Positions 1 through 38,300 of a stretch of 38,300 nt of DNA are shown here, one piece after another. The notes beneath the pieces were generated by a model. The model was not told the DNA's origin, ran no database searches, and saw nothing but the letters and a program-made list of their open reading frames with translations. The stretch spans positions 1 through 38,300 of the forward strand of contig NTJU01000003.1 of the NCBI GenBank assembly GCA_002457195.1, read 5' to 3'. This stretch comes from Marine Group II euryarchaeote MED-G33 (GTDB lineage Archaea; Thermoplasmatota; Poseidoniia; Poseidoniales; Thalassarchaeaceae). Each line of letters opens with the position of its first letter. Position 1 is the stretch's first letter. Position numbers and translations under genes: made by a program.

Positions 1-769
1 CAAGTCGTTCAATCATTTCATTTGAATCTAGGTTGCCTTGATTTCCATTTCCATTTCTTCGACCCTTTGACCAGATGAGTTGCGAAAGCGTTGCCGTCAA
101 TAATCCGTACAGTGCAATACCGGTGAACATCAAGAAAATCGCAACAGCCCTCCCTCCGTTCGTCACAGGGGCGTAGTCTCCGTAACCAACGGTGGTTGCT
201 GTGGTAATCGCCCACCACATAGCCTCTGGCAGCGTATTGATACATGTATCTCCACAAGCGGCCTGTGATGCGTGCTGTTCGAAGAGATAAGCGATGAAAC
301 CTCCTGCAAATCCAATTGCAGTGACGACGAAAATAAGGTGCTGAATCTGGCGCTGAACGGGCGACTCTTCACTTGTTTCTTGTAATCCAAGCAAATTCGT
401 GGCCAATGAATAAACCTTCGTCAAATGGACCAATCTCAATAGAACAATGACACTGAATTGGGGGAATGCGGCTAGAATAACAGGGGTCAAACCGAGCATT
501 CCCCAACTTTGAGCACGCCACCATTCAGAGCGGTCATTGGTCAACGAGAGGTCTTTCGCGAGTTCAGCCACGAAGAATCCAACCAATGCGAGATCGATGA
601 TCGACAAAATCCAGAACAATGTGGGATTTGAGTTCACCAAATCTTCTTGAATCACGAAAATAACGATGCCAATCGATACCAACGAGAAGATTAACTCTAG
701 ATTCTCGACTCGAATCCAGTTTGACCACCAGAAGGTTTTGTCATCGGAGACAACCTCTTCCTCAGTCAT
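1..769 (-). CDS. Voltage-gated-like potassium channel protein (3' end truncated by the window edge)
   Basis: Manual minus-strand translation from ATG at 769 (MTEEEVVSDDKTFWWSNWIRVENLELIFSLVSIGIVIF...) is open to base 1. It contains hydrophobic segments and the K+ selectivity filter in 'MWWAITTATTVGYGDYAPVTNGGRAVAIFLMFTGIALYG'. It is absent from the ORF track because it has no stop inside the window. Confidence 0.9.
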   Translation of the reverse strand, partial: MTEEEVVSDDKTFWWSNWIRVENLELIFSLVSIGIVIFVIQEDLVNSNPTLFWILSIIDLALVGFFVAELAKDLSLTNDRSEWWRAQSWGMLGLTPVILAAFPQFSVIVLLRLVHLTKVYSLATNLLGLQETSEESPVQRQIQHLIFVVTAIGFAGGFIAYLFEQHASQAACGDTCINTLPEAMWWAITTATTVGYGDYAPVTNGGRAVAIFLMFTGIALYGLLTATLSQLIWSKGRRNGNGNQGNLDSNEMIERL

Positions 770-843
770 GGGAGTGCAGCGGTAAAGAGGAGTTCTTGAG
801 TGTTCGGTGCCCTCTCCATCTTAGGACATCGATTCATCGAGCC

Positions 844-1920
844 TCAGGCATCGTCGAGAGATTCCTCATCATCGACGGATTCTTCCTCGGGTTTGTCTCC
901 ATCTAAGTCACTCTGTGCTCTCTTCCATTTCGCTTTCGAACACAAGACAATGTTTGCAATCGGGTCTCCTGCTCGAACCAACGGGTTTAGTGCCAAGCCG
1001 ACGATGACTCCCGTTCTCGGACTTTCAATGCGGTGGGTTTTCTCACCGAGTGGATCTGTAACCAGTGCGATTTCCTGTCCTTTTGAGACATGTTCGCCCA
1101 CATTGACACGGCTATAGAGTAGCCCTCCTGCTTCAGCTCGTGCCCACTTTGAACGGCGGACAAGCAGTCGGACCGCTGGTAGTCGCACCTCCCGTTCAAT
1201 CATTCCTAGGTGACCCATGACATTGAGAACTCCTTCAATTCCAGCGTGCACCGCATCCATCTCAAAACGGTGGGCGGTTCCAGCCTCCAGCAAGATTGTC
1301 GGCGTCCCATCATTGGTTGCCGCTCGCCGAAGTGACCCCTTGGGACCTTTCGAGTGCAGAATGATTTGGGTTCCAAAAGCCCGTGCAAGTTCCATACATT
1401 CCTTTTCGTCAAAATTGGCACGCACGTGTGGGAGGTTTGTTCTCGAATGGGGTGCAGAATGAAGGTCGATAAGGCAATCTGCTCTCTTGACAACAGATTG
1501 GAATAAGGCGTAAGCGATTCGTTGAGATTGATTGCCTTGGGCCTTGCCGGGGAAGAGTCGATTGATGTCCTTGTTATCGGGGGCTCCTCTCTGTTCGAGC
1601 AACATTCCTTCGATATTGACAACAGGGACACAAATGATTGTACCGACGAGTTCATCGCGGCGGATTCGGTCATCATCGGTTCCTGCAATATGATCATCCC
1701 CATGGATGAGATGATGCGCGACTGACACTCCATTCAGTTCATCGCCATGAATACCTGCTGTGATTGCCAAAACCGGACCCGGTTTGGTGCCATGGATGAT
1801 GTAAACCGGGATGCTGCGGGGGTTACCAGCGGGGCCATCACCGAGTTCAAGTGACACTTCCTGGCCCGTTCCAGGTGCAATTTCGGCACCCTCAAAATGA
1901 AAGGAATCCATGTCGGCCAC
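844..1920 (-). CDS. Succinylglutamate desuccinylase/aspartoacylase family protein (M14-like zinc hydrolase)
   Basis: 358 aa; 'ITAGIHGDELNGVSVAHHL' (HGDE zinc-binding motif), 'DCLIDLHSAPHSRTNLPHVR', and 'TILLEAGTAHRFE' are typical of the AstE/AspA family. Confidence 0.85.
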   Translation of the reverse strand: MADMDSFHFEGAEIAPGTGQEVSLELGDGPAGNPRSIPVYIIHGTKPGPVLAITAGIHGDELNGVSVAHHLIHGDDHIAGTDDDRIRRDELVGTIICVPVVNIEGMLLEQRGAPDNKDINRLFPGKAQGNQSQRIAYALFQSVVKRADCLIDLHSAPHSRTNLPHVRANFDEKECMELARAFGTQIILHSKGPKGSLRRAATNDGTPTILLEAGTAHRFEMDAVHAGIEGVLNVMGHLGMIEREVRLPAVRLLVRRSKWARAEAGGLLYSRVNVGEHVSKGQEIALVTDPLGEKTHRIESPRTGVIVGLALNPLVRAGDPIANIVLCSKAKWKRAQSDLDGDKPEEESVDDEESLDDA

Positions 1921-2159
1921 GTCAACCCCAGATTCTCATTTGATAACAATCCCTGCCCTGCTCACAATTCCTTACAACACCGATATGCGAGAGTTCAAGA
2001 ACCCCCACAACCCGGTGTGATTTCCCGGAGGTAATGGAGTGCCGCGTCTTCCCCAAACTGCACGACCGACCATTGTTCTCTGCCCGGGTTGTAACTCAGC
2101 CCAAGCAGGACGTGCTCGTGCGGACGCGGTCTTTTGACCCTCCTCAGGAGTAATTCGAA

Positions 2160-3860
2160 ATGTCTAACCCAGAAGAATTTGAACAAGAGATTAGTGCGGT
2201 CAAAGAAGCCGTACCCGACGCCGATGAAGATAAGATAGCCGCGGAATTTACCCGCTATCGAGATGAATTCCTCGTCCCACCAAAACACGCACTGCGCAGT
2301 GTCATTGAGCATTTCCAAAAAGAAGCCGGAATGGAAGTCAATGCTCCAAAGACCTCGACCCGTTCAGTCGCCAAATCCGTGGAGCGTTTTTCCAATCTTG
2401 CTTCCGATGACAAAAATGTCACCATCGAGGTTGAAGTTGTGACCTACGTTCCACGAATGACCATGGTCCGTGGTGAGGAAAAACAGACCGCATTTGGTTG
2501 GATTGAGGACAATCCTTGGGAAGAAGGCGGCCAACGAACACGTTGGGACTTCAAGGACTGGGGTAATCATGCTGAAAATCTCAGCCCTGGTAGTGTCGTC
2601 CGTCTAGAGGGCGTTTCAGTCAATGAGTGGAACGGTAAATTCTCCCTCAACATCAACCAAACCAGTCGCGTTGCGGTTCTTCGTGGTAGTGAGCGTAAGG
2701 TTGTCGCAGCTCCCTCTGACCCAACTTCGATTGAACGTGTGTTGGGCATGGATGGGTTTGCAACCGTTGTTGCGCGAGTGATCTCAACACGTCAGATGAC
2801 TGTAAACAAAAAGGATGGTAGCGGTACTCTCGACATGGTGAAAGGACGCCTAGCGGATGATACTGGCACCATTGGGTTTGCTTGTTTTGGTGAATTTGAA
2901 CACCCGGTTGGCACGCTTCTAAAGATTGAGAGCGCACCAATCCGTAGATTCCGAAACACACCTGAACTTAACATCGGAGATCGAACAAAGGTCGAAGTCT
3001 ATCACGACAATAGTTTTGCGAGCCTTGAAGATCTTGAACAATCCTCTGTAATGCAAATTGGACAACTTCGAGATGGTTCAGCCGATGTTGCCATTACTGT
3101 CCAATTGACAACTTGGGGCAGTCGTACTTTTACTGGAAAAGATGGCGCTGAGAAAACCGTTTGGGGGGGCGACGCTGTTGATCCAACTGGAATATGTAGG
3201 CTGACAGCTTGGACTGAACTCCCGATCGATGATGGTTCACTCCCTCTTGCGGTCAAACTCAACAATGTCCGAGTTCGTTCATGGCAAGGTACACCCGATT
3301 TGACGGTTGACAGAAGTGAACAAGTCGAAGTTCTAGATTCCATCCCATGGGAGACAATTGATGCCAGTCAACACTCAGTTGAGGTAGATTTTACAGAATT
3401 GCTATCCGGGGGTTCACGAAGTGGAGTAACCAGTTCAGCAACGGTAATCTCTGTAGCCTCGGGTTCAGGAATCATTCATCGATGCCCAGATTGTAACAAA
3501 GCGATGCGTGACGGGGCCTGCAGAGAACATGGGCCACAAGAAGGGGTTGAGGATTTACGATTACGAATCATCCTGGATGATGGCCTCTCCAATGGCGCCC
3601 TAATCTTGGGCCGCACTAGTGCTGAAGCATTCCTCGGTAAGACGATGGCAGAAGTTAGAGCAGCCTGCGAAACAGATGGTGGTGAATCATTCTTGGCCGA
3701 ATTACGAGGCCAGATGTTGGGACGAAAGCACACATTCACCGGTCGAGCCATGATCGATGCGCAAGGCGCGTTACTTATGGCTGACAATTTCTCCTTATCA
3801 GAAATGGATTTGACCGAATCTGCCAATGAAGTTCGAGAACGCTGGGGGGTGTTCGCATGA
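2160..3860 (+). CDS. Replication protein A-like ssDNA-binding protein (multiple OB folds plus zinc finger)
   Basis: 566 aa with repeated OB-fold-like segments and a C-terminal CPDCNKAMRDGACREHG zinc-finger motif. AGGAG precedes the ATG. It overlaps a downstream RPA-associated gene. Confidence 0.85.
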   Translation: MSNPEEFEQEISAVKEAVPDADEDKIAAEFTRYRDEFLVPPKHALRSVIEHFQKEAGMEVNAPKTSTRSVAKSVERFSNLASDDKNVTIEVEVVTYVPRMTMVRGEEKQTAFGWIEDNPWEEGGQRTRWDFKDWGNHAENLSPGSVVRLEGVSVNEWNGKFSLNINQTSRVAVLRGSERKVVAAPSDPTSIERVLGMDGFATVVARVISTRQMTVNKKDGSGTLDMVKGRLADDTGTIGFACFGEFEHPVGTLLKIESAPIRRFRNTPELNIGDRTKVEVYHDNSFASLEDLEQSSVMQIGQLRDGSADVAITVQLTTWGSRTFTGKDGAEKTVWGGDAVDPTGICRLTAWTELPIDDGSLPLAVKLNNVRVRSWQGTPDLTVDRSEQVEVLDSIPWETIDASQHSVEVDFTELLSGGSRSGVTSSATVISVASGSGIIHRCPDCNKAMRDGACREHGPQEGVEDLRLRIILDDGLSNGALILGRTSAEAFLGKTMAEVRAACETDGGESFLAELRGQMLGRKHTFTGRAMIDAQGALLMADNFSLSEMDLTESANEVRERWGVFA

Positions 3861-4837
3861 TTGGTGGCCAGCAGCAACGCAGTCGTCGTCAGACCGCCAT
3901 TCGACTTTTTGCCCGTGAATTCTATGAATCGACTCTACCCGATGGGGGCCAAGGAGAATATGATCCCCGTTTCATCGTCACCAAACTGGGTGCACGAGTC
4001 AATCGGATGTTCGTTTGTGGTGTTGTAGAGCGTCTTGAGCGCAGAGATACTGAAAGAGGACCTATGTTCAGTGGCGCCGTTCGAGATCCAACCGGTTTGC
4101 ACCTATGGAGTGTAGGTTCATTCCGTCCTGAATTGCACATTGAGATGGAAGAATTGGTCGCTCGTTTTGAGGGTGGAGATCGCTTCCTGATGGCATGTAT
4201 CGGTAAATCGAATCATTACACGACTGAAGACGGTGGTTTCAGATGTCGAATGCAGATGGAGGATTATGCAATCATCGATCGAGATATTTATGCATCTTGG
4301 CTTGTCGAAACAGCAGACCAAACAATGCGTAGAATTGAGGCTCTCGGGAAGGCTCAATCTGCGGAAACGACAGATTCCAATGCACTGCGTGATGCTGGTG
4401 TTCCAAAAGACCTAATCGATGGTCTCGGATTGGCCTTGAACCATTATGGGGAATGGGACGCAGAGGGCTACAAAGTAGGAGTTCTACAGGCGCTTAGTGC
4501 TGCTGAAGGCCGGGTTGTGTCATTTGAGGAGCATGAGGCCGAAGCTCCCTCTGAATCCGTTACTGAAGACAAGGAGTCGGTCGAAGCCGAGGTGGCCAGT
4601 GAAGCACCAGCGGAATCAACCCCTGCTTCAACAGATGGTTTAGACATCGAATCGGTCGTTCTTGAGATCATTTCAAAACATGCAGGAGATGAGGGTATTG
4701 ATTACGATTCAATCATGAAGCATTGTTCTAAAAGTGGATTCACAGATGAAGATTCGATTGAAGATGCAATTTACACACTTCGCGATGATAAGTGTGAGAT
4801 TATGGAACCACGGTTTGGTTGGTTCAAAACATTGTGA
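3857..4837 (+). CDS. RPA-associated OB-fold protein (COG3390/RPAP-like)
   Basis: 326 aa; ATGA overlap with the RPA gene. N-terminal OB-like region 'VNRMFVCGVVERLERRDTERGPMFSGAVRDPTGLHLWSVGSF', acidic linker, C-terminal helical domain. Confidence 0.8.
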   Translation: MIGGQQQRSRRQTAIRLFAREFYESTLPDGGQGEYDPRFIVTKLGARVNRMFVCGVVERLERRDTERGPMFSGAVRDPTGLHLWSVGSFRPELHIEMEELVARFEGGDRFLMACIGKSNHYTTEDGGFRCRMQMEDYAIIDRDIYASWLVETADQTMRRIEALGKAQSAETTDSNALRDAGVPKDLIDGLGLALNHYGEWDAEGYKVGVLQALSAAEGRVVSFEEHEAEAPSESVTEDKESVEAEVASEAPAESTPASTDGLDIESVVLEIISKHAGDEGIDYDSIMKHCSKSGFTDEDSIEDAIYTLRDDKCEIMEPRFGWFKTL

Positions 4838-4840
4838 GAC

Positions 4841-4857
4841 CCGTCCCTAAGGGACGG
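4841..4857 (+). terminator. Compact stem-loop CCGTCCC-TAA-GGGACGG just after the RPA operon
   Basis: Perfect 7-bp stem with TAA triloop, 4 nt after the stop of 3857..4837 and followed by pyrimidine-rich ttctctccc. Confidence 0.5.
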
Positions 4858-4907
4858 TTCTCTCCCGCTACTTTGAAGGTAGTCCGACGTTGTTCCCCCC
4901 TTGAGGC

Positions 4908-5258
4908 GTGACAATGGCACAAGCGGGTACTGTGTTCCTTCGAGGGTTCGAAGGCGACTGGCTACAGTTCGACAATTGTCGAATTTCAGTAAATATTCGA
5001 CGCAGAATTACCCGCGAAGTGAAGCGTGGTGGTGAAGGTGATGATCTTGTTGATGAGGGCGCTGAGTCTGCCGTTTACATCATGAAAGGGCATCTTGGAA
5101 TTGCAGGGTATAGAGAGGTCCTCAACATATTCCGAAGCGCTGAAGTTTGGTTGCTAGATCCCTTTACTGAGAAAGAACTCAAGGTAGCTTTTCATCGATT
5201 GGAATACGATGGTGATGATGGCTCATATTCGTTTGAATTGATTGAGGATGTGATTTAG
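4908..5258 (+). CDS. Conserved-looking protein of unknown function, first gene of the pilus/secretion motor cassette
   Basis: 116 aa ORF (GTG 4908 or ATG 4914), 2-bp gap to the F-protein gene. No recognised domain. Confidence 0.7.
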   Translation: MTMAQAGTVFLRGFEGDWLQFDNCRISVNIRRRITREVKRGGEGDDLVDEGAESAVYIMKGHLGIAGYREVLNIFRSAEVWLLDPFTEKELKVAFHRLEYDGDDGSYSFELIEDVI

Positions 5259-5260
5259 GC

Positions 5261-5845
5261 ATGGCCACCAACGCCGAGGAATCAGCTGATCTCCTCTATG
5301 CCATGAGAGCAGTCATGGTATTACTTGGGTCAGGTATTGGTTTGGAGGCTGCCATGCAAATGATTGGTCAAGGTGGCTATGGAGTGATTTCAAAAGATTT
5401 CAAAGAGGCTATCGCGAATTTGCAACGTGGCTCAAAGTTGGAAAAAGAATTTTCACGTCTAAGTTCTAAAGCAAGTAGCAAGGCCTATTCACGATTCCTC
5501 AATACATTGAGGACCAATGTGACTAGTGACACCGATTTGGTCCGGGCCTTGTCGCAACAATCAGAGCGTGAAGAAGAAGAGCGCAACGACAAGTTGGCTG
5601 CTTACATCGAGAAATTATCTGGGATGCCTACAATCCTCCTGACATTCGGAATCCTATCCCCTATTATGTTCGGAATTGCTGCAATGATTCCTGTCATTGC
5701 ACCCGGGCTAATGACCAGTGGGATCCCGGGGATGTCATCTCTTGCTGCCGCAGCATCCTGTTTTGGCCCTGCCCTATTCATGACATTGATTGTGATGGCC
5801 TTGTTTGGCTTCAAGGCACATACCAGTGACCCAGGGGTGATTTGA
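5261..5845 (+). CDS. Type II secretion system F family protein (TadB/TadC-like, single T2SSF domain)
   Basis: 194 aa; N-terminal helical domain 'AMRAVMVLLGSGIGLEAAMQMI' and C-terminal TM segments 'MPTILLTFGILSPIMFGIAAMIPVIAPGL'. Confidence 0.8.
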   Translation: MATNAEESADLLYAMRAVMVLLGSGIGLEAAMQMIGQGGYGVISKDFKEAIANLQRGSKLEKEFSRLSSKASSKAYSRFLNTLRTNVTSDTDLVRALSQQSEREEEERNDKLAAYIEKLSGMPTILLTFGILSPIMFGIAAMIPVIAPGLMTSGIPGMSSLAAAASCFGPALFMTLIVMALFGFKAHTSDPGVI

Positions 5846-6591
5846 TGCAAATTCTCTGGGATTTGTATGATTTGTTTAGCCAAAGCATATTTCTTGTGCT
5901 CGTGATTCCAATTATGTTACCCTGTTTGGCAGGTGCCATTCCCGGATTCTTAGAACGCCGCCGCCGCCGCCAATTGGAGGAGGCCCTCCCCGAGGTTCTC
6001 GAATCAATTTCATCAAGCATCGGTGCAGGATTAGGTTTGCAGCAGGCACTCACTGAAATTTCTAGAAATAGGCAGGATGAAACTGGGAAGTTATTGACCC
6101 AGGCCATCGACCGTTCCCGTTCCACATCATTCGATGCCGCGCTCGCAGAATATGCAATCAATAGTCGAAGCATTTTGATTCAACGTGTCGTCAATTTACT
6201 ATCGACTGCAATTGAACAAGACGCGCCTTTGGGCGAAGTCACCAACTCAATGTCCATCGAATATGATCGCTTGAATAAACTCATCAATGTTCGAGAAAAG
6301 GAAATGTCTGGGCAATCATTCTTGCTTTTGATGCTGATGTGCCTCCTCCTCCCTGGTGTGATGGGATTCATGTTTGCAGTTTTCGGCCTCGCAGCAGCAG
6401 GGGCCTATTGGGGCCATATTCACAATGTGATGATGCCTTATCTCATGGCTTCGGCCGCTCTCAGTGTCGTCATTTCAGGTCGAATGCTCGGGCGAACCAA
6501 GCAGGCACTTTGGTGGATTCCATTTTGGTCCACAATCTCTGCCCTGCTCTACATTGGTTTGTTTGAAGCGATTCAAAGTGGAATGGCGTGA
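5842..6591 (+). CDS. Type II secretion system F family protein (second single-domain TadB/TadC-like protein)
   Basis: 249 aa; ATGA overlap with the previous gene. 'EALPEVLESISSSIGAGLGLQQALTEISRN' is typical of T2SSF/FlaJ-TadC proteins; several TM helices. Confidence 0.83.
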   Translation: MMQILWDLYDLFSQSIFLVLVIPIMLPCLAGAIPGFLERRRRRQLEEALPEVLESISSSIGAGLGLQQALTEISRNRQDETGKLLTQAIDRSRSTSFDAALAEYAINSRSILIQRVVNLLSTAIEQDAPLGEVTNSMSIEYDRLNKLINVREKEMSGQSFLLLMLMCLLLPGVMGFMFAVFGLAAAGAYWGHIHNVMMPYLMASAALSVVISGRMLGRTKQALWWIPFWSTISALLYIGLFEAIQSGMA

Positions 6592-6600
6592 GGTGAAAAT

Positions 6601-7842
6601 ATGTCAGAATCAGTACTTGCTCGATATGGCCCAGTGACGGTTTACATGGAACCCGGACATCCCAGTCCGATGTATCATTACGATGGTCAAGCTGTTGACA
6701 ATCCGTATGGGGAATTGGCAGTTTTACTTGAAGACGATCAACTTGAGGAAGTCATGTACAATGGCGGGGCTCAATGTGTGAAAGTCGCCCATCGTGATTT
6801 TGGAATTTGTCGAACCAACGTTTGGATGAATGATGATGAAGGGATTCAGGTTGCAAAGAACATCGCCGCTTTTACCAACGTCCCACTTGGCAACGGGCCA
6901 GGTTTAGTCCCAATCTTCGATGGGCGTTTACCAGATGGTTCTCGTGTGAACGGTACATTGCCACCCATCTCCCCCGACGGCCCAACTCTCACCATTCGTA
7001 AATTCCGAGAGGATCCAATCACCATCATTGACCTGATGAGTTGGGGCACAGTCAACAGTCGATTGGCAGCCATGATGTGGGTTTGGGTCGAGGGCCTCAA
7101 TGCCCGACCTGCCAATTTCGTGATTGCGGGCGGCACAGGTTCGGGTAAGACGACCACACTCAACTGTCTCGGGATGTTCATTCCGTGGGACAAGCGCCTC
7201 CTCACAGTTGAGGATACCGCTGAATTGCAAGTCTACCATGATCACTGGTTGCGAATGGAAACACGTCAAGAGCGGCCCGATGGAACCTCTTCAATCTCGA
7301 TGGATGATTGTCTAAAATCGAGTTTGCGAATGCGTCCTGATCGAATCATTGTTGGAGAAGTACGTGGGCCTGAAGCTGCAACACTGCTGACTGCGATGAA
7401 CACTGGTCACGACGGTTCCTGTGGGAGCCTCCACTCAAACACTGCTTCGGAAACGGTCACACGTCTCACCAGTGCCCCGATGGATGTCCCTCCAATCATG
7501 CTCTCCGGATTAGACCTAATCATTATGCAAAGTCGAGTACACAAAGGTGGTAAGACACTTCGTAGAATTACGGAGGTCGCTGAGGTTTCAGGTATGGAAG
7601 GGAACAAACCCCGTCTAAACCCGATTTGGAAATACGATCCAGCAACGGACTCCATTGTGGAAACAGGTGTACCCAGTAAATTCAGAGAGACTCTGTGTGC
7701 ATCTGCTGGAATTCGTGCCTCTGACTTCGAGGCTGCAATCCAAATGCGTGAACAAATCCTACTCGATTTACAGGCGCAAGGTGTCCGTAGCATCGAGCAA
7801 GTCACCAAGGTTTTCCAGTCCTACTATTCTGCAAACCGTTGA
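6601..7842 (+). CDS. Type II/IV secretion system ATPase (CpaF/TadA-VirB11 family)
   Basis: 413 aa; Walker A 'GGTGSGKTTTLNCL', Asp box 'LTVEDTAELQV', Walker B 'RIIVGEVRGPEAATLLTAMNTGHDGSCGSLHSN'. Confidence 0.95.
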   Translation: MSESVLARYGPVTVYMEPGHPSPMYHYDGQAVDNPYGELAVLLEDDQLEEVMYNGGAQCVKVAHRDFGICRTNVWMNDDEGIQVAKNIAAFTNVPLGNGPGLVPIFDGRLPDGSRVNGTLPPISPDGPTLTIRKFREDPITIIDLMSWGTVNSRLAAMMWVWVEGLNARPANFVIAGGTGSGKTTTLNCLGMFIPWDKRLLTVEDTAELQVYHDHWLRMETRQERPDGTSSISMDDCLKSSLRMRPDRIIVGEVRGPEAATLLTAMNTGHDGSCGSLHSNTASETVTRLTSAPMDVPPIMLSGLDLIIMQSRVHKGGKTLRRITEVAEVSGMEGNKPRLNPIWKYDPATDSIVETGVPSKFRETLCASAGIRASDFEAAIQMREQILLDLQAQGVRSIEQVTKVFQSYYSANR

Positions 7843-7879
7843 TTCCGTGATTGTTAAACAAGATTAGGTCGCTATTGAG

Positions 7880-8029
7880 TCAGAGGAATTCTGGTTGCCA
7901 AATCAATACAGTAAACGCTAACAGACAATAGAATCCGATTTCGCAATAAAGCAAGAATCGCAGCGCAGGGTCGAATTCATCCCATTTTCCTTTGAACTTA
8001 GCCAAAGCCGCCCTAAAGATCGTGAACAT
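7880..8029 (-). CDS. Small single-pass membrane protein (49 aa)
   Basis: Manual minus-strand translation: MFTIFRAALAKFKGKWDEFDPALRFLLYCEIGFYCLLAFTVLIWQPEFL*. SD-like GAGGT lies just upstream of the ATG, ~20 bp downstream of the SAP-protein gene. It falls below the ORF-track length cutoff. Confidence 0.5.
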   Translation of the reverse strand: MFTIFRAALAKFKGKWDEFDPALRFLLYCEIGFYCLLAFTVLIWQPEFL

Positions 8030-8049
8030 GGTTCGACCTCGTTGAACCT

Positions 8050-9798
8050 TCATTCGCCGGCTTCAGCATCGGTCCCACGGGATAGGCGGCTCAGCAACTC
8101 ATCCGCTTGATCCAATTTACCCCTGACTCGTCCAATGTTTGAAGTCTCAGCAGCTTGTTTAGCATCATCTGCAGAGATACCATGGGCCACGGTATCTGCA
8201 GTGGGTGCACTTCGGCCCATGTCGACGAGTAAACCCCGGAGTGAATCAACAACATCTGATACCTTATCGGGGTCAAGGGATATTGAAGATGGTAAGCCCG
8301 GTATGTCTTCTGAATTGATGTAACCCATGGCCGCTGCTAGAACACCTGCGGCTGCGATTGCACGTGAACGCACTTCTGGATGGCCAACATCCCATCCTCT
8401 ACGTTCAAGGAAGCGAACCAACAATGCGTGTTCAACAGGGCCGAACTGCCCCTCAGCCCTTCGAACCAATGTCTCGACAATACGCTCAAAGTTTTCCATT
8501 TGCTCCTCAAACTTCTGTAGGGTTCGCATTGCATCACTGGAAACATCTTGGGTGCCTCTGTAGAGGACCTCCATCGCTCGTTGTCGACGGGCAGTCACCG
8601 GGTCGATATCTTCCTCGGCTTCTCTCAGGCTGACCTGTAAATCAAATAGACCGTGTACTCGGCCACTAATTCCTGGTAATTCTAAATCTAGACCAGATTC
8701 TGCAGCCGCAGTTTCAAAGCGTACTCTGGCCAAAGCAAGATCTTCACTGTTCGAATCTAGAATCGCCTCTAGTTGATCCAAAAGTTCCGATCTACACTCT
8801 TCGAGCTTCCTGAGTGCTTTTCTCTCTCTCCAAGAACCAGGTGCCTGGGAACTTGCATCACTTTCAGCATCACGAAGATTTGCCATTGCCGTAATCTCTG
8901 CCAAGATTCGATTCCGTACCATGGCATGTGAGACTTGGAAGCCCTGTGCACCGAGGTCCTCAACAAATGCTGTGACATCGTTTGCATCATGCTCACGGCT
9001 GATGAGTAAGAATTCCCGTATATGGCTGTGTAATTCTGCGATTCGAGCATCCAGCTCAATGATTGCTGAACCTGTTCCTTCATCAATCGTCAAATTTGTA
9101 GGTGTTGCAACCACAATTTCAGGCTCTACAATACCTTCGTATTCTTCGGGTGCCGGTTCGTCGGGTTCCTCTAGAACATCTGTCAATTCATCGACATCGA
9201 CAGCATCAATCGATGCTTGAATCATCGCTGCCAACTCTGCGGCCTCATCATCTTGAACAGAAGGGACGAAGGTAGGTGCTACCGGTGTCGATATTGGATT
9301 AACAGGTACAGGCGTACTGGGGATTACTGGGGCGGTTTTGCCTCTGCGCAAACTTTTCTTGACTTTGCCCCAACCACCCTCGTGGGCCGAGAGAACACCT
9401 GCAACCCTGGCGAATAGTTGTTGTTTACTACCTGATCGTGGCAACTCGAGTGCCTTGCAAAGTTCGTGTAATTGGTCCCGTGTTGCATCTGCAATCGTTT
9501 CAGGATTCAATTTCTTAGGGTCGTGATTTAGGTGCAACCAAAGTCGTTGGCGCTTTTCCTTGATTGAACCAGAGCGCTTGACGCCGAATACACCGAGCAT
9601 CTCACCTAGATTTTTGTTTGGCATTTCCTGAAGCGAATCCCAAGATAGATCGATCTCAGATAGTGCGACTTGGTCAATCAATCTAGCACGCAATTGTTCG
9701 ACATTACCGGCTTTGGAAATGTCCTGTGCAATCGCCATCTCCCTGAGTTCATCCAAACGGGCTGAATACAACTCTGACAGCAGATTTTCATCGACCAT
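8050..9798 (-). CDS. Multi-SAP-domain, coiled-coil protein (putative nucleic-acid-binding)
   Basis: 582 aa; SAP-like motifs 'RLDELREMAIAQDISKAGNVEQLRARLID', 'LGEMLGVFGVKRSGSIKEKRQRLWLHL' and 'RDQLHELCKALELPRSGSKQQLFARVA', then a proline/acidic linker and a helical C-terminus. Confidence 0.75.
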   Translation of the reverse strand: MVDENLLSELYSARLDELREMAIAQDISKAGNVEQLRARLIDQVALSEIDLSWDSLQEMPNKNLGEMLGVFGVKRSGSIKEKRQRLWLHLNHDPKKLNPETIADATRDQLHELCKALELPRSGSKQQLFARVAGVLSAHEGGWGKVKKSLRRGKTAPVIPSTPVPVNPISTPVAPTFVPSVQDDEAAELAAMIQASIDAVDVDELTDVLEEPDEPAPEEYEGIVEPEIVVATPTNLTIDEGTGSAIIELDARIAELHSHIREFLLISREHDANDVTAFVEDLGAQGFQVSHAMVRNRILAEITAMANLRDAESDASSQAPGSWRERKALRKLEECRSELLDQLEAILDSNSEDLALARVRFETAAAESGLDLELPGISGRVHGLFDLQVSLREAEEDIDPVTARRQRAMEVLYRGTQDVSSDAMRTLQKFEEQMENFERIVETLVRRAEGQFGPVEHALLVRFLERRGWDVGHPEVRSRAIAAAGVLAAAMGYINSEDIPGLPSSISLDPDKVSDVVDSLRGLLVDMGRSAPTADTVAHGISADDAKQAAETSNIGRVRGKLDQADELLSRLSRGTDAEAGE

Positions 9799-9833
9799 TC
9801 TTCACCCTCGCCACCGTTTGCGCTCCTAGGCAC

Positions 9834-9849
9834 CTGTATATGTTACGCT
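9834..9849 (-). promoter_or_regulatory. Possible TATA-like promoter element for the SAP-protein gene
   Basis: On the minus strand, gcgtaacatatacagg lies ~40 nt upstream of the ATG at 9798. Confidence 0.3.
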
Positions 9850-9855
9850 TCTAGA

Positions 9856-9872
9856 ACGGCCCTAAGGGCCGT
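9856..9872 (-). terminator. Compact stem-loop ACGGCCC-TAA-GGGCCGT between two co-directional minus-strand genes
   Basis: Perfect 7-bp stem with 3-nt loop (TTA on the minus strand), 24 nt beyond the stop of the 9897..11018 gene. It shares the CCCTAAGGG core with the 4841 hairpin. Confidence 0.45.
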
Positions 9873-9896
9873 CTTGGGACCCTTCGAAAAACGCCG

Positions 9897-11018
9897 TCAC
9901 AAATCGAGGAATGGGGGTCGGGCAGGGCCCAAACGAATGTCTTCTTCATGTTCTTTCGTAACCAAATTGAGCATGTCTTGCCACTCAGACATAACCAATC
10001 GAGCGTGTGTTGGAGCCATCTCTTTTTCCACCAATTTTTCCACCAACATTGTCCTCTCCCCAGTTCGTCCAATAATTTCAATCAGAATTTCGACCAATGA
10101 TACATCTCCAATGATATCACCTTCTGAATCTAGTAGTGATGTGGAGCGTAAAAGATCTTTTTCTTTTTCTGCTTGATTCAGTAGGGAGGGGATTTGTCGG
10201 TGGCGGACGATCATCCCAATTTTATCGTGAATGTCCGGTTCAATTCTGTCCAGAATCGTTCGTTCACAATCCCATGCAGTCATCGATTCCGCATCTCCAA
10301 TTTTTTCAGCTAGGCTAGCTGGGAATCCTTTTCTTGAAATTAACAGTGTAAGTCCGTTCAGTGGGCTTGGCAAAAACCGGGCCGAATTCTCTTTCGAATC
10401 AGTCATCAACTTGTGGCGTCTGGAGTCTATTTTTGCACTATTGAAAAGGTGCATTTCACTTACATATCCAGTGATCATTTTCGTCGCATGAAGGTCTTCC
10501 ATCCACGCCAATAATCCCAGCCCGGATTTAGCCGGAATTTCTCTGCCGATCATGTCTGCAAAAGCCATGGGGTCTAGTATTCTAAAATCTGGTCGGTAGC
10601 GCCTTAGTTGCCTTCTTTGGAGTCGATTTTCAACGAGAATAATCGACTTGTAATCCAAGTAATCCAGACGATCTTTAGCGACGAGAATATGATTTTCATC
10701 ACGTCTGGGGAGCGTCGCAGCAACCATCGTGTTGGGTGCACCCTTACAGACGTACCAACTCGAAGCTGAAATTGCGAGTAAATCAGTCTCGCCATTTTCT
10801 AGAATTTCAAGTGCTGAATTTAGTTCAACGCCGAATTGTACATCGATTTCTAGGTCCTCTAGTGGCTTGGTTTCCATCCACTTCCGAACATGAGAACCGG
10901 TTGCAACATCATCATCACCGACACATACGAGGCGAATCTGAGTGGGTTCTGCTTCCGCTCCCATATTCATCCCGCCGTAGGCAGACACGTAACGTGCCCG
11001 GCTCTGGGCGGTAGCCAC
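9897..11018 (-). CDS. Divergent hydroxymethylbilane synthase (porphobilinogen deaminase)-like protein lacking catalytic motifs
   Basis: HMBS-like motif order: 'LEILENGETDLLAISASSW', 'VAATLPRRDENHILVAKD', 'SIILVENRLQRRQLRRYRPDFRIL', 'LGLLAWMEDLHATKMI', 'NGLTLLISRKGFPASLAEKIGDAESMTAWDCERTILDRIE'. The true start may be 10970 or 10964 (MNMGAEAEP), leaving room for a divergent promoter. Confidence 0.55.
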   Translation of the reverse strand: MATAQSRARYVSAYGGMNMGAEAEPTQIRLVCVGDDDVATGSHVRKWMETKPLEDLEIDVQFGVELNSALEILENGETDLLAISASSWYVCKGAPNTMVAATLPRRDENHILVAKDRLDYLDYKSIILVENRLQRRQLRRYRPDFRILDPMAFADMIGREIPAKSGLGLLAWMEDLHATKMITGYVSEMHLFNSAKIDSRRHKLMTDSKENSARFLPSPLNGLTLLISRKGFPASLAEKIGDAESMTAWDCERTILDRIEPDIHDKIGMIVRHRQIPSLLNQAEKEKDLLRSTSLLDSEGDIIGDVSLVEILIEIIGRTGERTMLVEKLVEKEMAPTHARLVMSEWQDMLNLVTKEHEEDIRLGPARPPFLDL

Positions 11019-11019
11019 C

Positions 11020-11031
11020 TGTTGATATAGG
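11020..11031 (+). promoter_or_regulatory. TATA-like box upstream of GGPP synthase
   Basis: gttgatatagg lies ~25 nt upstream of the ATG at 11052, a spacing compatible with a leaderless or near-leaderless archaeal transcript. Confidence 0.4.
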
Positions 11032-11051
11032 CACCCCTCGTCGAAGGTTCA

Positions 11052-12032
11052 ATGGCGGAAAACATCCTTGAGAATTCGCTTCTCATCGAGCGTCGAATTG
11101 AGGTTGAATCCGCTATTGAGTCAGTCGTTGAGTCTTCTCTAAACGGTACCTATGCTCCAGCCATGGAACTCGCACGAGAAATTCTTCTTGCTGGTGGTAA
11201 ACGAATACGACCCGTGCTCACCTTACTCGCCTATGAATTGGCAGGAGGGGATGATCGTGATGAGGTGCTTGATTTTGCGGTTGCAACCGAACTCATTCAC
11301 ACAGCGACCCTGATACACGACGACATCTACGATGGTGCAAAATTACGTCGTGGAGTGCAGACACTTCACGAAAAACACGGTCTGGATCATGCAATTATTG
11401 GCGGTGATTTCCTTTTCGTTATGGGTTTCGGCCTAGGGGGCCGCTATGAGGAACGTGTTGTACGGATTATGGCTGACACCTGCGCAGCTATTGCCGCAGG
11501 TGAACTGAAGCAAATCCAGCATATTTCCGATCTTTCGACCACCCCGGAAGATTACTATGAAATTGTCCGAGGGAAAACCGCAGGACCATTCGCATCCGCT
11601 TGTGAATGTGCTGCTATTATTGCAGGTGCTTCCGGTCGCGATGCACTCATATTGCGTGAGTTTGGGATGGAACTGGGCATTGCATTCCAGTTGGTTGATG
11701 ATATACTCGATTTGACCGGGGATGAACGCATGGGCAAAGCCCGAGGCACAGACATCCATGAAGGTAAAATGACACTTCCAATCATCCACGCCCTTACACT
11801 GTTACATGGTGATTCTCGGAGAATATTGGCTGACGTTTTAGCTGAATTCCGAGATGACCGGTGGGATGAACTTGAGGCATTGTTGGAACAAGGTGATTCA
11901 TTTGGGTACTGTCGAATCCTGATTCACAATCATTTGGAGCGTGCATTGAATCATCTTTACGAATTCCCTCAATCTGAGGTTAGAGACGTCCTTGAAGCGA
12001 TGACTCGGCAGGTGATGACGCGCAATGAATGA
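11052..12032 (+). CDS. Polyprenyl (geranylgeranyl) diphosphate synthase
   Basis: 326 aa; 'GGKRIRPVLTLLAYEL', first Asp-rich motif 'LIHDDIYDGAKLRRG', second 'FQLVDDILDLTGDE'. Confidence 0.93.
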   Translation: MAENILENSLLIERRIEVESAIESVVESSLNGTYAPAMELAREILLAGGKRIRPVLTLLAYELAGGDDRDEVLDFAVATELIHTATLIHDDIYDGAKLRRGVQTLHEKHGLDHAIIGGDFLFVMGFGLGGRYEERVVRIMADTCAAIAAGELKQIQHISDLSTTPEDYYEIVRGKTAGPFASACECAAIIAGASGRDALILREFGMELGIAFQLVDDILDLTGDERMGKARGTDIHEGKMTLPIIHALTLLHGDSRRILADVLAEFRDDRWDELEALLEQGDSFGYCRILIHNHLERALNHLYEFPQSEVRDVLEAMTRQVMTRNE

Positions 12033-13125
12033 ATCCAATCATCATGATGTGATCGTGATTGGAGGTGGCCCTGCGGGCAGTACTGTGGCTCGATATGCTG
12101 CCGCAAATGGTGCCGATGTCCTGGTCATCGATGGACGTGATCCGATTGGCACACCCTTACAGTGTGGCGAGTTGGTCCCAAGTAATGATGAGATGCGACG
12201 CCTTTGTCCAAATGTACCAGATATGGATGAGTTATTCCGAACTCCGGAAGATGCAATTTCTAGACGTTCTACTGAAATGCATATCGTCCCACCATCTGGT
12301 AAACCACTAAAATTTGATTTTGAAGGATTGGTCTTGAATCGTGTTGCACACGATGAGGCATTGGTGGAATTGGCCGAAGAAAACGGGGCTAAATATCTCG
12401 TTGACTCTCATGTGGAACGGGTCACTGGCAACCAAGTCATTGTACGGGGCGGTGATACATACACTGCAAAGGTCATCGTGGGGGCTGGAGGTCACAATGA
12501 CCCATTACGCCGTGATCATTGGGATGAATCATCTCTCAAAATCCCTGTCAAATTTGTTTTGATGGATGGTGACTTTGGTGAAGCGGTTGAACTTCACTTT
12601 GGTTCGATGGCCCCTGGTGGGTATGCCTGGATGTTTCCGAAATCAAGTGGGGCCAACATTGGACTTGGGATTCAGCGTAGTTTTTCGAAGGGAATCAGCC
12701 TTAATCAATATGCGAAGGAATTCATTTCAAAGTATGATGGTGATATTTCATTCCGTGGTGCAGGTTCCTTGCCGATGTCCGGTACGATTCGGACTTTTGT
12801 CAAAGGCAACTACATGCTCGTGGGTGACGCGGCAGGAATGGTCCTCCCCTCCAATGGTGCAGGCATTACAATCGCCATGATTGGTGGCCGAATCGCTGGA
12901 CAAACCATTGCTCAACACTTGAGTGAAGGAACGGCTCTAGAGGAATACGAGCATAGATGGGATCGACAGATGGGTAAAGTGATGCGAAACTCCAAGCGAG
13001 CCTTCCGGGTTGGAAGCTTGCTATTCCGTCTTCCAAATTGGATGCTAAATTTGACTTTCAATCGTTTGACAAAAGGTATCATTTGGCGCGCAGTTACCTG
13101 TCGGAGAATGTTTTGGATTCTATGA
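12025..13125 (+). CDS. Geranylgeranyl reductase family FAD-dependent oxidoreductase
   Basis: 366 aa; 'VIGGGPAGSTVARYAAANGADVLVID' FAD motif, 'PGGYAWMFP' matching the GGR PxxYxWxFP motif, 'MLVGDAAGMVLPSNGAGI'. Overlaps the GGPP synthase gene. Confidence 0.92.
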   Translation: MNESNHHDVIVIGGGPAGSTVARYAAANGADVLVIDGRDPIGTPLQCGELVPSNDEMRRLCPNVPDMDELFRTPEDAISRRSTEMHIVPPSGKPLKFDFEGLVLNRVAHDEALVELAEENGAKYLVDSHVERVTGNQVIVRGGDTYTAKVIVGAGGHNDPLRRDHWDESSLKIPVKFVLMDGDFGEAVELHFGSMAPGGYAWMFPKSSGANIGLGIQRSFSKGISLNQYAKEFISKYDGDISFRGAGSLPMSGTIRTFVKGNYMLVGDAAGMVLPSNGAGITIAMIGGRIAGQTIAQHLSEGTALEEYEHRWDRQMGKVMRNSKRAFRVGSLLFRLPNWMLNLTFNRLTKGIIWRAVTCRRMFWIL

Positions 13126-13140
13126 TTACATTCCTAGAAT
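13117..13140. terminator. Inverted repeat ATTCTA-N12-TAGAAT at a convergent gene junction
   Basis: Lies at the convergent 3' ends of the GGR and methyltransferase genes; stem of only 6 bp. Confidence 0.3.
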
Positions 13141-13845
13141 CTAACTTGATTTTTTTGCAGTCCAAATCGTGGCCATCCCTGGGAACACCACTTTCGCCTT
13201 TACTTCTGTAAACCCGCTTTCGTTAAGCATTCGTACGTAGTCCTTGGTCGTCCCAAAGTGAACGTAAGTTTTGGTCAACCATTTCCAAGGGTGTTCTTTC
13301 ATCTTACAAATAAAGCGCGCGTAAGCACCGACCCAAATTCGCATCCAAAGATAGCCAAGCCACCCATGCACACGATTCATTTTGGCGGGGTCAACAATGA
13401 CGAGGGTCCCTCCTGGTCTGAGGACACGTTTGACCTCGGCGAGCCCAGCCCTCTTGTCATACCAATCTCTGAATGAAAACAAGGAGCAAACTCCTTCGAA
13501 ACTTTCGTCTTCAAAGGGCATGTCCTCTGCTGTCGCTTCGACAAATTCAGCAGGTTCATTTCGATTGTCATTTACTCTCTTTTTGGCCACGGCAAGCATT
13601 GCTGGAATCGGGTCTAGGCAAGTCAAGTCACGGTCTGGAACCATTTCTGCGAAGGTCCCTGGGCCACAACCGACTTCGAGGATTCTCCCTTCCTTGGGAA
13701 GGCGACTGCGAACCATCCTCCTCCATTTTTTATCCTGGCCAAATGTCGCAAATCGATTGATACGATCGTAGACAGGTATGGTCGCCTCAAGGTTGCGCTG
13801 CAGTTCAGCCCAATCTTCGTCGCCGATACGTTCCGTATCCATCAT
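13141..13845 (-). CDS. Class I SAM-dependent methyltransferase (UbiE/MenG-like)
   Basis: 234 aa; 'GRILEVGCGPGTFAEMVPDRDLTCLDPIPAMLAVAKKR', 'FVEATAEDMPFEDESFEGVCSLFSFRD', 'EVKRVLRPGGTLVIVDPAK'. Confidence 0.85.
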   Translation of the reverse strand: MMDTERIGDEDWAELQRNLEATIPVYDRINRFATFGQDKKWRRMVRSRLPKEGRILEVGCGPGTFAEMVPDRDLTCLDPIPAMLAVAKKRVNDNRNEPAEFVEATAEDMPFEDESFEGVCSLFSFRDWYDKRAGLAEVKRVLRPGGTLVIVDPAKMNRVHGWLGYLWMRIWVGAYARFICKMKEHPWKWLTKTYVHFGTTKDYVRMLNESGFTEVKAKVVFPGMATIWTAKKSS

Positions 13846-13979
13846 GACTTACGGCAATCAATCGTGTATTTGGTTCAATCCTAATGCCGATTTCTTACAA
13901 TCCCAATCTCCCAAGTCTTGTTGTCATGCGGGTATCATCATAAACCCATCAACAGTCGCGCGAGACCGTAGGTGATTGT

Positions 13980-14294
13980 ATGAGTCGTGCTGATGTACTA
14001 CGAACCATCAAAGATGCCGAGGCTGATGCGAGCGCAACGCTTGCCAAAGCTGAGTCTGAAGCGAGCAACATTGTGACCAAGGCGCGTATCGCTGCCTCGG
14101 AAACTGTAACTGAAGGTAGGGCACAGGCTCAATCGGATGCACAGCAAATGATTGACGATGCACGCAAGGCCGCAGAGAAAGAAGCAGCCAAGGTCTCCAA
14201 GAAAGGAGACAAAGCCATTGATTCGATTCATGGCAGCGGAGATTCAAGCCGTTCCAAAGCGGTCGATGTCGTCCTTGATGCCTTCAGAGCTTAA
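13980..14294 (+). CDS. atpH: A-type ATP synthase subunit H (peripheral stalk coiled coil)
   Basis: 104 aa Ala/Glu/Lys-rich coiled coil, first gene of the ATPase operon. Confidence 0.75.
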   Translation: MSRADVLRTIKDAEADASATLAKAESEASNIVTKARIAASETVTEGRAQAQSDAQQMIDDARKAAEKEAAKVSKKGDKAIDSIHGSGDSSRSKAVDVVLDAFRA

Positions 14295-14313
14295 TCCGAT
14301 TCGAGGGAGAAAA

Positions 14314-16530
14314 ATGTCTCAAATCCACACCCGACAAATGGGCCGTTTGGTCGCTTCGGGTACACTGGATAAGTTGGATTCAACCATTGAGATGCTCGCC
14401 CAACTTCGAGCCCTACACCTGGTCGATTACGATGGTGAAGATGGGGATTTGTCGATGGGTGCTCCTCGTGATTCCGCTGAGCAGTTAAGCCGTGACGTCA
14501 ACAAGTTGCGTAATGCAGCAGGAATGGTCACGGCAAAAACCAACGCGGTCAAATCGATTCAGGATGTCCGAACATCTCTTTCCGGTAATTTGTATGATGA
14601 GGTCGAAACACTTGTATCAACTCAAGAACGACTTGATGAAGTTGAATCGAATCTCAAGGTACTTGCTGATGAAGAATCGATTCTCTCAATGGTTGCACCA
14701 CTCAAATTGGACATTGATCTACTATCCGGCTACAACCATCTAACCTGCTTCATTGGAACGGTTCGAGATGTCCAAGCAGTTGAGGTTCCCAATGGTGGGT
14801 TGATGTTTACTGGCAATGTTGGAAAGAAGGCAGTTGTCGGCGTCTTTGTGTTGAATGAGGATGCGTCCGCGGCACAATCCAGTTTGGAAGGTGCAGGATT
14901 TTCCCCAACCCCTGTTCCAGAGTATGATGGTAGTATCGATATGCGCATCGACGAAATTGATTCTGAGAAAACTCAACTACTCTCTGAACAAGAGTCACTG
15001 AATAACAGTCTTGAGTCTTGGGCTGAATCCAATGCAGATTCCCTCCACTCCGGTTTGGAATTGTTAGAGCGTGACCAAGAATTGGCGACCGCACCCGTGC
15101 GAATTGCAACCACAGAACACGCATTCATCGTAGATGGTTGGGTCGAAATGGATCGATCTGACGAGGTCATGACTGCTTTATCCTCAGTATGTACTGTTGT
15201 TGATATCGAGCCGTTCAAGATTGAACCTGGTGGCGGTGGCCATGGACATGCAGACCACCATCACCACCAAGAAATGCCTCCAATCGCTTACCCTGATCGG
15301 ACTGCCAGTAAGCCGATGGAGTTGCTGACAGATGCAGTCGGTCGCCCTGGCTATGGTCGAATTGACCCCACTCTATTCATGTTCATCACGTATCCAATTT
15401 TCTTCGGTCTGATGCTTGGAGACATGGCCTATGGTTTGGTCACTCTTGGGCTGGGTGCAATGGTCATGAGGCGCGCGGGTAACAACGAACTCATGCACTT
15501 GGGCGGGAAATTCCTAGTCTACATTGGTATTGCAACAGTCATTTTCGGCTATATCTATGGTGAATTTGCCGGGTTTGAGTTCCTCCCGCACGGACACTGT
15601 GACGTTGAAGGAATCATCGGTGTTGCCCAATGTGAGGCCGCAGTACTACCTGACGGCTCCCATGGCCACTACCACTGGAAAGACCCCAAGTTTGGTACTG
15701 AACACGATCAGTATCTGCCAGGTTGGGTCTCTTGGATGACTGTACTTTACCCGAATGGTGGCGAAGTCCACTGGGTTTTGGATGGTCCATTCGGACTCAC
15801 TCTAGCATATCCATTCCACCGCGTCTCCGACGCTGCTCATGGTGGCAACCTCGAACACTTGATTCTCTTGACCATCTACTTGGGCCTCGCACACGTGTTC
15901 ATTGGTTTGGCTGTCGGATTCAGAGACATCTGGCTTTACGGAAATGGCCATGGCGACCAAGGATTCGTTTGTGCCGCATTCGAGAAGGGCAGTTGGATGT
16001 TGATTCTCATTGGTGGATTCCTTGCAGCCTATGCCTTCCTCTCTATTCCTGCATACGAGGAAAAATGGATGAATCCCGATCCAGCCTACCTAGACTTGAT
16101 GGATACAGTGATGATGGTCGGAGTGGCCAAGTTCGGTGTAGGTTTGTGCATGCTGATGTGGACATTATACCGGTACCATGGAGTTCCATTCCCAATCAAT
16201 ATCGGTTTGGCAGGCATTGAAGCAATCGGTATGCTACCCACTGTGTTGTCCTATGTCCGTCTCTTCGCCGTCGGGGTTGTCGGTGTGAAAATAGCTGAAA
16301 CAGGGAACAATATGTTGTATGGAAGTCTCGACTTCTCCAGCCCATTATTCCCATTCATTCTCATTGGTTGGTTTGCAGTCCAACTATTTGCATGGGGGCT
16401 TGGTGTATTCAGTCCAAACATCCACGCGGTGCGATTGCACTTCGTGGAATGGATGCGCCAGTTCTATGACTCGAGTGGCGAGGCGTTCAAGCCATTCGGA
16501 TTCAAAGCGCGCCGCGTGGAGGTGGAATAG
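14314..16530 (+). CDS. atpI: A-type ATP synthase subunit I (a-subunit)
   Basis: Start trimmed from the ORF-track 14152 to ATG 14314 (MSQIHTRQMGRLVASGTLDKLDSTIEMLAQLRALHLVDYDG), which removes overlap with atpH. Membrane domain includes 'MLPTVLSYVRLFAVGVVGVKIAE'. Confidence 0.93.
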   Translation: MSQIHTRQMGRLVASGTLDKLDSTIEMLAQLRALHLVDYDGEDGDLSMGAPRDSAEQLSRDVNKLRNAAGMVTAKTNAVKSIQDVRTSLSGNLYDEVETLVSTQERLDEVESNLKVLADEESILSMVAPLKLDIDLLSGYNHLTCFIGTVRDVQAVEVPNGGLMFTGNVGKKAVVGVFVLNEDASAAQSSLEGAGFSPTPVPEYDGSIDMRIDEIDSEKTQLLSEQESLNNSLESWAESNADSLHSGLELLERDQELATAPVRIATTEHAFIVDGWVEMDRSDEVMTALSSVCTVVDIEPFKIEPGGGGHGHADHHHHQEMPPIAYPDRTASKPMELLTDAVGRPGYGRIDPTLFMFITYPIFFGLMLGDMAYGLVTLGLGAMVMRRAGNNELMHLGGKFLVYIGIATVIFGYIYGEFAGFEFLPHGHCDVEGIIGVAQCEAAVLPDGSHGHYHWKDPKFGTEHDQYLPGWVSWMTVLYPNGGEVHWVLDGPFGLTLAYPFHRVSDAAHGGNLEHLILLTIYLGLAHVFIGLAVGFRDIWLYGNGHGDQGFVCAAFEKGSWMLILIGGFLAAYAFLSIPAYEEKWMNPDPAYLDLMDTVMMVGVAKFGVGLCMLMWTLYRYHGVPFPINIGLAGIEAIGMLPTVLSYVRLFAVGVVGVKIAETGNNMLYGSLDFSSPLFPFILIGWFAVQLFAWGLGVFSPNIHAVRLHFVEWMRQFYDSSGEAFKPFGFKARRVEVE

Positions 16531-16579
16531 CGCATATCACATTCCTTGCTTAGCAACGGAAAAAACGGAGGAAAATAAA

Positions 16580-16897
16580 ATGAAAAATAAAACCCTGAAA
16601 ATAGGCGTTAGAATGATGCTTGTCATGAGTGTGCTGTTTATCTTAACCGGTATTGTAGCAGCTCAGACAGGAGATTCAGCAGACAACGTAAACACAGAAA
16701 ATGCATACAAGATGATCGGTGCAGGTCTTGCACTCGGTCTAACTGGAATCGGAACCGGTATGAGCCAAGGTCAAATTGGCGCAGCCGCAGTCGGCATGCT
16801 TGCCGAAGACAAGGACCGATTCACTCATGCATTGATCTTTACAGCTCTGCCTGAGACCATCGTTCTGTTCGGTTTCTTGGCCATGTTCCTGCTCTGA
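16580..16897 (+). CDS. atpK: A-type ATP synthase subunit K (c-ring proteolipid)
   Basis: ATG 16580 preceded by acGGAGGa. MKNKTLKIGVRMMLVMSVLFILTGIVAAQTGDS... followed by the hairpin 'AYKMIGAGLALGLTGIGTGMSQGQIGAAAVGMLAEDKDRFTHALIFTALPETIVLFGFLAMFLL'. Confidence 0.92.
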   Translation: MKNKTLKIGVRMMLVMSVLFILTGIVAAQTGDSADNVNTENAYKMIGAGLALGLTGIGTGMSQGQIGAAAVGMLAEDKDRFTHALIFTALPETIVLFGFLAMFLL

Positions 16898-16930
16898 GCA
16901 GAACGGTCAAAACCACTGATACGACTCAAA

Positions 16931-17509
16931 ATGGAATGTGTGATGATGTCTCTAGATGCGTTAGCTGACGAAATTGCCGCTCAGGCAAAGGCGGAAGCCA
17001 AAGCCCTCAAAGATGGGGCCAAGAAAACGGCCAAATCATTGAACAAAGAGGCTGAGGCCGAGGTCGCAGAAATCCGAGATGCCTTGGTATCTCGGGCTGA
17101 GCGAGAAGCCACACAGCTCTCAAAGGAACTCGTTGCATCCTCTCGACAGGACAACCAGAAGCGCCAACTCATTGCAAGAGCAAGTGAGTTGAACGCGACC
17201 TGGGATGCTGTCAAGGCAGAGGTTGGTTCAGCCAAACTATCTGGCCGAGCCACCCTGGTCAAGGCGCTTGTCGCCGAGGCCAAGAAAGAGGGAGATGGCA
17301 TGACTATGCGTCCTGTCTCCATCGATCGTAAAGCCCTCGAGATGGAAGCAAAGGGATTCAATTTTGGAGCTGATATCGACGGACTAGGCGGATTCACTCT
17401 CGAATCTGCAGATGGTTCGATCGTACTAGATTACAGATTTGACAACCGCCTAGAAGAGGCTTGGAAAGCCAGCTTGGCATCTGTCAATGAAACGCTATTT
17501 GGAAATTAA
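16931..17509 (+). CDS. atpE: A-type ATP synthase subunit E
   Basis: 192 aa (start possibly at the internal MMSLDALADEIAAQAKAEAKAL). Coiled-coil N-terminus and C-terminal 'GGFTLESADGSIVLDYRFDNRLEEAWKAS'. Confidence 0.85.
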   Translation: MECVMMSLDALADEIAAQAKAEAKALKDGAKKTAKSLNKEAEAEVAEIRDALVSRAEREATQLSKELVASSRQDNQKRQLIARASELNATWDAVKAEVGSAKLSGRATLVKALVAEAKKEGDGMTMRPVSIDRKALEMEAKGFNFGADIDGLGGFTLESADGSIVLDYRFDNRLEEAWKASLASVNETLFGN

Positions 17510-17522
17510 GTGAGGTGTTTGA

Positions 17523-18569
17523 ATGGTTCGAATCAACAATGGTCGCAGTAACGTGGCCAATGCCGCTGCACGTGCAAAAACACGTAGAGCAGGCTTGATT
17601 GATTCCACACGGATGCGCCAATTACTCCAACAAGGACCCGATACAATCGGTATTTCCATCGGTGATATGGGATATCGAAATGAAATCGATTTGTATGCAC
17701 CTAGGTTGTCTGGTGCAGATCTAATTGAAGCAGCTCTGAACCACAATTTGGATGCTGACCTTGCGACTGTGCTTGGCTTCTGCCAGGGACGTCTCAAAGG
17801 CACAGTTGCCGTGTATGTTACGCGATTCTCATTTCAGAATGCAAAGACCGTCTTACGCGCGATACATAGTGGGGCGGATATCGAAATAGTCGCTGGTCAG
17901 GTTCTTCCTGAAGAAAATGCAAGTAACAGTGACTGGCTTGATATTGTTCGGAACTGTGACACTCTAAGTGATGCAGTTACTGCGATGTCGGGAACCGCTT
18001 GGGGGCACGCACTTGCTCGTTTAGAGCCTGATGCAACCCTTCAAGAAATGGAAGACATGCTCGACTCTGCATACTATCGAGATGCATTGGATGCAGTTCG
18101 CGGACCCGATAGCCCCCCGCTCTTAGAGCGATATATCCAAGTTGAAATTGATCATCGAAATATCATCAATCAATTCCGAGGTGTTCGCCAAGGAATCAAT
18201 GGTGAAAATCGCGATGCAATGATGATTGGAGGTGGAAAAATTTCCAAAGCAGTTCTCAAAACTGCATCATTAGCTGATTCAAATGTAGGTGTGCTCGAGG
18301 CCCTCTGCCGAGCCCCTTCGTTTGATGACAATGGATTCGATGATGCGATTCAGGCTTCTGCGACAAGTCTAGACCCTGTGGTCACGCTGTTGCAGGAACA
18401 ACGCAACTCAATGATGCGTCGTTTCTCATACCTGAATCCGTTATCGGCATTCCCCGTAATACACTACATCGAGAGCAAAGTGCTCGAGGTGCAAAACATC
18501 CGCTTGCTTGTGCGTGGCAAGGCGGCAGGCCTCTCTGATGAGGTCATTGAAGCGCACATGAATCTGTGA
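17523..18569 (+). CDS. atpC: A-type ATP synthase subunit C
   Basis: 348 aa; 'YYRDALDAVRGPDSPPLLERYIQVEIDHRNIINQFRGVRQGI' typical of V/A-ATPase subunit C/d; position in operon. Confidence 0.87.
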   Translation: MVRINNGRSNVANAAARAKTRRAGLIDSTRMRQLLQQGPDTIGISIGDMGYRNEIDLYAPRLSGADLIEAALNHNLDADLATVLGFCQGRLKGTVAVYVTRFSFQNAKTVLRAIHSGADIEIVAGQVLPEENASNSDWLDIVRNCDTLSDAVTAMSGTAWGHALARLEPDATLQEMEDMLDSAYYRDALDAVRGPDSPPLLERYIQVEIDHRNIINQFRGVRQGINGENRDAMMIGGGKISKAVLKTASLADSNVGVLEALCRAPSFDDNGFDDAIQASATSLDPVVTLLQEQRNSMMRRFSYLNPLSAFPVIHYIESKVLEVQNIRLLVRGKAAGLSDEVIEAHMNL

Positions 18570-18578
18570 GGTGAATGA

Positions 18579-18878
18579 ATGGAAATTGCTGTAGTCGGTA
18601 CTTCTGAATTCACTCTAGGATTCCAGCTTGCAGGCGTTAATCGCTTGCACAATCCCGAAGGTGATGAGGAACTTGCATCTACAATGCGAAATTTACTCAG
18701 CCAGAAGGATATTGGCATTGTCGTGATTGATAGTGCTGATCTAATTCGCTTGTCTGACAGGCTGCGTTCGCAGATTGCAGATAGCATTACGCCCACAGTA
18801 TTGGGCATTGGGACCGAGGAGGATAACACCCTCCGCGAGTCGATTAAATCGGCGCTCGGCGTCGATCTATGGAAGTGA
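18579..18878 (+). CDS. atpF: A-type ATP synthase subunit F
   Basis: 99 aa; 'MEIAVVGTSEFTLGFQLAGVNRLHNP...DIGIVVIDSADL'; position in operon. Confidence 0.87.
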   Translation: MEIAVVGTSEFTLGFQLAGVNRLHNPEGDEELASTMRNLLSQKDIGIVVIDSADLIRLSDRLRSQIADSITPTVLGIGTEEDNTLRESIKSALGVDLWK

Positions 18879-18903
18879 TTCCAAAAAAAGGAAGTGACAA
18901 AAA

Positions 18904-20646
18904 ATGAGTGATGAAAATGGAGTGATTTACCGTATATCTGGACCAGTGGTGACGGCCACGGGCATTCGTTCGCGGATGTATGAAGTTGTACGCGTAGGGC
19001 ATGAAGGATTGATGGGCGAAGTGATCGAACTACACGGTGACAAGTCTGTAATTCAAGTGTATGAAGATACGTCTGGCATCCGTCCAGGCGAGCCGGTGGT
19101 ACGCACCGGTCAGACGCTATCGGTTCAGTTGGGCCCAGGTCTGCTAACGCAGATTTACGATGGAATCCAACGCCCACTACCGGTATTGGAGAAGACCATG
19201 GGCACCTTCATCGAACGTGGTGTCGATGCTGATGGTCTCGACCTTGAGAAGGTCTGGGACTTTGAGGCGACCGTATCGGTCGGCGATGAAGTCGCTCCAG
19301 GTGCCGTGATTGGGACGGTTCAAGAAACAGAAACCATTGTCCACAAAGTCATGCTTCCTCCAAACCACAGTGGCAAAGTAGCCAGTATTGAGAGCGGATC
19401 GTTCAACGTCACTCAGACGGTCTGTACTCTAGAAGATGGTACTGAGATTCAAATGATGCAAAAATGGCCGGTTCGAACACCTCGACCATACCACCAGAAG
19501 TATGCGCCAGATACCCCACTCATCACCGGTATGCGCATTCTCGATTTCCTGTTCCCCCTTGCTAAGGGTGGTGCTGCTGGAATCCCTGGTCCATTCGGTT
19601 CAGGGAAGACGGTAACACAGCAATCGCTGGCCAAGTATTCCGATGCACAAATCGTGGTTTACATCGGCTGCGGTGAGCGTGGTAATGAAATGACGGAAGT
19701 GTTGGATGAGTTCCCTCACTTGATTGACCCGAACACGGGTAAACCGTTGATGAATCGTACCGTGATGATTGCAAACACCTCAAACATGCCTGTGGCTGCA
19801 CGTGAAGCATCCGTTTACACGGGAATCACAATTGCAGAATATTTCCGTGACATGGGCTACGATGTAGCATTGATGGCCGATTCGACCAGTCGATGGGCAG
19901 AAGCAATGCGTGAAATCAGCAGTCGCCTTGAAGAAATGCCTGGTGAGGAGGGATATCCTGCATATTTGTCCAGCAGATTGGCCGAATTCTACGAGCGCGC
20001 AGGCCGTGTTGAAACCCTTGAGGGTGAAGATGGGTCTGTGACTGTAATTGGTGCGGTGTCCCCACCTGGTGGTGACATCAGCGAGCCAGTATCACAGGGT
20101 ACACTTCGAATCGTCAAGGTGTTTTGGGGATTGGACGCAGGTTTGGCGCGACAACGTCACTTCCCAGCAATCAATTGGTTGAGTTCATACTCACTATACC
20201 CACAGAGCCTAGATCAGTGGTTCCGAGATAATATTGCTACAGATTTCCCGGAGATTCGAACTGAAATCAGCAGTCTTCTCCAAGTGGAAGCTGAGTTGCA
20301 AGAAATTGTTCAGTTGGTGGGTTCCGATGCATTGCCTGTGGATCAACAGTTGACCCTTGAAGTCGCACGAATGATTCGTGAATTCTTCCTACAGCAAAAT
20401 GGATTCCATGATGTGGATGCATACACGGGCCTAGAGCAACAATACAAGATGGCTAAGGCTATTTTGACATTCCAAGATTCAGCCAAGAAGGCACTAGCAG
20501 CCGGTGGACTGTTGGAGGACGTTGTCAACGTCCCTGCAAGAACCAACCTAATGCGTGACCGATTTGAGCCGGGATATGTCGATCGAGTCGACGGTTTAGT
20601 CGATGAGATGAACCAACAAATAGCCGCTGCGGCGGAGGAAAACTGA
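18904..20646 (+). CDS. atpA: A-type ATP synthase catalytic subunit A
   Basis: 580 aa; P-loop '[39 protein letters not shown]', '[33 protein letters not shown]'. Confidence 0.98.
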
Positions 20647-20658
20647 GGAGGAATTTGA

Positions 20659-22038
20659 ATGAGTGGAAAGGAATATCGAACAATTACAGACGTCAAAGGA
20701 CCTCTTGTTTTCCTAGAGAAGACAGAACCAGTAGCATTTGGTGAAATCGTACAATTGCGCCTTACAGATGGCACCATGAAGAATGGACAAGTTTTGGATA
20801 CAAGCGATGATATGGTTGTCGTACAAGTTTTCGAAGGCACAGCCGGTGTTGATTTGGGTAGCAGTGTAAAATTCATGGGCGATGTGTTCAAACTCCCTGT
20901 GAGCAAGGATTTGATCGGACGCATTCTCGATGGAGCAGGACGCCCACGTGACGGTGGCCCAGCCATCGTTGCTGAAGGTGAAGCAGACATCATTGGTGCT
21001 GCAATTAACCCATACAGCCGACAATCACCTCACGATTTCATCCAAACTGGAATCAGTGCTATCGATTGCTGCACAACCCTTGTTCGTGGACAGAAGTTGC
21101 CCATTTTCAGTGCTTCAGGTCTACCGCACAATGACATTGCTCTACAGATTGCACGTCAAGCCAAGTTGAAGGGTAGCGATGAAGAATTCATTGTGGTATT
21201 CTGTGCGATGGGAATTACAGCAGAAGAATACAATTTCTTCCGTAGTGACCTAGAGCGAACTGGTGCACTGGAAAATGCCGTACTATTCGTCAACCTAGCT
21301 GACGATCCTGCTGTCGAACGCCTGATTACACCTCGACTTGCATTGACTGCAGCCGAATACCTTGCTTTCGAGCAGGATTACCACGTTCTGGTGGTTTACA
21401 CGGACGTCACAAACTACTGTGATGCACTGCGTCAAATTGGTGCAGCACGTGAAGAAGTGCCAGGACGTCGTGGTTACCCCGGATACATGTATACTGATTT
21501 GGCCATGCTTTACGAGCGCGCCGGTTTGGTGAAGGGCAAGAAGGGAAGTATCACACAATTCCCAATTCTAACCATGCCTGGTGATGATATCACGCACCCG
21601 ATTCCTGACCTTTCAGGATACATCACAGAAGGACAAATTGTGATTTCTCGTGAATTGCATGGTTCAGGTATCTATCCACCGATCAACGTACTTCCAAGCC
21701 TATCTCGATTGATGGGTGGCTGTATTGGTGAGAAGACAACCCGCGAAGATCACAAATCGGTATCTGATCAGATGTATGCTGCATACGCCCAAGGACGTGA
21801 ACTCCGAGGTCTTGTGGCAATTGTCGGTGAGGATGCATTGAATGAACGTGACAAGCAACTGCTTGATTTCTCTGGATTGTTTGAGGACAAGTTCCTTCGC
21901 CAGAGCCGAGATGAAAACCGTTCAATCGACGAAACTCTCGATTTGTGTTGGGATTTGATGCAGAATATTTCCACCAAGTATCTGGTTCGCTTAGACCAGA
22001 AGTGGATTGACAAGTACCACCCTACTGAAAAGAAGTGA
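20659..22038 (+). CDS. atpB: A-type ATP synthase subunit B
   Basis: 459 aa; '[39 protein letters not shown]', '[26 protein letters not shown]'. Confidence 0.98.
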
Positions 22039-22071
22039 ATTGGTCATTGAAAGGATTTGGAGGTGAGAATC

Positions 22072-22689
22072 ATGGCACTGGACATCAAACCCACGCGCTC
22101 GGAACTCATCAATCTCAAGCGTCGTATCAAGCAAACACAGAATGGATACAATCTGTTGAAGTTGAAGCGTGACGGTTTGTTCCACGAATTCCGGACACTA
22201 CTTTCTGAAATGATTGAAGCCAGAGAAGGTCTGGTTTCGACATATCGTGGAGCCGTACAAGCGATTAGTTTGGCAGGTGCCATCGAAGGTGGTTTGGCGG
22301 TCAAGAGTGCCGCGATCGCGATTTCAAATCGACCGGAGGTTGAAGTCAAGCCGCGAAATATCATGGGTGTCGTCGTTCCAAGTGTTGAGGGTACAAACCT
22401 GACCAGCACAATGAGTGAGCGAGGCATGGGTCTAATCGGCGGTTCCGCCTACATAGATGAAGCCGCAGACGCCTATTCTGATTTGATTGGGAATATCGTA
22501 AAGGCGGCTGAAATGGAAGCCACATTGAAGCGACTACTCGTTGAGATTGAAGCGACAAAGCGTCGTGTCAACGCTTTGGAATTCAAGGTCATTCCAGAGA
22601 TGAAGGAAGCACAATCATTTATTCAACTTCGACTTGAAGAAATGGAGCGTGAAGAGACGTTCCGCCTCAAGAGATTCAAGAATAAATAA
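22072..22689 (+). CDS. atpD: A-type ATP synthase subunit D
   Basis: The ORF track starts at 22057; ATG at 22072 (MALDIKPTRSELINLKRRIKQTQNGYNLLKLKRDGLF) fits the subunit D N-terminus better. Confidence 0.93.
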   Translation: MALDIKPTRSELINLKRRIKQTQNGYNLLKLKRDGLFHEFRTLLSEMIEAREGLVSTYRGAVQAISLAGAIEGGLAVKSAAIAISNRPEVEVKPRNIMGVVVPSVEGTNLTSTMSERGMGLIGGSAYIDEAADAYSDLIGNIVKAAEMEATLKRLLVEIEATKRRVNALEFKVIPEMKEAQSFIQLRLEEMEREETFRLKRFKNK

Positions 22690-22693
22690 TCAG

Positions 22694-22710
22694 AACCTAT
22701 GGTTCTGCTT
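22694..22710 (+). terminator. Compact stem-loop CAGAACC-TAT-GGTTCTG at the end of the ATPase operon
   Basis: 7-bp perfect stem with 3-nt loop a few nt after the atpD stop, followed by ctttgacttt. Coordinates approximate to within 1-2 nt. Confidence 0.5.
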
Positions 22711-22775
22711 TGACTTTGCATAAGCGTGGGTCATATATCGGTTGAGGGGTCGCAAGTCCCAACAGAGGTGAGGCT

Positions 22776-25313
22776 ATGGGCGAGTCAGAGGCGATTGAAT
22801 CCATCCGCATCGACGCCGAATTGTGGTCTCATCGAGATCTTTTGGAACGAATCATTGGTCGTTTTTTCCATGTTGACGAAGAAATGCCTGATGTGGAAAT
22901 CGGTTGGCAGGTCAAACTCAAAGCCACTCAAGAAAACGCTGATACAGCCCTCAACGCACTGAACAAACACTTACGAGGTCTTTCTTGGATTGCGGTTCTA
23001 CAAGAGGGGAATCCCTACGACCTCGTCATTTTACCAGAGCCTCCGCAAGGCGAAGGGCTCTCAAGTGGGCAAGTCACAGCGGTTTGGATGGTGTTCACAT
23101 TTTTCTTGTCACTTGCTGGTGCTGCGTGGTTACAATTACAAGATCCAACCCTCCAATTAACGAACTCGGATTTACTCATTGAATCATTTTGCTGGTTTGC
23201 ACTTCCAATTTCGCTTGTCATGCTCATCGGGAGTGAATCACGCCGTAGATTTGCACTTAGAAACGGAGTCGATTTGGGGCACCACATCCCTCTTGCCGTC
23301 CCTTTCTTGATGACGCCTGCTGCCCCAATTTGGCCATTTGGAGTGATTGGATTTACAAGCCAAAGGCGGATGGATATGATGACTTTTTGGGATCGTAAAT
23401 CATTGGCAGTGATCTCTTTAATCGCTCCTTTGACAATGGTGATCTCTGGAACGATATTCACAATTGTTGGGTTTTGGATGACTTCTAACACTTCACCAAA
23501 TTTTGAAACTACTGCTCCATTCGTAGAACCATCCCTTGTCTCTGATTTGTTACTGAGTTTGATCCTAACTTCGGAGGAGGTGTCTCTTCGTTCAGTTTGG
23601 CTTCACCCCCTCGGTCTAGCAGGAATCAGTCTCGGGATGATGGGTTGGATTCTTCTGTTACCATTGCCTGGTTTTCCTGGTGACCGTCTTCTTTCAGCTC
23701 TATTGAATCCAGGGGAAATGGAGGATGGTGGTACGCAAACATGGCTTTTCGTTGGTATTCTTGCTGCGGGAATCTACGTTCTACTAAATGGTGGATTTTG
23801 GCCTTGGTTGGCCCTAATCATGCTGGGGGCATGGCGTCGATTTAGTCTCGAATCAATATCGACTCCATTCGTGTTGAACGAATCTATTGGCTTCGATAGC
23901 AGTGCAAAGAATCGCATTGGGATTGCCATGGTGGCCTTGCTTTTGCTGGGTTTCCCTGGGGTGATGCCGGTCGGTCAATTGGAAAATTGGGATTCAGGCC
24001 TCGATACTTCTGAATGGCCAACGGAGGTATCTTTTGCACCGGGTGATTCGGGGATGATTGAATTCCCTCTGGAGACCATTGGAATCATCCCAATTGATGT
24101 TGAATTCCAAGTTACTTTCACAGGAAGGGAGCCTATGGCGCATTGGGATGCTTGTGGTGAGCATATTCTCGATTTAATTGCAAACTGTAAATTCGAAGAC
24201 ATTGGACCACTGTCGAATCAGTCTTACACAATCGAATACAGCGTTTGGGAGGTAGATATGCAATCTACATCTCCCTTTACAATGAATTTGTATTGGTTTG
24301 AGGATCTTGAACCCCACACCCATTCAGTCGCGTTTACCCCCTCGAACCGACCTGCACCTGCCGCACAGCAGTGGACATGGGATGGGGATTGGGATAATCC
24401 CCAGTATTGTATCGAAATTCTTCTTGATGAAGTGATGCCCGGGAATTTGTCTGTGGAGTCTCCAGGTTTCTCTTTCGCAGGTGACTCCATCCTGCCGCTG
24501 AATATTGGAGAAAATCAGACAGTTTGTATGAATGGGGTGTTGGGCTCTGCACACACACTCTGGCCATCTTTGGTAGGGGATACGATGGAGGCCCCAATTC
24601 TGAAAGCTACGATGGATGATGGGAGTGAATTCAATTGGAGGCTGGAAATTGCAGAGCAGCACTTGCAAATGTTTGCAGGTTCATATCCTGCATCAGAATT
24701 ATTCCACTATCCTTCGATGGGGACTCATGTCGATCTATTCCTTATCCACCTCGAAGAGGATGAGCCAATTCACTGTCCTATTGGCGCCCCTTCGATAAAT
24801 GCAAATGTGAGTTGGCAAACTGTTGATGAGAATGGTACTTGGATTTGGAATTTATCCGAGATACCTCATGGAATCTATTCCCCTAATACCCCACATTCTG
24901 ATAATGGGACAATCATCCTACCCGAAGATGGTAATTTGTTGATGTGCCGTTTTGGTGGAATCTCTGATTATCACCATCTTCAGCAATATGCACTGGCCGA
25001 ACTAAATCCAGCACCCGCAGCCATCACTTCATACGAAGGAATGGTTTTCCTACCCCATACATCTCCAATAAAGAACCACGGGGATGCTCCAGTATTCATC
25101 GAAGTCGAGCAAGCGACATTCGGTGGTCAATCAAATTTGAGTCTGAGTTCATTTACACTACAACCTGGTGAAGAATGGACATTCGATTCCGCACCCCTTG
25201 TACAACATGTGAACAATGGGTTCCAGCCATATTTCTGGCTTGAATCTACTTCGGAACATTGGATTCTACACTTTGTCAGCCACTGCGAAGATCCCGATGG
25301 ATGTGAGTTCTGA
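22776..25313 (+). CDS. Polytopic membrane protein resembling an S2P/EGY-type M50 peptidase but without HExxH; large C-terminal ectodomain
   Basis: 845 aa; 'RRRFALRNGVDLGHHIPLAVPFLMTPAAPIWPFGVIGFTSQRRMDMMTFWDRKSLAVISLIAPLTMVISG' and 'WLHPLGLAGISLGMMGWILLLPLPGFPGDRLLSALL' follow the S2P/EGY core order; 'LIGSESRRRFALRNGV' sits where HELGHxxAARRxGV is expected. Confidence 0.6.
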   Translation: MGESEAIESIRIDAELWSHRDLLERIIGRFFHVDEEMPDVEIGWQVKLKATQENADTALNALNKHLRGLSWIAVLQEGNPYDLVILPEPPQGEGLSSGQVTAVWMVFTFFLSLAGAAWLQLQDPTLQLTNSDLLIESFCWFALPISLVMLIGSESRRRFALRNGVDLGHHIPLAVPFLMTPAAPIWPFGVIGFTSQRRMDMMTFWDRKSLAVISLIAPLTMVISGTIFTIVGFWMTSNTSPNFETTAPFVEPSLVSDLLLSLILTSEEVSLRSVWLHPLGLAGISLGMMGWILLLPLPGFPGDRLLSALLNPGEMEDGGTQTWLFVGILAAGIYVLLNGGFWPWLALIMLGAWRRFSLESISTPFVLNESIGFDSSAKNRIGIAMVALLLLGFPGVMPVGQLENWDSGLDTSEWPTEVSFAPGDSGMIEFPLETIGIIPIDVEFQVTFTGREPMAHWDACGEHILDLIANCKFEDIGPLSNQSYTIEYSVWEVDMQSTSPFTMNLYWFEDLEPHTHSVAFTPSNRPAPAAQQWTWDGDWDNPQYCIEILLDEVMPGNLSVESPGFSFAGDSILPLNIGENQTVCMNGVLGSAHTLWPSLVGDTMEAPILKATMDDGSEFNWRLEIAEQHLQMFAGSYPASELFHYPSMGTHVDLFLIHLEEDEPIHCPIGAPSINANVSWQTVDENGTWIWNLSEIPHGIYSPNTPHSDNGTIILPEDGNLLMCRFGGISDYHHLQQYALAELNPAPAAITSYEGMVFLPHTSPIKNHGDAPVFIEVEQATFGGQSNLSLSSFTLQPGEEWTFDSAPLVQHVNNGFQPYFWLESTSEHWILHFVSHCEDPDGCEF

Positions 25314-26272
25314 TGCGTGTAGCCGTTCTTGGTGTCGGGGCAATTGGTGGCTTAGTCGCATCTCGTCTGGCTCGTTCCGGTTGCGAAGTGTTGCTATGTG
25401 CTCGTGGGGAAACCGCTCAGGCTCTAGCAGCGGTTGGCCTACTGCTCGATACACCAGATGGTCGTACGATTGCATTGGCTCCAGATCGTTGGTCTGTTTT
25501 TGACACCAATCAACAAGAGATACCTGTTGAAATTCAGGGTTGGGCAGATTATGCAATTCTATGTGGTAAAAGTTACGACATCGCGGAATTGTGTAAAATT
25601 ACAGATACGATTCTTTCTTTGAATGGAGTCGCTATGTGCCTTTCAAATGGGATTGGTCACATGGAAAAGTTGGCCAATTTTGTGGGTAAACATCGCGTTC
25701 TTGGGGCCTCGACCACACATGGGGCTATCCGAATTGGTCCAGGGGAAGTCCACTGGACAAGCCGAGGGACCCTCGTGATGGGTGGTTTGGCTGGTAGTGA
25801 CCTCGAACCGGTCGAACCACGAATTGACAGTTTGATGTCCGCTTTGGATGAAGCCGGTTTGAACCCTATTTGGTCAGAGGATATTGACAAAACAATTTGG
25901 TCGAAATTATTGCTTAATGTGGCCATAAACCCAGTTTGCGCAATCTCGGGTGTATTGAATGGCGAGATGCTCCTTCAACCCGAGTTGTTCGAAACCGGTC
26001 TTGCAGCGATGGAAGAAGCCGCGCGTATCGCTACTGCAGAGGGGGTGGATTTGTCAGATTTTGACTTGGCCCAATCATTGGAAGATCTTTGTCGGGCGAC
26101 AGCTGACAATCGTGTGAGCATGTTACAGGATATCATGGGGGGGCGCCAAACAGAAATTGATTCCATCTGCGGGGAGGTTGTCAAGCGCGGTGAAGCCCTG
26201 GGTATCCCTACCCCTCGAAACCAAACATTGCATGCTCTTGTCAAGGGAATCGAGCAGAGTACACGAGTTTAG
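25313..26272 (+). CDS. Ketopantoate reductase (2-dehydropantoate 2-reductase, PanE/ApbA family)
   Basis: 319 aa; 'MRVAVLGVGAIGGLVASRLARSGCEVLLCARG', 'KTIWSKLLLNVAINPVCAISGVLNGEML', 'NRVSMLQDIMGGRQTEIDSICGEVVKRGEALGIPTP'. TGATG coupling to the previous gene. Confidence 0.93.
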   Translation: MRVAVLGVGAIGGLVASRLARSGCEVLLCARGETAQALAAVGLLLDTPDGRTIALAPDRWSVFDTNQQEIPVEIQGWADYAILCGKSYDIAELCKITDTILSLNGVAMCLSNGIGHMEKLANFVGKHRVLGASTTHGAIRIGPGEVHWTSRGTLVMGGLAGSDLEPVEPRIDSLMSALDEAGLNPIWSEDIDKTIWSKLLLNVAINPVCAISGVLNGEMLLQPELFETGLAAMEEAARIATAEGVDLSDFDLAQSLEDLCRATADNRVSMLQDIMGGRQTEIDSICGEVVKRGEALGIPTPRNQTLHALVKGIEQSTRV

Positions 26273-27858
26273 TCACAGTCGAGATTGTGGTGTAATCCGA
26301 TGTTTTCTTTGCGATTAATCGCTGCACTGGTAACCAATCTAGATACATGGACCATATTCCGTAGTTCGACGACTTCTTGTGTTGGAAGGCTCCCCCTCCA
26401 GATTCGCTCGACTTCTTCTCTGAGGAATTCCAATCGACGTTGCGCGCGCTGCAATCTAGAATTCCGTTTTACAAGTCCAACATCATCGGTCATTGTTGAT
26501 TGAAGCGCGATTCGATCACTTCTGAGTGGTGAATGTTCAACCAGTGATGACAAACCTTCTGCACGCCATTCTGGCAACTCCTCGTTTCCGCCACCTGGGG
26601 CAATGTTTGCAATCACATGTTCAGCACACCGGTGTGAGAAAACAACTGCTTCCAACAGGCTGTTTGAAGCCAATCTGTTCGCACCGTGTAAGCCCGTGCA
26701 GGCAACTTCTCCAATCGCATATAGACCCGGGTATTGTATCTCATTTGAGAAGGTCGGAGATTGTCTCGCCAAACCATTTTCATCAACTGAAATTCCTCCG
26801 ACCATATAGTGGGCAGCAGGTGCGACTGGAATGGGGTCTACTCCAAGTTCCAAACCATTCTTCTTCAATCTGGACCGGATGGTCGGGAATCGTTGTTGGA
26901 TTTCCTCTTTATCGAGGTGCGATGTCACCAACCAAACACAGTTTTCACCGGTTTCTTTCATCTCTTGATCCGTAGCCCTGGCAACGATATCTCTCGTCGC
27001 CAAAGATCCACGGGTGTCGTGATTGAGCATGAATGAATATTCGGTGGGTTCACCTCCTTCGGATTCCCATTTGGCCAAATTTTCGGATGTCATCAAAATA
27101 GCTCCATGGCCTCGTAATGCTTCGGAAATGAGAAATGGCCTTTCGCCTGAGAGGGCTAGTGCTGTGGGGTGGAATTGGACGAATTCAAGATCTCGCACCT
27201 TCGCACCGGCTCTGTGAGCCATGGCAATTCCATCACCGGTTGCAACGGGCGGATTTGTGGTCTGGCGATATATGTGGCCAGCCCCTCCTGTGGCGATAAT
27301 GATTGATTGCGCTGGAATTGTTTTCACAACCTCATCAGGTGTGAGGACCCAAATACCGGCAATACCCTTGATTTCTGCGGATTTATCCTTTAGAATTAAA
27401 TCAACAGCCATATGTGATTCAAGCAATTCTAGATTTGGAGATTCACGTGCTTCAATAATCAGTGCCCGCTCAATTTCAGCTCCAGTTGCATCCTTTGAAT
27501 GCAGAATACGCCGGGATGAATGCCCACCTTCGAGAGTTAGGTCAAACCCATCTTCATTTGAATCAAATTGAACTCCTGAAGATATCAAATCCTCAATTCG
27601 ATTTGAAGCTTCACGGACGACCATTTCAACGATTTTCGGGTCGCTAAGGCCACAACCTGCATCAATAGTATCGTCGATATGTGCTTGGTAATCTGTATTC
27701 GACATTGCTGCTGCGATACCACCTTGCGCCCAATTTGTGGATGAATCTGAGAGATTCTTCTTTGTCACGACTATTGTGGACAACCCTGCACGGGCACAGC
27801 GGGTTGCTACAAACAGGCCTGCGATTCCAGAACCAACCACCACTACATCCGCCATCAC
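26269..27858 (-). CDS. nadB: L-aspartate oxidase
   Basis: 529 aa; 'VVVVGSGIAGLFVATRCARAGLSTIVVTKKNLSDSSTNWAQGGIAAAM', 'GGHSSRRILHSKDATGAEIERAL', 'FVQFHPTALAL', 'AAHYMVGGISVDENGLARQ', 'LYAIGEVACTGLHGANRLASNSLLEAVVF'. Confidence 0.95.
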   Translation of the reverse strand: MMADVVVVGSGIAGLFVATRCARAGLSTIVVTKKNLSDSSTNWAQGGIAAAMSNTDYQAHIDDTIDAGCGLSDPKIVEMVVREASNRIEDLISSGVQFDSNEDGFDLTLEGGHSSRRILHSKDATGAEIERALIIEARESPNLELLESHMAVDLILKDKSAEIKGIAGIWVLTPDEVVKTIPAQSIIIATGGAGHIYRQTTNPPVATGDGIAMAHRAGAKVRDLEFVQFHPTALALSGERPFLISEALRGHGAILMTSENLAKWESEGGEPTEYSFMLNHDTRGSLATRDIVARATDQEMKETGENCVWLVTSHLDKEEIQQRFPTIRSRLKKNGLELGVDPIPVAPAAHYMVGGISVDENGLARQSPTFSNEIQYPGLYAIGEVACTGLHGANRLASNSLLEAVVFSHRCAEHVIANIAPGGGNEELPEWRAEGLSSLVEHSPLRSDRIALQSTMTDDVGLVKRNSRLQRAQRRLEFLREEVERIWRGSLPTQEVVELRNMVHVSRLVTSAAINRKENIGLHHNLDCD

Positions 27859-27953
27859 ATCACCCCGTTCGATTCGGTGGTTGGCATTATTGCATTCAAC
27901 GTTACCCTCCCCGGGGGAACCCGGCGATAGTCATAATACTCGTCCGGTATACA

Positions 27954-28718
27954 ATGAAGCCAATGGGTCGAGCAAAGCATGTCGCGAAACTCGCAATCGG
28001 CCTGTTGCTTTCCGTCCTGACACTCTGGAATCTCCATATCGGCTTCTACCAGATGGGTGGAGGGGAGATGCACAAACTGGTCTTGACCATGGTATTCAGT
28101 GGTGTTTGTGGTGAATCTGCCATTCAAGCGGATCTGAATAGCGCAGGAATCTCCGAGTGCTTGCAACCATTGGGTACGTGGGAGCCCATCGATGTGGCTC
28201 TCCTCGGAATCGGAGTATCTCTAACTTGGTCGTCACTGCGTGCGTTGTTCTCAAATCAGAGGAAACCCAGCCGTTCCGAGCGCCGAGGAAAGCGTTTCCA
28301 GAGGCTTGGTATGCTGGTTGCACTCGTGGGCGTTGCAGATTTCTTTGGAATGCTGACTGACGATGGGCGACCACTCGATGCAGGGGAGATTTTCGGCTTC
28401 CCATTGATGGGAGGTATGTCGTTGATTTTACTGACCATTGCGTTGTTCCTATCACTCATAGGTGGATCCTTGCGAAGAAAGGGACGACGTCCCCAGGGCC
28501 GCGATTCGGGTTCACGCAAATTCATCGGTTCTGCAGAACGCCATCTTGGAGGTAATTTCTCAGTGGGAGATCTTCGTCGCGCCCTGATGTTAGATGCCTT
28601 CGAAGATCCATTCCAAGTCAATGCTGACGATGAGTGGGGCGAAGGTGTAGGGCGTACCTGTCATTACTGCAATGGTGAAGGTTGCAGCCAGTGTGGATTT
28701 AGCGGTTCTTTGGGCTGA
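27954..28718 (+). CDS. Membrane protein with C-terminal CxxC...CxxC zinc-ribbon-like tail, unknown function
   Basis: ORF-track frame 27681..28718, trimmed to ATG 27954 (MKPMGRAKHVAKLAIGLLLSVLTLWNLHIGFYQ...) to avoid overlap with the start of nadB. Several hydrophobic segments; C-terminus 'TCHYCNGEGCSQCGFSGSLG'. Confidence 0.7.
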   Translation: MKPMGRAKHVAKLAIGLLLSVLTLWNLHIGFYQMGGGEMHKLVLTMVFSGVCGESAIQADLNSAGISECLQPLGTWEPIDVALLGIGVSLTWSSLRALFSNQRKPSRSERRGKRFQRLGMLVALVGVADFFGMLTDDGRPLDAGEIFGFPLMGGMSLILLTIALFLSLIGGSLRRKGRRPQGRDSGSRKFIGSAERHLGGNFSVGDLRRALMLDAFEDPFQVNADDEWGEGVGRTCHYCNGEGCSQCGFSGSLG

Positions 28719-28823
28719 TAATAAACGTAACACGGCGCCTCTAATGGTTGCAAAAAACCCATCCCTTCTCGTGTGCGTGAAGCACAGTGTTTATGGTGGT
28801 CGGGATTCAAGCCCATGCTAGCG

Positions 28824-28843
28824 TGTATATTCAAAGATATACA
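28824..28843 (+). promoter_or_regulatory. Inverted repeat TGTATAT-tcaaag-ATATACA overlapping TATA-like sequence upstream of smc
   Basis: Perfect 7-bp arms, 6-nt spacer, 15 nt before the smc start codon. Confidence 0.4.
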
Positions 28844-28858
28844 AACAGGTGAGATGGG

Positions 28859-31800
28859 ATGTTTCTGAAGGCTATCGAATTAGAGAATTTCAAGTCGTTC
28901 AAAGGGGAGGTGGTGATTCCGTACGAATTGGGTTTCACTGCGATTACTGGACCCAATGGTAGCGGAAAAAGCAACTGTGGGGATGCGATTCAATTCGTTC
29001 TTGGTCCCCGTAGCGCCAAGAGTCTACGAGCCCAGAATGTCAAGGATCTGATATTCAATGGTGGGAAGAAGGACAAGCCAGCCCGTTCTTGTACTGCAAC
29101 TTTGGTGTTTGACAACACCGCAGACGACTCGGGACAACGCCGTTTGCGTGTCGATGCAGACGAAGTACGCTTCACACGCACAGTCAAATTGAATCGTAAG
29201 AATGATTCAGTCACTGCTTACTATCTGAATGAACGAAGTTCAACCAGTACCGAATTCCGAAGAATACTCACTGAGGCCGGAGCCCGGGGGGATGGTTACA
29301 ACATCGTTCTCCAGGGTGACGTCACCCATTTGGCCACCATGACAACTCGGGATCGAAGAAAGGTCCTCGACGATGTCGCCGGTGTCACGGCCTATGATGA
29401 TGAAATTAAGCGCGCAGATCGGCAACGCAAGAAGGCCGAAGAATACCTTGAGCGCATATCCCTTCTTGAAGAGGAACTCAAGGATCGTCTCAAAACACTC
29501 AGCAAGGAACGCGAACAGGCGATGAAATATCGTAACTTAGCCGAAGCCCTAGACAATGCGCGTGTTACAGCCATCCACGCTCGCCACCGTTCGCGATTAA
29601 ATGAAATACAAATGATTGCAGATGAGCGGACAGGCTACATTACACGCATTGAAAATCTTACCAAATCAATCCAGGAAACTGGTTCTGAACTTCTCGATTT
29701 AGACGGTGAAATTGCCGATATTGAACGCCAACTCGATTCAGTTCTTGGTGATGATGGGAAGGCACTCGGCGAACGTCTGCGCAAACTGCAAGTCGATGTC
29801 GAAACCCGCAAAGACCGAATTTCAGACTCAGAAACTGCAATCGAGGATGCTGAAGATGAGAGCCAAGTACTTTCCAAGGAACAATCCAATGCTCAACAAG
29901 CCCTTGAGAACCACCAAGTCAGCCTCTCTGAGGCACAAGAGGCATTGGTCAAGGCCGATGCAGACATGGAATCAGCAGCCGAAGAAGAGAAAGCAGCGCG
30001 CGAAGCCATTTCAGGCGGGGATCGCGCAAACCATGACCTCAATCGTGCCTTCGGCAAAGCAACAGAAGCTGTGACCAAAGCTGACGAGTTACGTGTTACA
30101 GCATCCCTAGAGGCTGACCGATCACAAAATCAAGTGACAATGGCCGAAGAACGCCTCGCAGAATTGGAAGAGTCGCTCGCCGATGCTCGCCTTACTCGTG
30201 ATGACTTACAATTGGTTGGAGAGGATCTTCAAGGTGATAGTGGTGAAAATGATCGAAGCCAAATGGCTGAGGAATTGACTCGCCTACAACGTCAAGAACG
30301 AACACTCATGGAGCAAACCGAGGAAGTTGAGCGGAAAGTTCGCGAAGCAGAACGTTCCCTTGCCCGGGCTCAGGGTGAAATGGAAAATAAGTCAGGTTCC
30401 AAGGCTGGATTGGCCCAAGCAGTTTCCGCAGTCATGTCACTCAAAGATTCAGGACAGGTTCAGGGGATTCTGGGACCGCTTGGACAATTGTGTGAGCCCA
30501 AGGATACTGAGCACGAAGAGGCTCTTGCGTTCGCCCTGGGTGGCGGAATGAACAGTATCATTGTTCGTGACGATGAAACCGCAGCGACCTGTATCAAGTG
30601 GTTGCGAGACAACCGTGCCGGCCGGGCCACATTCCTACCACTGAACAAACTCACCGTTCGTCGACCAGGTGGGAAAGCAGTCATGACCGCTCGTCAGGAC
30701 GGTGTTGTAGGCTTTGCATTCAATCTACTAGAGTTTGATGAAACGATTGAATCAGCAGTCAAGCACGCTGTTCGAGACACACTCATTGTCCGAGACATGG
30801 GTACTGCAAGACGTCACATGGGTGGCGTACGAATGGTGACTCTGGATGGTAGTATTACAGAGGCAAGTGGGGCCATGGTCGGTGGTGCTGTACGAGGCCG
30901 CCGCCCCCAATTCGGTGGCAATATTGCTGGCATGAATGCAGTTCAGCAGGCTGAAACCGAAATCAGCCGATTGGAATTGCTTTCCGATACGGTCAACGCT
31001 GCTCTGGCTGAAGCACGTCAAAATCAACATCGTCTACGGGAGAAAATCAACAATCTTGGTGGTGACGATACAAGTCTCAAACTACGTGCGTGGCAAGAAG
31101 ATATGAAGCGAGCAAACACTGCCTTTGAATCGGCACAAGACAAGCTCAAGGTTTGCAACGCCCAACTTGTTGAAGCCAAGAATGTCTATCAGAAGTTACA
31201 GGATCGTGCTGATGCTGCAACAGAGGCTTACGACAATGCTGTCAATGAACGTCAGATTGCTTCCGACAGTTTACTTTCATCATCACCTGAACATCTTTCA
31301 GAACGCCTAAGGGCGAGCGATGAACTCCGTGTTGCTGCAATGCAAGCGAAGATTGACGCAGAATCTAAACTGGCAACAGGGAATGCGAATACGGAACTAT
31401 TGCAGCACAATGTCAATGAAATCGAGAGGCGTATTGCCGAGCAATCTTCAATCATCGAGAAGTCACAAGCACGTATCAGCGAACTCAATGCAGAAATTGA
31501 GACCTTGAATTCAGAACTCGAAACTGTTTCGGAGGCCCACGAACAAGTTGCTGAAGAACACCGGGAACTCAACGAGCGTTCCAAGTCACTACGTGAAGAT
31601 CGTGCTGGCATCAAAGCAACTCTTGAGCAAAATAGCAACACTCGTGAATCTCTCCGAACTCGTTGTGATGAACTATCTCAAGAAATTGAGAACAAACGCA
31701 GGCTACTTGAGGAGTTGACGCAGGAAATGTCAGCCCAGAATGTCGAACCACTGACTGAAGATATTGACTTGCCCAGCGTAGGGGATGCAGAGTCTAGTGT

Positions 31801-32830
31801 TCGAAATATCGAGCGTCGGATTTCAAATCTAGGCGATGTCAACATGATGGCGATCGAACAATATGATGAGGCTGAAGAACGTCTTGTCCGCATCACTGAT
31901 GATTCTAGCGTCCTAAGAAAGCGTCGTACAGACCTCATCCAACTCACTGAAAAGTTGGAGGGCGAACGCAAGTCCAGGTTGACCACTGTATTGGAAATAG
32001 TCTCTGAGAATTTCAAGCGAGTTTACAGTAGATTATCTGATGGTGGTAACGCTGAGTTGCGCCTTGAGAATCCAAAAGATCCCTTTACAGGTGGCCTTGA
32101 GATGTGGTGCCAACCGCGAGGCAAATCTAGCAAGAGCAAACTCAGTCTTCTCTCTGGTGGTGAGAAATCAATGGCGGCATTGGCTCTCATTTTCGCAATC
32201 CAAGATTACGACCCAAGTCCTTTCTATTACTTCGATGAAGTTGACCAGAACCTCGATGCATACAACGCAGAACATATCGCACGCCTTTGTCGTCTACGTA
32301 GCCAACGAGCTCAGTTCATCATGGTCACATTGCGCAAAGTCAGCCTACAACTTGCAGACCACCACATCGGAATCACTCATGCTGGCGATGGTTGCAGTCG
32401 TCGTATCACTGACTTTGACCGTGAACAGGCCATCGAACTCGGCGAGGCAGCTGAGGCAGAACTTGAAGCGGCCACAGCCACCCTGGAGAAGAAGGCGAAA
32501 CTGACCAAAGATCTCCCTGATCCTTCCAAGATGGAATCTGCACCCGAAGAATTGCCGACTCCAGCTAGTCTGGGTGGCTCATTATTGGATGCCGAAGACA
32601 GTGCAAGTGAAACTCCAGTCTCAGCCGAAGTGGGCCCTGAAATCGTTGAAAACGATGGGCCGGATATCACAATTTCTTCACTCGCTGATCGAGCCTCGGA
32701 TGAAAAAGAGGACATGGATGAACGCCTCGAATGGGAGCAAGCAGTGGATGCGAAAAAGGCTGAAGAAGAGGCAGGTTCCGAGCCAGTTGAGCAAATTACT
32801 GAAGTCCCTGAAGTAGAGGAACAGGAGTGA
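28859..32830 (+). CDS. smc: Chromosome segregation protein SMC
   Basis: 1323 aa; Walker A 'ITGPNGSGKSNCGDAIQFVLG', coiled coils, hinge 'VQGILGPLGQLCEPKDTEHEEALAFALGGGMNSIIVRD', signature 'KLSLLSGGEKSMAALALIFAI', Walker B 'PFYYFDEVDQNLDAYNA'. Confidence 0.97.
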   Translation: MFLKAIELENFKSFKGEVVIPYELGFTAITGPNGSGKSNCGDAIQFVLGPRSAKSLRAQNVKDLIFNGGKKDKPARSCTATLVFDNTADDSGQRRLRVDADEVRFTRTVKLNRKNDSVTAYYLNERSSTSTEFRRILTEAGARGDGYNIVLQGDVTHLATMTTRDRRKVLDDVAGVTAYDDEIKRADRQRKKAEEYLERISLLEEELKDRLKTLSKEREQAMKYRNLAEALDNARVTAIHARHRSRLNEIQMIADERTGYITRIENLTKSIQETGSELLDLDGEIADIERQLDSVLGDDGKALGERLRKLQVDVETRKDRISDSETAIEDAEDESQVLSKEQSNAQQALENHQVSLSEAQEALVKADADMESAAEEEKAAREAISGGDRANHDLNRAFGKATEAVTKADELRVTASLEADRSQNQVTMAEERLAELEESLADARLTRDDLQLVGEDLQGDSGENDRSQMAEELTRLQRQERTLMEQTEEVERKVREAERSLARAQGEMENKSGSKAGLAQAVSAVMSLKDSGQVQGILGPLGQLCEPKDTEHEEALAFALGGGMNSIIVRDDETAATCIKWLRDNRAGRATFLPLNKLTVRRPGGKAVMTARQDGVVGFAFNLLEFDETIESAVKHAVRDTLIVRDMGTARRHMGGVRMVTLDGSITEASGAMVGGAVRGRRPQFGGNIAGMNAVQQAETEISRLELLSDTVNAALAEARQNQHRLREKINNLGGDDTSLKLRAWQEDMKRANTAFESAQDKLKVCNAQLVEAKNVYQKLQDRADAATEAYDNAVNERQIASDSLLSSSPEHLSERLRASDELRVAAMQAKIDAESKLATGNANTELLQHNVNEIERRIAEQSSIIEKSQARISELNAEIETLNSELETVSEAHEQVAEEHRELNERSKSLREDRAGIKATLEQNSNTRESLRTRCDELSQEIENKRRLLEELTQEMSAQNVEPLTEDIDLPSVGDAESSVRNIERRISNLGDVNMMAIEQYDEAEERLVRITDDSSVLRKRRTDLIQLTEKLEGERKSRLTTVLEIVSENFKRVYSRLSDGGNAELRLENPKDPFTGGLEMWCQPRGKSSKSKLSLLSGGEKSMAALALIFAIQDYDPSPFYYFDEVDQNLDAYNAEHIARLCRLRSQRAQFIMVTLRKVSLQLADHHIGITHAGDGCSRRITDFDREQAIELGEAAEAELEAATATLEKKAKLTKDLPDPSKMESAPEELPTPASLGGSLLDAEDSASETPVSAEVGPEIVENDGPDITISSLADRASDEKEDMDERLEWEQAVDAKKAEEEAGSEPVEQITEVPEVEEQE

Positions 32831-32835
32831 TTTCG

Positions 32836-33846
32836 ATGTCTCTACTTGAGACCCGTGACATGCAAGCGACGATTGTCAAACAGTTGCTTGGTGAACAAGA
32901 TGATGCAAATCTCGACAAGCATCGATATATCGATCGTTTGATTGAAATTGCGGATTTAGAAAGCGCAGAACATCAGAGCCTAGCCGACCCATTTGATCGA
33001 TCTGTCGCACTCGTTTTCCAGATGTTTAACGATGCAAGTTTGGATCCGTGGGATGTTGATTTGAGTGTTTTCATCGAACAGTTCAATCTCCGTACAAAGG
33101 ATACAGAAAATATCGACCTCCCAACCTGTGGGCGCCTAATACGAATGGCTTGGAAAGTATTGCATGGTCAAGCATCTACACTACTCGATCGCGCAGAGCG
33201 TGCTGAAGAAGAATGGGAGGATGACCCTTGGGCCCTGGAAGGTTGGCAAACCGAATTTGAGGATGAAGAATACAATTTCAGTGTAGGGATTATTACTGGA
33301 CAAACCACTGATGTGTTGCCCAATCTTCTCGATGGACGGGTAAAACGTGAGGAAGGTCGCCCCGTTACCCTTACTGAATTGTTGATGTCTCTACAGGGAG
33401 CACATCAAGAGGTTGAAGAACGCCGGATTCGCGAAGAGAGCCGGATTAAACATGCAGCCGAAGTCAGTGATTGGATGTCAAATGTGACGACTCGGATGCA
33501 CAAGGAAGACCTTGAGGATGATATTCGGCGATGCTGGGAGGCGATTCGGGCTGCCAGTCCAGATGGTGCCCCCGTCACTCTGGAACAAGTCGCAGAAAAA
33601 CTAGCTGAGCATTCTGCTGCAGAAGGATGGACTTTGAAGGAGGCCGAGGAAGAAGGCCAGGTAACGGGTTTTGTTTCTGCATTATTCCTCACGCACCGGG
33701 GTTACACTGATTTGTGGCAAATGGAATACCCTAGTGGAGATATTTTCTTACAGGACAAATGGCCGAAATACGATGATTTTTCAGCCATATCTACAGAGAT
33801 CGGTATCGGGCCACGCCAAGCAGATAGAGGTGATGATTCTGAGTGA
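32836..33846 (+). CDS. scpA: Segregation and condensation protein A (kleisin)
   Basis: ORF track 32827..33846; start at ATG 32836 is more likely (MSLLETRDMQ). 'DPFDRSVALVFQMFNDASLDPWDVDLSVFIEQF' is ScpA-like. Between smc and scpB. Confidence 0.88.
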   Translation: MSLLETRDMQATIVKQLLGEQDDANLDKHRYIDRLIEIADLESAEHQSLADPFDRSVALVFQMFNDASLDPWDVDLSVFIEQFNLRTKDTENIDLPTCGRLIRMAWKVLHGQASTLLDRAERAEEEWEDDPWALEGWQTEFEDEEYNFSVGIITGQTTDVLPNLLDGRVKREEGRPVTLTELLMSLQGAHQEVEERRIREESRIKHAAEVSDWMSNVTTRMHKEDLEDDIRRCWEAIRAASPDGAPVTLEQVAEKLAEHSAAEGWTLKEAEEEGQVTGFVSALFLTHRGYTDLWQMEYPSGDIFLQDKWPKYDDFSAISTEIGIGPRQADRGDDSE

Positions 33847-34480
33847 CGTAGATCTACGCACCTTGCTAGAAGCAACCTTGTTCGGGGCCGGCCGTTCTCT
33901 TTCTGTTGAAGAGCTTGCAGAATCACTACAGCAAACTCCGGGTGAGATTGTTGCACATCTCGAGTCGTTACAGCACACAATGAAACGTCGACCAGGGGGG
34001 GCTCTCCAACTGACCAGCGTCAGTGGAAGATGGGTTATGGAAGTGAAACCAAAATTGGCCAACCACATTCCATCGTCATTCAGAACTGAGATTCCTCAGC
34101 GCTTGTTAGCTGCTGCAGCGCTGATTGCATATCATCAACCAATGGCACAGAGCCAACTGGTCGAAATGATTGGACAACGCGCCTATGATCATGTTCGTGA
34201 CCTCGCTCATCTTGGTTTGATTGATCGTCGGCGTGATGGACTCTCAAGGCGCTTGACAACAACTCGCCGTTTCGCGGAGATGTTCGGTTGCCCATTTGCT
34301 GAATCGAAAAAAGTGCGTAAGTGGTTCAGGGAACATGCTGCCAAAATGGGCATGGATGGTGCTGAACTGGCCGCGAGTCTAGGGGACGGAGATGGTGAGA
34401 TTCAAGATGCACCTGAAGTCCCTGTCGGTGAAGACTGGGATGAGTCCAGCGCTGAAGTCATAGGTGACGAGGAAGAGTGA
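33833..34480 (+). CDS. scpB: Segregation and condensation protein B
   Basis: Frame of ORF 33671..34480 trimmed to ATG 33833 (MILSDVDLRTLLEATLFGAGRSLSVEELAESLQ...). 'RLLAAAALIAYHQPMAQSQLVEMIGQRAYDHVRDLAHLGLIDRRRDG' is ScpB-like. Overlaps the end of scpA. Confidence 0.88.
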   Translation: MILSDVDLRTLLEATLFGAGRSLSVEELAESLQQTPGEIVAHLESLQHTMKRRPGGALQLTSVSGRWVMEVKPKLANHIPSSFRTEIPQRLLAAAALIAYHQPMAQSQLVEMIGQRAYDHVRDLAHLGLIDRRRDGLSRRLTTTRRFAEMFGCPFAESKKVRKWFREHAAKMGMDGAELAASLGDGDGEIQDAPEVPVGEDWDESSAEVIGDEEE

Positions 34481-35773
34481 TCATCCTCGAAGCTCATTCA
34501 GTGCGTTTTCAATCGCTGCTGCTGTGATTCTTTCGCCACTTGCCCGAATCATATCGACTACAACATCGACTTCATGATCCTCTGCACCTGCTGTAACGGC
34601 CATATTCCTCGCATGTAATTTCATGTGACCTGCTTGGATTCCAACGGTGGCGAGGGCGCGTAGAGCACCCAGATTCTGGGCCAGCCCTGCTGCTGCCATC
34701 ACCTTGGATAGGTCATCGGCAGTCCTGGCACCCATGATGGCGACATTTGCCTTGGCGACAGGATGTACGCGCACAGCGCCGCCAACGAGACCAACGGGCA
34801 TTGGTAATTCAATCGAACCAACCAAGTTTCCATCCGCATCCTTTTCCCAATGTGTCAGGGAACCGTATGTTCGTCCATATGATGCATAGGAATGCGCTCC
34901 AGATTCGATAGCACGCCAATCTTGTCCACAGGCGACTCCAATCGGTGAAATCGCATTCATGATGCCCTTGTTGTGGGTTGTAGCTCTAAATGGGTCTGCT
35001 GCGGCAAAGTGGTATGCTTGTAGAATCCCTTCGATGACTTCTGCGCCTTGGGCAGCATCACCTGCATTTGACATTTCTACAGGGGTGAAAGTAGCACTAA
35101 CGCGGGCCAAACGGTGTATGGCCAAATTACTGATGATACGGAGAATGACAGTACCTCCGGAAATCGCTTCGACACGCGGTGCAATCGTTTCTGCCATCGT
35201 ATTGACTGCATTGGCACCCATGGCATCCTGACAATCGACCAGAATATGGACGATCACCATTGGGCCGGATTCTGTATCGATTACTCTTGCCTCAAGATCT
35301 CGACACCCGCCTCCAAATTTGACGAGAATTGGGTCAACCTCATTACAGGCCTCAATCAAACCGTCTTTTGCTTCAAGGATGGCTGATTTGGCTGCAAAAA
35401 CATCTTCACACCCTACGACTTGAATCTGACCAATCATGATTGGGTCTGTATTGTTGGACACAAAGCCCCCTTTTGCATGACATCGCTTGGCCATATTACT
35501 GGCTGCAGCAACCACTGATGGTTCTTCAAGGGCGAAGGGTACGATATAGTGCTCATCATCGATAATGAAATTCGTTGCAACGCCTACAGGGAGTGCCAAT
35601 GTACCGATGACATTCTCAATGATCCGATCTGCAGCAGATTCTGACAATTCTCCTGTTGCGGCAAGCGCATCGATAGCCTCTTGATCCAATCCGGCCAATT
35701 CTGCAACCTTCTCTCTTCGCTCTTTGACACTTAATTTGAAAAATCCCTTCAGACGGCTGTTCTCAACAGGCAT
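34481..35773 (-). CDS. Hydroxymethylglutaryl-CoA reductase, class II (bacterial/degradative type)
   Basis: 430 aa; 'SRLKGFFKLSVKERREKVAELAGL', 'ALPVGVATNFIIDDEHYIVPFALEEPSVVAAASNMAKR', 'DAMGANAVNTMAE', 'HNKGIMNAISPIGVACGQDWRAIE' as in class II HMGR. Confidence 0.93.
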   Translation of the reverse strand: MPVENSRLKGFFKLSVKERREKVAELAGLDQEAIDALAATGELSESAADRIIENVIGTLALPVGVATNFIIDDEHYIVPFALEEPSVVAAASNMAKRCHAKGGFVSNNTDPIMIGQIQVVGCEDVFAAKSAILEAKDGLIEACNEVDPILVKFGGGCRDLEARVIDTESGPMVIVHILVDCQDAMGANAVNTMAETIAPRVEAISGGTVILRIISNLAIHRLARVSATFTPVEMSNAGDAAQGAEVIEGILQAYHFAAADPFRATTHNKGIMNAISPIGVACGQDWRAIESGAHSYASYGRTYGSLTHWEKDADGNLVGSIELPMPVGLVGGAVRVHPVAKANVAIMGARTADDLSKVMAAAGLAQNLGALRALATVGIQAGHMKLHARNMAVTAGAEDHEVDVVVDMIRASGERITAAAIENALNELRG

Positions 35774-35879
35774 GGCTAATCCTCGTTCTGTTCCTTGAGT
35801 TCGATGTCCTAAAGGGTTGCGAATAGGTTTGTTCCAACCGCTTGATTTGGGGCAATATGGCGAACGCCATCAGATACGT

Positions 35880-35941
35880 ATGCGTTAACAAAGCGTTACT
35901 AACGCTTTACATGCGTTAACAAAGCGTTAATAATGCGTTAA
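35880..35941. repeat. Iteron-like cluster: two 19-bp direct repeats ATGCGTTAACAAAGCGTTA plus partial and inverted copies
   Basis: Copy 1 at 35880..35898, copy 2 at 35911..35929, partial ATGCGTTAA at 35933..35941. Inverted repeat AAGCGTTA-C-TAACGCTT at 35891..35907. GCGTTA cores at 35882, 35893, 35913, 35924, 35935. A further GCGTTAAC is at 36042. Confidence 0.9.
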
Positions 35942-36081
35942 TTGGAAATATTTAACCCAATAAAAAGAACATAAATACGCTATGATGGCATTCGGTTCAC
36001 TCTTCAACGCTTTGAAACAGGATTCTCCATGTGTTAGATTCGCGTTAACTTGTTAAACCCAACCGAAGTTCGCGGCCATAG

Positions 36082-37755
36082 ATGTCGAATAGTGTGACGA
36101 ATGCTTTGCACCTACCTCATATGCGTGCAAACCCCTTCTCGCCAAAGCCGATTGAGGCCAACGACTACGCATTGTTGGTCGGACGAAGTGAGTTAATGTC
36201 TGATTTGAGACAGCACCTGCGCTTTGGCAGCCCTCGCCTGATGGTATTGCTTGGAGATCGCGGCTCGGGACGAACCTCTATTTTGCAGTCATTAAGCAAC
36301 CTTTCACCGAATCCGTATCGATTCTCCTACTATCCAGGGGAGAATCCCAGCAAAAGCCTCCTGCATGAGATGTTTTGCCTTATCGTGGGGCATGATGTCC
36401 CTCCTTCGACAAATACATTGGTTGAGGAAATGGTCGCAACGTTAGAGGGGAAAAGTGGGGATTTACCGTTGATCACCTTCGATTTCCCAGGGGTTGCAGG
36501 GGCTGATTTAGCCCAAGTTTTTGAAAGATTAACTCCTGTTTTGAATCGTTTGAGGGCGTTGGTCATCGTGGCCCTTACGCCAGCACAATTGGGCACATGG
36601 CCTGATGATTTACAATATGAGTATGATATCACTGAACCATTGGCAGATTTCGACTCTTCAACCATACGTTCTCTAATCGACAAGCGAATCAGCCAAGTCA
36701 GTAACGAGGGGTGGATTGCACCCCAGTCTCTGATTGAAGACGCAATCGCGCATACAGGAGGGCGCGCAACCCCAATCATCCGCCACCTCAGGGATCTAAT
36801 CGATTCACAACGAGGTGCATCTACAACATTCTCTCGTAAACAGCAAATGATTGAATCCATGGAATTAGAGCCAAATGACGCTAAGAAACGAATGGCTCCT
36901 CAAGTAGAGCCTCTGGAACCCTTGGATGACGCTAAAGAAGATTTGACAGATGAATCTGCACCCGAATCTGAATCACAACCAGATGTGGAGACCGATTTCA
37001 ATTGGGATTTGCCTGAACCGAAACTTGAGGTCGAGGAAGAATTCCCTGAGGAACCAATGGATCCATCATTTGAACCGGTGGAAGACACCCCCTCAGAATT
37101 TGAATTTCCATCCATGGAGATCGACGAAACAGATGAACCAGACATGTCCCAGGCACTGGGTGGCGCGATTCTTGAGATGGAACCAGGGACTGAACCACCC
37201 CCTCCAATGCATGCGTTTGGAGGTCTCGCTACTCGTCAACGTACGGCCAAGGTGGAAATTGGCTTGGACAATGCTCTCGCACCAAAGGCCAGTGGGCCAT
37301 TGACGGCAAAACCAGATAAAAGCATGAATTTCGCTCCCGAAGAGCCTCAAATCGAATCTGACGAAACCACTTACTGGGTCGCTGAAACTCTCCCTGAACC
37401 CGCCCCTCAAGCTCCCCCTGTTATGGACCCCATGGCTGCCAAATCGATTGGGGACAATCTTCGCAAGTCACAGCCCAAACCAACTGGCTCCACTTTGCCG
37501 TTAGACTTCGAGAAGGTATCGTCTCTCAATGATTCTGAAATCATCATTGTCGAGGCATCGATTGCACGAGAGGTCTCACCTTCAGATTCTGCCTTACAAG
37601 CCCACCTTGCAGTGGGTCGGCCACGATTATCACAAATATTCAATGGATTGCATAAATCTGGAATACTGTCTGTCCGGAAAAAGGGTAGGACCCGCTTATT
37701 CCGAATATCCGATCAAGCAAAAGCCCATCTTGCAGATGGCCACATGGAGGCGTAA
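36082..37755 (+). CDS. AAA-like ATPase-fold protein with degenerate Walker motifs, acidic/proline-rich linker and C-terminal winged-helix domain
   Basis: 557 aa; N-terminal 'RANPFSPKPIEANDYALLVGRSELMSDLRQHLRFGSPRLMVLLGDRGSGRTSILQSL' (AAA-like with K-to-R in Walker A), 'LPLITFDFPGVAGADLAQVFERL', E/P-rich middle, and C-terminal 'DSALQAHLAVGRPRLSQIFNGLHKSGILSVRKKGRTRLFRISDQAKAHL' (wHTH). Confidence 0.7.
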   Translation: MSNSVTNALHLPHMRANPFSPKPIEANDYALLVGRSELMSDLRQHLRFGSPRLMVLLGDRGSGRTSILQSLSNLSPNPYRFSYYPGENPSKSLLHEMFCLIVGHDVPPSTNTLVEEMVATLEGKSGDLPLITFDFPGVAGADLAQVFERLTPVLNRLRALVIVALTPAQLGTWPDDLQYEYDITEPLADFDSSTIRSLIDKRISQVSNEGWIAPQSLIEDAIAHTGGRATPIIRHLRDLIDSQRGASTTFSRKQQMIESMELEPNDAKKRMAPQVEPLEPLDDAKEDLTDESAPESESQPDVETDFNWDLPEPKLEVEEEFPEEPMDPSFEPVEDTPSEFEFPSMEIDETDEPDMSQALGGAILEMEPGTEPPPPMHAFGGLATRQRTAKVEIGLDNALAPKASGPLTAKPDKSMNFAPEEPQIESDETTYWVAETLPEPAPQAPPVMDPMAAKSIGDNLRKSQPKPTGSTLPLDFEKVSSLNDSEIIIVEASIAREVSPSDSALQAHLAVGRPRLSQIFNGLHKSGILSVRKKGRTRLFRISDQAKAHLADGHMEA

Positions 37756-37757
37756 TC

Positions 37758-38300
37758 ATGTCGGATGAGCGCTGGGAAATTGCTTGGAGTCACCAAGTCG
37801 AAGGCCGTGTTGGCGCTCTTTCGTGCTTGGGTGAAGATTGTTTAATTGCAGCAGGGAGTGTTGTTCGTCGCCTCAATTCGGATGGTGATTTCCTATGGCG
37901 GCGTGAGTTCTCATTTGATGTCTACAGGTTGGAGCACGATGGTACAAATGTTGCAGTATTATCTGGTACTGGATTTTTCTTGCTAGATTTGGCCACTGGA
38001 GAGCCGATTGGAGAAGGCCGAGCGGTTGCGGGTGGATTTCGGGATGTTGTGCGCCGCCCAGGAGGGGGTTGGTTACTTTCCGATCGCGGTGACCACATTC
38101 ACCTGTTCAATCGTCGTGGCCGGGGCATTCGACGGCTTCGACCAGGCCCATTGAAGAAAATGGTTGGTTGGCTTGATCGAGAAATATTACTCGCGCAGGA
38201 TGCCGATGGTTGTTTGCGAGCCTTGCGATTGGGTGGCGACGATGCTCAACGCCAAATCGAAACGACACGTTGGTCTTGGGTCTCTAAATTGCACAGCGGG
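37758..38300 (+). CDS. Beta-propeller-like (WD40/PQQ-like repeat) protein, truncated by the window end
   Basis: Manual translation from ATG 37758: MSDERWEIAWSHQVEGRVGALSCLGEDCLIAAGSVVRRLNSDGDFLWRREFSFDVYRLEHDGTNVAVLSGTGFFLLDLATGEPIGEGRAV... is open to the window end. Repeating 'G..V..L...G..LW' strands. Confidence 0.7.
   Translation, partial: MSDERWEIAWSHQVEGRVGALSCLGEDCLIAAGSVVRRLNSDGDFLWRREFSFDVYRLEHDGTNVAVLSGTGFFLLDLATGEPIGEGRAVAGGFRDVVRRPGGGWLLSDRGDHIHLFNRRGRGIRRLRPGPLKKMVGWLDREILLAQDADGCLRALRLGGDDAQRQIETTRWSWVSKLHSG

Follow-up and report, generated by a model that had tools for sequence, protein, structure and literature searches.

The intergenic region that separates the divergently oriented genes for HMG-CoA reductase (HMGR) and an AAA+/winged-helix protein in a Poseidoniales (Marine Group II) archaeon harbors an array of CGTTA sites that is unique in the genome, conserved, and helically phased. 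Judged by its sequence, this array is best read as a single-copy replicator-like element, and we estimate a probability of roughly one half that it constitutes the chromosomal replication origin. A literature search found no treatment of a Marine Group II replication origin. In the following, the window denotes the entire analyzed stretch of 38,300 nucleotides; relatives in named records are assigned to Marine Group II, Candidatus Thalassarchaeaceae, or Poseidoniales.

Sequence organization of the array

The intergenic region is bordered by HMGR (34481–35773, minus strand; PF00368, E 1.5e-103), a divergent neighbor whose adjacency is conserved, and by the AAA gene (36082–37755, plus strand). 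Further upstream, domain matches place a bacterial-type set of SMC, ScpA-like, and ScpB condensin genes at 28859–34480 (plus strand). The core array (35880–35941) consists of GCGTTA iterons starting at 35882, 35893, 35913, 35924, and 35935 on the plus strand, exactly where the original prediction had put them, and of one on the minus strand at 35900, with the outer iteron starts 53 bp, that is, five helical turns, apart. The two exact 19-bp copies of ATGCGTTAACAAAGCGTTA that had been reported with an offset of 31 bp are indeed found at 35880–35898 and 35911–35929, as is the perfect inverted repeat AAGCGTTA-C-TAACGCTT at 35891–35907. Elsewhere in the 1.27 Mb assembly, the ATGCGTTAACAAAGCGTTA 19-mer has no exact copy, and allowing up to three mismatches adds one match, an overlapping one at 35922. 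The shorter motif GCGTTAAC occurs nine times genome-wide, three of these in the HMGR–AAA intergenic region of the window, and all three matches of the 11-bp pair RCGTTAN5RCGTTA in this genome fall into the array.

Two sites lie beyond those listed in the original prediction, both within conserved sequence: a genus-conserved variant iteron, CAACGCTT (36005–36012; the minus strand, on which it is annotated, reads AAGCGTTG), and an isolated iteron, GCGTTAAC (36042–36049, plus strand). In the genus alignment, the core array has a mean identity of 0.90 as compared to 0.54 and 0.62 in the flanking spacers, and the blocks holding the two additional sites are as conserved as the array itself (0.87 for the block at 35991–36020 that includes CAACGCTT). 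The isolated iteron lies immediately upstream of a TATA-like element, TTGTTAAAC (36050–36058, plus strand), which is conserved in the genus, is positioned about 25–30 bp 5' of the ATG, and is likely the promoter of a near-leaderless AAA-gene transcript. Beside the array, the genus alignment and a stability scan point to an AT-rich, poorly conserved spacer (35943–35990) as a candidate unwinding element; the AT excess in this alignment is modest.

Conservation and geometry across the order

Loss of the iterons in close relatives had been named as an argument against the original prediction. Contrary to this scenario, they are kept order-wide: all 74 loci with both flanking genes carry an array of 3–11 CGTTA sites between HMGR(−) and AAA(+), including loci from the second family of the order, and CGTTA density in these intergenic regions amounts to 22 per kb as compared to 0.59 per kb in the flanks. 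Reduced arrays occur in some genomes, for example, in G032 (L310), which belongs to the same family as the window. Across 59 genomes, 81 of the 89 matches to RCGTTAN5RCGTTA are located at the HMGR–AAA locus. In the scaffolded genome G036 (2.06 Mb, of which 1.84 Mb were examined), the densest CGTTA cluster is likewise the array locus (a 15-N gap of a kind common in this assembly lies within the array, L069:4915-4929; G036:C1:694915). CGTTA arrays were seen neither at the canonical orc1 gene nor, as clusters, at orc2 loci elsewhere in the phylum, and the sister family lacks the strict array pattern; a single exact pair stands alone in G136. The idea that the motif is selectively depleted from the rest of the genome was rejected, as counts match the Markov expectation.

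Related loci display 29 distinct array architectures, the commonest being +0 -15 -26 +42 +53 and +0 +11 -17 +31 +42 +53, and an all-direct version (+++++) with sites at +0 +20 +31 +42 +53 also exists. While the inner sites vary in number and orientation, the outer span comes to exactly 58 bp at 45 loci, and the outer sites are 53 bp (five turns) apart in most lineages. A scan of 225 same-orientation distances from the 29 architectures, which are not independent because the architectures share descent, returned a best site-spacing period of 10.5 bp (R 0.755). The array reads as a rigid unit that presents its sites on a single face of the helix along five turns. The 50-bp stretch of lowest stability falls on the AAA-gene side, at a distance of 0–75 bp from the array, in 49 of 73 loci.

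The AAA+/winged-helix protein

Domain, fold, and alignment evidence describes the product of the gene at 36082 as an AAA+-like protein with a Walker A Lys-to-Arg exchange, an acidic disordered linker, and a C-terminal ArsR-like winged helix, and it is a candidate binder of the array, as is Orc2. Members are 550–670 amino acids long and occur in 63 of 243 phylum genomes, all from this order and including that of the window; within the order, 63 of the 64 sampled genomes encode it, the exception being G022 (90 % complete). No match was obtained in any of five sister-family genomes or in the remaining phylum genomes sampled. The winged helix is the part best conserved between genera.

The AAA+ region of the 36082 protein gives weak matches to AAA_16 and AAA_22, and PDB sequence matches are not outstanding beyond the ArsR-type wHTH and AAA+ stretches. 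The Walker A motif of nearly all members is GxxGSGR[TS], so that the lysine of the Orc1/Cdc6 family (GxxGxGK[TS]) is absent; since Arg64, invariant in 22 proteins, takes its place, ATP hydrolysis is probably impaired. In the AlphaFold model, an AAA+ domain including its lid and a winged helix, both predicted with confidence, are connected by a disordered linker. Among PDB folds, the model is matched best by the Sulfolobus Orc1/Cdc6 heterodimer bound to origin DNA (E 5.7e-7); because MuB, ORC subunits, and RFC come next, the match indicates an AAA+ fold of the initiator/clamp-loader type and does not prove membership in Orc1/Cdc6. With respect to such membership, the protein has no cut-off match to TIGR02928 (Orc1/Cdc6), a profile that weakly recognizes 4 of 22 members (lowest E 7.1e-4), and its C-terminus is ArsR-like instead of the Cdc6_C winged helix. 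A profile comparison with Orc2 covered 212 columns over the AAA+ region (E 1.2e-4, probability 55 %).

Linkage to Orc2

The gene order [SMC–ScpA–ScpB]–HMGR(−)–array–AAA(+)–...–Orc2 is found order-wide. Orc2, a divergent Orc1/Cdc6 paralog, lies 1.5–5.5 kb downstream in all 48 testable loci and usually points toward the AAA gene, which places its promoter on the side away from the array. In the fragmented assembly of the window itself, Orc2 resides on a separate contig (G000:C4); in a relative with an AAA protein of 98 % identity (L193), it is linked to the array locus. Phylogenetically, Orc2 is an old Thermoplasmatota paralog that was lost in the sister family, which has a single canonical orc1/cdc6 and neither Orc2 nor the AAA protein. 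A joint gain of Orc2, AAA protein, and array was accordingly rejected, and the loss of Orc2 in the sister family counts as a single event and hence as weak evidence for linkage. Each of the five genomes of this family (f3; G061, G126, G136, G191, and G197) has one orc1/cdc6, and most other sampled Thermoplasmatota have kept Orc2.

Replication origin or regulatory site?

The original prediction had correctly recognized phased iterons beside an AAA/wHTH gene, a feature conserved throughout the order, and had proposed either an origin-like element or an operator for both divergent genes. The former is now better supported, given the rigid five-turn array, the adjoining unstable DNA, the array's occurrence once per genome, and an Orc1/Cdc6 paralog that is always linked. 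From these features, we infer a mechanism in which the AAA+/winged-helix protein would bind the CGTTA sites on one face of the DNA and would probably act together with, or recruit, the nearby Orc2. This complex would open the adjacent easily melted DNA and load MCM. The AAA protein may additionally regulate its own promoter, toward which the extra sites extend.

The second proposal has become less likely as the whole story. An operator without a role in replication, at which the winged-helix protein would act solely on its own gene and possibly on HMGR, fits the location of the sites between two divergent promoters, one of them (36042) abutting the TATA-like box and another in a conserved block further upstream, as well as the resemblance of the winged helix to ArsR-type repressors. 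There is also a precedent in a haloarchaeal Orc1-2, which is reported to act as a transcription regulator without an initiator role (PMC9738581). Yet the core array, internally rigid as it is, lies 126–201 bp from the AAA start without keeping helical phase and 55–231 bp from HMGR without any fixed distance among related loci, which argues against a simple dual operator. Moreover, the genomes contain practically no similar arrays at other loci and no regulon is therefore evident, a protein of 550–670 amino acids that regulates itself alone would need another job, and the link to Orc2 is left unexplained. We consider a solely regulatory role unlikely.

More improbable still is a centromere-like segregation or condensin-loading site that the AAA/winged-helix protein would bind and that would work with SMC–ScpAB. 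The idea is suggested by the SMC, ScpA-like, and ScpB genes directly upstream in the window and in many relatives and agrees with one array per genome, but ScpB is upstream in just 38 of 60 testable loci as compared to Orc2 downstream in 48 of 48, and domain searches of the AAA protein revealed nothing resembling ParB/SegB. In several genera, SMC–ScpA–ScpB synteny is broken where Orc2 linkage persists. A virus or plasmid origin was rejected as viral contigs contain no relative of the AAA protein (the three-iteron DNA pattern is too loose in such contigs to inform), and an RNA element was likewise dismissed, since there is no Rfam match and all-direct arrays need no hairpins.

Returning to the replicator-like reading, some observations count against it. 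A search that tolerated up to 7 mismatches over 23 positions found canonical ORB repeats (CTTCCAGTGGAAACGAAAGGGGT) in none of the 74 intergenic regions. The usual orientation of Orc2, with its promoter away from the array, also speaks against an origin. In G036, the skew is suggestive, with a valley at about 480–690 kb and the array at 695 kb; the jump at the array, however, ranks between the 54th and 93rd percentile depending on window size and is thus unexceptional, and G046, G058, and G026 exhibit no consistent inflection, with local GC skew not turning positive at the array. GC/keto skew was consequently dropped as proof of an origin. Separately, a second, classical origin may be located near the canonical orc1 of G036. 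As for this gene in general, genomes from both families of the order share a conserved GGACTCGGACT element that precedes canonical orc1/cdc6 by about 75–130 nt (L043, L044, L045, L046, and L051). In the 1.84 Mb of G036, two of five sites with the ORB core TCCANTGGAAA lie about 5–6 kb from canonical orc1 (G036:C1:1823664, 1824165; L101).

Comparison with known origins and implications

At known archaeal origins, AT-rich DNA containing repeats is found next to the gene for an initiator (PMC4010727). Like the Orc1/Cdc6–ORB origins of Pyrococcus, Sulfolobus (oriC1/oriC2), and haloarchaea, the array combines repeats by AT-rich DNA with a close AAA+ initiator-type gene and lies a few kb from an Orc1/Cdc6 paralog. 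Unlike them, it is made up of short, 10.5-bp-phased CGTTA iterons in place of ORBs, and its immediate neighbor is a non-Orc1/Cdc6 protein with an altered Walker A. The lack of ORBs and the adjoining non-Orc1/Cdc6 winged-helix protein are shared with Sulfolobus oriC3/WhiP (PMC4010727). The protein beside the array differs from WhiP in joining an AAA+ domain to an ArsR-like winged helix, and an Orc paralog is linked.

In bacterial Rep/iteron plasmid origins, helically phased iterons border AT-rich DNA, and an initiator-like gene close by carries extra sites in its promoter. The layout of the array and the additional sites at the AAA promoter appear analogous, whereas the array is chromosomal and archaeal, has sites of mixed orientation, and adjoins an unrelated protein. 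By the tests made, the array is not of the ORB class and, by analogy, would function in the manner of oriC3 or of iteron origins. Tentatively, it may even exemplify a new origin type, defined by phased CGTTA iterons, an Orc-like AAA+ protein that is restricted to the order and combines a probably inactive ATPase site with an ArsR-type winged helix, and an Orc1/Cdc6 paralog, a possibility to which we assign less than even odds.

Poseidoniales are among the most abundant archaea of the surface ocean. A single sequence-defined candidate site together with named candidate proteins renders the question of their replication origin testable. If the origin reading is true, the array would serve as a reference point when growth rates are estimated from metagenome coverage and would represent an origin-recognition module outside the Orc1/Cdc6–ORB and WhiP types.

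Follow-up and report, generated by a model that had tools for sequence, protein, structure and literature searches.

An Orc1/Cdc6-like AAA+ protein of Marine Group II archaea with degenerate Walker motifs, an ArsR-type winged helix, and a candidate autoregulatory iteron operator

Results

Overview of the AAAwH locus

Comparative analysis of a 38.3-kb stretch of DNA (the window) and of related genomes led us to a protein, here called AAAwH, that we give an even chance of being a non-initiator, hydrolysis-defective Orc1/Cdc6-like DNA-binding switch, with cooperative assembly on an iteron operator of its own. The window comes from a Marine Group II archaeon of Candidatus Thalassarchaeaceae; Marine Group II is an uncultured group that is abundant in surface waters of the ocean. 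AAAwH is a nearly universal, order-specific putative DNA-binding protein without a curated family above cut-off. It combines an initiator-like AAA+ core lacking catalytic residues with a foreign DNA-reading head, and its probable target site is defined to the base. The protein offers a test case for an Orc-like machine operating without ATP hydrolysis and for how initiators become regulators. The literature searched contained no report on the AAAwH family or on Poseidoniales origins. The features of the locus are listed in Table 1.

Table 1. Positions of the AAAwH gene, its domains and motifs, and neighboring elements in the window
Feature	Position	Strand	Evidence
SMC-ScpA-ScpB cluster	28859..34480	+	
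HMG-CoA reductase (HMGR), divergent neighbor	34481..35773	-	Pfam PF00368; synteny
Distal iteron array: GCGTTA at 35882, 35893, 35913, 35924, 35935 (+) and 35900 (-); 11-bp spacing	35882..35940	.	
Proximal operator-like sites GTGTTA-N5-GCGTTA, beside TATA-like TTAAAC ~25 bp before ATG	36031..36047	+	Sequence; positionally conserved degenerate ortholog sites
AAAwH gene, Orc-like AAA+/wHTH	36082..37755	+	ORF, 557 aa, ATG start
AAA+ domain, residues ~30-243	36169..36810	+	AF2 pLDDT 90.5; 2qby_A best PDB match; hhalign
Walker A GDRGSGRTS, G58 to S66, Arg64 replacing invariant Lys	36253..36279	+	Arg in 67/68 orthologs
Walker B-like strand LITFDF: D134 present, catalytic Glu missing	36469..36486	+	Ortholog alignment
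Sensor-2-like helix GGRATPIIRHLRDLID	36757..36804	+	G227, R237, D241 (near-)invariant; aligns with Orc1 GDARxALDLLR
Acidic, Pro-rich linker, residues 263-468	36868..37485	+	Composition
C-terminal ArsR/SmtB-like winged helix	37486..37752	+	AF2 pLDDT 92.5; ArsR-family PDB matches; 13 invariant positions/57 orthologs
Putative recognition helix RPRLSQIFNGLHK of the wHTH	37618-37656	+	
Propeller-like (by appearance) downstream gene, incomplete at window end	37758..38300	+	

AAAwH joins an Orc1/Cdc6-like AAA+ domain to an ArsR-type winged helix

The original prediction, made from the sequence of the window alone, described an AAA-like protein resembling Orc1/Cdc6 or ExeA-type proteins, with structure prediction as the check on its fold. 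The AlphaFold2 (AF2) model contained a confident AAA+ domain that was closest to Orc1/Cdc6. Its best PDB match in a Foldseek search was Sulfolobus Orc1/Cdc6 (2qby_A, E 1.2e-6), and further matches included ORC subunits (7jpp_E), A. pernix Orc1 (2v1u_A), clamp loaders, MuB, and TnsC; the TM-scores of ~0.55-0.6 indicate the same fold at a large distance. When AAAwH was aligned using hhalign with the Orc1/Cdc6 families of the same genomes, 222 columns were colinear (P 5e-7), with R64 of AAAwH placed opposite the Orc1/Cdc6 Lys and GGxPxxVxRxLR opposite GDARxALDLLR. Foldseek and hhalign thus upheld the Orc1/Cdc6 half of the proposed likeness, whereas an ExeA/TniB affinity was not favored over it. 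A PDB sequence search with the AAA profile returned generic P-loop matches only, mostly short or low-complexity.

The remaining parts of the predicted layout, an acidic and proline-rich linker of about 200 residues and a MarR/ArsR-like wHTH at the C terminus, were both recovered. The linker contains 33 Pro, 50 Asp+Glu, and 15 Lys+Arg residues and is presumably disordered. The C-terminal domain (residues ~475-550; mean pLDDT 92.5) matched structures of ArsR/SmtB regulators, and its profile showed no relationship to the Orc1 winged helix, the hhalign probabilities against Orc1/Cdc6 profiles being 0.4-2.7%. Among curated families, no Pfam model scored above its cut-off for AAAwH; the STAND NTPase models AAA_16 (24.3 of 32.6 bits) and nSTAND1 (17.9 of 27.1 bits) stayed below theirs, and an NCBIfam scan at E<=0.1 gave no Orc model among its matches. 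Judged by its sequence, AAAwH is not an Orc1/Cdc6 by membership, since the Walker motifs, the type of winged helix, and the family models all speak against it; nor is it an ArsR regulator by membership.

The degenerate nucleotide-binding motifs are conserved across the order

AAAwH was found in 58 of the 59 genomes of the order Poseidoniales (Marine Group II) and in 181 of the 195 genomes of the class. The 21 genomes of Marine Group III, as which we took the third family of the class from its position within the class, had no real match, yielding either borderline hits (E ~1e-4 to 1e-3) or none.

An alignment of the orthologs was used to ask whether they carry canonical GK[ST] and DE motifs; they do not, and the degenerate reading stands. 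The Arg that had been noticed in place of the P-loop Lys (codon CGA, 36271-36273) was kept in all but one of 68 orthologs and in 46 of 48 in an overlapping set, with Lys in the few others. The Walker B-like strand had been read as LITFDFPG rather than DE. This was correct for the catalytic Glu, as position 135 was never acidic (D/E) among the 68 orthologs and held Y, F, L, H, A, or V instead, but not for the Asp: D134 (36481-36483, within LITFDFPG) is retained and invariant in all 68. Also invariant were G58, G61, G63, S66, and G227, with R237 and D241 nearly so. Rare orthologs (L188, L031 in genome G018, and L048 in genome G039) have a canonical Walker A Lys and still lack the Walker B Glu.

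Since Arg64 and the missing Glu are conserved across orthologs, the degeneracy is a long-kept feature rather than decay. The P-loop is otherwise perfect, which suggests that it still holds nucleotide, and from the motifs we infer that AAAwH is hydrolysis-dead (ATPase-dead). The most conserved part of the protein was the wHTH, with the motif VGRPRLSQIxNxLxKxGILSVRKxGRxR.

A GCGTTA iteron array accompanies AAAwH

Six GCGTTA/TAACGC hexamers lie within 35882-35940, upstream of the AAAwH gene, and another lies at 36042-36047. The pair GCGTTA-N5-GCGTTA, allowing <=2 mismatches, occurred seven times in the window against 1.0 expected, mostly inside the distal array, and none of 100 shuffles reached seven. 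Similar GCGTTA arrays were present upstream of practically every AAAwH ortholog in both families, with three to seven hexamers at most loci and one at a few loci with ACGTTA variants; the arrangement seen most often was direct repeats with 11-bp spacing (68 + 33 cases). The exact pair was present in 40 of 59 genomes, nearly always at the AAAwH locus, and a triple-iteron pattern (<=1 mismatch) was present in 41 of 59, with essentially all matches at that locus. The pattern was missing in all 21 Marine Group III genomes, as well as in three genomes of the order in which AAAwH was not, or hardly, found.

The protein had been proposed as a candidate cognate factor for the iterons, and this link was supported by order-wide phylogenetic footprinting, genomic near-uniqueness, fixed spacing to the AAAwH gene, and co-absence from Marine Group III. 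From this sequence evidence, AAAwH probably binds the GCGTTA iterons via its wHTH. Another wHTH protein could be the reader of the array, for instance the product of an MreA-like gene found nearby in some genomes. This small, Lrs14-related HTH gene lies beside the PIN/eIF2-gamma/S6e/Cdc6 cluster in some genera, at L033:6885-7289 and at corresponding places in several genomes. No clean covariation was seen between the first iteron base and wHTH residues: in the clade L160, L162, L165, and L170, the array has largely changed from GCGTTA to ACGTTA and the wHTH wing reads LKVRKEG, and the related group L171-L173 retains GCGTTA. A search of the repeat region against Rfam gave no match, and an RNA element was rejected on this basis. 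At a contig end (G044:C37:1-270), the locus recurs as a second, short piece comprising a gene start and an array, which is perhaps contamination or a strain variant.

Array geometry ties the iterons to AAAwH rather than to HMGR

Throughout one family, the last distal site mostly lay 188-191 bp, or 11 bp more, from the AAAwH NPF codon; in the other family, several members had a distance of 151-153 bp. Conversely, the distance from the HMGR ATG to the array showed no fixed phase, varying between 37 and 231 bp. Because the former distance is nearly constant and the latter is free, the array is tied to AAAwH, not HMGR. This bears on the idea that AAAwH is a dedicated regulator of HMGR, and hence of membrane lipid synthesis, through a shared intergenic array. 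HMGR was divergent from AAAwH at each of the 75 loci that allowed its placement, and the array sits between both starts, as such a regulator would have it; given the unphased spacing, we nevertheless hold it to be quite unlikely and reject an HMGR operator as the main role of the array.

Closer to the gene, degenerate sites of the form CGT[TGA]A recur in orthologs at constant offsets from the NPF codon (-117, -95, and -85). Neighboring sites are separated by 10 and 22 bp, which is why an 11-bp pair test of the proximal region passed in only 1 of 76 cases. Adjoining them is an AT-rich stretch some 30 bp ahead of the start codon, which would represent the core promoter. As read from their sequence, array and proximal sites together are arranged as a cooperative autoregulatory operator would be.

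A model for AAAwH and its relation to known systems

In the proposed switch, the Arg-containing P-loop would retain nucleotide without hydrolyzing it, so the AAA+ domains may serve as an oligomerization scaffold. The wHTH units would occupy GCGTTA half-sites one helical turn (11 bp) apart, loading AAAwH cooperatively onto the distal array; the assembly would then reach the weaker proximal promoter sites and repress or set its own transcription. A purely self-controlling protein would be odd, so AAAwH must have a further function, which the model does not name; the complex might, for example, act in tethering or in replication control via the nearby Orc1/Cdc6 paralog at its single chromosomal place.

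AAAwH resembles the archaeal Orc1/Cdc6 proteins of S. solfataricus (2qby) and A. pernix (2v1u) in its AAA+ core, LVGR-like entry motif, sensor-2 layout, C-terminal winged helix, and repeats upstream of the gene. It differs from them in having Arg for the Walker A Lys, no Walker B Glu, an ArsR-like wHTH unrelated by profile to that of Orc1, an acidic linker of ~200 aa, and a locus without a skew switch (see below). Among working systems, Saccharolobus Orc1-2 comes closest; in it, an Orc-like AAA+ domain plus winged helix acts as a regulator. This non-initiator Orc1 paralog is a DNA-damage regulator and recognizes a hexanucleotide within the promoter of its own gene. DNA binding is poor in its Walker A mutant, whereas its Walker B mutant, which cannot hydrolyze ATP, binds DNA as well as or better than the wildtype protein (PMC9738581). 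AAAwH looks as if the non-hydrolyzing state had become fixed in nature, with a different DNA-reading head. Orc1-2, however, has intact Walker motifs, an ISM, an Orc-type winged helix, and a regulon, whereas the motifs of AAAwH are degenerate and its target is apparently one locus.

The C-terminal wHTH shares its fold with the ArsR/SmtB repressors HlyU, BigR, and CzrA, but it is fused to an AAA+ domain instead of standing alone, and the NCBIfam metalloregulator model NF033788 scored 20.3 of 55 bits. The DNA filament proteins MuB and TnsC have AAA+ domains of similar size and fold that were among the PDB matches of AAAwH (8xvb, 7plh); AAAwH differs in lacking a transposase context and in its degenerate Walker motifs.

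Neighboring genes as leads to a wider function

Two neighbors, SMC-ScpAB and a second Orc1/Cdc6 gene, provide leads only for a wider function of AAAwH. The SMC-ScpA-ScpB genes lie directly beside the locus in many genera, and this adjacency is broken in several. Together with the single array per genome and its helical phasing, a kind of repeat known from partition sites, it recommends a centromere-like or anchoring locus, at which AAAwH would spread on the array and engage SMC-ScpAB to organize or segregate the chromosome. Such a role seems very unlikely, as SMC-ScpAB is outside the retrieved flank in several genera that still have the array and AAAwH, no ParA-like partner was seen in the cluster, and AAAwH lacks hydrolysis residues. 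The propeller-like gene is probably co-transcribed with AAAwH, and it was not found in many genera.

The second Orc1/Cdc6 gene (200-250 bits) lies ~4-6 kb downstream of AAAwH in most genomes, and genuine Orc1/Cdc6 genes also occur elsewhere in genomes with AAAwH. The linkage is kept even where the eIF2-gamma/S6e/Cdc6 cluster is inverted, as observed at L133-L135, L139, L169, L174, L179, and L185. In a broader reading, which we regard as possible but doubtful, the natural, hydrolysis-dead Orc1/Cdc6-like protein, its winged helix exchanged for one of ArsR type, would form with its single array a locus-specific chromosomal complex for replication control, anchoring, or segregation, an innovation that Marine Group II archaea share.

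Nucleotide skew does not place a main replication origin at the iterons

Archaeal origins typically consist of repeats upstream of an initiator gene (PMC4010727), and replicator-initiator pairs such as oriC-cdc6 and oriC3-whiP are known. Because of this layout and the second Orc1/Cdc6 gene nearby, we tested fork direction using the TA skew at fourfold sites, corrected for gene strand, in one single-contig genome (G036; 80 windows of 20 kb, covering ~78% of the genome) and in five more genomes around the locus. G036 displayed one sharp switch, near 1.235 Mb, with a step of 0.14. Its iterons, at 0.695 Mb, are 0.54 Mb from this switch, and its main orc1 gene, at 1.83 Mb, is also off it. Within 110 kb of the AAAwH locus, no replichore switch was seen in the six genomes, the TA steps being -0.04 to +0.014 (SE ~0.02). 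The skew retained one sign across the locus, and in five of the six genomes it was oriented alike with respect to the gene, so that forks seemingly run through the locus, which seems to lie inside a replichore.

These data weigh on the reading of the iteron region as a replicator, in the form of a secondary or dormant origin for which AAAwH would be the cognate initiator, perhaps jointly with the Orc1/Cdc6 paralog ~5 kb away. Repeats directly upstream of an Orc-like winged-helix gene are the typical archaeal layout (PMC4010727); the iterons are near-unique per genome, the array-to-AAAwH geometry is nearly fixed, the Orc1/Cdc6 linkage survives cluster inversion, and a lost, dormant, or rarely used origin would escape a skew test. 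A minor origin might exist, as the GC step at fourfold sites (GC4) was weakly positive at the locus, in G036 only (+0.061, SE 0.026), and the number of genomes was small. Against a replicator stands the contrast between the steps at the locus and the 0.14 at the G036 switch. ORBs are diverse; a search with one ORB consensus gave 25 matches at <=3 mismatches against 21.4 expected, with no enrichment and none in the intergenic region. We consider this reading unlikely and reject a dominant replication origin at the iterons, since no skew switch was present there in six genomes despite an Orc1/Cdc6 gene ~5 kb away. In its behavior, the iteron array fits an element of self-control and not a main replication origin.

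The sharp switch of G036 (contig C1, 1.2327-1.2367 Mb; L239) represents either an origin or a sharp terminus. It lies among ordinary genes, which by appearance encode transketolase halves, an OPT-type transporter, and a P-type ATPase, without intergenic repeats or a nearby cdc6.
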